This document shows, one piece after another, positions 1 through 64,000 of a stretch of 64,000 nucleotides of DNA. The stretch comes from Bacillota bacterium. Its GTDB lineage: Bacteria; Bacillota; Sulfobacillia; JAJZYS01; JAJZLH01. The position numbers were made by a program, and so were the translations under genes. Position 1 is the stretch's first letter. Each line of letters opens with the position of its first letter. Below the pieces are notes generated by a model that did not search any database, was not told the origin of the DNA, and worked only from the letters and a program-made list of their open reading frames with translations. The stretch lies in the NCBI GenBank assembly GCA_021850485.1, contig JAJZLY010000029.1:16364-80363 (forward strand), in the 5' to 3' direction.

Positions 1-2
1 TC

Positions 3-416
3 GCTGAGTCGGTGCTGGTGCTGGTTGGCGGCCGGGTGGCCCAGGCTGGGAGCCGTGAGCAGGTCTTTCACCGGCCCGCCTCTCCTGAGGTCGCTCGACT
101 GGTGGGCTTCACCGACATCAACTCGGGGACGGTCGATGGCCAAGGCGGGTTGGTCGTGGCTGGTGTTCGCCTCGCCATCCCGGATGCGGTGCACGCAGGT
201 GCGGTGCGCTGGTCGGTGGCACCCGGCGGTGCGCAGCTCGACCCGGCGGGGCCGATACGCGGCCGGGTGGTTGAGCGGATCAGCCGCACCGACGGCACGG
301 AGCTTACCGTGGACGCCATGGGAGCCAGGGTGACGCTGCGCGATGGGCGGCCCGGGGTGGCCGACCAGTGGGTGCAGTTTTCGATTCGACCGGAGGCAGT
401 TGTGCTCTGGGCGTAG
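3..416 (+). CDS. ABC transporter ATP-binding protein, C-terminal part with TOBE-like domain (5' truncated by window edge)
   Basis: Open from the window edge (AESVLVLVGGRVAQAGSREQVFHRPASPEVARLVGFTDI...) to TAG at 416; GRVAQAGSREQVFHRPASPEVARLVG is typical of the end of ModC/PotA-type ATPases followed by a TOBE domain. Confidence 0.8.
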   Translation, partial: AESVLVLVGGRVAQAGSREQVFHRPASPEVARLVGFTDINSGTVDGQGGLVVAGVRLAIPDAVHAGAVRWSVAPGGAQLDPAGPIRGRVVERISRTDGTELTVDAMGARVTLRDGRPGVADQWVQFSIRPEAVVLWA

Positions 417-552
417 CCTGAGATGCGGGTGTGCTACACTGATTCGGCAGCTTTGTAGCTTCCCAACCACAGCGTGATCTTGATGAATGCCGAGAGGTGC
501 TGACGGAGCCCGCCCGGGCTCCTCCCCTGTCTCGGCCGGGAGGGGCGCCAAG

Positions 553-3237
553 ATGGCGATCGAAGAGAAGAGCGGGGCGGACCCTGAGCAGGCGGTAGAG
601 CTCCAAGAGTGGCGCGAGTCTTTGGACTACGTACTGGCGCAAGCAGATCCCCAGCGCGTCAGGGACCTGCTGGAGGCCCTGTGGTCGCAAGCTCAGGCCG
701 CCGGTGTTGAACCTGCAGCGCCAGGACGCACCACCGGTTACGTCAACACCATTGCTGCCAGAGACGAGGCCGACTATCCAGGCGATCTGGCACTGGAAGC
801 GAAGATCGACGCTCACCTCAGGTGGAACGCAGCCGCCATGGTGGTGCGGGCAAACCGGAAAAAAGAGGGTATCGGCGGCCACCTTGCCTCCTATGCCTCG
901 ATCGCTACCCTCTATGAGGTTGGCTTCAACCACGCCTTCGTTGCCGCCGTTGGTGCCGACAGTGGCGACCAGGTGTTTTTCCAGGGCCACTCCGCTCCCG
1001 GTATCTACGCCCGCGCCTTTCTGGAAGGGCGGCTGAGCGAGACCCAGCTCGCCAATTTCCGTCGGGAACTGGCGGAAGGCGGTGGTCTGTCCTCGTATCC
1101 CCATCCCTGGCTGATGCCCGCCTTCTGGCAGTTCCCGACCGTGTCCATGGGCCTGGGTCCGCTGATGGCCGTGTACCAGGCCCGATTCAATCGCTACCTG
1201 AGCCAGCGCAGCCTGAAGGACACCTCGCACAGTCGGGTGTGGGCCTTTTTGGGAGACGGCGAAACGGATGAACCCGAGGCGCTGTCCGCCATCCGATTGG
1301 CCAGCCGCGAGCACCTGAACAACCTCACCTTCGTGGTCAACTGCAACCTGCAGCGGCTGGACGGGCCAGTGCGCGGCAACGGCAAGGTGGTTCAGGAGCT
1401 CGAGGGTTTGTTTGCCGGCGCCGGCTGGCGGGTGATCAAGGTGCTGTGGAGCCGGGCCTGGGACCCGTTGTTCGAGCGAGACCGCCACGGCGACCTGGCG
1501 GCCCGGTTGGCCGAGATCACGGACGGCGAGTATCAGCAATGCTTGGCCGGTGGGCCCAGCGTACTGCGCCAGGTGGTCTTCAATACCCCAGCCACCCAGC
1601 GCCTGATCGCGGGCATGGACGAGGCGGGACTGGCTGAGCTGATCCCCGGCGGCTTGGACCCGGTGAAAGTCTACAGCGCCTACCGGGAGGCCATGGATGA
1701 GCCAAATCGGCCGACCGTAATCTTGGCCCAGACGGTGAAGGGGTATCGCTTGGGGTCCGAGTTGGAAGCCAGGAATCTGACCCACGACCAAAAGAAGATT
1801 TCCGCCGAGTCTCTGATCGCACTCAGAGATCGCCTGGGTCTTAAGATCCCGGACCAGGCCGTGACCAAGGAACCGCCGTTTGTGCCGCTGGCCAAGGGAT
1901 CCAAAGAAATGGCGTACTTGCAGGCGCGCCGCCAGGCTCTGGGCGGATCACTGCCCGCCAGGCGGCCGTTTGGCGAAACCCTTCCCGAGGCTGAGGACAA
2001 GGTGTTCGCCGAGTTTGACTTGGGCTCCGAACGGCCTGTCTCTACCACCATGGCCACGGTGCGGCTCTTGACCAACCTGTTGCGGGACCCCGGTCTGGGG
2101 GCCAGAGTGGTGCCGATCGTTCCGGACGAGGCCCGCACCTTCGGCATGGAAAGCCTGTTTCGCATGATCGGCATCTACAACCCAGACGGTCAGCGCTATC
2201 AGCCGGTGGATGCCGGCACGCTGCTGCCCTATCGCGAAGCCAAGAACGGTCAGTTGCTGGAAGAGGGAATCAACGAGGCCGGAGCCATGGCCTCGTTCAT
2301 CGCGGCCGCCACCTCCGGGATCACCCATCAGGTGGCGACCATCCCCTTTTACTGGTTCTACTCCCAATTCGGCTTGCAGCGGATTGGCGATCTGGTCTGG
2401 GCGGCAGGCGAGATGCGCAGCCGCGGGTTTCTGTTGGCCGGACTTTCCGGCCGCACCCAGTTGCAGGGAGAGGGTCTGCAGCACCAAGACGGTGGCAGCC
2501 ACCTGTTGGCCATGCAGTACCCGACGCTCGAGGCCTATGATCCGGCGTTCGCCTATGAGGCGGCGGTGGTGATCAAAGACGGTCTCAGGCGCATGCTCAA
2601 GCGGCGCGAGATGGTGTTTTACTACCTGACCCTGGGCAACGAGACGTACCCGCAGCCGCACCGGCCCAAAGGCGTCAGCGATCAGGCCATCTTGGCCGGG
2701 CTCTACCCGTACGCCACAGAGCAGGCTGCGGCCAAAGGCAAGGAAAAGCCGCCAATAGTCCAGATCATGGCTCAAGGGGTGCTGATCCATCAGGCCATCG
2801 CCGCCCAGGGCCTGCTCAAAGAACAAGGGGTTTCCTCTGAGGTGCTCTCCATGCCCTCGATCAAGGCGTTGCACCGCGACGCCTCTGACCAAGAGCGTCT
2901 GCGCCTGCTTGGGGAGCCGAGCCGACCCTGCCATTTGGCGGAGGTGTTGGGGGACAGGGCAGATGCGGTGGTAGCCGTCTCCGACTATGTGCGCGCCCTG
3001 CCCGACAGCCTGGGCCGCTGGGTGAAGGCGCCGTTTGCCACCCTGGGCACGGACGGATTTGGTCGGAGCGAGGGCCACGAGGAGCTGCGCACATTCTTCG
3101 AAGTCGATGGCGCGCACATTGCCTACGCTTCGCTGGCCCTGCTGGTGGAAGCCGGCAAGTTGGACAAAACGGTGCTGAAGACGGCCAAGAAGGCTTGGCA
3201 GATCGACACCAAGGCTGCCCATCCGCGCAGCCGTTAA
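553..3237 (+). CDS. aceE: Pyruvate dehydrogenase E1 component, homodimeric type
   Basis: About 895-aa ORF with AceE-type motifs (GHLASYASIATLYEVGFNHAF, VWAFLGDGETDEPEALSAIRLA); ATG at 553 preceded by GGGAGGGG; the ORF track start at 487 is in frame. Confidence 0.93.
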   Translation: MAIEEKSGADPEQAVELQEWRESLDYVLAQADPQRVRDLLEALWSQAQAAGVEPAAPGRTTGYVNTIAARDEADYPGDLALEAKIDAHLRWNAAAMVVRANRKKEGIGGHLASYASIATLYEVGFNHAFVAAVGADSGDQVFFQGHSAPGIYARAFLEGRLSETQLANFRRELAEGGGLSSYPHPWLMPAFWQFPTVSMGLGPLMAVYQARFNRYLSQRSLKDTSHSRVWAFLGDGETDEPEALSAIRLASREHLNNLTFVVNCNLQRLDGPVRGNGKVVQELEGLFAGAGWRVIKVLWSRAWDPLFERDRHGDLAARLAEITDGEYQQCLAGGPSVLRQVVFNTPATQRLIAGMDEAGLAELIPGGLDPVKVYSAYREAMDEPNRPTVILAQTVKGYRLGSELEARNLTHDQKKISAESLIALRDRLGLKIPDQAVTKEPPFVPLAKGSKEMAYLQARRQALGGSLPARRPFGETLPEAEDKVFAEFDLGSERPVSTTMATVRLLTNLLRDPGLGARVVPIVPDEARTFGMESLFRMIGIYNPDGQRYQPVDAGTLLPYREAKNGQLLEEGINEAGAMASFIAAATSGITHQVATIPFYWFYSQFGLQRIGDLVWAAGEMRSRGFLLAGLSGRTQLQGEGLQHQDGGSHLLAMQYPTLEAYDPAFAYEAAVVIKDGLRRMLKRREMVFYYLTLGNETYPQPHRPKGVSDQAILAGLYPYATEQAAAKGKEKPPIVQIMAQGVLIHQAIAAQGLLKEQGVSSEVLSMPSIKALHRDASDQERLRLLGEPSRPCHLAEVLGDRADAVVAVSDYVRALPDSLGRWVKAPFATLGTDGFGRSEGHEELRTFFEVDGAHIAYASLALLVEAGKLDKTVLKTAKKAWQIDTKAAHPRSR

Positions 3238-3259
3238 GGGACGGGTAAGGAGGATCCAG

Positions 3260-4570
3260 ATGGCGAGCGACTTTCGACTCCCCAAGCTGGCCGAAAAGGA
3301 GACCACCGGGACGGTGGCCCGGGTCACCGTGGCCGCTGGCGATGTGATCGAGAGCGGTCAGGTGGTGGCCGAGGTGGAGACCGAAAAAGCCGTGGTGGAG
3401 GTGCCGGCGGAGTCTGGTGGCACCGTTGTGAAGGTGTACGTGAGGGCCGGCGACGAGGTCAAAGAAGGAACGCTGCTGCTGCGGGTCGAGACCGGCAACG
3501 GCGCATCCGAGCAGGCTTCCGCTCCGGCACAGGCGACCGAGGCCGATGAGACGAAAGCTGCGGACCCATCTCCCCCAGCACGAACGCAACCCAAAGCCGC
3601 CCCGGATGAGACGCTTGCAGCGAAAACGGACGATCTAGACGAGGATGAGGCTTTGGCCGAGCCGGCTGCCGCTTCAGACAATGTGCGTGCGCTGGTGCCA
3701 GCGGCGCCGTCTGTGCGCAGGCTGGCGCGCGAGCTGGGCATCGCCATCGGCCAGGTGGCTGGCTCCGGCCCGCACGGCCGGGTCAGCGAGGCCGACGTCA
3801 AGGCCCATGCCAAGAGGCTGATCACTGGCGGCAGCGGACGAGGGGGCGAGGCGCTGCCGGATTTCAGCCGCTGGGGCGAGGTCCAGCGGGAGAAGCTGTC
3901 AGCGGTGCGCAAGGCCACGGCCCACCACTTGAGCAGGTCGTGGCCGCAGGTGCCTCAGGTGACGCAGTTTGATCGGGCGGATGTCACCTTGCTGGAGGCG
4001 GCCCGTCGGCACCACGTGCAAGACCAGGGCGCAGTGAAGGTGACGCCCACCGCCGTGTTGCTCTATGTGGCAGCCCGCCTGATCCGCGAATCGCCGAAGT
4101 TTCGCTCGAGTCTGGATCTGGCCCATGAGGAATTGATCGTCAAGGAGTCCGTGCACATCGGGGTGGCCGTGGACACCGAGCGCGGCCTGCTGGTGCCAGT
4201 GGTGCGCGACGCTGACAAGAGGTCTTTGCTTCAACTCGCCCGTGACCTGACAGAGCTCAGCCTGCGAGCGCGTGAGGCTAAGCTGGGACTGGCTGAGATG
4301 GAGGGCGGGGTCTTCACCATCTCGAACCTCGGCGGGATCGGCGGCAGCGGCTTCACACCGGTGGTGAACTGGCCTGAGACGGCGATTTTGGGCGTCGCCC
4401 GCACCGCCACCGAGCCGGTGTGGCAAGATGGCGCCTTTGTGCCAAGGGATCTGATGCCCCTGTCGCTGTCCTACGATCACCGGGTGATCGATGGGGCTGA
4501 GGCAGCCCGGTTCTTGCGCCAACTGTGTGAGCGGCTCGAGGATCCGTTTCACCTGATGCTGGAGGGATGA
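3260..4570 (+). CDS. aceF: Dihydrolipoamide acetyltransferase E2 (one lipoyl domain, E1/E3-binding domain, catalytic domain)
   Basis: Lipoyl motif VETEKAVVEVPA; PSVRRLARELGI binding domain; C-terminal SLSYDHRVIDGAEAARFL. Confidence 0.92.
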   Translation: MASDFRLPKLAEKETTGTVARVTVAAGDVIESGQVVAEVETEKAVVEVPAESGGTVVKVYVRAGDEVKEGTLLLRVETGNGASEQASAPAQATEADETKAADPSPPARTQPKAAPDETLAAKTDDLDEDEALAEPAAASDNVRALVPAAPSVRRLARELGIAIGQVAGSGPHGRVSEADVKAHAKRLITGGSGRGGEALPDFSRWGEVQREKLSAVRKATAHHLSRSWPQVPQVTQFDRADVTLLEAARRHHVQDQGAVKVTPTAVLLYVAARLIRESPKFRSSLDLAHEELIVKESVHIGVAVDTERGLLVPVVRDADKRSLLQLARDLTELSLRAREAKLGLAEMEGGVFTISNLGGIGGSGFTPVVNWPETAILGVARTATEPVWQDGAFVPRDLMPLSLSYDHRVIDGAEAARFLRQLCERLEDPFHLMLEG

Positions 4571-5985
4571 TCATGGCAAAGACGGATCAGGTGGCAGAGT
4601 TGGTGGTGGTGGGCGGTGGACCGGGCGGCTATGCGGCTGCCTTCCACGCCGCCGATTTGGGGCTGAGCGTAACCCTGATCGACCCAGAGAAAAATCCCGG
4701 TGGGGTGTGCCTGTATCGGGGATGCATCCCGTCCAAGGCGCTGTTGCACGTGGCCCGGGTGATTGGCGAGGCCAAAGAGTCAGAGACGGCCGGGGTCAGC
4801 TTTGGGGCTCCGAAGATCGATCTCGACAAATTGCGCACCTTCAAAACGGGGGTGGTGGAGCGATTGACCAGCGGGCTCGGCCAGCTGAGCCGGGCGCGCA
4901 AGATCACCTTCATCCAGGGCCGAGCTCGGTTTACCGCTGCCAACGAGCTGGAGGTGACCGGCGTAGACGGCGCCAAGAGCCGTCTGAGCTTTACCCAGGC
5001 CATCATCGCCACCGGATCGCGGGCGGCCACACTCAAGACCCTTCCCGACCATGAGCGGGTGATGAATTCACGCCAAGCTCTCGACCTGCCCGATATCCCG
5101 AAGCGGCTTCTGGTGGTGGGCGGTGGCTACATTGGCGCCGAGATGGCCAGCGTCTATGCGGCGCTCGGCTCCAAAGTCACGATGGTGGAACTCACCGGCG
5201 GTCTTTTACCCGGTGTCGACCGCGACTTGGTAAAACCGCTCGAGACACGGATCAAAACCGTGCTGGAGTCGTTGTTGCTCAAAACCAAGGTGGCCTCGGC
5301 CAAGGTCCAGGGCAAAGCTGTTCTGGTCGAGTTTGATGGCCCAGACGGCAAGAGGCAGGAGACCTTCGACCGGTTGCTGGTGGCGGTCGGGCGGGTGCCG
5401 AACAGTCAGGACATCGGCCTGGACAAGTTGGGCATCGCAGTCGACGACAAGGGGTTCATACCTGTCGACTTGGCGAGGCGAACGAAACTCGCCCACATTT
5501 TTGCCATTGGCGATGTGGCCGGTCAGCCGATGCTGGCTCATAAGGCCAGTCACGAGGGCCAGGTGGCGGCCGCCGCCGCCGCTGGCAAGAAGGTGGCCTT
5601 TGAGCCGCAGGCCATTCCGGCTGTGGTGTTCACCGATCCTGAGGTGGCCTGGTGTGGCCTGACCGAAGACGACGCCAAGCGAACCGGAGTTGAAGTGAAG
5701 ATCGGGAAGTTCCCCTGGGCCGCCTCGGGGCGGGCGCTGACCATGGGCCGGTCGGACGGTCTGACCAAGATCGTGGTCGAGGCTGCAACCGGCCGCGTGC
5801 TCGGAGTTGGCTTGGTGGGACCTGGTGCCGGAGAGCTGATTGCCGAAGGAGTGCTGGCGGTGGAAATGGCTGCCGTGGCCGATGACCTGGCGCTCACCAT
5901 CCACCCTCACCCCACGCTGTCCGAGACCGTCATGGAGGCTGCTGCATCGGTGTTTGGCAAGAGCCTGCACTACTACGGGCGCTAG
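4567..5985 (+). CDS. lpdA: Dihydrolipoamide dehydrogenase E3
   Basis: GGGPGGYAAAFHAADLG FAD motif, GGVCLYRGCIPSKALL redox disulfide, HPHPTLSE C-terminal motif; overlaps the end of aceF. Confidence 0.93.
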   Translation: MIMAKTDQVAELVVVGGGPGGYAAAFHAADLGLSVTLIDPEKNPGGVCLYRGCIPSKALLHVARVIGEAKESETAGVSFGAPKIDLDKLRTFKTGVVERLTSGLGQLSRARKITFIQGRARFTAANELEVTGVDGAKSRLSFTQAIIATGSRAATLKTLPDHERVMNSRQALDLPDIPKRLLVVGGGYIGAEMASVYAALGSKVTMVELTGGLLPGVDRDLVKPLETRIKTVLESLLLKTKVASAKVQGKAVLVEFDGPDGKRQETFDRLLVAVGRVPNSQDIGLDKLGIAVDDKGFIPVDLARRTKLAHIFAIGDVAGQPMLAHKASHEGQVAAAAAAGKKVAFEPQAIPAVVFTDPEVAWCGLTEDDAKRTGVEVKIGKFPWAASGRALTMGRSDGLTKIVVEAATGRVLGVGLVGPGAGELIAEGVLAVEMAAVADDLALTIHPHPTLSETVMEAAASVFGKSLHYYGR

Positions 5986-6239
5986 AGTCTGACGGTGTGG
6001 CTGCGCTCTTGGTAGCTGACTCCTGGTACCGAGCGCCTATCTGACCCGACGACACATCGGCCAACTGCCGTGGTCAGCCCCGACTCCGCCTCCTGATGGT
6101 GAGCTGCCAGCGGGCCGCGGGCGTCCCCTGGGAAGGGCTGCGAGAGCGGTCATCTGGCGGTCGGTGGTGCGGGTCTTTACCGATCGCGACCCTATGCTAT
6201 ACTTCATAAAGCATAGCGAAAGTTTTGGGAGGCATGTTC

Positions 6240-7631
6240 GTGCCCATCCACCCGCTTGCCACGGTCAAGAGTCAGCTCCAATTGGAGCGTAACCAGCGCG
6301 CCGCTCGCTGGAGAGATGTGCCAGATCAAGACTGGAACGACTGGAAGTGGCAGATGAAAAACCGTCTCTCCTCCTATCAGGAGCTGGCGGACTTGTTGCA
6401 TCTGACGCCCGATGAGGAAGAGGGCATCCGCGCTGAGGGCCGATTCCGGCTCGACATCACGCCATACTTCGCGTCCTTGCTCGATCCGGACGACCCAACG
6501 TGCCCCTTGCGCCGCCAGGTGATCCCTACCGCTCAGGAACTGCAGCCCTTTACTGCCGAGATGGAGGACTCGCTGGCCGAAGACCGGCACAGTCCGGTGC
6601 CGGGCTTGGTCCATCGTTATCCGGATCGGGTCTTGATGCTGGTCACCACCCAGTGTGCCAGCTACTGCCGCTACTGCACGAGAAGTCGCATCGTGGGAGA
6701 TCCGGAGCAAAATTTCCGACCCGAGGAGTACCGTGCCCAGTTGGACTACCTGAGAAACACGCCTCAGGTGCGTGACGTATTGCTCTCTGGCGGCGACCCG
6801 CTGGTTCTTGCCCCTAAGGTATTGGAGGGACTGCTCACCGAATTGCGGGCGATCCCGCACATTGAGGTAATCCGGATCGGCACCCGGGTGCCGGTGTTCT
6901 TGCCCCAAAGGATCACCCAAGACCTCTGCGACATGCTGGAGCGTTTCCACCCGCTGTGGGTGAACATCCACTTCAACCATCCCAAGGAGATCACGCCTGA
7001 GGTGGCCGACGCCTGTGGCCGGTTGGCCAAGGCCGGCATCCCCCTTGGTTCGCAATCGGTGCTGCTGGCCGGCATCAACGACCATCCGGTGGTGATGACC
7101 AAGCTGATGCATGAACTGGTGAAGATTCGGGTTCGCCCCTATTACATCTACCAATGCGACCTGGTGCACGGTGCCGGGCATTTTCGGACCACTGTGGCCA
7201 AAGGCATTGAGATCATCGAGGCGCTACGTGGCCATACATCTGGGTATGCGGTGCCGACCTATGTGATTGACGCCCCTGGCGGCGGCGGCAAGGTGCCGGT
7301 CGGACCGCAGTACATCATTTCGCAGGCTCCGGGAACAACCGTGGTCCGCAACTTCGAGGGCTATATCGCCTCTTACCTGGAACCTGAAGACTACCGCGGA
7401 CCGGATATGGCCGTCCCGCCCCAGTGGGTGCGTACGGAGCCGGGTCAAAGCGGCGTGTCAGGGCTGCTGCGCGGCGACGCACTGGCCATCGCACCCGAGG
7501 GCTTCGATGGAACGCACCAGCGGGGCGGTCGCCCGCACCGCTTGAACCGTGACGCCAAAAAGTGGGCGCCGAAGGGATTTGGCACGCCGCTCGCTGAGCA
7601 GGCCGAGAGCGAGACGTCGCAGCAGGGTTAA
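6240..7631 (+). CDS. kamA: Lysine 2,3-aminomutase (radical SAM)
   Basis: Radical SAM motif CASYCRYC; VLLSGGDPLVL; HFNHPKEITPE; GTG at 6240 has GGGAGG 7 nt upstream (ATG at 6234 is the alternative). Confidence 0.88.
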   Translation: MPIHPLATVKSQLQLERNQRAARWRDVPDQDWNDWKWQMKNRLSSYQELADLLHLTPDEEEGIRAEGRFRLDITPYFASLLDPDDPTCPLRRQVIPTAQELQPFTAEMEDSLAEDRHSPVPGLVHRYPDRVLMLVTTQCASYCRYCTRSRIVGDPEQNFRPEEYRAQLDYLRNTPQVRDVLLSGGDPLVLAPKVLEGLLTELRAIPHIEVIRIGTRVPVFLPQRITQDLCDMLERFHPLWVNIHFNHPKEITPEVADACGRLAKAGIPLGSQSVLLAGINDHPVVMTKLMHELVKIRVRPYYIYQCDLVHGAGHFRTTVAKGIEIIEALRGHTSGYAVPTYVIDAPGGGGKVPVGPQYIISQAPGTTVVRNFEGYIASYLEPEDYRGPDMAVPPQWVRTEPGQSGVSGLLRGDALAIAPEGFDGTHQRGGRPHRLNRDAKKWAPKGFGTPLAEQAESETSQQG

Positions 7632-7696
7632 CCGAAGCGGCTTGGAACAAGATATGGGGCCACGCCCACAGTCGCTGCGGGAAATGAGGTGCTCTG

Positions 7697-7900
7697 GTGT
7701 CGATGGTAGTTCGGTCGCCGGCCAGACAGATTGTGACGGTGCTGGAATGGACCCTGCATGGCGTGAACCTGGTGGCCAACGGCGCCAGACTGATCGGTAC
7801 ACCAATCTACAGGTGGCCGGTGGTGGTGGGGGAGACAGTGGCGCTGTCAGCCACCATCCACGGGCTGGCACAGTCGGTACGCGAGAAGACGATCGGTTGA
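7697..7900 (+). CDS. Small hypothetical protein (about 65 aa)
   Basis: Compact ORF with GAGGTG upstream; no family recognised. Confidence 0.35.
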   Translation: MSMVVRSPARQIVTVLEWTLHGVNLVANGARLIGTPIYRWPVVVGETVALSATIHGLAQSVREKTIG

Positions 7901-7944
7901 GTTGAGGACGCACTAACCAAGCACCAGCGGGATTTCACGGCGCG

Positions 7945-7974
7945 TTGACCCCGTGCGCCGTCAGTTGCTATGAT
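7945..7974 (+). promoter_or_regulatory. Sigma70-type promoter for the tRNA-Tyr/tRNA-Thr cluster
   Basis: TTGACC (7945-7950), 18-nt spacer, TATGAT (7969-7974), about 30 nt before tRNA-Tyr. Confidence 0.6.
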
Positions 7975-8005
7975 GGTGGCCGCTTCGGTCTATCCGGAGC
8001 ATCCC

Positions 8006-8090
8006 GGAGGGGTACCGAAGTGGCCAAACGGGGCGGTCTGTAAAATCGCTGGCATTGCCTTCGTTGGTTCGAATCCAACCCCCTCCACCA
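8006..8090 (+). tRNA. tRNA-Tyr (GTA)
   Basis: GGAGGGG/CCCCTCC acceptor stem, long variable arm, anticodon loop CTGTAAA on stem GCGGT/ATCGC, encoded CCA. Confidence 0.93.
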
Positions 8091-8132
8091 TGAGTCATGC
8101 CGAACCGGCCACCGATGCCGGGAAGGCTCGTC

Positions 8133-8208
8133 GCTGACGTAGCTCAGTCGGTAGAGCACCTGCATGGTAAGCAGGAGGTCCCCGGTTCGATCCCGGGCGT
8201 CAGCTCCA
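8133..8208 (+). tRNA. tRNA-Thr (GGT)
   Basis: GCTGACG/CGTCAGC acceptor stem, CCTGC-ATGGTAA-GCAGG anticodon arm, GGTTCGATCCC T arm, encoded CCA. Confidence 0.95.
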
Positions 8209-8209
8209 G
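8164..8209 (+). repeat. 46-bp direct repeat, copy 1 (tRNA-Thr 3' part; attL candidate)
   Basis: ATGGTAAGCAGGAGGTCCCCGGTTCGATCCCGGGCGTCAGCTCCAG, identical at 9927-9972. Confidence 0.95.
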
Positions 8210-8219
8210 CGAAAAAGTG

Positions 8220-8243
8220 GTCCCCGCGCGTTGCGCGGGGACT
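8220..8243 (+). terminator. Intrinsic terminator-like hairpin after tRNA-Thr
   Basis: GTCCCCGCGCG-TT-GCGCGGGGAC followed by TTT. Confidence 0.6.
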
Positions 8244-8254
8244 TTGGGTTTCGA

Positions 8255-9055
8255 TCACGGCGATTTGTGGGCTGTCACGAACAGGTAATCCCCCGGTAAC
8301 GACCCGTCCCCCATCTGATCTTTCAAGCGTTTGAATCTGCCGGTGGCGACGTCCGCCTGCAGGCGGGTGAGGCCTTCTTGAAGTTCGTCAGGGGAAGCAT
8401 TCGCAAATGAAGAGATGCCCGTGCGCACCGCGGGATCGAGATAGAACTCCGGGTGGTGTTTTCCCGCGTAGAGGAACAGGTCGACGGGATTCTCTTCGAT
8501 CCAATACGGGATGGAGATGACATCGGAAAAACCGGCGTCCTGGAGTAGCGCCTTGACAGTGCTGACTGATGGCATAGAGTCTGCAGACTGCTCAATGAGG
8601 CGCGGAAAGTATTCCCGCAGCCAGTAGCGTTGGATTTGCGCGGGATCGGCGGTGAATATGCAGAATCGTCCACTATCGAGAAGAATGCGAAAAGCTTCGC
8701 GGAACACTTGCGGCAGGATGGAAGTCATGTGGTGAAGCGCAAGAATGCATGTCGCCCCGTGCAGCGATCGATCGGCGAACGGGAGTGAGGACGCCTCGGA
8801 GACGTGCCAATCGATAGTGGGTGCCTTGGATCGCGCCTGAGCGATCATGGCCGGCTCGGCGTCTACTCCGCTCATGCGGATTTGGAGGGCGGAGAGAGCA
8901 ATAGTGTAGTTCCCGGTGCCGCAGGCGATGTCGACACATGTGTGTTCGGGTTGGAAGTCGAGCAACTTGAAGAGCTGTCTTACAATGGCAGGTTCGGCTC
9001 GACGCGTTCGGTCGTAGTCCGGCCCGAGGTCTGCGTACAGAGACGTGACTACCAC
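8255..9055 (-). CDS. Class I SAM-dependent methyltransferase
   Basis: CVDIACGTGNYTIALSALQIRMSGVDAEPAMIAQA (motif I) and GATCILALHHM; lies between the tRNA-Thr direct repeats. Confidence 0.8.
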   Translation of the reverse strand: MVVTSLYADLGPDYDRTRRAEPAIVRQLFKLLDFQPEHTCVDIACGTGNYTIALSALQIRMSGVDAEPAMIAQARSKAPTIDWHVSEASSLPFADRSLHGATCILALHHMTSILPQVFREAFRILLDSGRFCIFTADPAQIQRYWLREYFPRLIEQSADSMPSVSTVKALLQDAGFSDVISIPYWIEENPVDLFLYAGKHHPEFYLDPAVRTGISSFANASPDELQEGLTRLQADVATGRFKRLKDQMGDGSLPGDYLFVTAHKSP

Positions 9056-9088
9056 TCCTCTTCGCCCGGCACGGCTGCGTGCCCAGCG

Positions 9089-9517
9089 TTAGTCGACCAA
9101 CACCAACCTACGCCCGAGTGCGCGCATCACTCGATCGACCGTTGCAAGGGTGGGGTTGGACCCAGAGCGCTCCCACTTTTGTACAGCTTGAAAGGTTACG
9201 TCGAGCCGTCTGGCCAATTCGACCTGGGTGACTCCGGCCCGCTCGCGCTCCAGGCGAAGTAGTACCGGCCACCCGACACGCGGATCGGGTTCGATCCACA
9301 CTAAGTCTTCTCCAGAATCAAGCCCGTTTGGCGGCCACGGGATCGCATCTCCGCGGTCTAGCATGGCTCCAAGCACGCCGGTCAGGGCTTCCCGTGCCGC
9401 GGACTTGGCAGACTCAACGTCAACCCCGAACGTGAGCACATTGTCGAGAGGAGTGAGCGACTTCGAGTATACGACCCCGTCTTCGGTCCAAGTGCGGAAC
9501 GGGTACTGCAGCATCAA
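9089..9517 (-). CDS. HicB-like antitoxin with C-terminal XRE-type HTH
   Basis: N-terminal HicB-like fold (YPFRTWTEDGVVYSKSLTP...A.SAAREAL), C-terminal HTH (ERAGVTQVELARRLDVTFQAVQKWERSGSNPTLATVDRVMRALG); overlaps the HicA-like gene. Confidence 0.75.
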   Translation of the reverse strand: MMLQYPFRTWTEDGVVYSKSLTPLDNVLTFGVDVESAKSAAREALTGVLGAMLDRGDAIPWPPNGLDSGEDLVWIEPDPRVGWPVLLRLERERAGVTQVELARRLDVTFQAVQKWERSGSNPTLATVDRVMRALGRRLVLVD

Positions 9518-9696
9518 GGTCGCCTAACCTCCCTTCGAATGGCGGCGACCAGGCCCGGGGGCAGATCTCTTGATCCGTGCACGGGCACGGGGATCGGCCG
9601 CCTCCCTGGCTTGACCATGATGTGGTGGGAACCCTCGATCCTGTCCAGGAGCCAACCTTGGCTCTCCAGTTCCCTGATCAAGCCCTTCCCCGTCAT
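9514..9696 (-). CDS. HicA-like mRNA interferase toxin
   Basis: MTGKGLIRELESQGWLLDRIEGSHHIMVKPGRRPIPVPVHGSRDLPPGLVAAIRREV: GSHH and PVP.H...L..G motifs. Confidence 0.82.
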   Translation of the reverse strand: MTGKGLIRELESQGWLLDRIEGSHHIMVKPGRRPIPVPVHGSRDLPPGLVAAIRREVRRP

Positions 9697-9706
9697 GCCA
9701 GCAGTA

Positions 9707-9724
9707 TACAACTCTTGGGTTGTA
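9707..9724. promoter_or_regulatory. Inverted repeat upstream of hicA, candidate autoregulatory operator
   Basis: TACAAC-tcttgg-GTTGTA, overlapping a minus-strand TATACT -10-like element. Confidence 0.5.
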
Positions 9725-9780
9725 ATGGCGACGAGTCGGACGGGCTTCAGAAATGGGGCCAAAAATGGGGCCGTAGGTCT

Positions 9781-9902
9781 TGCATCTTGGTGTAACTCGA
9801 TGGAACCTACTGCACATCAGGCCACTGCGACGAGAGCAGGAAAACCGCTCCAGAGGCAGAATCACAGCATACTACTGCATCTAAATGTAACTCGAGGTAA
9901 CT
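9781..9902. repeat. Pair of imperfect 26-bp direct repeats (9781-9806 and 9877-9902), integrase arm-site candidates
   Basis: TGCATCttggTGTAACTCGAtGgAAC versus TGCATCtaaaTGTAACTCGAgGtAAC (21/26 identical), ending 25 bp before the distal tRNA-Thr repeat. Confidence 0.7.
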
Positions 9903-9926
9903 AGCCGTTTCGGCCTGAAGACCTAA

Positions 9927-9972
9927 ATGGTAAGCAGGAGGTCCCCGGTTCGATCCCGGGCGTCAGCTCCAG
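9927..9972 (+). repeat. 46-bp direct repeat, copy 2 (partial tRNA-Thr 3' duplication; attR candidate)
   Basis: Identical to 8164-8209; the 5' half of the tRNA is absent, so this is not a functional tRNA gene. Confidence 0.95.
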
Positions 9973-10366
9973 AACTAGACCCACTGCCCGCAAGGCTAGC
10001 GGGTTTCACATTTCCGGGCTCCGGCCCCGAGTGGGGCAGTTGGTGCAAGAGCTGGTGCACGGCCTCTCGAATCGAGGCGTGGCCAGTCTGGACGGGCTGT
10101 CTCGAGTTTGAGCGGAGTTTTCGCGAGAGCCGCACGGCACATGGGTTCGCGGGCGCGAGAAAATTCGTTGGCACGACAAACCTGCTTCCTGCCCGCTGCC
10201 GGCCGGCCCAATGTTTCAGCATGACGGACTCAACTTGATGGCTATTCTCTCTGTAACCTGCTTCTGGACCGTGTTTGAGGGGCAGGGTGAGCCCGCCAGG
10301 TAGATGAAAGAGCGGGTGGACGGTGGTACACTACCAGCGGGGCGATCGTAAGCGCCGTGCTGGGCC

Positions 10367-10753
10367 GTGAGTAAACCAGCGGAGCGCCAGATTCCGAACC
10401 CGGAGGACGAGGATCCGACTCCCTCCGGCCCTGCTAAATGTCCTCAGCGATCCCTTTGCATGCAGCTGTCAGACTCGCGGGGGTGCAAGTCGTGCCACCC
10501 ACCGTCCTCAATAGAACAGGGCTTTCGCTTTCGGTTCTACTCCAGCGACATGGGCGAACCCCCGTACATCCACGCTGTCCACCATTCGGGACCCGCGAAG
10601 ATTTGGCTTGTGCCGGTCTCGATCGCCCGTTCCAGCGGGCTCAGTCGGGCACAGGAGCGGCAGGCGGTCAACATCGTCAGCCGACACCACCAGGAATTGA
10701 TGGAGGCATGGCAGAGGTTCGCAGAGAGAGGAGGCCCGGACCTTGATCGTTGA
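10367..10753 (+). CDS. DUF4160-like protein
   Basis: FRFRFYSSDMGEPPYIHAVHHSGPAKIWL...LSRAQERQAVNIVSRHHQELMEAWQRF resembles the DUF4160 pattern; start uncertain. Confidence 0.65.
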   Translation: MSKPAERQIPNPEDEDPTPSGPAKCPQRSLCMQLSDSRGCKSCHPPSSIEQGFRFRFYSSDMGEPPYIHAVHHSGPAKIWLVPVSIARSSGLSRAQERQAVNIVSRHHQELMEAWQRFAERGGPDLDR

Positions 10754-11057
10754 CATGGACCCGACCATCATTGCCGTGTCCGTAGCGGACGGCAGCATCC
10801 GGGTGTCCCTTCGGGATGGACGCCAGGTGAGCGCTCCGGTGCGCTGGTTCCCGCGGCTCGAGGCCGCCACGCCGACACAGCGGGAGCAGGTTGAGATCGA
10901 CCCTGCCGGCACGGCTCTGCACTGGCCAGAACTGGACGAGGATATCGACGTGAGCGCCTTCTTGGCCAAGGAGCACATCGCCACCTCGCCGATCGCCTCG
11001 CTACTCGTCTCTGACGACGGCTCACTGGCGGAGACCGCTCGGCGGGGCAGACCCTAA
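10743..11057 (+). CDS. DUF2442-like protein
   Basis: VADGSIRVSLRDGRQVSAPVRWFPRLEAATPTQREQVEIDPAGTALHWPELDEDIDVSAFL: DUF2442 pattern; overlaps the DUF4160-like gene. Confidence 0.75.
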   Translation: MIVDMDPTIIAVSVADGSIRVSLRDGRQVSAPVRWFPRLEAATPTQREQVEIDPAGTALHWPELDEDIDVSAFLAKEHIATSPIASLLVSDDGSLAETARRGRP

Positions 11058-11157
11058 GGCCAAGAGCCACGTCTCAGGGTGGGGACCGAGATCATCAGGG
11101 TGAGCCGTGTTACGGGCGAGCAGGCCGGGCGTTCGCCCACAACGAAGAACGCGGCTC

Positions 11158-11331
11158 ATGTCCAACGTGGTGCCCCGCCCCCGCAAGGGCGACCGACCAG
11201 ACCGGCCCACCAGGTGGTCGCTCACCTGGCGGGCAACCCGCCCGGACGGGACCTCCCAACGTCTCTACGAAACGTTCTCCGGCACCATGATGGCGGGCGC
11301 CAAGGGACGGGAACATAGACGAGGGTCGTCG
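11158..11331 (+). pseudogene. Possible truncated tyrosine integrase, N-terminal fragment
   Basis: MSNVVPRPRKGDRPDRPTRWSLTWRATRPDGTSQRLYETFSGT resembles integrase N-terminal regions; no catalytic domain follows. Confidence 0.3.
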
Positions 11332-11714
11332 CGATCGATGACTGTCGTACCCAGCCCCAAGTTTGTCCCGGTGTTGACACAGCGTGCCTATGAACGGATG
11401 TTGATCATCCGTTCCGTCCAGGTGCTGCCCCGTTCAGGGTCTCGTACAATTGCACTGGCGTCGAGTTGGAGATCGGCTGGGTGACCACGGCCCACGCAGT
11501 TTGAACAGACGGTGCAGCGACTGGTAAACGTCAAGTAAAAGTGGGCCAATGGGTATGGGCCTGTTGACCCGGTCTGTGGAACCGATAGGTATGGGCCCAT
11601 ACCAATAGACGCCCTGGCGTGCTCCGTCATCATGGCAGGCCCGCTGCCGCCGCCTGGGTCATGTCTCGCCAAGGGGTGTAAAAGCGATTCACTCGGGTTC
11701 GAGCGTTATGTAGT

Positions 11715-11999
11715 CTAAGCGCTGATCGCCAGCGGTTCCGGTTCAAGTGGCGAGATGGCTGGCACGGACCCGTGGGGACCCAGCAGCAGGGCCATCGACT
11801 CCTGACTGAAGTAGAGGCGGTCTGCCGCCGACCACTCGTCGTTCTGCTCCATCAGCACGGCGGCGCCCAGTCGGGTCAGGGCGCTGCGGTCGGGGAAGAT
11901 GCCCACCACCGAGAAGCGGCGGGCCAACTCCCGGTTCAGCCGCTCCAGGCCGTTGGTGGACCGGATCCGCCGCCAGTGTGCAACCGGGAAGATAGGGTG
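11715..11999 (-). pseudogene. IS256-family transposase, C-terminal relic
   Basis: HWRRIRSTNGLERLNRELARRFSVVGIFPDRSALTRLGAAVLMEQNDEWSAADRLYFSQESMALL; frame closed upstream by a stop at about 12000. Confidence 0.8.
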
Positions 12000-12007
12000 C
12001 TAACGAC

Positions 12008-13510
12008 TCAGCGTTGGTGGCTCGCCACAGCGTTCGCAACCGGCGATGGTAGCGGCCGGCCGAGCCCGGATCCAATCTCACGCCCCAGTTCGGCGTCGAC
12101 ATTGGTCCAATAGGCGACCACTTGATCTTGAACCGGGCTTGAAACCTGATCGCTGGCGTGGCCCACCACGTTGGACACTAGGTGAGCGCGGTCGGCTGCG
12201 CTCAAGACATCACGCACCAAGGTCCCGGCTTGGCCGAAGTCGTCGTCCTCCCGGTGCAGGTCGTAGGCGTAGCGGCCGATCTCCTGGCCCTCTACGGACC
12301 ATCCTAGATCCACACCAGCGGCCCCATCAGCCACTGGTCCGCCATACGAATTGGGGGCGTACACGGGCTGGGCGTCGGCATGGTGATAGGTCATGGCGCC
12401 CTCCTTATTGTAGGAGTGCACGGGAACCTTGGGGGCGTTGATCGGCAGCTGCTCATAGTTGGGGCCGATCCGGTGCAGGTGCGTGTCGTGGTAGGAGAAG
12501 ATGCGGGCCATCAGGACGCGATCTGGACTGAGTCCGGTGCCTGGCACCAGGTTGGCCGGCGAGAAGCCGGCCTGTTCCACCTCGGCGAAGAAATTCGCCG
12601 GATTGCGATCCAACACCAGGCGGCCGACCGGGATCAGTGGGTAATCCTGGTGCGGCCAGACCTTGGTCAGATCGAACGGATTGAAGCGATAGTCCGCGGC
12701 CTCAGCAAAGGGCATCACCTGCATCTCAAGTCGCCACTCTGGCGCTTCACGGCGGGCGATCGCCTCACTCAGGTCCCGGCGGTGGAAGTCCGGATCCTCG
12801 CCTGCCATGGCCATAGCCTCGCTGGCCGTGAAATTCTCGATCCCTTGTGCCGTCTTGAAGTGATACTTGACCCAGTAGCGCTCGCCACCGTCGTTGACGC
12901 AGGAGAAGGTGTGCGATCCGAAGCCATTCATGTGCCGCCAGCTGCGCGGGGTGCCGCGGTCGGACATCAAGATCGTCACCTGATGCGCCGACTCTGGAGA
13001 CAGGGTCCAGTAATCCCACTGCATGTCGTTGGAGCGCAGTCCGGTGTCCGGGAGGCGCTTTTGCGAGTGGATGAAGTCCTGGAACTTGGAGGGGTCCCGC
13101 ATGAAGAAGACCGGCGTATTGTTGCCGACCAGGTCGAAATTACCCTGATCTGTGTAGAACTTCAGTGCGAAGCCGCGGGGGTCTCGCAGGGTATCCGGGT
13201 AGCCTTGCTCGCCGGCCACGGCGGAAAAGCGGGCGAAAACCGGCGTCCGTTTGCCGACTTTGGCCAGGAAGCTGGCCTTGGTGAACCACCTGACGTCGTC
13301 TGTCACCTCAAAGAAGCCGTGGGCACCCGAGCCCTTGGCGTGCACCACTCGTTCTGGCACGCGTTCCCGGTTGAAGTGCTGCATTTTTTGGACCAGGTAA
13401 TGGTCGTGCAAGACGATCGGGCCTGTGGGACCGACGGTCAGAGAATACTCGTCGCTGGGTGCGAGGATGCCAGAGTCGGTGGTTGTCGACGGTACTGTGA
13501 GCTTCTTCAC
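12008..13510 (-). CDS. Monofunctional heme catalase
   Basis: GFALKFYTDQGNFDLVGNNTPVFFMRDPSKFQDFIHSQKR, YWTLSPESAHQVTILMSDRGTP, RIFSYHDTHLHRIGPNYEQLPIN; GTG start at 13510. Confidence 0.93.
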   Translation of the reverse strand: MKKLTVPSTTTDSGILAPSDEYSLTVGPTGPIVLHDHYLVQKMQHFNRERVPERVVHAKGSGAHGFFEVTDDVRWFTKASFLAKVGKRTPVFARFSAVAGEQGYPDTLRDPRGFALKFYTDQGNFDLVGNNTPVFFMRDPSKFQDFIHSQKRLPDTGLRSNDMQWDYWTLSPESAHQVTILMSDRGTPRSWRHMNGFGSHTFSCVNDGGERYWVKYHFKTAQGIENFTASEAMAMAGEDPDFHRRDLSEAIARREAPEWRLEMQVMPFAEAADYRFNPFDLTKVWPHQDYPLIPVGRLVLDRNPANFFAEVEQAGFSPANLVPGTGLSPDRVLMARIFSYHDTHLHRIGPNYEQLPINAPKVPVHSYNKEGAMTYHHADAQPVYAPNSYGGPVADGAAGVDLGWSVEGQEIGRYAYDLHREDDDFGQAGTLVRDVLSAADRAHLVSNVVGHASDQVSSPVQDQVVAYWTNVDAELGREIGSGLGRPLPSPVANAVASHQR

Positions 13511-13565
13511 GGTACACCTGTCCTTCGCTTGCACACCCCATCCGACAGCACAAACGAGCTGAGAG

Positions 13566-13579
13566 ATTATGCCAATAAT
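13566..13579. promoter_or_regulatory. AT-rich inverted repeat upstream of catalase
   Basis: ATTAT-gcca-ATAAT about 56 bp upstream of the catalase start. Confidence 0.3.
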
Positions 13580-13651
13580 ACTCTTTAGTGCCTGGGAAAT
13601 AAACGCCGACGGCCGTAACCCGAAGCGCACCGCGCCGCCGTGTACGCCTCG

Positions 13652-14401
13652 TTACTGACGTCCGTACCGATCGGCCAGACGAACCACGTCATCGGCCTGT
13701 GGACTGGACACCTCGACCACGCGCAGATCATCGTCGGCACTAATGCGGTGAACGGTCCCTGGCTCCACGGTGACCGAGTAGCCGGGGCCGACGAGCACCT
13801 CGTTATCGCCGATCTGAAACCGACCCCGACCCGAAACCACCCACAGAGTCTCCAGCTTCTGGCGGTGGTACTGCAGTGAGAGGGCATGACCAGCCCGCAC
13901 CTCAATCAGCTTGCCCAGGTAACGATCGGTTTCGGCCCACCAAATCTCACGGCCCCAAGGCTTCTCGACGATCCGAAACGGGGCGGCTGTGCTCTCCGCA
14001 AGGGCGCCGTCAGCGACCATGCCGTCACCAGGGGACGGCCCGTCCCACTCCCGCACACTGATGCCGCTGGCCAATACGCCAAGGGCCATGCGGTCGGAGA
14101 TCCCTACGACGTGCGTGGTGTCCAGACTCGGGCACGCTGAGCGCACCCGCTCCACCACACTGGCACTGCAAACCACATATAAAGACGGCAGGGGGACGGT
14201 GGCGATCAGCCAGGCCATGACGGCGGAAAAGTGGCTTTGGCCGGCGACCAGTGGCTGCAAGGCATCCTCACCAGCGACCTGTACCAAAAAGCCCAGTGCG
14301 GCCACCTCTTTTGCTCGATTGCTGCCATTGGGGCCACGTGCGGGCCGGCTCTCTCCAGGTGTCTTAACGGAGATCCCGAACAACACCCAAACCGCACGCA
14401 C
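13652..14401 (-). CDS. Cupin protein, mannose-6-phosphate isomerase C-terminal-like, with unassigned N-terminal region
   Basis: VEKPWGREIWWAETDRYLGKLIEVRAGHALSLQYHRQKLETLWVVSGRGRFQIGD is a clear cupin; N-terminal start uncertain (internal ATG near 14218). Confidence 0.7.
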   Translation of the reverse strand: MRAVWVLFGISVKTPGESRPARGPNGSNRAKEVAALGFLVQVAGEDALQPLVAGQSHFSAVMAWLIATVPLPSLYVVCSASVVERVRSACPSLDTTHVVGISDRMALGVLASGISVREWDGPSPGDGMVADGALAESTAAPFRIVEKPWGREIWWAETDRYLGKLIEVRAGHALSLQYHRQKLETLWVVSGRGRFQIGDNEVLVGPGYSVTVEPGTVHRISADDDLRVVEVSSPQADDVVRLADRYGRQ

Positions 14402-14528
14402 ACCACATCAGTCTGCGGTTCCTTCGGTCGCAGGGAAAGGGGGCACTTCACCGGAACCATCCGCCGCGCGTCCGGCTCCATCGGCATCATTGGTGAGCTG
14501 TGATCATTCTTGAGAGGACTGAGTTCGC

Positions 14529-15875
14529 GTGTCCATTTGGACGGCTGAGACCCACTCCATCGAGCCAATCCCGGAATCGGAGCGGCACGGCAAACCCCGC
14601 GATCTGTTCACGCTGTGGTTCAGTGCCAACATGCAGATCACCACCATCGCCCTAGGGGCGGTCTTTTACTTCATCGGGCTGTCCTTACCGTGGGCGATCT
14701 TGGCCATTGTGATCGGGAATCTGATCGGTGCCATCTTCATGGCCTACCACAGTGCCCAGGGGCCGGTGATCGGGGTGCCTCAGATGATCCAGTCCCGAGC
14801 CCAGTTCGGCTTTTACGGTGCCCTGTTGCCCCTTGTGCTGGTGGTGGTCATGTACCTGGGCTTTTTCGCCCTCAGTTCAGCGCTGGGCGGTCAAGCCTTG
14901 GCCGGGCTCACCTCGATGCCGGTCACCCCGGCGATTATCATCCTGGGCGTGATTACCGCCCTGATGGCGGTGTTTGGCTACGACCTGATCCACGCCTATC
15001 AGCGCTACGTCTCGCTGGTGTTCCTGGTTGCCTTCGTCATCTTCTCGGTCGTGGTTGCGACCTCGGGTCTGATCCCGCACGCGGCCTGGTCCTGGTCCGG
15101 CTTCAATGGCGGCACCTTCTTGCTCGGCGTGATGCTGGCAGTGACCTGGCAGATCACCTATGCGCCCTACGTCTCGGACTATTCTCGGTACCTGAAGAAA
15201 GACGTCGGGGTCGGTCCCACCTTTCAAAACAGCTACTGGGGCACAGTGATCGCCTCAGTCTGGATGATGATCCTGGGCGCCGCACTGACCGAGATCAGTC
15301 AGAAGCTCTCCACCGTCGGTGTGATCAGTCAGTTGGCCGGTGGCCTGGCCGGCGTCATGCTGCTCATCATTCTGCTCGGCATCATCGCCGCCAACGTGCT
15401 TAACGTCTACGGCGGCATGCTCACCGCCGACACCATCTGGGGCACCTTTAGCAAAGGCGTGGGCTCTGCCACCCGGCGCTTGGTGATGATCGCCCTCGTC
15501 GCCATCGTGGGCATGATCTTAGGTGTGATCGCCGAGGGTAACTTCGACGCCAACCTAACCAACTTCATCGTCTTCCTCACCTACTTTGTGATTCCGTGGA
15601 CGGCCATCAACCTGACCGACTTCTACCTGGTCCGCCACGGTCAGTACGACCCGCAGGCCTTCTTCCGGCCAGCCGGGTACGGCGGCGCCAACGGCATGGC
15701 GCTGGCCGCCTATGTGATCGGCATCTTGATCGAGATCCCGTTCATCAACTCTGTCTTGTACGAGGGCCCGATCGCCAAGGCCCTGGGCGGCGCTGATATC
15801 TCTTGGGTGTTCGGCCTGGCCGTAGCGGGCGGTGTCTACCTGATCTTCTCAAAGAGCACTCGGCAAGCGATCTAG
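14529..15875 (+). CDS. NCS1 family purine/cytosine permease-like transporter
   Basis: Polytopic membrane protein; FTLWFSANMQITTIALGAVFYFIGLSLPWAI, WTAINLTDFYLVRHGQYD. Confidence 0.85.
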   Translation: MSIWTAETHSIEPIPESERHGKPRDLFTLWFSANMQITTIALGAVFYFIGLSLPWAILAIVIGNLIGAIFMAYHSAQGPVIGVPQMIQSRAQFGFYGALLPLVLVVVMYLGFFALSSALGGQALAGLTSMPVTPAIIILGVITALMAVFGYDLIHAYQRYVSLVFLVAFVIFSVVVATSGLIPHAAWSWSGFNGGTFLLGVMLAVTWQITYAPYVSDYSRYLKKDVGVGPTFQNSYWGTVIASVWMMILGAALTEISQKLSTVGVISQLAGGLAGVMLLIILLGIIAANVLNVYGGMLTADTIWGTFSKGVGSATRRLVMIALVAIVGMILGVIAEGNFDANLTNFIVFLTYFVIPWTAINLTDFYLVRHGQYDPQAFFRPAGYGGANGMALAAYVIGILIEIPFINSVLYEGPIAKALGGADISWVFGLAVAGGVYLIFSKSTRQAI

Positions 15876-15894
15876 CAGAGCACACGGCACGCGG

Positions 15895-15919
15895 GGCCCG
15901 GACGATTTTCGTCCGGGCC
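15895..15919. terminator. Hairpin between convergent permease and ROK genes
   Basis: GGCCCGGACG-atttt-CGTCCGGGCC, 10-bp perfect stem. Confidence 0.6.
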
Positions 15920-15943
15920 TGGGCTTCGTTCAGTTGCCCTGAA

Positions 15944-16855
15944 TCAGAAGTGGCCTAAGACTGCTTGATGGGCGGCCCAGGCCGCACCGATCAGCGGCGC
16001 CGGGCCGCCTAGCTCCGCGGCCACGATCGGTAGCGGCAAGTTGGCGGCCCAAGCCCTTCTCTTTAGTTCGCGCTCCATCGCTGGCTGCAGCAGGTCGAGA
16101 CTTTGCGCCAGTGAACCACCGACGACCACCAGTTGCGGGTTTGCGACTTGGGCCCAGGCGGCGAGGGCAACACCCAGGGCCTCTCCAGCCCGCCGGAACA
16201 CGGTGGTCGCCAGTTGATCTCCCTGGCGGGCACGCCCCGCCACCTGACCGGCGTCCAAGGTCTGGCCACTGGCCGCCAGATAATGTTTGGCAATGGCCGG
16301 CCCAGACGCGATGGCCTCCACGCATCCACGTCGGCCACACCCGCACAGCGGGCCGGATCGAGAAACGGTCAGGTGGCCGATTTCGCTGGCCGCGCCGTTG
16401 GCGCCGAGCAGCGGTTGCCCCTCCAGGATCAGCCCGCCGCCGACGCCGGTACCAAGCGTCAGGTAGGCAAAACTGGACCGGCCGCTGCCGGCACCGAAGG
16501 CGTATTCGCCCAGCCCGCCCATCAGGGCGTCGCGCTGGGCGACCACCGGCAAGCCCAAGCCGAGCCAGCTCGAGAAGTCGTCGATCGTGGCGCCAGCCCA
16601 GCCTGGGGGCATGTTGGGCGCATGGGTCAGGGTATTGGCCAAAACCGGCCCTGGCACCGAAAGGCCGATCGCTTGCGGAGTCACGTCAAAGCGCCGGGCC
16701 ATTTCTGCCAACAGCGGCCCAATTAGGCGCAGTTGCGTCTCAGCGCTCGCGCCGGCGGTGGATCGAGCATCGTGCGAGAGCAGGCGGGGACCGTCGACGA
16801 TGGCGAAGGCGATCTTGGTGCCGCCGACGTCGATGGCATATTCCAAGGCGGGCAC
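15944..16855 (-). CDS. ROK family sugar kinase
   Basis: IDVGGTKIAFAIVDG; ROK signature TLGTGVGGGLILEGQPLLGANGAASEIGHLTVSRSGPLCGCGRRGCVEAIASG; GTG at 16855. Confidence 0.9.
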   Translation of the reverse strand: MPALEYAIDVGGTKIAFAIVDGPRLLSHDARSTAGASAETQLRLIGPLLAEMARRFDVTPQAIGLSVPGPVLANTLTHAPNMPPGWAGATIDDFSSWLGLGLPVVAQRDALMGGLGEYAFGAGSGRSSFAYLTLGTGVGGGLILEGQPLLGANGAASEIGHLTVSRSGPLCGCGRRGCVEAIASGPAIAKHYLAASGQTLDAGQVAGRARQGDQLATTVFRRAGEALGVALAAWAQVANPQLVVVGGSLAQSLDLLQPAMERELKRRAWAANLPLPIVAAELGGPAPLIGAAWAAHQAVLGHF

Positions 16856-16974
16856 CCCCCATGGCCGTGTGGCTGTGCGTAAGCCTTGGCCGAGCCCGGT
16901 CAGATCCCTGCCAGGCAAGAGCGCACAGATCGATGGCGAAGTGCACCCGGTGCACACAGTGATGAGGTGTTGTC

Positions 16975-18360
16975 ATGCAGTGGATGCAAGAGCTGGCGAG
17001 GGTCGTCCGACCAGGCCAGATGACCACCAGCCCCAGCGTGCTCGAACAGCATGCGAAAGACGAGTCGTACCACCCGGGTGTGTTGCCAGACGTGGTCGTC
17101 TATCCCGAGAGCCAAGATGACGTGGTGGCAGTGATGCGCCTGGCCAGCGCCTTTCGGGTGCCGGTGGTTGCCTTCGGTGTCGGCAGTGGCCTGGAGGGGC
17201 ACGTGGTACCGGTGCGCCACGGCATCTCACTGGATACCTCCCGCCTCAACCGGGTGCTTGAGATCCGCCCTGGTGACTTCTTGGCCTGCGTCCAGCCTGG
17301 GGTCACCCGCACCGAGCTAAACCAGGAACTGGGCCGCCACGGGCTCTTTTTCCCGGTCGATCCCGGTGCCAATGCCTCCTTGGGCGGCATGGCTGCCACC
17401 GGCGCCAGCGGCACGACCACGGTTCGTTATGGGGCCATGCGCGAGCATGTCCGAGCCCTGACCGTGGTGCTGGCTGATGGGGTGGTCATCCACACCGGGT
17501 CACTGGCCGCCAAGTCGTCGTCTGGCTACGACCTGACCCATCTGTTCGTGGGGTCGGAGGGCACTCTCGGCATCTTCACCGAACTGTGGCTGAAGGTATG
17601 GGGCATCCCAGAGGCAACCCTGGCCGCCCGGGCTGAGTTCGAGACGGTCGAACAGGCCGTCGCCGCTTCCACCGCCATCATCGGCGCCGGGGTCGCCGTG
17701 GTGCGGCTGGAACTGGTGGACGCACCGTTTTTTCAGTATATCAACGCCTATGCCGGGACGACCTTTCCGCTGCATCCCACGCTGCTGCTGGAGTTTCGAG
17801 GTAGCCGCATGGGCGCGGCGGCCGATCTGGCGGCCGCTCGCGAACTGGTGATGGAGGAGGGGTGCACTGTCTTTGATCAGGTGCAAGACAGCGGCCGTCA
17901 GACCGAGATGTGGGCGGCCCGCCACTCGGCGGCCTTTGCCTTTATGGCAGCCCATCCCGGCCGAGGGCACCTGGCCACCGACGTCTGCGTGCCAGTCTCC
18001 CAACTGCCACAAGCGGTGAGTGCCGCCAAGTTTGCCTTGGCCGAGATGGGGATGGAGGGCGCGATCTTGGGTCACGTCGGAGACGGCAACTTTCATGTCA
18101 GTTTGGCCGTGGACCCCAGCGACCGGGAGGATATGGCACGAGCTGAGGCCTTCAGCGGGCGTCTGATCGACCAGGCCCTGGCGGTGGGCGGCACCTGCAC
18201 CGGGGAGCATGGCGTGGGATTGGGCAAGCGTCGCTACCAGGCCCGCGAGCACGGAACCTCGCTCGCCGTGATGCATCGTTTGAAGGCGCTGCTCGATCCC
18301 GAGGACATCCTCAACCCCGGAAAATTGGTGGACCCGGACCCTGCTCCCGGCGGCGGCTAG
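16975..18360 (+). CDS. FAD-linked oxidase, glycolate oxidase GlcD / D-lactate dehydrogenase type
   Basis: VVYPESQDDVVAVMRLA, GVGSGLEGHVVPV, PGANASLGGMAATGASGTTTVRYG, C-terminal GEHGVGLGKR...LLDPEDILNPGK. Confidence 0.9.
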   Translation: MQWMQELARVVRPGQMTTSPSVLEQHAKDESYHPGVLPDVVVYPESQDDVVAVMRLASAFRVPVVAFGVGSGLEGHVVPVRHGISLDTSRLNRVLEIRPGDFLACVQPGVTRTELNQELGRHGLFFPVDPGANASLGGMAATGASGTTTVRYGAMREHVRALTVVLADGVVIHTGSLAAKSSSGYDLTHLFVGSEGTLGIFTELWLKVWGIPEATLAARAEFETVEQAVAASTAIIGAGVAVVRLELVDAPFFQYINAYAGTTFPLHPTLLLEFRGSRMGAAADLAAARELVMEEGCTVFDQVQDSGRQTEMWAARHSAAFAFMAAHPGRGHLATDVCVPVSQLPQAVSAAKFALAEMGMEGAILGHVGDGNFHVSLAVDPSDREDMARAEAFSGRLIDQALAVGGTCTGEHGVGLGKRRYQAREHGTSLAVMHRLKALLDPEDILNPGKLVDPDPAPGGG

Positions 18361-18398
18361 GACTATACTGGAGCCACCGGTTCAGGCGCGGCGGAGGA

Positions 18399-18656
18399 GT
18401 GGTCTTGGGCATGATCTATCATCAAGGCTTCGGATGGGGAGCAGGACTGTTCGGATTCTGGCTGTTCGCCCTGGCCGTGATGGCCGGCTTCATCTGGCTG
18501 GTGTACAGTCTGGTGCTGCGAGCAGCCGAGAGGTGGCCCCGGCGCGCACAGGCAGACGGTGCGCTGGCCATGGCCCGGCTGCGCTACGCCAAAGGAGAAA
18601 TCGGGCAAGAGGAGTTCCAACGCCTGATCGCAGATCTCACCACCAAGGACGCCTGA
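18399..18656 (+). CDS. Small membrane protein with C-terminal SHOCT-like motif
   Basis: One TM segment followed by ALAMARLRYAKGEIGQEEFQRLIADL. Confidence 0.75.
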   Translation: MVLGMIYHQGFGWGAGLFGFWLFALAVMAGFIWLVYSLVLRAAERWPRRAQADGALAMARLRYAKGEIGQEEFQRLIADLTTKDA

Positions 18657-18684
18657 CGGAAACGAATCGCTGGACAGCAATCAA

Positions 18685-18715
18685 GCCGTGGCGCCCTGGC
18701 AAAGGGCGCCACGGC
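18685..18715 (+). terminator. Strong hairpin between convergent SHOCT and eqolisin genes
   Basis: GCCGTGGCGCCCT-ggcaa-AGGGCGCCACGGC, 13-bp perfect stem. Confidence 0.65.
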
Positions 18716-18735
18716 TCGGCGGGGCCGCCTGGCGG

Positions 18736-19569
18736 TTAGGACCCGGGCGCCGCCGGGCTACTGGATCCGTATTGGACCTTGAAACCATCGGTGTCGCTGT
18801 CCGGCAGCGACGGGGTGGACACTTGGGTTCGTTTTTGAATCATCACGCCGCCATCGGATGTGACCAGACCAGGATTTGTCCCGTTCACGGTGCCGGGGTT
18901 GAAGATGGTGAAGCCGTAGTTGGCTAGGGTGGCCACGTGGCCGCCGATGGTCGGCGCCTCTTGAATCCACTCTGCCGATGTGCCAGGGCCGGTGTAGGTT
19001 TGGGTCGTCGAGAAGCTCCAGCCCGCCGTCACATCTGAGATGGTGATGGTCCAGGTGCCATTGGCGTTCTTAGCGACGGAGGCGGTCATGGCGTCGCCGG
19101 GGTTGACCGGATCGCCGGTGATCACCGTTTCGGCGGCCGGCAAGATCTCCCACCAGGCGTCGTAGTGGGCGCTGCCCTGGTAGTAGTCCTGCTCGGTGCC
19201 GGTCTGGATCAGGTTGGAGTTGTTGAAGCCGTCGATGCCGATCCAACTCGAGGAGTAGGTGCTACCGCGGCTTGGCGCTACTGCGGGGACGATCCAGGAG
19301 CCGGTGATCTGGGTATAGGTGCCGCTGACACTGGTTGAAAGTGCATATCCGGACCAGTTGCTGGACGCCCATCCGAACGGGCTGGTCGTGCTGGACGAGC
19401 CGCCATGACCGTGGGTTGTGCCTGGAACCGCCAGCGCGATGCGAGGAGCATGCGAGATCGCCGGAGCGGCCGCACTGACCACCGGTCCAGCCCCGGTGGC
19501 GAGGAGCAGAGCCAAGGAGCCGAAGCCACAGGCAATTCGTCGCACAGGTGTCAAGGCATCACCTCCCAC
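18736..19569 (-). CDS. Secreted G1-family (eqolisin) acid protease
   Basis: Signal-peptide-like N-terminus; SNWSGYA, SSSWIGIDGFNNSNLIQTGTEQD, YDAWWEILP, AEWIQEAP are eqolisin motifs. Confidence 0.88.
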   Translation of the reverse strand: MGGDALTPVRRIACGFGSLALLLATGAGPVVSAAAPAISHAPRIALAVPGTTHGHGGSSSTTSPFGWASSNWSGYALSTSVSGTYTQITGSWIVPAVAPSRGSTYSSSWIGIDGFNNSNLIQTGTEQDYYQGSAHYDAWWEILPAAETVITGDPVNPGDAMTASVAKNANGTWTITISDVTAGWSFSTTQTYTGPGTSAEWIQEAPTIGGHVATLANYGFTIFNPGTVNGTNPGLVTSDGGVMIQKRTQVSTPSLPDSDTDGFKVQYGSSSPAAPGS

Positions 19570-19722
19570 AATGGATCAGTAATGTTGGACGCCTGCGGTG
19601 CAACTCCTGCACTCTAAGTCGCAGGCGGCAGGGCGAGAAAACCGGATCAAAGCGTTTCACCAGGCTGATTCACGCCGCCGGGTCGACCGGTGGGCCCTTG
19701 CGAGTGAGCGCTGGACCTAGGC

Positions 19723-21669
19723 ATGATACCGAGGGCACTAAGTCGCGGTGGCGGAGGTTGGACGTTGGCGTTGGCTTTTTTGCCCCTGACCCGGCTCGAC
19801 GGCTTCATCCCAATCGAGGACTACGGCCTGATCGGCAACCTCGAGACCTGCGCCCTGGTCGGCCGGGACGGCTCGATCGATTGGTGCTGCCTGCCGTACT
19901 TGGATTCGCCGAGCGTCTTCGCGGCGATGCTGGACAGGAAAAAAGGCGGGCGATTTGTGGTCCAGCCGGCCGCCGAGTTTACGTCGCGGCAGCAGTATTC
20001 CGCAGATACCAATGTTCTGGTCACTGAATTTCGGACCGCCGGCGGCGAAGCGGTGCTCACCGACTTCATGCCGGTGATGGCTGGTTCCGCAGAGGACCAG
20101 CCGGTGCCCTGGGACCACCGGGCGATCCTACGCGAGGTCGAATGCCAGCGCGGCGAGATGCAAATTCGTTGGGAGTGTTCACCACAACCGGACTATGGCC
20201 GCGGCCAGGCCGCATGGACCCGGCAGAGCGGCGGCCTGGTGGCCGAGACAGGAGGGCAGGGCCCGCTCTTTTTGCAGCTGCCAGGCGACGCCGATCTGAC
20301 GAATGGTCAAGCCAGCGGGAGCTTCACCCTGCGCGCGGGTGAGAGCACCTGGCTGGTGCTCCGTTATCAGGACCCCACACCACTGTCCGCCGCGGCCTGC
20401 CAGCAACTGCTGGAGGACACGAAGGACCTCTGGGGTTCGTGGGTGCACAGTTGCGAGGGTCCCGGATGTGCGTTTGCCGGGCCTTGGCACGACCAGGTGG
20501 TACGCTCGGAGCTGGTGTTAAAGCTCTTGACCCATCCCGAGACCGGGGCCATCGCCGCCGCACCCACCACCTCTTTGCCAGAAGCTGTAGGGGCCGGCCG
20601 CAACTGGGATTACCGCTTCGCCTGGATTCGCGACGCATCGTTTACAGCCCAGGCCCTGTTCCACATCGGACATCAGAAAGAAGCGCGCCAGTATTTTCGC
20701 TGGGTACGGTCCATTTGGACCCGCGACACCAATCCAGCCGACATCCAGACCATGTACAGTCTGGCCGGCGGCACCGATCTGACCGAGTTTCAACTGGACC
20801 ACCTGTCCGGGTACCGCAACTCGCGGCCGGTCCGGATCGGAAATCTGGCCGCCAGCCAACATCAACTCGATATTTACGGTGAGCTGATCAACGCCCTCTA
20901 CGAGTTCACCCGCTACCCGAAGAATGGCGGCGTACCGGAGCGGGCGTTGGTGGAAGCGGAATGGCCGATGATCCAGCGCATTACTGAATATGTGGCTGGC
21001 TGTTGGCAGGAGCCTGACTCTGGGATCTGGGAGATGCGAGGCCAGGAGCAACACTTCACTTATTCCAAACTGATGTGCTGGGTGGCCTTGGACCGCAGTG
21101 TCCGGTTAGCCGAGCGTTGGCAACTGCAAGCACCTCTGGAGGCCTGGAAGCAAGAGCGCCGCAAGGTGCGTCGGGCGATCTTGGACCAGGCATTCAACCC
21201 GGGCCTGAACAGCTTCACCCAGGCCTTTGGCTCCACCGTCCTGGACGCCTCCAGCCTGCTGATCCCGGTGATGGGATTGCTCGCCCACAGCGACCCGCGG
21301 GTGGTTGGCACCATCGATGCCACCATGTCCAAGCTGATGAGCCATGGCCTGGTTCACCGCTATCTAGACGACGACGGCCTCTCTGGCAGCGAAGGTGCCT
21401 TCTTGCTGTGCACCTTTTGGCTGGTCTCGGCATTGGCCCTGGCCGGTCGTCAAGAAGAGGCAGAGTCGGTGTTCCGCGGTGTCCTCGATCGGATGGGGCC
21501 GCTGGGGTTGCTGGCCGAGGAGATGCATCCGGAACTGGGCTCGATGCTGGGCAACTACCCGCAGGCCTTCAGCCACATTGGTCTGATCAACAGTGCCCTG
21601 TACCTGGGCCGCAAGAGCCGGGCCAAAGCTCCGGGCCCGGCGCCCATCGGCACCGAACCAGCGGCTTGA
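19723..21669 (+). CDS. Glycoside hydrolase family 15 protein (glucoamylase/trehalase-like)
   Basis: IEDYGLIGNLETCALVGRDGSIDWCCLPYLDSPSVFAAMLD; RNWDYRFAWIRDASFTAQALF; YLGRKSRAK; start uncertain. Confidence 0.9.
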   Translation: MIPRALSRGGGGWTLALAFLPLTRLDGFIPIEDYGLIGNLETCALVGRDGSIDWCCLPYLDSPSVFAAMLDRKKGGRFVVQPAAEFTSRQQYSADTNVLVTEFRTAGGEAVLTDFMPVMAGSAEDQPVPWDHRAILREVECQRGEMQIRWECSPQPDYGRGQAAWTRQSGGLVAETGGQGPLFLQLPGDADLTNGQASGSFTLRAGESTWLVLRYQDPTPLSAAACQQLLEDTKDLWGSWVHSCEGPGCAFAGPWHDQVVRSELVLKLLTHPETGAIAAAPTTSLPEAVGAGRNWDYRFAWIRDASFTAQALFHIGHQKEARQYFRWVRSIWTRDTNPADIQTMYSLAGGTDLTEFQLDHLSGYRNSRPVRIGNLAASQHQLDIYGELINALYEFTRYPKNGGVPERALVEAEWPMIQRITEYVAGCWQEPDSGIWEMRGQEQHFTYSKLMCWVALDRSVRLAERWQLQAPLEAWKQERRKVRRAILDQAFNPGLNSFTQAFGSTVLDASSLLIPVMGLLAHSDPRVVGTIDATMSKLMSHGLVHRYLDDDGLSGSEGAFLLCTFWLVSALALAGRQEEAESVFRGVLDRMGPLGLLAEEMHPELGSMLGNYPQAFSHIGLINSALYLGRKSRAKAPGPAPIGTEPAA

Positions 21670-21829
21670 CCAAAGGCGGCGCTCGGTGTGCGGGCGATTC
21701 GGATCGGCCAGCGCGCCTGGACCAACCCATGTGCACAAACCGCGACCGAGCGCGGCCTCACGCTCGCCATCGGCCTGTCCATAGCCAGCGCACATCGCTC
21801 GCACCAGAAACAAATGCTAAGATGCCAAC

Positions 21830-22936
21830 ATGCAAAGAATGCCAGAGGTGCAGCGCCCTCCTTTCGATCGCCTGCGGCTGGGAGAACCGTGCCACATCGT
21901 GGTGCGTCGCAGCTGGCCCCTGATGGTGGCCGGGTTGACCCTGGAGAGTGAAGCGGCGCGCGTTGATGAGTTGCCACGCGAGGCTCTGGCGGCTGTCCCT
22001 GGCTGGCCTGCCTTCCGCGCACTGCTCCTGCATGCGGTGGCGCTGAGAGATCAACTGGCTCTCGAGCCCGCAGTTGAATTGGACGCCATCCACACCGTGG
22101 CCGGGTTGATTGAGTGGATTGGGCAACGCGGTGTCGAGTGGTGGCATCAGCTATTGGCTTCGGCCGCCATCCGTGGCTGGGCGTTTTACTGCCAGGCGGC
22201 CGACTCCGAGGTGGAGCGGTTAGAACGCCAGCGGACCTGGCCCTTGGGTCCGGAAGGGCCGGGGTGGTGGCGCGATGTCCGTCTGTTTGAACGGCGGATT
22301 CGGTTGCAGGCCCTGTTGTGGGAGATCACCGAGCCCGAGCTGGAGCAAGTGCTGTCGGATCGCGAGGGCGCCTTGGCAGTGGTGGCTCAGGTGCTGCAGC
22401 CGGCAGCCGACTTAATTGATGCCAAGATGCCGAGGCTGGGCCGGAGCGAGCGCCGGGTTGCGTCTGACCTCGCCCAGGCCTTTTTGACCATGACCGGCCG
22501 ACCTCTGGTCGCTGCCGACCCGGGCGAATGGGCGGCAGTGCGCCACCTGGTGGTCGTGCCAACACCAGGTCTGGCGCGACAGGACGCAGTATCCGTTGCC
22601 CGCACGCCTTCCAGTTGGACCGTGTGGGTTGGCGCTGATACCGGCGAGACTGCGGCCCAGCCAGCCGATGTGGGGCGCATCCTGGCGGCCCTAGGCGACG
22701 ATCTGAACAAGCAGATTGTGGAGAGCCTGTCGGCGGAGGGGCCGGCGCATGCGCTGTTGCTGGCTGAACGCCTGCCCGCTCATCCCTCTACGTTGAGTCG
22801 CCACCTCAACGCCATGGCCGATGCAGGCGTGTTGCGAGTCCGGCCGCTGGGACACAAGGTGGTCTATCACCTGAATCCGGCTGCCCTGGACCTGTTGTCG
22901 CTGTGGGCGCGACAATTGAACGCTGCGGAGGTGTGA
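21830..22936 (+). CDS. Transcriptional regulator with C-terminal ArsR-type winged helix
   Basis: C-terminal LAERLPAHPSTLSRHLNAMADAGVLRVRPLGHKVVYHLNPAAL; N-terminal about 270 aa unassigned. Confidence 0.75.
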   Translation: MQRMPEVQRPPFDRLRLGEPCHIVVRRSWPLMVAGLTLESEAARVDELPREALAAVPGWPAFRALLLHAVALRDQLALEPAVELDAIHTVAGLIEWIGQRGVEWWHQLLASAAIRGWAFYCQAADSEVERLERQRTWPLGPEGPGWWRDVRLFERRIRLQALLWEITEPELEQVLSDREGALAVVAQVLQPAADLIDAKMPRLGRSERRVASDLAQAFLTMTGRPLVAADPGEWAAVRHLVVVPTPGLARQDAVSVARTPSSWTVWVGADTGETAAQPADVGRILAALGDDLNKQIVESLSAEGPAHALLLAERLPAHPSTLSRHLNAMADAGVLRVRPLGHKVVYHLNPAALDLLSLWARQLNAAEV

Positions 22937-23058
22937 CCTTACGATCAGGCATGGCCGTCGGTCAGCACTCGACTTTGGCTTGACCACAAGCGGCTGGCGC
23001 TGGCGAAGGGTGTGGCGGCCGTCGGCTTGACTGAAGTGTGGCAATGAGGTGATCGAGC

Positions 23059-24021
23059 GTGCGGCTTACAGGAATCCATCATGTCTCAGCCCTGACCGCC
23101 CAGGCCGGGGCGAATTTGGCCTTTTACACGGGCGTGATGGGCATGCGCTTGGTGAAGAAGACCGTCAATCAAGACGATACCTCCTCCTACCACCTGTTCT
23201 ATGGGGATCAGACCGGCAGTCCCGGCACGGAGCTCACCTTTTTCGACATCCCGCAGGCGGCAGCGAATCGACCTGGCAATCGCTCCATCTCCGCTATCGG
23301 CCTGACTGTCCGTGATGGCGCTGCACTCGAATACTGGCAGGCGCGCCTGGCTGAGTGGGATGTCGACCAAGATCCGATTGTCACAGTCGCCGGGCGCTCA
23401 ACCCTGGCGCTTCGCGACCCGGAGGGACAGCGCCTGATCCTGACGGCCGACGACACAGTGGCACACCCGCACACGCCCTGGCAGCAGAGCCCAGTGCCGG
23501 CACAAACTGCGATCTTGGGCCTCGGTCCGATCACGCTGACTGTGCCCGATGGCAAAGATACGGTCGCGGTCTTAACCGAACTGATGGGATTCGAAGAGGT
23601 TTTACCGCTGCGATCGGACCTTGGCCAAGGCGACTGGCGCCGTGTCTTCAGCACTGGCAAAGGTGCTGGCGCAGAAATTCATCTGGAGATCAGGCCCCAG
23701 CTACCGGCAGAGCGGTTGGGGCGGGGTGGTACCCACCACGTTGCCTTCCGGGTGCCGGACGAAGAGCAGCACCGGGCCTGGCTCGACCTACTGGAAAGGG
23801 CCGGGCTGCGCACGTCTGGGCTGGTTGACCGTTACTATTTCCGCTCCATCTACTTTCGGGAGCCGTCTGGCATCTTATTCGAACTGGCCACCGACGGTCC
23901 GGGATTCCTGACCGACGAAGATGCTGAACACCTAGGTGAGCGGCTGGCCCTACCGCCGTTTTTAGAGCCGAGGCGGGCCGAGATCGAGGCCGGGCTGTCA
24001 CCACTTGAGCTTCCCAGATGA
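23059..24021 (+). CDS. Ring-cleaving dioxygenase / VOC protein, MhqO-like
   Basis: GIHHVSALTAQAGANLAFYTGVMGMRLVKKTVNQDD...YHLFYGD; second VOC half GTHHVAFRVPDEEQ. Confidence 0.85.
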   Translation: MRLTGIHHVSALTAQAGANLAFYTGVMGMRLVKKTVNQDDTSSYHLFYGDQTGSPGTELTFFDIPQAAANRPGNRSISAIGLTVRDGAALEYWQARLAEWDVDQDPIVTVAGRSTLALRDPEGQRLILTADDTVAHPHTPWQQSPVPAQTAILGLGPITLTVPDGKDTVAVLTELMGFEEVLPLRSDLGQGDWRRVFSTGKGAGAEIHLEIRPQLPAERLGRGGTHHVAFRVPDEEQHRAWLDLLERAGLRTSGLVDRYYFRSIYFREPSGILFELATDGPGFLTDEDAEHLGERLALPPFLEPRRAEIEAGLSPLELPR

Positions 24022-24686
24022 CCGGACCGGAGGAGGTCCGGTCCGCCCCAGACCTGCCTTTCATTCATCGGTACCAGGAAGGCTCCGGCAGCGGGCCAAA
24101 AACCACCTTTTTGTTGCTGCACGGCACCGGCGGCGACGAGCGAGATCTCTTTCCGCTGGCCCAGCGTCTGATCCCAGGAGCCAACCTGCTCGGCGTGCGG
24201 GGGAAGGTCCTAGAAGACGGCATGGCCCGGTATTTTCGGCGGCTGACCGAGGGCGTCTTCGATGAACGAGACCTGATCGGACGGGCGGCCGAGCTGGCCG
24301 CGTTTGTCCCGGCCGCCGCTCTAGTTCATCACTTCGACGCCGATCGCGTCTTCGCACTCGGTTACTCGAACGGGGCCAACATGGCGGCGGCCCTGCTCCT
24401 GCTCCACCCGCATCTACTGCAAGGAGGCATCTTGTTCCGGACCATGATGCCGCTGACGGCGCCTGTCCCAGTGGATCTGACCGGTACCGCCGTCTTGCTC
24501 AGCCAGGGTGAGCGCGACCCGTTTGTCACGAGGCAGCGGGCCGAGGAGTTGGCCCGAGCGCTCGAAACGTGCGGCGCGACGGTGACAGTTAAGTGGCAGC
24601 AGTCCGGCCACGGCCTGACTGAAGCCGACCTGAGCGACGCCAGCAACTGGCTGGCCGATATCCGACAGGACAGAACCGGCGCCTAG
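24018..24686 (+). CDS. Alpha/beta hydrolase, carboxylesterase/MhqD-like
   Basis: LLLHGTGGDERDLFPLAQRL, GYSNGANMAAALLL, SGHGLTEADL; overlaps the preceding gene by 4 nt. Confidence 0.85.
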   Translation: MTGPEEVRSAPDLPFIHRYQEGSGSGPKTTFLLLHGTGGDERDLFPLAQRLIPGANLLGVRGKVLEDGMARYFRRLTEGVFDERDLIGRAAELAAFVPAAALVHHFDADRVFALGYSNGANMAAALLLLHPHLLQGGILFRTMMPLTAPVPVDLTGTAVLLSQGERDPFVTRQRAEELARALETCGATVTVKWQQSGHGLTEADLSDASNWLADIRQDRTGA

Positions 24687-24740
24687 GCGACAGAGGCGAT
24701 CTGGCTTGGCAAGGCGGCTTCGATATGGCACAACGGAAGC

Positions 24741-26114
24741 ATGGCAGACGCATCCTACAATTCACCCGTCGACACCATCCGTCTGTCGGAACTGATTGGC
24801 GCTTTATCTCGCGCCCTTGACCTCACCGAGGGACAGGCCTTTGGCCATTCGCTCAGTTCCTGCCTGATCGGAATGCAACTGGCGCAAGCGATTGGGCTCG
24901 ATCGTGAGTCCCGTTCTGCGCTTTTCTATGCGCTGTTGCTCAAGGATGCGGGCTGTTCGTCCAACGCGGCAATGGTGCAAGAGATGTTTCAAACGGACGA
25001 TCTGGCGGCCAAGCGCGACCTGAAAATGATGGACTGGACGCAGCCGCTGCAGGCGGTCCGCTTCGGCCTGTCTCTTGCCGGCCGTGGCCGAAGCGCCTGG
25101 ACCCGCCTGATCCGGATCATCGCCTTGGCGCCCGGCGGCATGGCGCCGGCCCGCCAGATGTTCGCTGTCCGCTGTGAGCGGGGGGCGGATATCGTCCGCA
25201 TGATGTCATTTCCGGAGACGACGGCACAGGCGATCCGGTCATTGGACGAACACTGGGATGGCCGGGGCTATCCTGCCGGCCTGACCGGGGAGCAAATTCC
25301 CCTGCTGGCCCGCATCGCTGGACTCAGCCAGACCGTGGAGATCTTTCGCAGCACAGTCGGCCGCATGGGCGCCATGGCCATGGTCCGTCGACGTAGCGGC
25401 AGCTGGTTTGACCCTGAGTTGGTGCGGGTGTTTTCGCGTTTGGCGGCCGAGGACGCGTTTTGGTCGCGGTTGGCATCCGATCGGCCCCAATTGATGGCGG
25501 CCGTGGCCGCTCTGGAGCCGCCAGAGGCTCCGGAAATGGCGGATTCGCAGCGGGTCGATCAGGTGGCGCTTGCCTTCGCCCAGATTATCGATGCGAAATC
25601 CCCTTACACGTACCGTCACTCCGAAGGGGTCGCCAAATACGCCGTGGCGATCGGACGCCAGTTGGACTTCTCGCCGGTGCAGGTGCGAGAGATGCACCTG
25701 GCGGGGTTGCTCCACGATATCGGCAAACTGGGCGTACCGAACATGGTCCTGGACAAAGCGGGGCCGTTGACGCACGAGGAGATGGAGGTGATTCGCCGCC
25801 ATCCGCGGTATTCCGAGGAGATCTTATCGGAGGTGGCTGCGTTCTCCAGTTTGGCTGAAGTGGCGGCGGTTCATCATGAACGGGTCGACGGCAAAGGGTA
25901 TTATCGAGGGGTGGTGCTGGCGGACTTTCCGCAAGCCCATCGCACGCTGCCGGTAGCGGACATCTACGAGGCCTTGACGGCGGACCGGCCGTACCGCCAA
26001 GCGATGAGCCCGGATGCGGCCCTGGCTCTGTTGCATAAGGAGGCGGGCAGCGGCGTCTGCCCCCGGGCGGTGACTGCTTTGGAAGCGGCATTGAACAAGG
26101 GAGAGGTGGCCTGA
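24741..26114 (+). CDS. HD-GYP domain protein (candidate c-di-GMP phosphodiesterase)
   Basis: HLAGLLHDIGKLGVPNMVLDKAGPLTHEEMEVIRRHP...VAAVHHERVDGKGYYRGV; N-terminal degenerate HD-like region ALLLKDAGCSSNAAM. Confidence 0.88.
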   Translation: MADASYNSPVDTIRLSELIGALSRALDLTEGQAFGHSLSSCLIGMQLAQAIGLDRESRSALFYALLLKDAGCSSNAAMVQEMFQTDDLAAKRDLKMMDWTQPLQAVRFGLSLAGRGRSAWTRLIRIIALAPGGMAPARQMFAVRCERGADIVRMMSFPETTAQAIRSLDEHWDGRGYPAGLTGEQIPLLARIAGLSQTVEIFRSTVGRMGAMAMVRRRSGSWFDPELVRVFSRLAAEDAFWSRLASDRPQLMAAVAALEPPEAPEMADSQRVDQVALAFAQIIDAKSPYTYRHSEGVAKYAVAIGRQLDFSPVQVREMHLAGLLHDIGKLGVPNMVLDKAGPLTHEEMEVIRRHPRYSEEILSEVAAFSSLAEVAAVHHERVDGKGYYRGVVLADFPQAHRTLPVADIYEALTADRPYRQAMSPDAALALLHKEAGSGVCPRAVTALEAALNKGEVA

Positions 26115-26425
26115 TGGCTGAACTGGATAGCGGCGACAAGGCCGAGGTGAAACGGCCGCTCGGCCGCCGAGTGTGGGCTGGCGGACTGATGATGGCGGCC
26201 GGACTGATCGTGTTGTTTTTGCCGGTGGTTCAGGTGCCTGGGTTCGGCGTGGTCACTGTCGCCCAAGCCCGCGGCATCTGCAGCGGCACCTTGGCGCCAG
26301 CAGTACCGATCCCTTCGGGCGCGGTCTGCGCCGGGCCGGCCGTCGCTTATGTCCTGGCTACCGCCATCTTCCTACTCGGGGTGGCACTGCTTTCTTGGGG
26401 CATCGCTAAGCCGCACCGAGATTGA
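26114..26425 (+). CDS. Small two-TM membrane protein
   Basis: Two hydrophobic segments; start overlaps the HD-GYP stop. Confidence 0.6.
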   Translation: MAELDSGDKAEVKRPLGRRVWAGGLMMAAGLIVLFLPVVQVPGFGVVTVAQARGICSGTLAPAVPIPSGAVCAGPAVAYVLATAIFLLGVALLSWGIAKPHRD

Positions 26426-26448
26426 CAGGTGCCGGGCGCTGACGAACC

Positions 26449-26476
26449 AGGGGCTGGCCGATGTCGGCCAGCCCCT
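26449..26476. terminator. Bidirectional hairpin between convergent genes
   Basis: AGGGGCTGGCCGA-tg-TCGGCCAGCCCCT, flanked by C/T-rich sequence. Confidence 0.6.
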
Positions 26477-26506
26477 CTTCATCTGCCGAGCGGGACGATG
26501 CACGCC

Positions 26507-26869
26507 TCAGCTCGCCGAATCGACCTGCTGTTGGTTCAAGCAGGCATGGCCGTCTTGAGGATCCGGTTTGATATAGGTGCGGCCCCAGTTTTCCACCGCC
26601 TGCATCACGCCCTGGAGAGCCACCCCAGCCGGAGTCAGCCGGTAGAGCGTGCGCGGCGGGAACACCGACTGCACCTCGCGCCCAACCACGCCGAGTGTCA
26701 CCAATTCGTCCAGGCGCTGGCTGAGCGTGGCCGGGTTGCACCCGCCAACGGACCGGGAGAGTTCGTTAAAGCCGCGCGGCTCGTTGAGGAGTTCGCGCAC
26801 GATGTGGAGTACCCACTTCTGCTGCAACACTCCGATGGCGGCGTGGACGGGGCAGAAATCATCGCTCAT
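26507..26869 (-). CDS. HxlR family transcriptional regulator
   Basis: CPVHAAIGVLQQKWVLHIVRELLNEPRGFNELSRSVGGCNPATLSQRLDELVTLGVV...YRLTPAG. Confidence 0.9.
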   Translation of the reverse strand: MSDDFCPVHAAIGVLQQKWVLHIVRELLNEPRGFNELSRSVGGCNPATLSQRLDELVTLGVVGREVQSVFPPRTLYRLTPAGVALQGVMQAVENWGRTYIKPDPQDGHACLNQQQVDSAS

Positions 26870-26912
26870 GGACTGATCATAGACCGTCGGGACAAACTTT
26901 GCAAATCTATTG

Positions 26913-26931
26913 CACTATGAAAATTATAGTG
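26913..26931. promoter_or_regulatory. Inverted repeat between divergent hxlR-like and yceI-like genes, candidate operator
   Basis: CACTAT-gaaaatt-ATAGTG. Confidence 0.6.
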
Positions 26932-26974
26932 ATATGATCAGCCCGGACCGAACGTTGTCAGAGGAGGATTCAGA

Positions 26975-27487
26975 ATGGTTTGGGAATTCGACCCGGCCCA
27001 TACGTCGGCGCAGTTTGCAGTCCGCCACCTTGGGATCATGACGGTGCGCGGGCACATGAATCTGGTGCGGGGCCAACTGGAAACAGAAGGCGAGATGCCG
27101 ACCAAGGCCGAGGTGGCGCTCGACCCGAAGTCGATCGACACCCGTGAGCCGAACCGGGACACCCATCTGCGCTCCCCGGACTTTTTGCTGGCGGATCAGC
27201 ACCCGGAGATCGTGTTCAAGTCAACGGGCATCTCGGGACGCAGGGACAGCCTCAAGATCGTGGGAGAGTTGACCATCCGTGGTATCACCAAGCCGGTCGA
27301 GCTGACCGGGGAGATGACACCCGTGATTTCGGACCACCGGGGCCTGCCTCGCTTTGGTGTCAGCGTGGAGACCACCATCGACCGCAAGGAGTTCGGCATG
27401 GAGTGGAACCACTTGGTGGACAACGCTCTGATGGTTGGAGACCAGGTGAAAATCTCGGTTGAGGGCGAAGTCTTCCAACCGCAGTGA
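26975..27487 (+). CDS. YceI family protein
   Basis: WEFDPAHTSAQFAVRHLGIMTVRGHMNLVRG...LRSPDFLLADQHPEIVFKST...GELTIRGITKPVELTGE. Confidence 0.92.
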   Translation: MVWEFDPAHTSAQFAVRHLGIMTVRGHMNLVRGQLETEGEMPTKAEVALDPKSIDTREPNRDTHLRSPDFLLADQHPEIVFKSTGISGRRDSLKIVGELTIRGITKPVELTGEMTPVISDHRGLPRFGVSVETTIDRKEFGMEWNHLVDNALMVGDQVKISVEGEVFQPQ

Positions 27488-27511
27488 GCTGGACGAAACG
27501 CCTGTAAACCG

Positions 27512-27543
27512 CCGAGGCCGGCTTCCTAGGGAGCCGGCCTCGG
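27512..27543. terminator. Terminator hairpin between convergent yceI-like and gpsA genes
   Basis: CCGAGGCCGGCT-tcctaggg-AGCCGGCCTCGG, 12-bp perfect stem. Confidence 0.65.
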
Positions 27544-27560
27544 TCTGTGCCAGGCACGGT

Positions 27561-28553
27561 TCACGGTCCGGTTTGATCCTCCCGGGTCAGGGGCCGGGCC
27601 AGCAGGCGCGCCACCTCGTCGCGCGGCTGACAGCCCTCGAACAAGATGTGCGCCAGCGAAGACGCGATCGGCATCTCGACAGCGGATCGTTCGGCCAATG
27701 CCAGCGCTGCTCGGGTGGCGAACACGCCTTCGTAGACGTAGGGTGTGCGGTCCATCACCGTCTGCGGCGTCTCACCCCTGCCGATGGCCAAGCCCAGGGC
27801 CCGGTTTCGGCTGTGGTTGCTGGTGGCAGTGGCAAGCAGGTCTCCGAGTCCGGCCAGTCCTGCAAAGGTCATCGGCTGCGCCCCTTCGGCCACTCCCAGT
27901 CGAAAGATCTCGGCCAGCCCACGGGTGAGTAGCGCCGCCTTGACGTTGTCGCCCAGGCCGAGGCCGTCCAAGATGCCGGCGGCAATGGCCAAGACGTTTT
28001 TCAGAGCCCCGGCCAGTTCGACCCCCAGGCGGTCGGAAGAGGCGTATAGGCGAAAGGAGGGACAGGCCAGCAGATCCCGGGCCAAAGCGGCCATCGCTGC
28101 ATCAGGATGGGCCACCACCACCGCCGTCGGTTTCAGTTGGCCAACCTCTTCGGCGTGGCTTGGGCCGGACAGCTGCACAAGGTCCACACCGACTGCCGCC
28201 GCCACCTCGCTCATCCGGAAGAGCGACGGCAGTGCCAAGCCCTTGGCCGTCGACACGGCCAGGGCGGACCCGAGCAGCGGCGCACTGCGAGACAAGGTGT
28301 CGGCCATCGCCTGCGAAGGTACGGCGAAAATGCTCACCTCAGCCTCTGCCAAGGCCAGAGCTAGATCGCCCGTGACCGTCACCGCAGCCGGCAGCGTTAC
28401 GCCGGGTAGGTACACGGGATTGGTGCGCGTCTCGGCCAGTTGGCGGGCCATCTCCGGCCGTCTGGCGTACAGCCAGGTGTCGTCTGCGCGCTGACCGTAC
28501 AGAGCCGCCAGAGCAGTGCCAAAGCCACCGGCGCCGATGATCGCGATCTTCAT
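27561..28553 (-). CDS. gpsA: NAD(P)H-dependent glycerol-3-phosphate dehydrogenase
   Basis: MKIAIIGAGGFGTALAALYG; LSGPSHAEEVGQLKPTAVVV; AGALKNVLAIAAGILDGLGLGDNVKAALLTRG. Confidence 0.95.
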   Translation of the reverse strand: MKIAIIGAGGFGTALAALYGQRADDTWLYARRPEMARQLAETRTNPVYLPGVTLPAAVTVTGDLALALAEAEVSIFAVPSQAMADTLSRSAPLLGSALAVSTAKGLALPSLFRMSEVAAAVGVDLVQLSGPSHAEEVGQLKPTAVVVAHPDAAMAALARDLLACPSFRLYASSDRLGVELAGALKNVLAIAAGILDGLGLGDNVKAALLTRGLAEIFRLGVAEGAQPMTFAGLAGLGDLLATATSNHSRNRALGLAIGRGETPQTVMDRTPYVYEGVFATRAALALAERSAVEMPIASSLAHILFEGCQPRDEVARLLARPLTREDQTGP

Positions 28554-29128
28554 CTACGCACCGTAAGTCGTGGCTCTTCGTGGGCCAGCAGACGGCGGAT
28601 GTTGGGTGCATGGCGGATGAGCATCAGCAACCACAGGCCCAGCACCAGGATTCGACTGGGCGTCGAGGCCGGCAGGACCAGCAGGGTGATCAGGGCCCCT
28701 GTGGCACCAAGCAGGGCAGAACTGGACACGATGCGCGTGATCAGGAGCAGGCCCAAGAAGATCAAGACGGCTACCAGGGCGGCAAGCGGGCTGGTCAGGA
28801 GCAACACGCCGAGCGATACCGCCACCACCTTGCCACCGTGAAAGCGCAAGGTGAACGGGTAGGCGTGGCCGAGACCGGCGCCGAGGCCTCCCAACGCGAA
28901 ACCCCACGGTCCGACCAAGACAAAGCCGATCATTGCCGCGCAAGCTCCCTTGCCCGCATCCAGCAACAGAACCAGAAGGCCCGCCAATGGGCCAAGCGCC
29001 CGATTCACATTGGTTGCCCCGATATTGCCGGAGCCGACCTCCTGCAGACGGACGCCTTTCAGACTGGCCAGCAGCACGCCAAAGGGAATGGATCCGATCA
29101 GGTATCCGAACACGGCGCTCTGGACCAC
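28550..29128 (-). CDS. plsY: Glycerol-3-phosphate acyltransferase PlsY
   Basis: YLIGSIPFGVLLA, GSGNIGATNVNRALG, FTLRFHGGKVVA; GTG at 29128. Confidence 0.9.
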   Translation of the reverse strand: MVQSAVFGYLIGSIPFGVLLASLKGVRLQEVGSGNIGATNVNRALGPLAGLLVLLLDAGKGACAAMIGFVLVGPWGFALGGLGAGLGHAYPFTLRFHGGKVVAVSLGVLLLTSPLAALVAVLIFLGLLLITRIVSSSALLGATGALITLLVLPASTPSRILVLGLWLLMLIRHAPNIRRLLAHEEPRLTVRR

Positions 29129-29153
29129 CCGAAGCCCCCCTCGTCGGGATCGA

Positions 29154-30353
29154 TCAGAAGAAAATCGCCAGCCTGTACAGAAATGGGAAAGCCGGCGGCA
29201 ACAGTGCCGGTGTGTAAGTCTCGGTGCCGACCGTGAGGGTGATTCGGCCCGGCAGGCCCTGGCCCCCTGCCGTCGGCGCCCAGGTGACATGGACTGACGT
29301 CCCCTTGGCGCCCACCAAGAGCAACGGGTGGGCTAGGCGAAGCGGTACAGAGAAGCCAAACGGCAGGTGAGCCACGGCCACCACGGTGCCCGCCGCCAGC
29401 AGTGTGGTGGTGTAATGCCGGTTGACATAGGTGACAAGCTGCTGGATCGAGGAGAAAATCGGCCCGAATCCACCGGGACCGTCCAGATAGATGCCCACCA
29501 GAAGCGGGTGGCCGGGCAGGCTGGTGCGGATCGCCCAGTCCAGGTTGCGGCCGGATTGCGGTGTCCACCCGGTCTTTACCCCCAAGGTGCCGGGCACCCG
29601 GCTGAGCAGCTGGTTGAGATTGGTGACGGTACCGAGATCCGGGATAAAGATCTGCTTGGTGCGCACGATTTGGGCGAACGTCGGATTGGCCAAGGCGCGC
29701 AGGGTCAGGCTCAATAGGTCCTGCGGCGAGCCCTGGTCGGCCGGCGAGAGTCCGGACGGATCTTGATAGGACAGATGGGTAAGGCCCCAGGCCCTGGCCT
29801 GGGCATTCATCTGGGCGACAAAGGCACTTTCACCGCCAGGGTACATGCTGGCCAGGATGGATGCGGCGTTGTCGGCCGAGGGCAGCATCATGGCGTAGAG
29901 CAGTTGCGCCACCGAGTACTGCTGGCCTGCCAGCACCTGCATCACGCTGTCACCTTGAGCCAGTTCCTGGCGCGACTGCAGCTGCTCGGCGGCAGTGATG
30001 GTGGTGGTGCGACCCAACGGATAATTGGCGGAGTTCAGCACGACCATTGCGGTCATGATCTTGGTCAAAGAGGCCAGCGGCCAGGGCGTCTGGGCGACAG
30101 CAGCGGCCAGGGTCGCACCGCCGAGGGAGAGCGCGTAGCGAGGCGTCGGGAAACTAGGTAGCGGGGTCGAGGTGGACGGACCCGGCAACGCTGCCAGGGA
30201 CACTGGGGTGGCCTTGACCGGTACCTTGGCCACCCGGCCGACCACCAGGGAAGCGGCCGTTCCGAGCAGTACCAGGGCGATCAGCCAGCGAAAGAGGGTA
30301 CGCGTGAAGATGGCCTCCCTAGGGGCAGTGCGCGCATCACCAACAACGGTCAT
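29154..30353 (-). CDS. D-alanyl-D-alanine carboxypeptidase (S11 family)
   Basis: PLASLTKIMTAMVVL (SxxK), LPSADNAA (SxN), GVKTGWTPQSG (KTG), N-terminal TM. Confidence 0.88.
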   Translation of the reverse strand: MTVVGDARTAPREAIFTRTLFRWLIALVLLGTAASLVVGRVAKVPVKATPVSLAALPGPSTSTPLPSFPTPRYALSLGGATLAAAVAQTPWPLASLTKIMTAMVVLNSANYPLGRTTTITAAEQLQSRQELAQGDSVMQVLAGQQYSVAQLLYAMMLPSADNAASILASMYPGGESAFVAQMNAQARAWGLTHLSYQDPSGLSPADQGSPQDLLSLTLRALANPTFAQIVRTKQIFIPDLGTVTNLNQLLSRVPGTLGVKTGWTPQSGRNLDWAIRTSLPGHPLLVGIYLDGPGGFGPIFSSIQQLVTYVNRHYTTTLLAAGTVVAVAHLPFGFSVPLRLAHPLLLVGAKGTSVHVTWAPTAGGQGLPGRITLTVGTETYTPALLPPAFPFLYRLAIFF

Positions 30354-30538
30354 CCTACCCTATCGCCGCCTTTGGTGGCGACCGCGGCTCGAAGCTTCGC
30401 CCGATGGCATCGTGGCTTGGGACTCTGTGCCTTGACAGTGGCAGGAGAAAGAAGTACGGTACAAGAGTATTCGGAAGCCAATAGTTCGATATAGTATTAA
30501 AGGCGAGGTGGACGGAGACGGCGGATGCCTACGACCTG

Positions 30539-30976
30539 ATGGAATTGGTAGGACGAGCTCGGAATCTGGTGCTCAAGCGCCTGCGTGCTTCCTGGGGGGA
30601 ACTGCTGCCCGGCACCGATCTCAGTCTGGAAGAGGCGATGGTGTTGTTCAGTCTGCGTCAATGCGACCAGACCACACCCGGTGAACTAGCTACCAGACAC
30701 GAAGTGCCGAAGAGCACGATGACCGGGATCTTGGATCGCCTGGTGGACAAGGGACTGGTCCGAAGGTGGCCGGACGACGAAGATCGCCGCCAGGTGCACG
30801 TCTCGCTGGCTGAGGCGGGTCGGGACAAGAAGATCGATCCACGGCAGATTGGCGAGCGGATCAAGGCGGAGTTTGCCCACGCCCTCTCCCGGCTGGCCCC
30901 CACTGACTTCGAAAAATTGGATCAAGGCCTCAACGCTCTGATCGATGCCTTGCACAAGGAGGACGAAGCGCGATGA
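30539..30976 (+). CDS. MarR family transcriptional regulator
   Basis: TTPGELATRHEVPKSTMTGILDRLVDKGLVRRWPDDEDRRQVHVSLAEAG. Confidence 0.9.
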   Translation: MELVGRARNLVLKRLRASWGELLPGTDLSLEEAMVLFSLRQCDQTTPGELATRHEVPKSTMTGILDRLVDKGLVRRWPDDEDRRQVHVSLAEAGRDKKIDPRQIGERIKAEFAHALSRLAPTDFEKLDQGLNALIDALHKEDEAR

Positions 30977-31665
30977 AAGGACTCGGCAGGACTCTGATGA
31001 TTAACCTGGTGGTTTTGGTGGTGCTGGCTGGTGCAGCCTACATCGGCTACAGCTACTGGTATCAGGGCTACACCTATGTGACGACATCCAACGCCCAGGT
31101 CAGCGCGCCGATTGCCACCCTGTCGGCACCGGGTACCGGCGTGCTCACCAACTGGACGGTCTACCTCGGTGAACGGGTTAGCAAGGGTCAGCTGCTGGGA
31201 GACGTTGCCGTGACCAGTCATGCAACAGGCACCGCTACCAGCGCCAGTGCCCCCGTGTCCACGCTGACTCAGATCCCAGTCAAGGCGACCAGCGCCGGAG
31301 TGATCGGCCAAGTCGACATCCCCAACGGATCAGCCGTGGAAGTGGGTCTACCACTGGCCAGCCTGGTCCAAACCAGCCAGCTGTATCTGATTGCCAACGT
31401 CGCCGAAACCTCCATCGCCAGCGTGCATATCGGCCAAAAGGCGACGATCACGGTCAGCGCCTACCCCAACCAGACCTTCACCGGCTATGTGTCCGAGATC
31501 GGACCGGCCACCGCCGGCAGCTTTTCGCTGCTGCCTACGCAGAACACCACGACCGACTTCACGCCGGTCACCCAGGTGATCCCGGTGCTCATCCGCCTCG
31601 ACTCCACCTTCGGTGACGCCCTGCGGGCCGGAGAGAGCGCCACGGTGCAGATTTCGATCCACTAG
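30973..31665 (+). CDS. HlyD/EmrA-type membrane fusion protein
   Basis: N-terminal TM; VTTSNAQVSAPIATLSAPGTGVLTNWTVYLGERVSKGQLL biotinyl-lipoyl-like domain. Confidence 0.85.
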   Translation: MKGLGRTLMINLVVLVVLAGAAYIGYSYWYQGYTYVTTSNAQVSAPIATLSAPGTGVLTNWTVYLGERVSKGQLLGDVAVTSHATGTATSASAPVSTLTQIPVKATSAGVIGQVDIPNGSAVEVGLPLASLVQTSQLYLIANVAETSIASVHIGQKATITVSAYPNQTFTGYVSEIGPATAGSFSLLPTQNTTTDFTPVTQVIPVLIRLDSTFGDALRAGESATVQISIH

Positions 31666-31677
31666 GAGGGTGCGACC

Positions 31678-33195
31678 ATGGCCCAGAACCAAGAGGTGAG
31701 CGGTTCCTGGGGTCTGGCCCTGGCCGTGACCGTGATTGGTGCCTTCATGGCCATCCTCGACTCATCGATCGTCAATGTCGCCATCCCGCACATCATGCTG
31801 GTCTTCGGCGCGTCCACCCAATCCGTGCAGTGGATCGTTACGATCTATCTGCTGGCCTTGGGCGTGGTCGTTCCGCTCAGCGGATGGCTGTCCGACCGGG
31901 TCGGAATGAAGCAGCTATACATCGCGTCCCTGGTGGTGTTCACTTTCGGGTCGGCCTTGTCCGCCATCTCCCCGACGCTGAGCTTTTTGATCGTGGCCCG
32001 GGTGATCCAGGCGGTCGGCGGCGGCATGATCATGCCGGTCACCATGTCGATGGTCTACCGGATGGTGCCGAGGGACCGGATCGGCACGGCGATGGGATTT
32101 TGGGGGCTGTCGTTGCTCCTGGCACCGGCGCTTGGGCCGACCCTCGGCGGGTACTTGGTGCAGTATGTAGACTGGCGATGGATCTTTACCATCAACATTC
32201 CGATCGGCATCCTCGGTTCGATGGCTGCCTTTGCCTGGCTGCCGAACTTCACGCATCACCCAGCTGGCCGTCTGGATTGGCTGGGGGCGATCAGTTCGGC
32301 GACCGGATTGTTTTTCTTGTTGTTTGCCTTTACCGAAGGGCAGGCCTGGGGCTGGGGAGCCGAATCGATCGTTTTCTTCTTCTACGCCGCCGTGGTGGCG
32401 CTTGGCTTCTTCGTGGTCTGGGAATTGTACGGTGCCAAGCAGCCCCTGCTGGACCTCAGGGTCTTTCGCTACGGGTCGTACACGGCCAGCATTATCGCCT
32501 CCGTGATCATCAACGTCGGCATGTTTTCCGCGCTGTTCTTCGTGCCGCTGTTCTTGCAGAACCTGCGCGGACTATCGCCCTTTGACACCGGTCTGGCGAT
32601 GATGCCGGGGGCGCTTGCCACCGGTGTGATGATGCCGTTTGCCGGCCGCATCTACGACCGGATCGGACCGGTCATCCCGGGCGTGGTAGGCTTTGTGGTG
32701 ATGGCTTACGGCACGTTTTTGTTCCATACGATGACCGCCACGGTGCCGATCTCCCTGATCGTCTCTTGGATGGTCATCCGCGGCCTGGGCATGGGGCTGT
32801 GCATGATGCCGCTGATGACCGGCGGCATGTCGGTGGTGCCGATTGCGATGATTCCGCGGGCGAGCGCTGTCCAAAACATCATGCAGCGGATCGCCGGATC
32901 GTTTGGCATCGCCATCTTGACCTCGGTGATGCTGAACCAGCAGGGCGCCTATGCCTCCCAGATCAGTTCTACCCTGACCGCCGCCTCGCCGATGGCGCCA
33001 TCCATTTTGGCCCAGGGTCCGAATCTGTTGGTTCAGCTATGGCAGGAGGTGCAGGGCCTGGCCCTGATCCGGGCCATGGACAACGTCTTCGTGCTGGCGG
33101 CAGCACTATTGCTGGTAGCGGTGATCCCCGTGCTGTTCGTCCGCCGGCACCTGAATCCGGACGCAGAGGCTGCGGGCCTGGCCATGGTGGAGTGA
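31678..33195 (+). CDS. DHA2-type MFS drug transporter (EmrB/QacA)
   Basis: AFMAILDSSIVNVAIPHIM; WIVTIYLLALGVVVPLSGWLSDRVGMKQLYI; 14-TM-type profile. Confidence 0.92.
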   Translation: MAQNQEVSGSWGLALAVTVIGAFMAILDSSIVNVAIPHIMLVFGASTQSVQWIVTIYLLALGVVVPLSGWLSDRVGMKQLYIASLVVFTFGSALSAISPTLSFLIVARVIQAVGGGMIMPVTMSMVYRMVPRDRIGTAMGFWGLSLLLAPALGPTLGGYLVQYVDWRWIFTINIPIGILGSMAAFAWLPNFTHHPAGRLDWLGAISSATGLFFLLFAFTEGQAWGWGAESIVFFFYAAVVALGFFVVWELYGAKQPLLDLRVFRYGSYTASIIASVIINVGMFSALFFVPLFLQNLRGLSPFDTGLAMMPGALATGVMMPFAGRIYDRIGPVIPGVVGFVVMAYGTFLFHTMTATVPISLIVSWMVIRGLGMGLCMMPLMTGGMSVVPIAMIPRASAVQNIMQRIAGSFGIAILTSVMLNQQGAYASQISSTLTAASPMAPSILAQGPNLLVQLWQEVQGLALIRAMDNVFVLAAALLLVAVIPVLFVRRHLNPDAEAAGLAMVE

Positions 33196-33196
33196 G

Positions 33197-33808
33197 ATGA
33201 GCGCGGCACTGGTCCCGATTGCCGTAGGGTTTGTGGCGATGGCGGTTTCCGTCTTGGTGATCTTGAACCTGAGCCTGGCGGCTGGAGCCAGGGCGGTGCC
33301 AGATGCCGCCGGCGAGACGGCTGCTGAGACTCAAGAGCAACCGCCCGTTGCCGAAGACCAGCAGCTCAAGCGCCAAGAACCAGATCAGGAGTCCGGACTG
33401 GACCTACCGTCCTTCCAGGACCTAGATGCGTTGCGCCGCCTGCCTGGCGTGCGCGGCGTGGCCCTGTGGGGCGCGCACGGTGCCGTGCTGCGGGCCGAGG
33501 GCGAGCTCTTGGAGACGATCTTGCCGGAGGCGGCGCGGGTGCTAGACACGTTGCGCCAGGCAGGGGGAGCAGTTGGCTCCGGGCCCTGGATGTCGTTCAA
33601 GGTCGAGGGCTTGACCGGTTCCATCTACGGCGCCCGCATGCACGGCGTTTCCTTGGTGGTGGTTACGGACCCCTCTGCCGAGGCGAGCCAGATCGAACGC
33701 CAGCTCTACCAGACCACCTTGCACACACCTGCTGAGCTGGCGCAGACCGATGCGCGCCCGGCGTCTGATGACCTGGATGAGCCGACCGAGCTGGAGGCCT
33801 CGCCGTAG
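33197..33808 (+). CDS. Membrane-anchored protein with possible roadblock/LC7-like domain
   Basis: N-terminal TM, acidic linker, then LDALRRLPGVRGVALWGAHGAVLRAEG...SIYGARMHGVSLVVVTD. Confidence 0.55.
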   Translation: MSAALVPIAVGFVAMAVSVLVILNLSLAAGARAVPDAAGETAAETQEQPPVAEDQQLKRQEPDQESGLDLPSFQDLDALRRLPGVRGVALWGAHGAVLRAEGELLETILPEAARVLDTLRQAGGAVGSGPWMSFKVEGLTGSIYGARMHGVSLVVVTDPSAEASQIERQLYQTTLHTPAELAQTDARPASDDLDEPTELEASP

Positions 33809-33858
33809 AGGTGCGCACTCCCGTCACCGATACGATCGGTTCGACCGGCCATCTGTTG

Positions 33859-34488
33859 CTAGATAAGGGTATCAAACTGCCGGTCACCGGCGTCCCCCAA
33901 TCCAGGCACGATGAAGGCCTGCTCATTGAGGACGCTGTCTAGGGCTGCGGCGTAGACTTTGACAGCCGGTGCCTTCTTGGCGATCAGACTGACTCCGGCG
34001 GGTGCCGCCACGACGCACAGCAGCCGGATCTCTTGGACCTTTGCCTGGGTCAGAAGGTCTGCGGCGAAGGCCGCTGATCCGCCGGTAGCCAGCATCGGGT
34101 CGAGCAGGATGGCGATTTTGCCCGAAATGGCCGCCGGCAGTTTGGCGTAGTAGGGCACCGGCAGCCGGGAGTCCTCGTCCCGATAGACCCCAAGATGACA
34201 AACGGCGGCGCCGGGGAACAGGGCGTGCACCGCATCGATCATGCCCAGCCCAGCGCGCAGCACCGGCACCAGGACCAGCCGAGCGCTTTCGAGTCGCGCT
34301 CCTGCGGTCCGGGCCAGCGGAGTGGTGACGGTCACCGGCTCGGTTGCCAGATCTGCCGTGGCTCCGACCGCCAGCACGGTGGCGATATCCCGCAGGGCCG
34401 CACGGAACGCCGCTGGTTCGGTGCGGGCGTCGCGCAGCTGGGTCAGGCGATCGTCGATCAGAGGGTGGCGGAGGACAGTAAATGGCAC
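33859..34488 (-). CDS. upp: Uracil phosphoribosyltransferase
   Basis: LVPVLRAGLGMIDAVHALFPGA, ILLDPMLATGGSAAFAADLL, VPGLGDAGDRQFDT. Confidence 0.93.
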   Translation of the reverse strand: MPFTVLRHPLIDDRLTQLRDARTEPAAFRAALRDIATVLAVGATADLATEPVTVTTPLARTAGARLESARLVLVPVLRAGLGMIDAVHALFPGAAVCHLGVYRDEDSRLPVPYYAKLPAAISGKIAILLDPMLATGGSAAFAADLLTQAKVQEIRLLCVVAAPAGVSLIAKKAPAVKVYAAALDSVLNEQAFIVPGLGDAGDRQFDTLI

Positions 34489-34565
34489 AGCGATCCCTCG
34501 CTTTTGACTTGGAACTGGTGCTCCTTAGGCCCTTGGCTTCGAGTGCGCAACAGTCCTTCCTGTTC

Positions 34566-35498
34566 CTAGGTCTCGGACCGGATCGGCAGTTCAGGCGGCG
34601 GGGCCGGCCTGCGCCGAGCCAGACTCACCATCGAAACGGCACCGACCACCAGGCCGCCGCCCGCATAGCCTTGGACGGATAGCACCTGGCCCAAGATCAG
34701 TCCACCCGCCAAGGCGGCGGCAGCGGCCTCAGCAGTGGCGATCACCGCCGCCTCGGTGGCGGTCATCCGGCTCACGCCCCACAGGTAGAGGCCAAAGGGA
34801 ATGAGCGTGCCGCCGACCACCACGGCCGCAACCAGCAGCCAATCTGAAGGTGTCAAGGCGGGCGCATGCCAGGGCGGAGCGAAAAGGGAAAAGGCGACGC
34901 CACCCGCCACAAAGCCATAGGCGGTGGTGGGCCAAGGCCCAATGCGCGCCATCAACCGGGCCGGATAAAGGGTGTAAAAGGCAGCCGCCACCGCCGAGCC
35001 AAGGCCAAAAAACAGGGCCGCCGGCGAGATGTCGGCGCCGGCTCCAGAAAGGGCGAGCAAGGTGGTCCCCAGCACGGCGAGTGCCACGCCGCCGACCACC
35101 CGGACGGCGGGTCGCACTTCCCGAGCCACAAGCTGCCAGCCCACGACCAGGGCCGGGGAGAGATACTGCAAAAAGGTGGCCGTGGCGACGTTTGAAACGG
35201 CGATGGCGGCGAAGTACGTGAACTGGACCAACCCCAGGCCCAAGATGCCAAAGACGGCCAGCGGCAGCAGATCGCGCCGCAGATTGATCTTAGGTCGGAG
35301 CACCAGGCTGAGCACCAGCCCCGAGCCGAGCATGCGCACGGTCACTAACCAAGCCGGGGAGACAAGAAGCTGCTGAAACAAGATCTGGGCCAGCGTTCCG
35401 GATAGTCCCCACAGGCAAGCGGCGACCAGCACCGCCACTACGGCCAAGCGGTGATCAGAAGGCGGCCATGCAAGACGCCGCTGACGGGCGAAGTTCAT
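34566..35498 (-). CDS. EamA/DMT family transporter
   Basis: Ten-TM EamA-like pattern; two-repeat structure. Confidence 0.85.
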   Translation of the reverse strand: MNFARQRRLAWPPSDHRLAVVAVLVAACLWGLSGTLAQILFQQLLVSPAWLVTVRMLGSGLVLSLVLRPKINLRRDLLPLAVFGILGLGLVQFTYFAAIAVSNVATATFLQYLSPALVVGWQLVAREVRPAVRVVGGVALAVLGTTLLALSGAGADISPAALFFGLGSAVAAAFYTLYPARLMARIGPWPTTAYGFVAGGVAFSLFAPPWHAPALTPSDWLLVAAVVVGGTLIPFGLYLWGVSRMTATEAAVIATAEAAAAALAGGLILGQVLSVQGYAGGGLVVGAVSMVSLARRRPAPPPELPIRSET

Positions 35499-36793
35499 GG
35501 CGCCTTCTTTCGTCGGCGGCTGAACCCCGGCTCGGAGCGATCAGCGATGGCGCCAGTGCGAAAAGACGACCCGTGTCGGGTGGAGTCGTAGAGTTCTTGA
35601 CCAGCCGAACCCAGCGTCGAGGCCCACAGCATGGCGTCGTCGCCATAGCGCTGGCGGATCTGGTCTACCGTCTCAGCCAGTGCCCGTTTGGCGTGCCCAG
35701 GCGCGTCGAACAAGGTGGCCGGCTCCGGTGCCATCGGCACCAGACCGGACACGGAAACGCCGGCAAGTCGGCATGGGAAGATACTCTCGGGGAATCTGGC
35801 CAGTAGGGTCAGCGCGTAGCGGAAGATCTCCTCGGTTAGGCAAGCCGGCTGCTTGGCGGTCAGTTGTCGATCGTGCGTGGAAAATGCTCTGTCGCGCACG
35901 GTGAGAGAGATCTGTCTGCCTGCCAGACCGGCGCGGCGCAGCCGTGATGCGACCTGATCGGCCAGCGCCAGGAGGATCGGTCTCAGGTCGTCGGGACCGG
36001 CGATGTCTTGGGCGAAGGTGAGCTCGTGGCTGATCGACTTGGCCGCCGCCGCCGCCACTTTCACAGTCGCCGAGCCGTCGCCCCGCAGATCGGCCTGAAA
36101 GGTGTTCCCCACCTGACCGATCAGGGACGTGAGCTGGTGCGGTGTGGTCGCCGCCAGCTGGCCAATGGTCAGGATGGAAAATGCACGCAGACGTGCCGCC
36201 GTCTTCGGCCCGATGCCGTGGAAGGCTTCAATCGGCAGTGGATGCAGCACTCTGGCGACATCTGCCGGCTGTAGTTGAAACACGCCGGAGGACTCGCGCT
36301 TGGCGATGTGTGACGCCATCTTCGCCAAGAACCGGGTGGTCGAGACGCCGATCGAAACGGGCAGGTTCAATTCCGTCCGGATCGCCCGGCGGATCTCAAC
36401 GCAGGCCGCCACGGCACCTTGAGCCAGCGCCGGGCAGCCTTGAAGGTCGAAGAAGGCTTCGTCGATGGATACCCACTCGACCAGTGGGGTGAACCGCTCC
36501 AGCAAAGCGCCCATCGCCCGCTGGCTGCGGCGGTAGAGTTCGTGGTCTGGCGGCGTCACAACCAGGTCTGGGCAAGCGGCCAGTGCCTGCCCCAGCGGCA
36601 TGGCCGTGCGCACACCTAGAGCCCTGGCTTCGTAGCTGGCGGTCAGGACGATCGATCGCCGGTCGCTGGGGTCGATGGCCACTGCCAGCGGCCGCCCGGC
36701 GAGCGACGGGTCGGCGATTACTGCACAACTGGCGAACATGGCATTCACGTCGACCAGACATATCGTCGTGCCGACAGCGAGCACACTACTCAC
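35495..36793 (-). CDS. dinB: Y-family DNA polymerase (DinB/Pol IV-like)
   Basis: LVDVNAMFASC; YEARALGVRTAMPLGQAL; WVSIDEAFFDLQG; VSIGVSTTRFLAKMASHIAK; GIGPKTAARL. Confidence 0.9.
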   Translation of the reverse strand: MSSVLAVGTTICLVDVNAMFASCAVIADPSLAGRPLAVAIDPSDRRSIVLTASYEARALGVRTAMPLGQALAACPDLVVTPPDHELYRRSQRAMGALLERFTPLVEWVSIDEAFFDLQGCPALAQGAVAACVEIRRAIRTELNLPVSIGVSTTRFLAKMASHIAKRESSGVFQLQPADVARVLHPLPIEAFHGIGPKTAARLRAFSILTIGQLAATTPHQLTSLIGQVGNTFQADLRGDGSATVKVAAAAAKSISHELTFAQDIAGPDDLRPILLALADQVASRLRRAGLAGRQISLTVRDRAFSTHDRQLTAKQPACLTEEIFRYALTLLARFPESIFPCRLAGVSVSGLVPMAPEPATLFDAPGHAKRALAETVDQIRQRYGDDAMLWASTLGSAGQELYDSTRHGSSFRTGAIADRSEPGFSRRRKKAP

Positions 36794-36887
36794 TTAGGTG
36801 CCTCCGATCGATAATGCAGAAGGGCTCTTCGGCTCCCTGATGGAAGCACCTTCAGGCTGGGACGACTGGAAGTCCAAGGAGGATGTC

Positions 36888-37673
36888 ATGGCGTCAGAGC
36901 TGGTTGCAAGTACGCGTCTGGGGGCCGTTACCACCATTACCCTGAACCGGGCGGAGGCCTTGAACGCCCTGACCAGGGAACTGCGCAGTGCGTTGCGGTC
37001 AGAACTCGAAACAGCCCTAGGCGACCGTTCGGTGCGCGCCGTGGTGTTGACCGGAGCCGGCCGCGCCTTCTCGGTAGGCCAGGATCTGCAAGAGATGCGG
37101 CGCTTTCAGGACGCGGGAGAGGACATGGAGCGGCTGGTTACAGACGAATACATGCCGATCTTTCGCATCTTGCGCCAGAGCCCGAAGCCGATTGTGGCGG
37201 CACTGAATGGTCCGGCGGTGGGCGGCGGCATGAGTTTGGCCCTGGCCTGTGACATTCGTCTGGCCACAGCCAAGGCCACATTGGTTGCAGGCTTCGTCAA
37301 GGTCGCCCTGAGCCCTGACACAGGTGCTAGTTTTCTGCTGGCGCGCTCTGTCGGTTTGGCCAAGGCGCTGGAGCTGTGCCTGACCGGCGATGCGTTGTCC
37401 CCTGAAGACGCCAAGAGCCTTGGCCTGGTCCGTGCGGTACTGGCCGACCCAGAGGCAGTATTGGCCGCTGCCCAAGACTTAGCGGCCAGCTTGGCCAGCG
37501 GTCCCCGCCTGGCCCTCCAAGAGATCCGGCAGGTGCTCTACCACGCTGCCGAAGCCCCATGGGAGGCGGCGGTGGCCGCAGAGCTGGCAGCTCAGATCCG
37601 TTTGGGCGCGAGCACCGATCACCCAGAAGCGGTCCGTGCCTTCCTGGAAAAGCGCCCGCCACGGTTCGAGTAG
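36888..37673 (+). CDS. Enoyl-CoA hydratase/isomerase (PaaG-like)
   Basis: TLNRAEALNALTRELRSAL, GRAFSVGQDLQEM, VGGGMSLALACDIRLA; ATG at 36888 with AGGAGG upstream. Confidence 0.88.
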   Translation: MASELVASTRLGAVTTITLNRAEALNALTRELRSALRSELETALGDRSVRAVVLTGAGRAFSVGQDLQEMRRFQDAGEDMERLVTDEYMPIFRILRQSPKPIVAALNGPAVGGGMSLALACDIRLATAKATLVAGFVKVALSPDTGASFLLARSVGLAKALELCLTGDALSPEDAKSLGLVRAVLADPEAVLAAAQDLAASLASGPRLALQEIRQVLYHAAEAPWEAAVAAELAAQIRLGASTDHPEAVRAFLEKRPPRFE

Positions 37674-37701
37674 ATCAAGCTCCGATCTAAGGAGTGAGCA
37701 A

Positions 37702-38478
37702 ATGCTACCGGAGAAGACGTTCGAGGGTCAGCTGGCGATTGTCACGGGTGGTGGCTCTGGCATCGGCCTGGCTGTTGCCTCGGAGATCAGTCGCTTGGGA
37801 GGACGTGTGGTGCTCGCTGGCCGCAAGCCTGAGCGGTTGGCCGACGCGGTCGCTGCCTTGACGGCGGCAGGCGGCAGGGCCATGGCACAGCCTACGGACG
37901 TGCGCCAGCCCGAACAAGTCGACGCGCTGGTGGAAGCCGCCTTGGCCTGGGGTGGCAGCGTCGACATGTTGGTCAACTCCGCTGCCGGCAACTTTCTGGT
38001 CGATGCCGACCAATTGTCAGTCAATGGCTGGCTGGCTGTGGTCAACACTGTGTTGAACGGTACGTTCTTTTGCTCGCGAGCCGTCGGCCGGCAAATGATC
38101 GCATCGGGGCGTGGTGGCCGCATCGTTTCGATCGTGGCCAGCTATGCCTGGACCGGAGGGCCGCACACGGTGCACTCGGCTTCGGCCAAGGCCGGCGTGG
38201 TGGCGATGACCCGCACCTTGGCCGCAGAGTGGGCCAGGCATGGGGTGCGGGTCAATGCCGTGTGTCCGGGACCGACGGACACCGAGGGGGCGAGACCGCT
38301 GTGGCAGGATCCCCTGGCTCGAGAGCGCCTGCTCGCCAGCATCCCCGTGGGTCGGTTCGCCAAACCCGAAGAGATTGCCCAAGCCACCACCTATCTGTTA
38401 TCGCCTTACGCCGACTATGTGAACGGAGAGGTGCTGGTGATCGACGGCGGCGAGTGGCTGGGCAAGGGGCTGAGCTGA
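37702..38478 (+). CDS. SDR family oxidoreductase
   Basis: VTGGGSGIGLAVASEI; NSAAGNF; HSASAKAGVVAMTRTLA; ATG 37702. Confidence 0.9.
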   Translation: MLPEKTFEGQLAIVTGGGSGIGLAVASEISRLGGRVVLAGRKPERLADAVAALTAAGGRAMAQPTDVRQPEQVDALVEAALAWGGSVDMLVNSAAGNFLVDADQLSVNGWLAVVNTVLNGTFFCSRAVGRQMIASGRGGRIVSIVASYAWTGGPHTVHSASAKAGVVAMTRTLAAEWARHGVRVNAVCPGPTDTEGARPLWQDPLARERLLASIPVGRFAKPEEIAQATTYLLSPYADYVNGEVLVIDGGEWLGKGLS

Positions 38479-38479
38479 G

Positions 38480-39277
38480 GTGGAGCAGTCCCAAGAGCTG
38501 CGTGGCAAGTGGGCGCTGGTGACCGGGGCATCGCGCGGCATCGGAGCTGGCTGCGCTCTGGCCCTGGCGGCCCGAGGAGCTGACATTGCGGTGCACTACC
38601 ACCGCCAGCGCGACGCGGCCGAGCAAATCGTGGCCGAGGTAGGGGCCATGGGCCGGCGAGCCGCGTTGCTACAGGCGGATCTGGCGCAGCCGCAAGAGGT
38701 CACGGCCATGGCCGAGGCCTTCCAGCGGGTCAGTCCCCAACTGGACGTGCTGGTGCTGGCAGCCGCCGCCACCGCCTTCAAGCGGGTCGAAGAGATCCGC
38801 CCGCATCATCTGGCGAAAACCTACAACTTGGTCGTGGGTGGCATGGTCCAACTGGTCCAAGAGGTCCTTCCGTCGATTGGCCCGGGCGGGCGGGTGATTG
38901 CCATCAGCGGCCAGGGAACAGACTTCACGCTCCCTGGATACGCCCTGCTTGGTTCGGCCAAGGGAGCGATGGAGGTGCTCGTCCGCTATCTGGCCCGCGA
39001 GCTGGGCGGACGACAGATCACGGCCAATTGCATCAGTCCCGGCGTGGTGGACACAGACTCTGCCCGGTTCTACGCTCAAGACACCTATCCAGAGTTCGTG
39101 GCTCGCGTGGCGGCAGCCACCGCTGTCGGCCGGATCGGAACCGCCGCCGATGTGGCCGCCGCGGTTTGTTTTTTGGCTTCACCTCAAGCTGGCTACATCA
39201 CGGGGCAGGTGCTGGTGGTGGATGGCGGGCTGGGCCTGAGTTCTTTGCCGTTTATGAACCAGGATACCTCGCCCTAG
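38480..39277 (+). CDS. SDR family oxidoreductase (FabL/FabI-like)
   Basis: VTGASRGIGAGCALALAARGADI; LGSAKGAMEVLVRYLARELG; GQVLVVDGGLGL. Confidence 0.88.
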   Translation: MEQSQELRGKWALVTGASRGIGAGCALALAARGADIAVHYHRQRDAAEQIVAEVGAMGRRAALLQADLAQPQEVTAMAEAFQRVSPQLDVLVLAAAATAFKRVEEIRPHHLAKTYNLVVGGMVQLVQEVLPSIGPGGRVIAISGQGTDFTLPGYALLGSAKGAMEVLVRYLARELGGRQITANCISPGVVDTDSARFYAQDTYPEFVARVAAATAVGRIGTAADVAAAVCFLASPQAGYITGQVLVVDGGLGLSSLPFMNQDTSP

Positions 39278-39353
39278 GCGCCCGCCTGGGAGGCGGCGTC
39301 ACGCCTCGGCGATGGCGGTGCCGGCTGTGGCGCTGAAGAGAGGGAGGATTGGC

Positions 39354-40106
39354 ATGGCCGAGGCGAGACGAGTGATGATTTCCGGCTCTGGTCAGGGCAT
39401 CGGGAGGGCGTGCGCCCTAGCCTTCGCCCAACTGGGCGCTCGGGTGGCGGTGATGGCCCGCACCGAGCAAAGCGCGCACACCACGAGCGCCGAGATCCGG
39501 CGGGCGGGCGGCGATGCCACCGCCATCTGGGGAGACCTGACCGAACCAGGCCAGCCAGCCAGGCAGACAGAGCAGGCGCTGGCCTGGCTGGGCGGCCTGG
39601 ACGTGCTGGTGCACAATGCCGGGTGGACGCTGACCCGCCCTTTTTTAGAGGATGGGCCGGACTACTGGCGGCAGGTGATCGGTTTGAACCTGATGGCCGC
39701 ACTGGCCATCACCCACCTCGCCTTGCCGGCGCTGATCGAGGCTGAGGGCGTGATGGTCAGCGTGAGTTCCGACGCCGGGCGGGCCGGCATGGGCGGGGAG
39801 GCAGTCTATGCGGCCGCCAAAGGCGGCCTCACCGCCTTCACCAAGTCGATCGCCCAGGAGGTAGCGCGCCATGGCGTGCGGGCGAATGTGGTATCACCGG
39901 GACTGGTTCGCACCCGGATCATCGAGATCAACCAAGAGGATGCGCGGGCCGCACGGGTGATCGAGCGAATTGTGGCGCGCAATCCGCAGCGCAGAATGGC
40001 AGAGCCTGAAGAAGTGGCAGCGGCAGTGGTCTTCCTGGCCAGCCCGGCCGCCAGTCACATCACCGGTCAGGTGCTGTCGGTGAACGGTGGGCTGCAGATG
40101 GCGTGA
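39354..40106 (+). CDS. SDR family oxidoreductase (FabG-like)
   Basis: SGSGQGIGRACALAFAQLG; HNAGWTL; VYAAAKGGLTAFTKSIAQE; ATG 39354. Confidence 0.9.
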   Translation: MAEARRVMISGSGQGIGRACALAFAQLGARVAVMARTEQSAHTTSAEIRRAGGDATAIWGDLTEPGQPARQTEQALAWLGGLDVLVHNAGWTLTRPFLEDGPDYWRQVIGLNLMAALAITHLALPALIEAEGVMVSVSSDAGRAGMGGEAVYAAAKGGLTAFTKSIAQEVARHGVRANVVSPGLVRTRIIEINQEDARAARVIERIVARNPQRRMAEPEEVAAAVVFLASPAASHITGQVLSVNGGLQMA

Positions 40107-40229
40107 CCTTGTCCGATTTGGATTGCAGCGCGACCATGGCGAAGGCATTGTGCAAACGCCTCACGACCTCTCCGCCGGCGGCAAGGCTGAGCGGCACCGT
40201 TAGGACGCGATCGAAAAGGGGAGGATCTG

Positions 40230-40979
40230 ATGGCTCAGCCTGCGGGTGTGCTGGCCCCAGCTCCGGGACGCAAGAAGTGGGAATGGCCCTGGTGGGTGTC
40301 CCCGGTTGGCACGGTCAGCGCACTGGGCCTGTTTTCCATCTACTCGGTCTGGGAGACGCTGACCCACAGCAGTGGCCAGTACCATAACTATCTTTCGCCA
40401 TTTTTCTCTCCAGACGTGCGTAGCATCGGCATTCAGTTTCTTCCCGCTATCTGGGTGGTGTGGGCTCCGCTGTTGTTTCGGGCGACTTGCTATTACTACC
40501 GCAAGGCCTACTACAGGTCATTTTTCGCAGATCCCCTGACCTGTGCTCGGCCAGAGCGACCCGGCCGATCCTATACGGGTGAGACCCGGCTACCCTTCGT
40601 CTTGAACAACCTGCATCGCTTCTTCTTTTATGTGACGGTCGTGGTCATGGCCTTTTTGTGGTACGACGCGGTGCGGGCCTTCATCTTCCCGAGCGGATTT
40701 GGAATCGGTGTCGGATCGTTGCTGATGTTGCTCAACGTGATCTTGCTCTCGATATACACATTTTCATGCCACGCCTTTCGCCACTTGGTGGGCGGCAGTC
40801 TGGACTGTTTCAGCTGTGCGCGCGGACCAATCTTGCGCTACTCGTTGTGGAAGACGGTTTCCAAGTGGAATCAAGACCACGCCACCTGGGCCTGGTTGTC
40901 CATGTTCTCGGTGTGGGGTACCGATCTCTATATCCGGCTCTTGATCAGCGGCGTTTTGCATGATGTGAGGTTGTTCTGA
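40230..40979 (+). CDS. sdhC: Succinate dehydrogenase membrane anchor subunit
   Basis: Multi-TM protein with conserved His residues directly upstream of sdhA and sdhB. Confidence 0.8.
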   Translation: MAQPAGVLAPAPGRKKWEWPWWVSPVGTVSALGLFSIYSVWETLTHSSGQYHNYLSPFFSPDVRSIGIQFLPAIWVVWAPLLFRATCYYYRKAYYRSFFADPLTCARPERPGRSYTGETRLPFVLNNLHRFFFYVTVVVMAFLWYDAVRAFIFPSGFGIGVGSLLMLLNVILLSIYTFSCHAFRHLVGGSLDCFSCARGPILRYSLWKTVSKWNQDHATWAWLSMFSVWGTDLYIRLLISGVLHDVRLF

Positions 40980-40980
40980 A

Positions 40981-42750
40981 ATGACGGATGGCATGATCGA
41001 GCGGTTGCGCTATGACGTGGTGATTTTGGGAGCCGGAGGCGCCGGCCTGCGGGCGGCGATCGAAGCCGCCAGGCCCGGAGTGAAGGTGGCTGTCTTGTCC
41101 AAGTCGCTGCTGGGCAAAGCGCACACGGTGATGGCAGAGGGTGGCATGGCGGTCTCGTTCGGCAACCTGGATCCGCAAGACTGCTGGCAGACCCACTTTT
41201 ACGACACGATGCGCGGCGGCAAGTTTCTCAACCACTACCGGATGGCCGAGATCTTTGCCAAGGAAGCGCCAGACCGGGTGGTGGAGCTCGAACAGTGGGG
41301 TGCGGTCTTCGACCGCACGCCGGAGGGCCGGATCAGCCAGCGGGCTTTCGGCGCTCACAGCTTTCGCCGTCTGGCTCATGTCGGCGACCGGACTGGTTTG
41401 GAATTGATCCGCACCTTGCAATACAAGGGCATCCACAGCGGCATGGACATCTACCAGGAGGTCACCGCCACCCACCTGTTTCAAGACGGCGCCGGGCGAC
41501 CGACCGGCGTCTTCGCCTACCACCGCCAGTCCGGCACCTTTTGTGTCTTCGAGGCCAAGGCGGTGGTGATCGCCACCGGCGGCTGGGGCCGGATGTACAA
41601 GGTCACGTCCAATTCCTGGGAGTCGACTGGTGAGGGTGCCGCCCTGGCGATGCGGGCCGGAGCTGAAATGAAAGACATGGAGATGGTGCAGTTCCACCCC
41701 ACTGGCATGGTGTGGCCACCCGGTGCGCGCGGCCTCCTGGTGACTGAGGGTGTGCGCGGCGAAGGCGGCATCTTGCTCAACTCCGAAGGAGAGCGCTTCA
41801 TGCTGCGCTACGACCCGGAGAAGAAGGATCTTTCCAGCCGAGACGTCGTGGCACGCTCCATCTACAAAGAGGTGCAGGCCGGCCGCGGGTCGCCCCACGG
41901 TGGCGCCTTCTTGGACATCACGCACCGGGGCGCCGATTTCATCAAGCGCAAGCTGCCGAACATGTACGACCAATACCTGAGCTTGGCAGACATCGACATC
42001 ACCAAACAGCCATTTGAGGTGGCGCCGACCATCCACTACACCATGGGCGGCATCTCTGTGGACCCGGAGACCGGCGCCACCAGCCTGGAAGGGCTATTTG
42101 CAGCGGGAGAATCCGCCTGTGGCCTGCACGGTGCCAACCGCCTGGGCGGGAACTCGCTAACCGACCTATTGGTCTTCGGCCGCCGAGTGGGGATCGGGGC
42201 TTGCGACTACGCTGCCAGCCGCCAGGAATGGACCGCGCCCAGCGCAAGCCAAGTGGCTGAGGCCGAGGCCGCAGCGTTGGCTCCGCTCGATCGGGCGGAG
42301 GGCGAAAATCCCTACCAGCTGCACAAGGACCTGCAGGAGCTGATGGGTGAGCATGCCGCCATCGCCCGCAACCGTGAACTGGCCGAAGCGGGCCTGGCCA
42401 AACTGGAGGCACTCAAGCTGCGGTCCAAGCGCCTGGCCTCCCCCGGCTCGCGCATGTACAATCCTGGCTGGCACGCCGTGTTTGAGGTCGAGGCCATGGT
42501 GCTGCTGGCCGAGGCGATCTTGCAGGGGGCGCTGTGGCGTGAGGAGAGTCGAGGCGCCCACTGGCGGCTCGATTTCCCGGACGCCGACGACCAGGGCTTC
42601 GGGCAGGCGAACTCGATCTGCCGACTCGATGGCGACGAGGTCAAACTCTCCACTCGGCCAGTACCGCAGATGCCGGCCGAACTGGCGGCGCTTTTCAGTT
42701 CCGGCCAGCTGCCGGTGCGCCAAGGCACAGATCAGGGAGGGCACAGCTGA
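40981..42750 (+). CDS. sdhA: Succinate dehydrogenase/fumarate reductase flavoprotein subunit
   Basis: DVVILGAGGAGLRAAIEAA; AHTVMAEGGMAVSFGN; HYTMGGISVDPETGA; GLHGANRLGGNSLTDLLVFGRRVG. Confidence 0.95.
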   Translation: MTDGMIERLRYDVVILGAGGAGLRAAIEAARPGVKVAVLSKSLLGKAHTVMAEGGMAVSFGNLDPQDCWQTHFYDTMRGGKFLNHYRMAEIFAKEAPDRVVELEQWGAVFDRTPEGRISQRAFGAHSFRRLAHVGDRTGLELIRTLQYKGIHSGMDIYQEVTATHLFQDGAGRPTGVFAYHRQSGTFCVFEAKAVVIATGGWGRMYKVTSNSWESTGEGAALAMRAGAEMKDMEMVQFHPTGMVWPPGARGLLVTEGVRGEGGILLNSEGERFMLRYDPEKKDLSSRDVVARSIYKEVQAGRGSPHGGAFLDITHRGADFIKRKLPNMYDQYLSLADIDITKQPFEVAPTIHYTMGGISVDPETGATSLEGLFAAGESACGLHGANRLGGNSLTDLLVFGRRVGIGACDYAASRQEWTAPSASQVAEAEAAALAPLDRAEGENPYQLHKDLQELMGEHAAIARNRELAEAGLAKLEALKLRSKRLASPGSRMYNPGWHAVFEVEAMVLLAEAILQGALWREESRGAHWRLDFPDADDQGFGQANSICRLDGDEVKLSTRPVPQMPAELAALFSSGQLPVRQGTDQGGHS

Positions 42751-43478
42751 TGGCTGAAATGAGAACCCTGCACGTGTTCCGGGGCGATCAGAGCGGTGGT
42801 GAAGAGGTCGCCTATGAGGTGCCAGTGGAGTCTGGCATGGTGGTGCTCGATGCCGTGCATCAGATCCAAGCCACGCAAGCTCCCGATCTGGCGGTGCGCT
42901 GGAACTGCAAGGCAGCCCGCTGCGGTTCTTGCTCCGCAGAAGTGAACGGCCACCCGCGCCTGATGTGCAAGACCCGTCTGGATGCCATCGAGGGCGAGAT
43001 CCATGTGCGCCCGATGAAGGCTTTTCCGGTGATTCGCGATCTGGTCACCGATGTGTCCTGGAACTACGAGAAGGCGAAGCAGATCGAGCCGTTTGCGCCG
43101 AAGGAGCCGGCCCCGTTTACCATGTACCAGCGGGACGTGGAGCGAAGCCAGCAGTTTCGCAAGTGCATCGAGTGCTTCTTGTGCCAAGATGTCTGCCACG
43201 TGCTGCGCGAGCATTCAGCCAAAGAGCAGTATTTCGGGCCCCGCTTCATGATCAAGATCGCCGAGCTGGAAATGCACCCGATGGATGGAGCAGACCGTGT
43301 GCCCTTCACCTCGCATCAGGCCGGAGTTGGCATGTGCAACATCACCAAGTGCTGCCAGGAGGTCTGCCCCGAGCATATTCACCTCACGGACGATGCGATC
43401 ATTCCGCTCAAAGAGCGAGTGGCTGACCGCGAGTGGGATCCGATTCGGGCCCTGTTCCGCAAGCCAGCGGTGCGCTGA
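42750..43478 (+). CDS. sdhB: Succinate dehydrogenase iron-sulfur subunit
   Basis: WNCKAARCGSCSAEVNG; CIECFLCQDVCHV; CNITKCCQEVCPEHI. Confidence 0.94.
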   Translation: MAEMRTLHVFRGDQSGGEEVAYEVPVESGMVVLDAVHQIQATQAPDLAVRWNCKAARCGSCSAEVNGHPRLMCKTRLDAIEGEIHVRPMKAFPVIRDLVTDVSWNYEKAKQIEPFAPKEPAPFTMYQRDVERSQQFRKCIECFLCQDVCHVLREHSAKEQYFGPRFMIKIAELEMHPMDGADRVPFTSHQAGVGMCNITKCCQEVCPEHIHLTDDAIIPLKERVADREWDPIRALFRKPAVR

Positions 43479-43593
43479 CCAAGCCGTGCACTCGGCCGCT
43501 GCCGCCCGGAGAGGCCGGCCACCGGCTGGATCGTTGCCGCCGCAGCGGGCGATTGACGTCCGCCTGAGGCCGTGCGACCATTTGGGCTAGAAC

Positions 43594-43607
43594 CAAACGT
43601 TTGTTTG
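43594..43607. promoter_or_regulatory. PaaR-like operator upstream of the TetR/paa operon
   Basis: CAAACGTTTGTTTG; matches the described Thermus PaaR consensus CNAACGNNCGTTNG except one position; 10 bp before the TetR ATG. Confidence 0.55.
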
Positions 43608-43616
43608 GGAGGCACC

Positions 43617-44198
43617 ATGGGGCGCAGGCAGGACATCGTAGAAGCGGCCCAGACCCTGTTTGCCGAACGCGGCTACCACCACACCTCGATGCAAGACCTG
43701 GGAGACGCCCTAGGCATGCAGCGGGGCAGTCTGTACGCTCACATCGGTAGCAAAGATGAATTGCTGGTCGAGATCGTCGCCCGGGCGGCGCATGAGTTTG
43801 TACTCGGCATGGAGCAGATCGTCGGGCAAGCTGAGAGCGCGCCCAAGCGATTGCGGGCTGCACTGCGCCACCATATCCGGGTGGTCACGGACAGCCTCCC
43901 TGCCTCTGCCGTGTTTCTCTTTGAGTGGCGTCATCTGCCACCTCACGAGCGCCTTGACGTGGCGCGGCAGCGAGACCACTACGAAGGGCTCTGGCGACGC
44001 CTGCTGATTGAGGGTGTGGCCGAAGGCGCCTGGAGCGTGCCAGACCCGGCCCTGACCGCCACTTTCTTGCTGTCGATCGGGAATTGGACGGCGCAGTGGT
44101 ATCGGCCAGACGGGCGGCTCACGGGCGAGCAGGTAGCCGATCAGATCTACCAGTTGGCGATGGATGGCATCAGCAGGCGTCAGGAGGTGGCGAGATGA
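43617..44198 (+). CDS. TetR family regulator, probably PaaR-like
   Basis: IVEAAQTLFAERGYHHTSMQDLGDALGMQRGSLYAHIGSKDELL; first gene before paaA. Confidence 0.88.
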   Translation: MGRRQDIVEAAQTLFAERGYHHTSMQDLGDALGMQRGSLYAHIGSKDELLVEIVARAAHEFVLGMEQIVGQAESAPKRLRAALRHHIRVVTDSLPASAVFLFEWRHLPPHERLDVARQRDHYEGLWRRLLIEGVAEGAWSVPDPALTATFLLSIGNWTAQWYRPDGRLTGEQVADQIYQLAMDGISRRQEVAR

Positions 44199-45127
44199 CA
44201 GACCAAGCTAGGCTCGAGGCGTTTGAGGCCAAAATCGCCGGTGGTGAGAAGATCGAGTCCGACGACTGGATGCCCGAGCTCTACCGCAAGCAGGCCCTGC
44301 GCTTGATCTTGACGCACGCTAATTCCGAATTGATGGGTGCCCTTCCCGAGCGGGAGTGGATTCCTCGAGCTCCAGGCATGCACCGTAAGCTGGCCGTGCT
44401 GGCCAAGGTGCAAGACGAGATTGGCCACGCCCAGCTCATCTACCGGGTGGCGGAGGATCTGGCCCGGCCGCTGGGATTGACCCGCGATGACTTCATGCAA
44501 GACTTGATCTCCGGCAAGGCCAAGTTCCACAACGTCTTCTCCTACCCGGCCCCGACCTGGGCTGACGTGGGTGTGATCGCCTGGCTGGTGGACGGCGCTG
44601 CCCTGGTCACACAGGGAGCCCTGCTCCGCACCAGCTATGGCCCCTACGGCCGGATACTGCGCCGCATCTGCGCCGAAGAGGCAATCCACCTCAAGCATGG
44701 CGAGGATATCGTGCTCACCTTGGCGGCTGGGACGGCGGACCAGCGGCAGATGCTGCAGGACGCACTGAGTCGCTGGTGGGAGCCGCTTTTGCACTTCTTC
44801 GGGCCGCCGGACGAGGTCTCGCCCAACACCGAGCAGATGGTGCGCTGGGGGATCCGCCTGAAGTCCAACGAGGAGATGCGCCAGGAATTTCTGCAAAACT
44901 ACGCACCGAAGATCCTGGAAATTGGCCTCCTGCCGCCGGACCCAGGGTTGCGGAAGGACCCAGTGAGCGGCGTCTGGCAGTATACGCAACCAAATTGGGA
45001 TGTGTTCTGGAAGGTGGTCAGAGGGGACGGTCCCAAGACCAAAGAGCGCCTAGAACTGCGCCGTATGGCGTACGAGGACCAATTGTGGGTCAGGCAGGCG
45101 GTGCGGGGTACCCACCATGTCGCATGA
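44195..45127 (+). CDS. paaA: 1,2-phenylacetyl-CoA epoxidase subunit A
   Basis: HANSELMGALPEREWIPRAPGMHRKLAVLAKVQDEIGHAQLIYRVAEDL; EEAIHLKHGEDIV diiron ligands. Confidence 0.93.
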   Translation: MTDQARLEAFEAKIAGGEKIESDDWMPELYRKQALRLILTHANSELMGALPEREWIPRAPGMHRKLAVLAKVQDEIGHAQLIYRVAEDLARPLGLTRDDFMQDLISGKAKFHNVFSYPAPTWADVGVIAWLVDGAALVTQGALLRTSYGPYGRILRRICAEEAIHLKHGEDIVLTLAAGTADQRQMLQDALSRWWEPLLHFFGPPDEVSPNTEQMVRWGIRLKSNEEMRQEFLQNYAPKILEIGLLPPDPGLRKDPVSGVWQYTQPNWDVFWKVVRGDGPKTKERLELRRMAYEDQLWVRQAVRGTHHVA

Positions 45128-45422
45128 GCCGGTCGAGGAGACTGTCTATGAGGTGTTCGGTCAGACCGACCGGGGAGAGCCCTATGTCCAACTGGGCTCG
45201 TTGCCGGCTGCCGATCCCGAGATGGGACTGATGTTGGCCCGCGAGCTGTTCTCCAGGCGCGGCGAGGTGATCAGTCTGTGGCTGGTGGAACGCCAGGAGA
45301 TCCATGCAACCGAGCGCTTAGACGGCGATTTGATCCGGGGCACGGACCGCACCTACAGGATGGGCGAGGGCTACCGGGTGACAGTGGAAAAGCGCCAGCG
45401 CCTGCGGAGGGTGAAGCCGTGA
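45117..45422 (+). CDS. paaB: 1,2-phenylacetyl-CoA epoxidase subunit B
   Basis: YEVFGQTDRGEPYVQLGSLPAADPEMGLMLARELFSRRGEVISLWLVER. Confidence 0.9.
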   Translation: MSHEPVEETVYEVFGQTDRGEPYVQLGSLPAADPEMGLMLARELFSRRGEVISLWLVERQEIHATERLDGDLIRGTDRTYRMGEGYRVTVEKRQRLRRVKP

Positions 45423-46189
45423 CCCAACGGAAGCTGATCGACCACGCCGTGAACGAGGTCTTGCTGGCCATCGCCGACGACGAACTGGTCTGCGGGCATC
45501 GTGATTCGGAGTGGTGCGCCTTCGCTCCGATGATCGAAGAAGACGTCGCCTTTGCTTCTATCGCCCAAGATGAGATGGGACACGCCCGTCTGCTCTACCA
45601 GCTGCTGGAGGCGCGCGGACAGGGAAGCCTGGACCAACTGGCATTTGGACGGCCCGTCACTGGCTACAAGAACGCCCAACTGCTGGAGCGCAAGAACGCT
45701 GGCTGGGCGCAGGCGATTGCCCGCCACTTGGTCTACGATCTTTACGATGATTTGCTGACCGGCCGCTTGCTCGAGGCCTGCCAGCTGGTCGAAGTGGCAG
45801 ACATTGCCCGCCTGGTGCGGCGCGAGGAACGCTATCATCTGGAACATCAAGAAACCTGGATCAACCACCTGGGCCATGGCGGGGACGGTGCCAAAGCCCG
45901 TCTGGACACGGCCCTGGGCCAAGTGCTGGCCGAAGCCGGCGGCCTGTTCGAGGACCTGCCTGCCCACCGCCAACTGGCTGAGGCGGGGCTGTTGCCCGGC
46001 GTGCCATCTGACCTACAGATCGAGTTTTCACAGCGACTCAGTGCGCTTTGCCTCGCTGCTGGCCTGAGTGAGCCTGCGATCCCCAGTGGCGGCTTGGGCG
46101 GGCGACTGGGCCAGCACACGGCGGATATGAGCGAGTGTCTGGCCACCATGACCGAGGTGCTCGGCCGAGCCCCTGGGGCCATTTGGTGA
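45419..46189 (+). CDS. paaC: 1,2-phenylacetyl-CoA epoxidase subunit C
   Basis: IADDELVCGHRDSEWCAFAPMIEEDVAFASIAQDEMGHARLLYQLL; GTG at 45419 overlaps paaB. Confidence 0.92.
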   Translation: MTQRKLIDHAVNEVLLAIADDELVCGHRDSEWCAFAPMIEEDVAFASIAQDEMGHARLLYQLLEARGQGSLDQLAFGRPVTGYKNAQLLERKNAGWAQAIARHLVYDLYDDLLTGRLLEACQLVEVADIARLVRREERYHLEHQETWINHLGHGGDGAKARLDTALGQVLAEAGGLFEDLPAHRQLAEAGLLPGVPSDLQIEFSQRLSALCLAAGLSEPAIPSGGLGGRLGQHTADMSECLATMTEVLGRAPGAIW

Positions 46190-46200
46190 GGAGGCCCGAG

Positions 46201-46668
46201 ATGACGCACGATCAGGCGATGGCGGTCCTGGCCACGGTCAGCGATCCAGAGATCCCGGTCTTGTCGATCGTCGATCTGGGGATTGTCGAACGCCTGGCGT
46301 GCGCACCAGATCTGATCGAGGTCTGGCTGGTCCCTACCTTTGCCGGCTGCCCAGCGCTCGAACTGATCAGGCGTTCGGTCAGCGCGGCGCTCCAGGAAGC
46401 TGGTGCGCCCCAGGTGCAAGTCACCTTTTTGACAGCACCGGTGTGGACCACCGATCGGATCACGCCCCGAGGTCTGGCCGCCTTGGCTTCCTTCGGCATC
46501 GCTGCTCCTGGAGAGCAGGTAGCGGCCTGCCCCTACTGTCAGTCCACACAGACCCGGCGTGAGAGCGCCTTTGGCCCCACCCTGTGTCGCCAGGTCTTTT
46601 ACTGCGACGGCTGTCAGCAGCCGTTTGAGCGGATGAAGCTGATGACCCTGGCGCCAAGGCCACGATGA
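46201..46668 (+). CDS. paaD: Phenylacetate-CoA oxygenase assembly subunit PaaD (MIP18/DUF59 family)
   Basis: SDPEIPVLSIVDLGIV; TFAGCPALELIRRSV; C-terminal CPYCQSTQTRRESAFGPTLCRQVFYCDGCQQPFERMK. Confidence 0.9.
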   Translation: MTHDQAMAVLATVSDPEIPVLSIVDLGIVERLACAPDLIEVWLVPTFAGCPALELIRRSVSAALQEAGAPQVQVTFLTAPVWTTDRITPRGLAALASFGIAAPGEQVAACPYCQSTQTRRESAFGPTLCRQVFYCDGCQQPFERMKLMTLAPRPR

Positions 46669-47069
46669 GACCATTCGCCGGCGGTGAAGGCGCAGAGATG
46701 GAGTTCACGGTGGAGCCGGGTATGGAGGCTGCCTTTGGCGGTCAGGTAATCCATCGTGTGCTATCCACGTGGGCCCTGGTCCACCATCTGGAGTGGGTCT
46801 CCCGCCGGCTGCTGGTGGAGCATTTCGACCCCGGTGAGGAGGGCGCTGGCGCCGGTGTGAGCATTCGCCACCTGGCGCCGGCACCAATCGGGAGCGTAGT
46901 GCGGGTCAAGGCCGTTGCCCGACCCAGTCGGCCTGGCCACCTGACCACCGATGTCGAGGCCACGGCTGGCGGGCGCCTGGTGGCCCAAGGGCAGGTATTC
47001 CAGGCCATCTGGCCAGCAGATGAACTCCACCGCCGGATGGCTGAGCCTCCCGAGACGTCCCAGCCGTGA
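46665..47069 (+). CDS. Hotdog-fold thioesterase (fluoroacetyl-CoA thioesterase-like)
   Basis: EPGMEAAFGGQVIHRVLSTWALVHHLEWVSRRLL...IGSVVRVKAVARPSRPGHLTTDVEATAGGRLVAQGQVFQAI; overlaps paaD. Confidence 0.75.
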   Translation: MRPFAGGEGAEMEFTVEPGMEAAFGGQVIHRVLSTWALVHHLEWVSRRLLVEHFDPGEEGAGAGVSIRHLAPAPIGSVVRVKAVARPSRPGHLTTDVEATAGGRLVAQGQVFQAIWPADELHRRMAEPPETSQP

Positions 47070-47129
47070 GCGCACACCCCAGCAGGACCGCTAGCGGTAT
47101 GGGCGAAGGGGGCGCTAGGAGGTGGCACC

Positions 47130-48095
47130 GTGAGTGAGATTGCCCCGCCCCGCCGGCGCCGCAGATGGCCGTGGTGGGTGGCTGGCCTGGCCGCACTGTG
47201 TGTGGTGCTGGTACTGTACTCCGGCCTGGTGGTCTTCAGTCTGATTCACCCCAGCCGTGATGTGTTGCGAACCAATCCCGGCCTGTGGGGTCTCAACTAT
47301 CAGAACGTGACCTTTCCCAGCAAGGCGGGTGGCCTCGAACTCAAGGGTTGGTGGATTCCGAGTACGGGTGCTGGATTGACCGTGGTGCTGGCCCATGGCT
47401 ATTCGTCCAACCGGGCGATGGCCAGCTTGCCTGGCCTCGCCTTGGCTACGGCGCTGCACAACATGGGTGCCAACGTCTTGATGTTCGACTTTCGGGCCGA
47501 GGGCGCTTCGCCGGGGACAGAGGTGACGGTCGGAGTCAAGGAGCAGTGGGACCTGGTTGGAGCGGTTGAGGCTGCTCGCAAAACGTTGGCTCCCAGTGTG
47601 CCGGTGGCAGTGATCGGCTTCTCTATGGGTGCTTCGACGGCGCTGCTGGCGGCTGAGGACGATCCGAACGTGGTGGCGGTGGTGGCAGACAGTCCGTTCG
47701 CCAATCTCAAAACGTACTTGGAGGCCAACTTGCCGGTGTGGACCCATCTGCCAGCTGTTCCCTTCAACGCCATCATCATGGCGATCTTGCCGATCGTCTC
47801 CGGCGCTCACGCCAGCCAGGCCGACCCGCTGGCCGGCTTGGCCAAGCTGGGGTCGCGGCCTGTGCTCTTAATTGCCGGCCTCACCGACCAGCTGATCCCC
47901 TATCAAAACTCAGTCCTGCTCTATCAGACGGCTAAGAAGACCGACCCCCACGCCTCCTTGTGGCTGGTGCCGATGGCCCTGCACACAGGGTCTTTCCAGG
48001 TGCAGCCGGTGGCGTACCTGGCCCATCTCTACGCCTTCTTGCATCCGTTCGATGGCGCCCTAAAGCCGCCCGTGCTCCATCCGGTGGGTCTGTAG
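47130..48095 (+). CDS. Alpha/beta hydrolase, membrane anchored
   Basis: N-terminal TM; VVLAHGYSSNRAM; VIGFSMGASTALLAAEDDPNVVAVVADSPFANL. Confidence 0.85.
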   Translation: MSEIAPPRRRRRWPWWVAGLAALCVVLVLYSGLVVFSLIHPSRDVLRTNPGLWGLNYQNVTFPSKAGGLELKGWWIPSTGAGLTVVLAHGYSSNRAMASLPGLALATALHNMGANVLMFDFRAEGASPGTEVTVGVKEQWDLVGAVEAARKTLAPSVPVAVIGFSMGASTALLAAEDDPNVVAVVADSPFANLKTYLEANLPVWTHLPAVPFNAIIMAILPIVSGAHASQADPLAGLAKLGSRPVLLIAGLTDQLIPYQNSVLLYQTAKKTDPHASLWLVPMALHTGSFQVQPVAYLAHLYAFLHPFDGALKPPVLHPVGL

Positions 48096-48096
48096 A

Positions 48097-49047
48097 TCAG
48101 CCGTTGCTGCGGAACTCGCCAGCCTGAGCATCCAAATCTTCGAAGGTAAGGTCATCAAGGTCGCCCTGAGCCAGGGCCCAGTCCACCACCCGTTGCGGGG
48201 CGGTGGTGTGAATGTGCACCTTGACGGTGGTATCGTCGCCGACCACCAGCAGGGAGTCGCCCATCTCTTGCAGTGCCGAGCGCATCGCCGTGAGGTCGAG
48301 GCCACTGCCTCGTTGCACGTACTGCACCTCATATCCGTAGCGGGCGTCTGCGGCTGGGCTGGGTGCGTGCACCGTGCCTCCCTGGGCTACTTGGACGCCG
48401 AGGCGAACGGCCTGCAACCCACCCAGGTGGGTCGCGTCGACACGACCGAGGGCATCATGCATGGCGGACAGGATGACGGCCAGGCCCAGACCGCCGGCAT
48501 CGACCACACCGTCTTGAGCCAGCTTGGGAAACAAGCGCGGCCCGTCTGCCACCGCCGCCCGGGCGCTATTCGTGATGCCAGAGAGAAACTCTGGGAGGTG
48601 GGCGTGGCGCAGATCCTGAGCCGTCTCAGCCACGCAGCGAATCACCGTCAGGATCGTGCCCTCAACCGGTTGGGCGACGGCACGGTAGGCGAGTTCACTG
48701 GACCTAGCGAAGGCGCTGGCCAGATCAGCCGTGGTGAAAACCTCCAGGTCCTTGAGGGTCTGACCGAGGCCGGCCAGGATCTGGGACAAAATGATGCCAG
48801 AGTTGCCCCGAGCCGAAAGTAAGGCGGCTCGCGCCGCCCGCTGAGCGACATGTCCTACCATCCGGTCCGGCGTGGCTGCAGCCTCGGCGGCGGCGGTCAT
48901 GGTGTAGGCCATGTTGGTCCCGGAATCTCCGTCCGGCACCGGAAAGGTATTGATCTTGTTCAGGTGGTCGCGCTCTTGGACCAAACGTTCCGCACCGGCC
49001 CAGTACAGTCGACTTAGGACGAACCCGTCATTATCCACGCTCCGCAC
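48097..49047 (-). CDS. Dak/DhaL-type fatty acid kinase FakA-like protein, short form
   Basis: NTFPVPDGDSGTNMAYTM; SARGNSGIILSQILAG; EGTILTVIR; QDGVVDAGGLGLAVIL; ends after about 316 aa. Confidence 0.85.
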   Translation of the reverse strand: MRSVDNDGFVLSRLYWAGAERLVQERDHLNKINTFPVPDGDSGTNMAYTMTAAAEAAATPDRMVGHVAQRAARAALLSARGNSGIILSQILAGLGQTLKDLEVFTTADLASAFARSSELAYRAVAQPVEGTILTVIRCVAETAQDLRHAHLPEFLSGITNSARAAVADGPRLFPKLAQDGVVDAGGLGLAVILSAMHDALGRVDATHLGGLQAVRLGVQVAQGGTVHAPSPAADARYGYEVQYVQRGSGLDLTAMRSALQEMGDSLLVVGDDTTVKVHIHTTAPQRVVDWALAQGDLDDLTFEDLDAQAGEFRSNG

Positions 49048-49071
49048 CCTCCTAAATATCGGCGCTATGTC

Positions 49072-49932
49072 TTACAAGGGGAGGTAGGCCATGCCGACCG
49101 TGCCGGGGCCGAGATGGACGGCCGCCGTAGCGCCGATTTGCCACAGGTCTAATTCCTGTGGGTGGTACAGGTCCTGGATCCGGCGGTGGATGGCGGTGGC
49201 CTCTTCCAAACAAGCGAAATGGTCGACCGCCACCAGCAGCGGATTGCCTGGGACGTAGCCGACCTCCTTCAGATCGGAATCCATCCAGTGGAACAGGCGA
49301 TCAATCGACGCTTGTCTGGTGTCGGCTCGGTCGATCTCTTTCCAGCCCTTCTCCCAGATCCGAAAGATCGGCAAGCCATCCTCACCTTCGGGTACCCCAT
49401 CGCCCTGATAGCGGCCGCCAGCCTTGGCGAACGAGCGGTACATGGAGGCCACCACCATGCGCACCCGAGGCAACAGGTGCTCGGCGAGCGCCACCACGTC
49501 GGCCCGGCTCTGTCCGCCTTGGGCGGCCCGGGCGCACTGGCGCACCACCAATCCCATCGATGCCAAAATGGATTGGGCGTTGATCACGGTCACTGATCCG
49601 CCGTCGAGCAGCTCAGCACCCGTGTTGGCACCGGCATAGGTGGCGGACAGCAGTGGAGAAATCGAGAAGGCAACCAGCTCAGACGCCAGCGGCAAGGCTT
49701 TCTCATAGGCCTCCAGCCAGTCTGCTGCCGTGGCTGCTGAGGTCGTGAGACGGATTTTGCCGGCCAGCATGATGGAGTTTGCCTCTTCGATCGACATGTC
49801 GAGCCGATCGCGATAGCTTTTGTCTTCGGCCTGGATGTGGACAGGGGCCAGCGGGATGCCGAGTTCGGCTAAGACAGGATCAGGGATGTCACACGTCGAG
49901 TCCGATACAACGGCCACCAACTGCTGGGACAC
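49072..49932 (-). CDS. DegV family (FakB-like) fatty acid-binding protein
   Basis: VVSDSTCDIPDPVLAELGIPLAPVHIQAEDKSYRDRLD; LTTSAATAADWLEAYEKA; GTG at 49932. Confidence 0.88.
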   Translation of the reverse strand: MSQQLVAVVSDSTCDIPDPVLAELGIPLAPVHIQAEDKSYRDRLDMSIEEANSIMLAGKIRLTTSAATAADWLEAYEKALPLASELVAFSISPLLSATYAGANTGAELLDGGSVTVINAQSILASMGLVVRQCARAAQGGQSRADVVALAEHLLPRVRMVVASMYRSFAKAGGRYQGDGVPEGEDGLPIFRIWEKGWKEIDRADTRQASIDRLFHWMDSDLKEVGYVPGNPLLVAVDHFACLEEATAIHRRIQDLYHPQELDLWQIGATAAVHLGPGTVGMAYLPL

Positions 49933-49934
49933 GC

Positions 49935-50912
49935 TCAAACCTCCCTTGGACTCAACTGGCCGAGTGACTCGGAAATGTGGTCCACCAGGTGCCCACGCAC
50001 GGCCTGGGCGGCATGTCGGATCAGCCGGGCGATGTCTTGAGGCTCGCTGCGGCCGTGGCCCGGTACTGCGACGGCCCGCACACCCAGCAAGAGGAGGGGA
50101 TCCAAAGACCGGGTAATGTCCTGCATCGGCCGCAGAAAGCCGCGCATCCGGCTGGCGGCCGCCTCCGGCAATTGATCGGTCAAGGAGCCGATCAAGGTGG
50201 CTAGGCCCTCCATCCACTTGATCATCAGGTTGCCGACAAAGCCCTCGGCGACCAGGACGTCCGCACGGTCGGCGGGAATGTCAACCGGCTCGACATAGCC
50301 AACAAAGTTCAAACCGCTGTCCTGAAGGCGGGCTCTGGCATCTGCGATCTCAGGCGTTCCCTTGCCTTCCTCGACGCCGTTGCAGAGCAGGGCAACCCGC
50401 GGTCGCGGGATGTTGCGGACCGCCTGCATGTACGCCACGCCCAGGGCTGCAAAGACGGCCAGGTCGGTGCCGCGCACTCGGGCGTTGGCCCCCATGTCCA
50501 GCAACAGGGGCGGATTGGTCATGGGCAAGGGCAGTGTTGTGCCCGCCGGAATGCGGTTTACCTCCGGAAAGGTGCCAAAGGCCCAGCGGGCGGCGATCAT
50601 CGTGGCTCCAGTGTGACCGGCGGAGACGAAGGCATCGGCCTGATGGCGCTGCACCAGCTGGGCCGCCAGCCCGACAGACAGGTCCGGCTCGGCGCGCAGC
50701 AGGTGGGCCGGGTGCCCACCATCGGGCAAGGCGCCTGCCGAAGGCACCGGATGGAGCCGTGGCTGACCAGAACTCTCTGGTTGCCCGTCGCCAACCAGCA
50801 TGACCTCCAGGGACATGTCGTCGGCTAAGGCGAGGAGGGCACCTGCTGTGGTGGTTGCAAGGCCGCGGTCACCGCCGTAGCCGTCCAGGGCCACTCGTAC
50901 CAGATCCGCCAC
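49935..50912 (-). CDS. plsX: Phosphate acyltransferase PlsX
   Basis: VRVALDGYGGDRG; DAFVSAGHTGATM; LLLDMGANARV; EGFVGNLMIKWMEG; GTG at 50912 with GGAGGTGAG. Confidence 0.92.
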   Translation of the reverse strand: MADLVRVALDGYGGDRGLATTTAGALLALADDMSLEVMLVGDGQPESSGQPRLHPVPSAGALPDGGHPAHLLRAEPDLSVGLAAQLVQRHQADAFVSAGHTGATMIAARWAFGTFPEVNRIPAGTTLPLPMTNPPLLLDMGANARVRGTDLAVFAALGVAYMQAVRNIPRPRVALLCNGVEEGKGTPEIADARARLQDSGLNFVGYVEPVDIPADRADVLVAEGFVGNLMIKWMEGLATLIGSLTDQLPEAAASRMRGFLRPMQDITRSLDPLLLLGVRAVAVPGHGRSEPQDIARLIRHAAQAVRGHLVDHISESLGQLSPREV

Positions 50913-50976
50913 TCGCTCACCTCCTAAAAATCGAAAGGTGATTCCCTCTTGGCAGGTGGACTCCTGCGCCCGCCCT

Positions 50977-52167
50977 TCAGACAGGTGATTCGTGGGTCCG
51001 ACCCCGCACCCGGTCGAACAAGATGGCGCTGAGGACGGAAATGCTGGCGACCGACCCCCAAAGCCCCCAGGCTCCGCCCTGGTCCAGGGCAAATCCACCG
51101 GCCAGCGGGCCGGCGCCAGAGCCCATCTGATTGGCCAGTGAGAGGAGAGACAAAGCCCGACCGCGATGGTGCGGCGCGGCCACCAGCGTGGCCCAAGTCG
51201 TCACCGACGGGTTGACCAGGTTCTCGCCGACCGTGATCACCAGCACGGAAAGGCCAAATGGCCACACCTGGTGCCACAGCCCCAGGGATCCAAAGCCCAC
51301 CGCGTATGCCGCCATGCCCACCGCCAACACCCGCTCCAAGCGGATGTTGGCGACCAGGCGCGATAGCGGAACCTGAAGCAGGACCACGAACAGGGCATTT
51401 TCGGCAGCCAGGAAGCCAAAGTCGGCGACTGGGGCCTTTAGATGCAGGACCAAATAGCCGGGGAGTACCCAGTACAACTGGCTATACACTAGGTACATGA
51501 GGGCCGTGATCGCCGCGAAGGGGTACAGCGGCCGCTCCACCTGCAACAGGTGGCGAAGCCCGCGCTCAAGCGGACGAAATCCCGGCACAGGCAGTGTTTC
51601 TCGCCGCAACAAAAGCCCCATGCCGACGGCAAAGCCCACCATCAGGCCTCCTGAGACGACGAACAAGAGCGTGAATGACTGACTGACCAGAAACGCCCCC
51701 AGCATCGGACCGATGATGATGCCGGTGTTGCTTGCCACGCGCGCCAAGCTGAAGGCCTCCAGCAGCCTCGGACCTGGTACCAGGTCTGCGATCAGGGCTT
51801 GCGAGGCGGGATTGGCCAAGACCAAGGCCATGGCTCTCAGCGCGATCGCCGCGACAATCACCGGAGCGGCGCTGGCCAAGCCGGCAACAACTGTCAGCAG
51901 GCCGCCGCCGACCAACGACGCGATGATCGCCGGCAGCCGCCCCCAGCGGTCTACCAACACGCCGCCGAACAGCAGTACGACGGACTGGCAGGCAGCCAGC
52001 AGCAGCAAGACAGCACCAACTGCCGTCAGGGAGATGCCCAGCCGCACGTGCAAGAAGACAGTCAAAAACGGGAAGAACAAGGACGTTCCGATGGCGTTTA
52101 ACAGCCGGCCGCCGAACAAGATCCAAAAGGCGCGAGGAAGTCCCGGCGGAAACCAATGCCGGAACAT
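50977..52167 (-). CDS. MFS transporter
   Basis: 12-TM pattern; LLAACQSVVLLFGGVLVDRWGRLPAIIASLVGGG. Confidence 0.85.
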   Translation of the reverse strand: MFRHWFPPGLPRAFWILFGGRLLNAIGTSLFFPFLTVFLHVRLGISLTAVGAVLLLLAACQSVVLLFGGVLVDRWGRLPAIIASLVGGGLLTVVAGLASAAPVIVAAIALRAMALVLANPASQALIADLVPGPRLLEAFSLARVASNTGIIIGPMLGAFLVSQSFTLLFVVSGGLMVGFAVGMGLLLRRETLPVPGFRPLERGLRHLLQVERPLYPFAAITALMYLVYSQLYWVLPGYLVLHLKAPVADFGFLAAENALFVVLLQVPLSRLVANIRLERVLAVGMAAYAVGFGSLGLWHQVWPFGLSVLVITVGENLVNPSVTTWATLVAAPHHRGRALSLLSLANQMGSGAGPLAGGFALDQGGAWGLWGSVASISVLSAILFDRVRGRTHESPV

Positions 52168-52755
52168 CTAGTCGATGACCGAAAACCCGTGCTCGTGAAG
52201 TGCCTGAACTGCCTTCTTGGCGTGTGCGGCGTCGATTTTCACAACGACGTGCGACAAGTCGGCCACCCGCGGATTGCTGATGAACAACGAGAGCACATTG
52301 GCGCCTGCTTCGGCCAGCACTTTGAGCAACCGCGCCAGCTGGCCCGGGGCATTCATCAGGGCCAGGTGCAGGCGCGGGTTTTGCGAATCCAGGGCCAAGA
52401 TGTCCGCCACAAATGTGTCCACCTGTTCCCAGGTCACCAGCCCGGCGTAGTTGCCGTGGTCGACCACGGGTAAGACCCGCTGACGCTGGTGCATGAGCAC
52501 CTCAACCGCGTGGTCGACCGGATCGTCCGGCTTCAGAGGCGGCGGCTGGATCATCGCCTGGCGCACTTCGACTTGATCGATGTCGTGGCCGGCGATCGCC
52601 TGCAAGGCGATCTCCCAGCGTGAGATCACCCCGGCGTAGGCGCCAGCCTCGACCACGGCCAGCCCGCTGACCGCCAAGTCGTCCATCCTCGACCAAGCCA
52701 GGCGCAGGGTCTGTTCCGGGCTGATCGTCGCCTTCTCCTGGGTGAGCATGACATG
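52168..52755 (-). CDS. CBS-pair plus ACT domain protein (AcuB-like)
   Basis: Two CBS repeats and a C-terminal ACT-like region LHLALMNAPGQLARLLKVLAEAGANVLSLFIS; exact start uncertain. Confidence 0.78.
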   Translation of the reverse strand, partial: HVMLTQEKATISPEQTLRLAWSRMDDLAVSGLAVVEAGAYAGVISRWEIALQAIAGHDIDQVEVRQAMIQPPPLKPDDPVDHAVEVLMHQRQRVLPVVDHGNYAGLVTWEQVDTFVADILALDSQNPRLHLALMNAPGQLARLLKVLAEAGANVLSLFISNPRVADLSHVVVKIDAAHAKKAVQALHEHGFSVID

Positions 52756-52928
52756 GCTCACGTTCACGTCAGATATCCATCTCCTTAGCAAACTGGGCTC
52801 GGCCAGCCCTAGATCTGGGCGGCATTCGACGGTGCCAGGTGGCATTCCTCGCTCCTGTCGAAGTCACAAGGGCCCAGCTGACGGCTTGCCTATTGCTCGG
52901 TGGTAGTAGCCAGCAGTAGCGTTTAGGC

Positions 52929-53507
52929 GTGAATACAGTACGCGCACTGGCTCAGTGCCTCGAACAGGGAGCTGATCTGCAGACGCCGCCCGGCTACCGA
53001 CCGGCCGGCGTTGTGGCGCTGTTGCATGGGAGGGCCGGCGATCCGTGGTTGCTGTTCACTCGCCGCCACGGAGCTCTTCCCGACCACCCCGGCCAGATCA
53101 GCTTCCCAGGAGGCGCGTTGGAGCCAGGAGAGGACTTCTGGCAGGCGGCTTGCCGCGAATGCGGAGAAGAAGTGGGGCTCAATCCAGTTGGCGGCGAGCC
53201 CCTGGGCCGCCTGACACCAGTTCCGATTGCTGTCAGCCGGTTCTTCGTCGTGCCCTTTGTGGTGTACATGCCGGGCCAACCGGATCTTCGGAACACCTGG
53301 TCTGAGGCCGAGGTGGTTGAGGTGTTCAGCCACCCGCTTTCCCAACTGGGCGCACTGCGGCGGCTGGAGGAGGTTCACCTGCAGGGCCGCGGCTTCGGCA
53401 TGTGGCCGGTATTCGACCTGCCTGAAGGCAAACTGTGGGGGGCCACCGCCATCATGACGGATCAGTTGCTCAGCTTCTGGCACGCTACCAGCCGCCCGGT
53501 CGCATGA
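52929..53507 (+). CDS. NUDIX hydrolase (CoA pyrophosphatase-like)
   Basis: PGQISFPGGALEPGEDFWQAACRECGEEVGL Nudix box. Confidence 0.9.
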   Translation: MNTVRALAQCLEQGADLQTPPGYRPAGVVALLHGRAGDPWLLFTRRHGALPDHPGQISFPGGALEPGEDFWQAACRECGEEVGLNPVGGEPLGRLTPVPIAVSRFFVVPFVVYMPGQPDLRNTWSEAEVVEVFSHPLSQLGALRRLEEVHLQGRGFGMWPVFDLPEGKLWGATAIMTDQLLSFWHATSRPVA

Positions 53508-54442
53508 GCAAAGTCCGCAGGGCAGCCCTGGTCTTCGAGCTGTTGATGGCCGGCGTGGTGGTGGTATGGGGCTTAAATTATGTAAACGTCAAATTTGGGA
53601 CGTTGGTCTGGACGCCGTTTGCCTTCACCTGGGTGCGCTTTGCGTTGGTCGCTGTGATCAGTGCGGGTTGGCTCTTGTTTCGCCGCCAGCCCTTGCCCTC
53701 TGGCCGAGACCTGCTCAGTTACCTTTTGGTGGGCGCACTTGGCATCAGCGTCTACCAGATCTTGTTCGCCGTTGGTGACCATGACACAACCGCCAGCGCC
53801 ACCGGATTTCTGTTGGCCGTGTCGCCGGTGTTCACGGTGCTCTACATGGCCCTGGTCCGCCGCCAGCCGCATCGTCTGAGCCAATGGCTGGGGGTCAGCT
53901 TGTCCCTGTGTGGCGTGGGGCTGCTCGTCATCGGCCAGCCAGCCTCGCCGTTCGCACCAAACCCCCTGCTGGGAGACCTTCTGGATGTCTTGGCAGCCTT
54001 GACTTGGGCGGCCTACACCGTCATCTCCCAACCGCTGGTGGAGCGGCATGATCCGTTCGAAGTCATGCTTTGGAGCACCATCTTCGGCTTCTTGGTGCTC
54101 TCGGTGGCTCTGCCCGTGACGGGGATGCCGCCCGTCACCGGGATCCCGCTCGCGAGTTGGCTGGCTATCGCTTTTGCGGTGGGCCCAGTCACCCTGTTCG
54201 GCCTAGGGGTGTGGCAAATTGGTGTCCGCCAGCTTGGCCCGACCGCCGTTTCCGTGTACATCAACGCCATGCCGGTGGTCGGGGCGATTGCGGCGCACCT
54301 GGCTTTGGGCGAGGCCTTCGGCTGGCTGGAGGGGCTTGGTGCAGCCGTGGTGCTCTGTGGCCTGGTGCTGACCAGGCGGCCGGCGGCTACAGCCAGAGTG
54401 GCCGTTGGCCAGCCGACTGTGGAGGTCGAGGCTGACTCCTGA
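53504..54442 (+). CDS. EamA/DMT family transporter
   Basis: WGLNYVNVKFGTLVWTPFAFTWVRFALV; ten-TM pattern; overlaps the preceding gene. Confidence 0.87.
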   Translation: MSKVRRAALVFELLMAGVVVVWGLNYVNVKFGTLVWTPFAFTWVRFALVAVISAGWLLFRRQPLPSGRDLLSYLLVGALGISVYQILFAVGDHDTTASATGFLLAVSPVFTVLYMALVRRQPHRLSQWLGVSLSLCGVGLLVIGQPASPFAPNPLLGDLLDVLAALTWAAYTVISQPLVERHDPFEVMLWSTIFGFLVLSVALPVTGMPPVTGIPLASWLAIAFAVGPVTLFGLGVWQIGVRQLGPTAVSVYINAMPVVGAIAAHLALGEAFGWLEGLGAAVVLCGLVLTRRPAATARVAVGQPTVEVEADS

Positions 54443-54503
54443 GAGATGATCGAGGGGACCCAAGTTCCACTGGTCGGGTGCCGGCGGTTGAGGAGGCGAC
54501 AAC

Positions 54504-55190
54504 ATGGCAGAGAGAGCGGGCCTGGTCCAACCGCTGGTGTTAGGTGCCGGCCTGGGCCGCCGATTCGGCGCCGACGGTGGCAAACTGACCGCCCCGTTGG
54601 CGGGGGTACCCTTGATCAGCCATCTGCTGGCCGCCTTGGAGCGATCCGCCGAGCGCCATCTGGTCGCCCAGCCGCTACTGGTTGTGCAGCCGCAGGCGGC
54701 ACCCCTGATCGCACTGGCCCGAGCCCATGGCTGTCTGGTGGAGACGGTGTCCTCGGATGCGCTCTCAACGTCTTTGAGAGCTGGTGTGAGCGCCCGGCCG
54801 GACGCAGCAGCCTGGCTGATGCTGCTGGCCGACCAGCCGTTCTCGACGGCCGTCCACTGGCGGCCCCTGATCGTGCGCTGGCAAGCGGGCGCCCAGGCCG
54901 TATTTTCGGATGGCGGATATGGGCCCCAGCCGCCGGCGATCTTCGATCACAGCCTGGGTGAACTGCTTAGGAATCTGACCGGTGACCGAGGCGCCTCCCA
55001 ACTGATCGGCCGGCTGAATCAGCCCCCGGCGGTGGTGCGGTTTTCGCCGGGGCTGTGGATGCGTGACATCGACACCAGACAGGATCTGCTTGAGATCGAA
55101 GGGCAGATCAAAGCCAGGCAGCGAGGACGGACGCCAGGTCTGGCCGGGGGTGGAGGGAAAGGGCCAGGGTCAGCCGGATCCGCACCTTGA
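54504..55190 (+). CDS. MobA/MocA-like NTP transferase
   Basis: PLVLGAGLGRRFGADGGKLTAPLAGVPLISHLL; WLMLLADQPF; PPAIFDHSL. Confidence 0.82.
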   Translation: MAERAGLVQPLVLGAGLGRRFGADGGKLTAPLAGVPLISHLLAALERSAERHLVAQPLLVVQPQAAPLIALARAHGCLVETVSSDALSTSLRAGVSARPDAAAWLMLLADQPFSTAVHWRPLIVRWQAGAQAVFSDGGYGPQPPAIFDHSLGELLRNLTGDRGASQLIGRLNQPPAVVRFSPGLWMRDIDTRQDLLEIEGQIKARQRGRTPGLAGGGGKGPGSAGSAP

Positions 55191-56064
55191 GGCCCGGGCC
55201 ATCGGCGATCAGGATGCCCGACTTTTGCAGGTCCGACTCCGCACCCACGGCACCGTAGGTGTGGCGTAGCGACGGTCCCGATCCCGTACGGCTGGTGACC
55301 GCAACCACCTTGCCGGCCTGCACGCTGTGGCGCAGCAACGGCCCCAGTTTCGCCGGTAGGTGGCCGCCGCCGGTGCCTTCCAGCACCAAGCCATCGCCGG
55401 CCAGAGCGGCCTCCACCAGTGCCAGATCGACATCAAGGGGCACTCGGATCAGATGCACCCTGGCGGTGACCTCAGTTGCCGGCAGGAGAGGCGGCGGGCC
55501 GATGCGACGGGCGATCAGCACCCTGCCCTCGGCGACTAGGCCAAGCGGCCCCCAATCTGGCGAGGCGAAGGTCGACGGTCGCTGGCTGTGGGACTTGGTA
55601 ACGGCTGAGGCCCCATGAATTTCGCCGCCCATCACGACCAGAACGCCCAAGCCGACCGCCTCCGGCGCCCGGGCCACGGCCAGGGCATCTTGCAGATTGG
55701 CCGGGCCGTCCTTGCCGGGAAGGTCGGCGTGGCGCATGGCGCCCGTGATCACCACGGGATGGGGCCAGGCGTGGAGGAGATGGAGGGTGTACGCCACCTC
55801 CTCTATGGTGTCGGTGCCTTGACTGATCACGCACCCGGTGTAGCCCTCTTGCTCAAAAGCCCGGCGAATCCGGGCTGCCAGTGCCAACAAGTCGGCGAAG
55901 GTGAGGTCAGAACTGGCGGTCATCCCGACATCCTCCGCCACCGTGTCCGCCCCTCCGTCAATCTGTGCCAGAAGTTCTCCGGCGCCCAGGGTGGAACGGA
56001 CCAGGTGATCCGGGCCAAATGTGCAGGCGATGGTTCCGCCTAGCCCCAGATATAAGATCGGCAT
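55108..56064 (-). CDS. L-asparaginase
   Basis: LGLGGTIACTF; CVISQGTDTIEEVAYTLHL; VVITGAMRHADLPGKDGPANLQDAL. Confidence 0.9.
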   Translation of the reverse strand: MPILYLGLGGTIACTFGPDHLVRSTLGAGELLAQIDGGADTVAEDVGMTASSDLTFADLLALAARIRRAFEQEGYTGCVISQGTDTIEEVAYTLHLLHAWPHPVVITGAMRHADLPGKDGPANLQDALAVARAPEAVGLGVLVVMGGEIHGASAVTKSHSQRPSTFASPDWGPLGLVAEGRVLIARRIGPPPLLPATEVTARVHLIRVPLDVDLALVEAALAGDGLVLEGTGGGHLPAKLGPLLRHSVQAGKVVAVTSRTGSGPSLRHTYGAVGAESDLQKSGILIADGPGLKVRIRLTLALSLHPRPDLASVLAAWL

Positions 56065-56230
56065 GGTGTCCTCCTTAAGAGCGTGGTCCCAGGGCGCGGC
56101 GGGTATGAAGGAAGAGATTTGGCGCTGCCCGACTGGGCCCCTGCTTGACCGTCCCTGGCCCAGGGCGCACCCTGAGTTGTGGCAACAGAGGACCGGGATG
56201 GTGCGCGTGTGATCCGAAGGAGGCGTCCTT

Positions 56231-56728
56231 GTGGCGATCGGCGAGAGCGGTACCGAAACTCCCCCCAGCACTGACTTTCGTCCCCTTTACGTGGCGGCTG
56301 CGGCCGTGGCCGTGGTCGGAGTGGTGGCGGACCTGAGCATCGCGCCGGGTACCACCTTGAACGTGGTCGGCGTGGTGGTCGACGTCGGCCTGGCCGTGGT
56401 GATCACCTTGGCCGCGGTACGGGCCAAGCAACATGGCAAGTCGGCGGCGCTGATCTCCGCCGCTTGCGGTGCCATCTATGGAGTGATCAGTGGGCTCGCC
56501 ACCATATTGCTTCCTGGGATGGTGGCCGCCGAGCGACGGGCGCTGGCCGCTCAGCCTGTTTCGGCTACCAACGCGGCCGCCCAGCAGCAGGCCATCGCCT
56601 TCATCACGTCTGCAAGCGGCCGGACGATCGAATTGGTATTGCTGGTGATCGGCAGTGCCTTGCTGGCCATGGTCTGGGGTGGACTGGTCAGCCTGTTCGT
56701 GAAGAGGTCAGATGCGACCGAGGTCTGA
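56231..56728 (+). CDS. Multi-TM protein of unknown function
   Basis: Four hydrophobic segments; overlaps the start of the ABC transporter gene. Confidence 0.65.
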   Translation: MAIGESGTETPPSTDFRPLYVAAAAVAVVGVVADLSIAPGTTLNVVGVVVDVGLAVVITLAAVRAKQHGKSAALISAACGAIYGVISGLATILLPGMVAAERRALAAQPVSATNAAAQQQAIAFITSASGRTIELVLLVIGSALLAMVWGGLVSLFVKRSDATEV

Positions 56729-58724
56729 GTCGGCTGATCGGCCCGTACTGGAAGCCGCCGGTGTCTCGCGCAGTTATCGGCGGGGCCAGGAGACGGTTGA
56801 AGCGGTTAGAGATGTTTCGCTGGCGATCGTTCCCGGTGAGCTGACGCTGATCCTGGGCCCTTCTGGCGGCGGCAAGTCCACGTTGCTGCACCTACTGGGA
56901 GGCATGGACCGGCCGACCAAGGGTGAAGTGCGCAGTCAGGGCGTGGCGGTCAGCCGGCTGCCGGCGGAGGCGCTGGCCGTGTTTCGGCGGCGCCAGATCG
57001 GTTTCGTGTTTCAGTCCTTCTACTTATTGCCGCACCTCACTGCCGCCGACAACGTGGCGATGCCTTTGCTGCTGGACAACGTGCCCAGTGCCCGCCGGCG
57101 CCAGCGCGCCCAGCAGCTTTTGACACAGGTGGGCCTTGCCGATCGGGCCGAGTTCTATCCGGGCCAACTCTCTGGCGGCGAGGCGCAGCGCGTGGCCATC
57201 GCCCGGGCCTTGGCCGCCGATCCACCGATCTTGATCGCTGACGAGCCGACCGGGGACCTGGACTCGGCCAGCGGCCAACAGGTGATGGAGCTTCTGGCCG
57301 GCCTGGCCCATCAGGAGCGGCGGGCGGTGGTGGTGGTCACCCACAATGAGTCCTTTGTGCCTCTGGCCGACCGGGTGTTCCGGATCAGAGACGGTCGCCT
57401 CAGTGGCGACGACAGTGCCAAGACCACCGTGGCGGCGAGTCAGGCGCCCATGACCGCCGGACCCAGGCCGGTGGCCGCCTTGGTCGGCCTGGCACTGAAG
57501 GCGGCTTGGCGCCGTCCCAGCCGATCGATTCTCACTGGATTAGGCGTCGCCGTGGGCATCGCCGCCATGGTGCTCTTGGTGTCGGTGGGGGCCGGCCTCT
57601 CCCAGCGGGTGACCCAGTCGATCTTGAGCGAGGGCCCGCTCACCACCATCTTTGTCAGTCCCCAGGCGGCCAGCGCCGGCAGCTCCAGCTTGTTCACCGG
57701 CAGCGCCACCAGCGGGCCGACTCACCCTATCTTTGCCTCCACCATCAAGAGCCTGGGGTCGCTGCCGGGGGCGGTGGGGGCTTGGGCCGAGGTCGACTTG
57801 ATCGGCCGGGCGATGGCTCATAGCCGGCAGACGCTGATCGTGGTCACCGCCCTGCCGCCGCAGGCCCTATGGCCGGACAAAGTGGCACCAACCCTCAGTC
57901 AAGGACGCTTGCCGCTAAGGACCGGACAGGCCGCGATCAGCGCCAGCATCGGCAAGGCCCTGTTTCCGGCCATAACCACCCCCAAGGGATGGCTTGGCAA
58001 GCAGATATCGGTGGCGGTCTCGGCCTCTACCGGCCAGGGCGGCAGCGGTTTCGCGCCGCTGGCCCAAGCGGCGCTGACAGTGCGCACGTTTACCGTCAGT
58101 GGAGTGCTGGCGGCGGGGCTTGGGTCGGCACAGGTGGCGATCCCTTATCCCCAGGGCGTCGCCTGGTTCACCTCCGGGGCGGCCAAGGGCACCATTGCCA
58201 GTTACCCCGGCGCCGAGGTGGTGGCCGGATCGGCTGGCCAGGTGAGTGCCCTGGCCAACCGCATCACCAAGCTTGGCTTTGGCGTGACGTCCATGTCGTC
58301 GATCGTTACGCAGGTCCAGTCTGCCTTCAGCACGGTGGAGGTGGGGCTGGGAGTGGTCGGCGGCATCGCCCTGGTGGTGGCCGGCCTGATGATCGCAGTG
58401 GTGATGGCGATGGCGGTGTTGGAACGCAGGCGCGAAATCGGAGTGCTCCGGGCGCTTGGCTCAACCACTGCCGACGTGTTCTTTTTGTTTCTCACCGAGG
58501 CAACGCTGGTCGGATTTGCCGGTGCGGCCGTCGGATTGCTGATCGGGTGGAGCCTGGGCAAGCTGGCCGAGGCGGTGCTCGCCCAGCCCGGACTGTTTTT
58601 GGTCCAGATCTGGCTGGCGGTGTTGGCACTTGTCCTGGGCACGGTGGTGGCCCTGGTGGCCGGGGCCATCCCGGCCGGCCGGGCCGCCCGGCTTAATCCG
58701 GTCGAGGCGCTGCGCCAGGACTGA
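56712..58724 (+). CDS. Fused ABC transporter ATPase-FtsX-type permease (MacB-like)
   Basis: Walker [33 protein letters not shown], Walker [13 protein letters not shown]-terminal [19 protein letters not shown] FtsX-like permease. Confidence 0.9.
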
Positions 58725-58727
58725 AGA

Positions 58728-59714
58728 CTACTTGAGGTTCGGTGGCTTGGGCGGTGTCAGGGACCAGACGACGCAGGCGGCACCCGAGCAGACCTTGGCC
58801 CGCTGGCCGATGGTCTGCCAGGTGATGGTCGCCTGCTCGCTGGCCGCAGCGATGGGGAGCGCAGCGGCCGGCGGGTTTGACTCCATCTGGCATCCGGCCT
58901 GACTGAGCTGCTGGTAGAGCGCGTAGTAGGGATAAGGTTTAATGGCGCACAGGTACTGCGCGAGGCCAAGATTGATCGGCTGACCCAAATACGTGGGATC
59001 CAGGTAGAGTCCCGTGTAGTCAGTGCCGACGCTGCTCGAATTGGCGTAGCCGATGCCAGCCCACAGTTGGTGCGGATCTTGCATCAGCATCACCTGCCGG
59101 TGTCCCCAGCAGCCAGCGGCGCTGGCACTGGTGCAGTCGACGTTCATGCCCCCGAAATTGCTGCCGGTGTTGCCCCAGCCGTCGTCGTACATCAGACCCA
59201 AGTCGGCCATGATGGCGCTGGACGACTCAGCCTCCACCGACCCTTGAAAGGCGGTCATGAAATTCAGCGGCGGCATCGGATCCACACCGGCCGCCGCCGC
59301 GGCGGTGGCCGTCTGATTGGCGGCGGCCACCGCCCGGACGATGGGGGAGAGGCCGCGGGTGACCCGTTCCAGGTTCAAGATCACAAAGAACTGCTCTGGC
59401 TGGGACATCTGAAAAAAGCCGGGCGGGATCGGCAGGGCGCCCAAGCCCTCTTGAGCCCGGGCCTGATCGACGGCTTCCAGATAGACCTGTTGGCACTTCA
59501 GGGGCGTTCCCAAGTACGAACACTCAGTGGCGATCAGGTTGCCTAGGGTATGAGATACCTGAAAGTTGGCCGCTCGCGAGAGATCGGTGGGCGTAGTGGG
59601 TAAACGATAGGTGGCAGCTGGGGAAGGCAGGCCGGACGCCGCCGGCGAGCTGCCGCAGCTGGCCAGCAGCATCAATCCCCCAACCAACGGTGCCAGCCGG
59701 GCAAGGAGTTTCAC
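58728..59714 (-). CDS. CAP/SCP-like domain lipoprotein
   Basis: Lipobox LASCGSS; LNLERVTRGLSPIVRA, GCWGHRQVMLMQDPHQLWAGIGYA CAP-like motifs; start uncertain. Confidence 0.65.
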   Translation of the reverse strand: MKLLARLAPLVGGLMLLASCGSSPAASGLPSPAATYRLPTTPTDLSRAANFQVSHTLGNLIATECSYLGTPLKCQQVYLEAVDQARAQEGLGALPIPPGFFQMSQPEQFFVILNLERVTRGLSPIVRAVAAANQTATAAAAAGVDPMPPLNFMTAFQGSVEAESSSAIMADLGLMYDDGWGNTGSNFGGMNVDCTSASAAGCWGHRQVMLMQDPHQLWAGIGYANSSSVGTDYTGLYLDPTYLGQPINLGLAQYLCAIKPYPYYALYQQLSQAGCQMESNPPAAALPIAAASEQATITWQTIGQRAKVCSGAACVVWSLTPPKPPNLK

Positions 59715-59866
59715 ACTAGCACCTCCGCAGTAGAGCGCCCCGCCGCATGCTCGGACCGAGACCACGGTAGCACACTTGTCTGCACAGGCGGAGTGCACTG
59801 GCGGCCAGGCAAGTGGGTCGAGGCGATGTGGGGATGGCCGGCGAACGCAGGCGGTCAGGCTTTTCC

Positions 59867-59896
59867 TTGACGCTCCCCGGTGGGCGGTGCTAAGGT
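59867..59896 (+). promoter_or_regulatory. Candidate promoter for rpmG-tRNA-Trp-secE-nusG-rplKA
   Basis: TTGACG, 18-nt spacer, TAAGGT, 30 nt before rpmG. Confidence 0.4.
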
Positions 59897-59926
59897 CTAT
59901 GGGCGGTTCTTGGGGGAGGTGACGGA

Positions 59927-60091
59927 ATGGCGAAGGCTCTGGCCCGGGTGTTCGTAACGATGGCCTGCACGGAGTGCCGTGAGCGTAATTACACCACCAC
60001 CAAGAACAAGAAGAACGATAGTGGGCGGCTCGAGCTCCAGAAATTCTGTCCGCGATGCCGTTGCCAACGGCTGCACCGGGAAACCCGCTAA
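59927..60091 (+). CDS. rpmG: 50S ribosomal protein L33
   Basis: [54 protein letters not shown], two CxxC pairs; below the length cut-off of the ORF track. Confidence 0.93.
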
Positions 60092-60104
60092 CAGCTGATT
60101 TTGC

Positions 60105-60181
60105 AGGGCCGTAGCTCCAATTGGTAGAGCAGCGGACTCCAAATCCGCCGGTTGTGGGTTCGAATCCCTCCGGCCCTGCCA
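60105..60181 (+). tRNA. tRNA-Trp (CCA)
   Basis: AGGGCCG/CGGCCCT acceptor stem, anticodon loop CTCCAAA, GGTTCGAATCC T arm, encoded CCA. Confidence 0.95.
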
Positions 60182-60214
60182 GAATGTATACAGATGACGT
60201 GAAGGACGGGGAAC

Positions 60215-60403
60215 GTGGAGGAAAGTCTGGGCGAGCGCACCGTTCACTTCGTGAGAGACGTGCGCGCAGAGGTGCGCAAGGTGGTCTGGCCCGGCTGGCA
60301 GCGGACCGGCCTGCTCACCGTGTCGGTGGTGGTGGCGGTGGTTGTCATCGCCCTGATCATCTTCCTCGCCGACCTCCTGTTCCACTTCCTGTTAGGGGTT
60401 TAA
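60215..60403 (+). CDS. secE: Preprotein translocase subunit SecE
   Basis: VHFVRDVRAEVRKVVWPGWQRTG followed by one TM; between tRNA-Trp and nusG. Confidence 0.93.
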   Translation: MEESLGERTVHFVRDVRAEVRKVVWPGWQRTGLLTVSVVVAVVVIALIIFLADLLFHFLLGV

Positions 60404-60405
60404 CG

Positions 60406-61002
60406 GTGGCAAATCAGGCAGGGAGCAGCCGGGCGAGACGAAACCGGCCGGAGGTCGGGGAGAGCGAGGAGCGGGCGTGGTATGTGATCCACACCTACTC
60501 CGGCTATGAGAACAAGGTTAAGGCGAACTTGGAGAAGCGCGTCGACACCATGAGCATGGAGCACCAGATCTTCGAGGTGCTGGTGCCGATGCAAGACGAG
60601 ATGGAGGTCAAAGACGGCAAGAAGAAGCTGGTCCAGCACAAGGTGTTTCCGGGCTACGTGCTGGTCGACATGTCGCTGACAGACGAATCGTGGTACGTGG
60701 TCCGGAACACGCCCGGCGTCACCGGCTTCGTCGGTCCCGGGTCGCGCCCCAGCCCCCTGCCGCCGCACGAGGTGGAGCAGGTGATGGCGCACCTCCAAGC
60801 CGGAGCCAGCGAGGAGGCGGTTCGGACCCGCATCGACTTCAGCGCTGGCCAGCCGGTCCGCCTGCTCTCAGGGGCGTTCGCCGGCTTTGTCGGTAACGTT
60901 GAGGAGATCGACCAGGAAAAGGCCAAGGTGTGGGTCAGCGTCACCATGTTTGGGCGCGAAACCCGAGTCGAAGTCGATGCCGATCAGTTGGAAGAGGTCT
61001 AG
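60406..61002 (+). CDS. nusG: Transcription termination/antitermination factor NusG
   Basis: ERAWYVIHTYSGYENKVKANLEKRV; FPGYVLVDMSLTDESWYVVRNTPGVTGFVG; GTG at 60406. Confidence 0.96.
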   Translation: MANQAGSSRARRNRPEVGESEERAWYVIHTYSGYENKVKANLEKRVDTMSMEHQIFEVLVPMQDEMEVKDGKKKLVQHKVFPGYVLVDMSLTDESWYVVRNTPGVTGFVGPGSRPSPLPPHEVEQVMAHLQAGASEEAVRTRIDFSAGQPVRLLSGAFAGFVGNVEEIDQEKAKVWVSVTMFGRETRVEVDADQLEEV

Positions 61003-61014
61003 GAGGCAAGTCAG

Positions 61015-61440
61015 ATGGCGAAGAAGGTTCTGACCCAGATCAAGCTCCAGATCGCCGCCGGCAAGGCGACGCCAGCACCGCCGGTGGGGCCGGCCCTCGG
61101 CCAGCACGGCGTCAACATCATGGCCTTTTGCAAGGACTACAATGAGCGCACGGCCGCCCAGGCCGGCTCGGTGATTCCGGTCGAGATCACGGTCTATGAC
61201 GACCGCAGCTTCAGCTTCGTGACCAAGACGCCGCCGGCCGCCGACCTGCTGAAAAAGGCCGCAGGTGTGGAGAAGGGCTCCGGTGTTCCGAACAAGGAGA
61301 AGGTTGCCACAGTCAACGAGGCCCGGGTCAGGGAGATCGCCGAGTCGAAGATGGCCGATCTGAATGCCGCCTCGGTGGAGGCCGCCATGCGGATGGTCGC
61401 TGGTACCGCCCGCTCGATGGGTATCGAGATCACCAAGTAG
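61015..61440 (+). CDS. rplK: 50S ribosomal protein L11
   Basis: [35 protein letters not shown]. Confidence 0.97.
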
Positions 61441-61509
61441 GATCCGTCCCGTTTCGACCAATCAGGTGGGAGGCCGCTGGCCGCTACGACCACCTAAGGA
61501 GGCTCCAAG

Positions 61510-62223
61510 ATGGCAGTGGGAAAGAGGCTCCAAGACGCCCGCAAGACCGTGGATCCAAGTCACCTGTACGATCTGGAAGAGGCCGTGGAGTTGGTCAAGG
61601 CCAGCGCCAAGGCCAAGTTCGACGAGACGGTGGAGGTGGCGATCCGGCTCGGTGTGGACCCCAAGCACGCCGACCAGATGGTGCGCGGCGCCGTCGGCTT
61701 GCCGCACGGCACCGGGCGCAGCGTCCGGGTCTTGGTGTTCGCCAAGGGCGACAAGGCCAGAGAGGCGGAGGCGGCTGGTGCCGAGTTCGTCGGCGAGGCG
61801 GACATGATCGCCAAGGTGACGGGCGGCTGGCTGGACTTTGACGTAGCCGTCGCCACACCAGACACGATGGGAGCTGTCGGCAAGCTGGGCCGCATCCTGG
61901 GGCCACGCGGGCTGATGCCGAACCCCAAGACCGGGACGGTCACCTTCGATGTCGGTGCTGCGGTCAAAGAGATCAAGGCCGGCAAGATCGAGTTCCGGGT
62001 GGACAAGTCTGGCGTCGTGCACGCACCGGTCGGTAAGGCCAGCTTCTCCCAGGCGCAGTTGGCCGAGAATTTGCGGGCTCTGGTCACCGCATTGCTGAAG
62101 GCCAAGCCGTCCAGCGCCAAGGGCACCTATCTGAAGGGACTGGCCATCAGTTCGACGATGGGCGTCGGCGTGCGCGTCAACGTGTTGAAGCTGATCCAGG
62201 AGAAGCAGGACGCCGTCGCCTGA
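61510..62223 (+). CDS. rplA: 50S ribosomal protein L1
   Basis: [59 protein letters not shown]. Confidence 0.97.
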
Positions 62224-62293
62224 GCGGCACCCGGTCTTCGCCGCCCTCTACGACTTCCTCAGCGGCGGTGTCGAGCGCAGTCTGCTCAGCGGG

Positions 62294-62824
62294 TTGCGCA
62301 AGGATCTGCTGGCCCAGGCCCGTGGCGATGTGCTGGAGGTAGGTTGTGGCACCGGCCGCAACCTACCTTTTTATGTCCGGGCCACCACCTTGACCCTGAC
62401 CGAACCTGATCCGGAGATGGCCCGCCGGACCCGCCGGCGTCTTTCCATGGTGAGCGTGCCCGTGCAGTTGGTGGAAGCGCCGGCCGAGGCACTGCCTTTT
62501 GCCGATTGCCGCTTTGAAACCGTGGTCTCCACCTTGGTGCTTTGTACGGTGAAGGATCCGGTGGCGGCCTTGTCCGAGATCCGCCGGGTCCTGGTGCCAG
62601 GCGGACGCCTGCTCATCTTGGAGCACGTCCAGGCACACCCTGGGATCTGGCGTGTTGCCCAAAACCTGCTGGCGCCGGCGTGGAAGGGCCTGGCTGCTGG
62701 CTGCCACCTCAGTCGGCCGAGTCTCGCCCTGATCGAGACCGCCGGTTTTGTGCCGGTGGTGGTGCGCGAGGTGGGACAGGGGCTGTTGCCGCTTCGCATC
62801 GGCCGGTACCGAGCTCCTAATTGA
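62294..62824 (+). CDS. Class I SAM-dependent methyltransferase (5' end unclear; homologous-looking frame extends upstream to the rplA stop)
   Basis: LEVGCGTGRNLPFYV, LSEIRRVLVPGGRLLILEHV; HPVFAALYDFLSGGVERSLLSG encoded upstream of the first TTG. Confidence 0.75.
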   Translation: MRKDLLAQARGDVLEVGCGTGRNLPFYVRATTLTLTEPDPEMARRTRRRLSMVSVPVQLVEAPAEALPFADCRFETVVSTLVLCTVKDPVAALSEIRRVLVPGGRLLILEHVQAHPGIWRVAQNLLAPAWKGLAAGCHLSRPSLALIETAGFVPVVVREVGQGLLPLRIGRYRAPN

Positions 62825-63194
62825 GCGGACGCTCGCTGGTGATGGCAAGAAGATTGCCCTCGGGGTCTGGGAAAAAGGCCATCCACACCGCCCGGTCACC
62901 GAGCCGACCAACTTCGTGGGGGGCATCTTCGAAGGCAACGCCGCGACCTTGCAGTCCGGCATACGCCTGGTCCAGGTCCGCCACCTGGTAGTAGATGATG
63001 GAGGCCGGGTGGTCGAACCGTGGTGCCTCTGAAAGGCTTAAGAACAACCGCGTCTCGCCGCACTGAAAAAACGCCAGGCGTGGCGCCGAAAACAGCAGGG
63101 GCAGCTCCAGCACGTCTCGGTAGAAGGCGACTGCCCGCTGCACATCATGGACCCGCACTCCGACCTGGGCCACCCGCTCGATCTTTACAGTCAC
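62817..63194 (-). CDS. VOC family (glyoxalase-like) protein
   Basis: VAQVGVRVHDVQRAVAFYRDVLELPLLF...FFPDPEGNLLAITSE; GTG at 63194. Confidence 0.88.
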   Translation of the reverse strand: MTVKIERVAQVGVRVHDVQRAVAFYRDVLELPLLFSAPRLAFFQCGETRLFLSLSEAPRFDHPASIIYYQVADLDQAYAGLQGRGVAFEDAPHEVGRLGDRAVWMAFFPDPEGNLLAITSERPLN

Positions 63195-63357
63195 GGTGAC
63201 ACCTCCTGGGGTCTTATTCCAACACGCCCCGGCCCTTCCTAGTCCGAGGAGGCGCAGGGCCAAGCGATCGGCGGCTGACAGGGGAGGGCAGGGCCAGACC
63301 GGAACTGACAGAGATAGAGGGTTGTGAGAGCCACCCTGGCAGATAGGAGGCCCGCGA

Positions 63358-64000
63358 ATGAGCGATGCCAAGGTCCTGGCCGCAATGCTTCGCAACTGGC
63401 GAGATGAGGTGGAAGGAGCCGCCACCTACCGGGAGCTGGCCGCTACAGAGGCTGATCCGCACCGACAGTCTATCTTGATCAAGCTGGCCCAGGCGGAAGA
63501 GCACCACGCCGATCTGTGGGAGGGCCACCTCAAGGCAGCGGGAGCAGCCGTCCCCAGTCGCCACGACATAGTCAGCAAACTGGCGGCCGAGCGCCGGACC
63601 ATGAGCAGCAGCGAGTGGCTGAAGCGGCTGGAGGCGGACGAGCAACAAGACGTCGGCAAGTATCGGGACCTTTTGGCCTGGCTGCCCACAGGCGAGTTGC
63701 GTCAGTCCGTCGCTCAGATGGCCAAAGAGGAAGCAGGCCACGCTGAGAGTCTGTCCGTATTGGTCGCTGCTGACGGTCCGGCTTCGGCGCTCAACCGGCT
63801 GCTCGGCCGCGAACGCTGGCACGTGACCCGCTCCAGCGGGTGGGTAGGCGATGCGATTTACGGTGCCAACGACGGGTTGGGAGCCATCTTCGGGATCGTT
63901 TCCGGCGTCGCCGGCTACACTGGCGGCAGCGGCCACTTTGTGGTCATTTCCGGCCTGGCCGGCATGTTCGCCTCAGCCCTGTCGATGGGGTCCGGTGCCT
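63358..64000 (+). CDS. Ferritin-like domain fused to VIT1/CCC1-type transporter (MbfA-like), truncated by window edge
   Basis: N-terminal MSDAKVLAAMLRNWRDEVEGAATYRELAATEADPHRQSILIKLAQAEEHHADLWEGHL; C-terminal SGWVGDAIYGANDGLGAIFGIVSGVAGYTGGSGHFVVISGLAGMFASALSMGSGA; open to the end. Confidence 0.87.
   Translation, partial: MSDAKVLAAMLRNWRDEVEGAATYRELAATEADPHRQSILIKLAQAEEHHADLWEGHLKAAGAAVPSRHDIVSKLAAERRTMSSSEWLKRLEADEQQDVGKYRDLLAWLPTGELRQSVAQMAKEEAGHAESLSVLVAADGPASALNRLLGRERWHVTRSSGWVGDAIYGANDGLGAIFGIVSGVAGYTGGSGHFVVISGLAGMFASALSMGSGA

Follow-up and report, generated by a model that had tools for sequence, protein, structure and literature searches.

A putative CIME-like mini-island carrying a methyltransferase and a predicted HicAB pair at tRNA-Thr(GGT) in a Sulfobacillia genome

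The window analyzed here is a stretch of 64,000 nucleotides from a draft Sulfobacillia genome (G000), in which a tRNA-Tyr/tRNA-Thr pair is followed by a 1.76 kb insert (8210-9926) and by a second copy of the tRNA-Thr 3' part. The features of the insert and of its borders, in window coordinates, are as follows.

8006-8090, plus strand: tRNA-Tyr(GTA), a conserved left-flank neighbor (ARAGORN, Rfam)
8133-8208, plus strand: tRNA-Thr(GGT), intact, with a chromosomal 5' half and a 3' half from the element (attL; ARAGORN, Rfam, flank comparison)
8164-8209, plus strand: 46-bp direct repeat, left copy, comprising the core and the 3' part of the tRNA
8217-8250, plus strand: terminator-like hairpin after the tRNA (GTCCCCGCGC..GCGCGGGGAC, then T-rich), from the element left end, read directly
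8255-9055, minus strand: class I SAM-dependent methyltransferase, variable cargo (Pfam Methyltransf_25, 6e-17)
9089-9517, minus strand: HicB-type antitoxin with a C-terminal HTH_3 domain (Pfam HTH_3, 6.6e-12; 78% identity to the G008 copy)
9514-9696, minus strand: HicA mRNA-interferase toxin (Pfam HicA_toxin, 1.3e-15; 88% identity to the G008 copy)
9754-9772, plus strand: TGGGGCC arm-type repeat pair at 12 bp spacing, 157 bp ahead of the core (distal end, CCTAAATGGTAAGCAGG)
9781-9901, plus strand: second direct-repeat pair, TGCATCT..TGTAACTCGA (9781-9806 and 9876-9901), candidate further protein-binding sites
9921-9972, plus strand: attR, the displaced tRNA-Thr 3' part with an element-derived left edge, CCTAAATGG

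The 46 bp at 8164-8209 recur exactly at 9927-9972, as the first-pass annotation had reported, at a spacing of 1763 bp, and the identity is 96% when the comparison is extended to 52 nt (8158-8209 and 9921-9972). A chance origin is excluded at such a length. The repeat starts in the anticodon loop of tRNA-Thr. ARAGORN and Rfam call a single, whole tRNA-Thr(GGT), at 8133-8208, and do not call the distal copy as a tRNA, which agrees with the earlier statement that the tRNA 5' half is missing there; the insert thus has the intact gene at one end and, at the other, a displaced 3' fragment that keeps the orientation of the gene. Because the left edge of the repeat reads CCTGCATGG in tRNA-Thr versus CCTAAATGG in the distal copy, a plain assembly duplication is ruled out.

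The left flank (lysine 2,3-aminomutase, tRNA-Tyr, and tRNA-Thr) and the right flank from ∼13659 are kept in two same-genus relatives, G001 and G002, and the distance from tRNA-Thr to the right flank varies across the three genomes (∼5.4, 13.7, and 6.9 kb). The insert is absent from both relatives. The predicted empty site, in which window position 8163 is joined to 9927, aligns across the tRNA as one 399-bp block at 92% identity in G001 and as one 304-bp block at 88% identity in G002, and in G001 tRNA-Thr is joined directly to the sequence found after the distal copy of the window (97% over 9921-10100). These alignments, together with the absence of the insert from the relatives, indicate that DNA was inserted between 8164 and 9926. 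Either the insertion postdates the split from G001 and G002 or the insert was lost from both. The first-pass annotation had recognized the layout left by a tRNA-targeting tyrosine integrase and had proposed a search of relatives for a single-copy site and for larger islands; the whole tRNA-Thr with its displaced 3' part and the empty site in both relatives bear out the former, and larger or other elements do occupy the same tRNA, with a truncated integrase in G001 and an intact one in G050. We note that G002 alone carries ∼5 kb between lysine 2,3-aminomutase and tRNA-Tyr (C40:16400-21540; L119 11400-16540), with kinase-like and ABC transporter genes. A catalase gene (window 12008-13630) lies just right of the variable slot; it is several kb further from the tRNA in G001 and was not seen in the G002 slot.

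All three genes of the insert, encoding the SAM methyltransferase, an HTH antitoxin, and HicA, lie on the minus strand. The HicA gene overlaps the antitoxin gene by 4 nt, which is the HicAB gene arrangement, and the two are predicted to form a toxin-antitoxin (TA) pair; pairing with HicA suggests that the N-terminal half of the 9089-9517 product is HicB. The methyltransferase is present in only 4 of the 154 class genomes at E ≤ 1e-30, with its own genome counted. It was considered as a shared part of the related units described below and rejected, since it is missing from the sister elements, and it is therefore treated as cargo. Against PADLOC, the cargo gives weak matches that cover domains only in part. 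The earlier description of a methyltransferase and a HicAB-like module with no intact integrase agrees with the Pfam matches: the only insert ORFs with family matches are the methyltransferase, the HicB-like protein, and HicA, with no integration or transfer genes, and neither a family search of the ORFs nor searches with integrases gave an integrase match within 8210-9926. No relaxase or transfer-gene remnants were seen in the insert, and its arm repeats match the format found at the 3' ends of integrase genes.

The core, CCTAAATGGTAAGCAGGAG, occurs five times in the 154 class genomes (one in G000, three in G008, one in G009), in every case at a tRNA-Thr 3' fragment, and the reversed-pattern control gives zero. 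In the right ends compared, the core is preceded by TGG[G/T]G[C/T]C repeat pairs, 12 bp apart. Across six such ends from two bacterial families, the second repeat lies 157, 156, 157, 158, and 157 bp from the core in five, and 57 bp in the sixth; the right ends of G005, G006, G007, and G008:C27 are on contigs unjoined to the tRNA. Elsewhere, the background of such arm pairs is 1 per 2.7 million strand-bases. Left ends in G007, G008, and G009 also carry the repeat, singly or twice, 70-85 bp in from the tRNA. No left-end arm repeat was found in the window insert, and its methyltransferase stop is only 46 bp from tRNA-Thr, which suggests that this end may be damaged; the window unit, with its left arm missing, may now be immobile or fixed. 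The att sites that the insert has kept are the 46-bp direct repeat and the right-end arms. A short frame before the right end, MGPKMGP*, was considered as an integrase C-terminus and rejected as too short for homology, so only the repeat format was counted as evidence. In viral contigs the exact core has no match, and the arm pattern has one unrelated match, away from any integrase.

The integrase-less right end (HicAB, ATGGGGCCAAAAATGG) is common to the window and to two genomes of another family. In G008, a member of the same order, the same tRNA is occupied by a nucleotidyltransferase gene, HicB, and HicA, followed by ATGGGGCCAAAAATGGGGCCGTAGG. G005 combines an acetyltransferase gene and a HicB-like ORF with HicBA; its version of the right end is slightly worn and adjoins a worn tRNA-Thr 3' copy. 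The HicAB module and right-end arms share ∼77% DNA identity with those of G008 and G005, the left-hand cargo differs, and all three lack an integrase in the interval from HicA to the arm repeats. Between the families, identity is 78% for HicB and 88% for HicA versus 65% for SdhA, a pattern that would fit horizontal movement. The flanking stretches align in all three; a deletion makes the HicA-to-arm interval ∼70 bp shorter in the window, so that an independent deletion there is conceivable, if unlikely.

Related units of ∼1.0-2.1 kb, some in tandem, are bounded by tRNA-Thr 3' copies in further places. G009 carries a PemK toxin with a phosphotransferase gene (2425-4508, ∼2.1 kb) and a unit with MazEF only (4560-5522, ∼1.0 kb); G008:C27 has a 1.35 kb NUDIX unit and a VapBC unit, G008:C50 a VapBC unit ending at 38127, and G006:C104 a VapC unit of ∼1.2 kb. 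No integrase was found in these unit stretches of G009, G008:C27, G008:C50, and G006:C104. All of the genomes compared are drafts (MAGs), and the module counts are small. Contigs end at or inside the tRNA-Thr 3' half in G005 (C23, position 3) and in G013 (C61), as expected if tandem 3' repeats break short-read assemblies. Nothing on tandem, integrase-deficient TA arrays at tRNA-Thr turned up in a search of the literature.

Directly after the distal copy lies an older remnant, which we call element A and which the first-pass annotation missed (9973 to ∼11337).

9973-11337, plus strand: element A, an older tandem remnant, the left end of which abuts the tRNA directly in G001
10041-10059, plus strand: arm-like pair, TGGTGCA twice, 12 bp apart, ∼70 bp inside the element A left end (read directly; same in G001)
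10367-10753, plus strand: DUF4160 protein, weakly DhiT-like toxin (Pfam 6.8e-16; NCBIfam DhiT 1.3e-4, below cut-off)
10743-11057, plus strand: DUF2442 protein, probable partner antitoxin (Pfam 9e-22)
11158-11337, plus strand: tyrosine integrase, first ∼61 codons, truncated (tblastn with intact integrases)

Since element A follows the distal copy, the MTase-HicAB insert is flanked by the tRNA on one side and by an older remnant on the other, which is tandem accretion. The stretch 9973-11304 is 93-97% identical to G001, whereas the surrounding chromosomal genes are ∼75-86% identical, and element A has therefore moved or recombined recently. Its DUF4160 and DUF2442 proteins are probably a toxin-antitoxin pair. 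By tblastn, its integrase fragment is 48% identical to an integrase of G014 (1e-11) and 44% to one of G002 (1e-8). In G001 the counterpart of element A continues into more of the same integrase, truncated too (C6:35330-35599), and then into a worn tRNA-Thr 3' copy at C6:35776-35824. A search of the window for a tRNA-Thr remnant that would close element A on the right gave no matching end; the best score, 22, is below the shuffle mean of 27.

In G050, an intact integrase stands directly before a tRNA-Thr 3' copy and ends in repeats spaced 11-13 bp apart. Repeats at this spacing lie within ∼25 bp of the stop codon in 5 of the ∼11 distinct integrases that match the G050 enzyme; over all loci, with a 250-bp window, spaced repeats accompany 9 of 18 integrases, several of these being duplicate loci, versus 35 of 360 random windows. 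The place and format of the repeats at integrase 3' ends lead us to infer that they bind the integrase arm domain. An integrase of fitting family and arm format is present in G014: it is intact, ends in TGGCGCCCAAAATGGCGCC, and provides the N-terminus that matches the element A fragment at 48%. No full integrase matching the insert arms, and no helper element, was found in the same genomes. As separate observations, type I restriction-modification-like genes adjoin the intact TGGCGCCCAAAATGGCGCC integrase in G014 (C79; L238 3044-7712), and in G000 three integrases (L139, L141, and L138 on C17, C25, and C23) abut tRNA-Ala(GGC), tRNA-Ala(CGC), and tRNA-Thr(TGT), with repeats at 11-13 bp spacing at the stop codons, TTCGCGCCAACTCTTCGCGCCAACT being one example. 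Close to another integrase at tRNA-Ala, a tyrosine integrase gene contains an internal TAA (G000 C17:60029-60547).

Taken together, these observations suggested to us that 8210-9926 is probably an integrase-less, CIME-like mini-island that was inserted by a tyrosine recombinase, with the integrase most likely supplied in trans, as the cis sites (core and right-end arm pair) are kept and the recombinase is missing. The unit entered tRNA-Thr(GGT) in the anticodon-loop region by site-specific recombination of the tyrosine-recombinase type; the element's own tRNA 3' part restored the gene, and the original 3' part was displaced 1.76 kb downstream. The sequences themselves show this insertion and the restored tRNA, the conserved geometry of the right ends, and the right end without an integrase in two families. 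We propose that the integrase came from another element and was of the 'VPRPxKGDRPDRP' family; it would bind the core and arms and join the unit to the tRNA, and HicAB may then hinder loss of the unit. The integrase was probably already missing when the window copy inserted, given the integrase-less HicAB right end in another family and the same-genus relatives without the insert. The simplest reading of the sequences is that it was gone before the window, G008, and G005 copies spread.

The main competitor is that a larger, integrase-bearing island entered tRNA-Thr in this lineage and that internal deletion in place removed the integrase and other genes and left MTase-HicAB. Truncated integrases are indeed common at the locus (window 11158-11337; G001 C6:35330-35599), the left end of the insert, having no arm repeat, suggests a deletion there, and the G050 integrase sits directly before a tRNA-Thr fragment. 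However, the integrase-less HicAB right end in G008 and G005, of the other family, implies a loss older than the insertion, and G001 and G002 are without the insert altogether; we regard decay in place as unlikely, though worth keeping in mind. The first-pass annotation had spoken of a decayed mini-island that kept its cargo, of which the cargo without an integrase stands, while decay at this site is at odds with a right end common to G008 and G005. It is also conceivable, and in our judgment improbable, that the insert arrived with a neighboring integrase-bearing element as a CIME-ICE tandem and that the helper then left or decayed into 9973-11337. Joint movement of such tandems as a single unit is known (PMC5704250), and the window has both the tandem layout and, in element A, an N-terminal integrase fragment of fitting family. 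Against this, element A in G001 abuts the tRNA directly, without the MTase-HicAB insert, so the two have separate histories, and their arm repeats differ (TGGGGCC in the insert, TGGTGCA in element A). A misjoin at the repeated tRNA 3' end during assembly or binning might be suspected from the draft MAGs and from the G005 and G013 contigs that end at or inside tRNA-Thr, but both junctions agree with the relatives, with a left flank orthologous to that of G001 and G002 and a right flank in G001 order, and the HicAB-arm-core end matches the independent assemblies of G008 and G009, which makes an artifact highly implausible.

Among known systems, the nearest to a trans-integrated mini-island would be the CIMEs, which are defined for ICE/IME derivatives that keep attL and attR and have no integration or transfer genes (PMC5704250). 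Judged by its anatomy, the insert falls within that definition: att sites are kept, integration and transfer genes are absent, and accretion at the 3' end of the target gene is in tandem. The units differ from CIMEs in being only ∼1.0-2.1 kb, mostly one TA module plus one gene, and in that the integrase-less form appears to have been inherited and moved as such, with no helper found. What distinguishes them is their small size, their wealth of toxin-antitoxin modules, and the fixed geometry of the right end. In Dehalococcoides, 15 of 31 ssrA-specific islands are without an integration module (PMC3146451), and these islands, too, lie in tandem, with 3'-end repeats of a tRNA-like gene at their borders; they use a serine recombinase, DsiB, at the tmRNA gene and are larger with reductive dehalogenase cargo, whereas the units here have a tyrosine-integrase-type core and arms, tRNA-Thr, and TA cargo. 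The dif (pdif) modules of Acinetobacter (∼0.8-3 kb, one being a 768-bp toxin-antitoxin module; PMC6449649) are also discrete, in some cases lone TA pairs, and bounded by recombination sites with the recombinase in trans, as we infer for the present units, but they use XerCD/dif sites on plasmids with no tRNA target and no arm-type sites. A standard island finder, Islander, uses the same whole tRNA and displaced 3' fragment to mark ends and requires an integrase gene inside each island (PMC4383910), so units like the insert would be missed by it.

More tentatively, the units may make up an undescribed class of 1-2 kb integrase-less cassettes that move among the families of the order, each with paired arms at a fixed ∼157 bp from its tRNA-Thr core and, as a rule, a single TA module, and that build tandem arrays via the integrases of other elements, in the way that dif modules rely on XerCD. 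The constant arm-core spacing can serve as a concrete pattern for searches, and it defines a minimal substrate open to testing. Should the units be mobile in their present form, the tRNA locus could receive minimal cassettes with no requirement beyond a core and arms, and the TA pair would be a plausible retention device.
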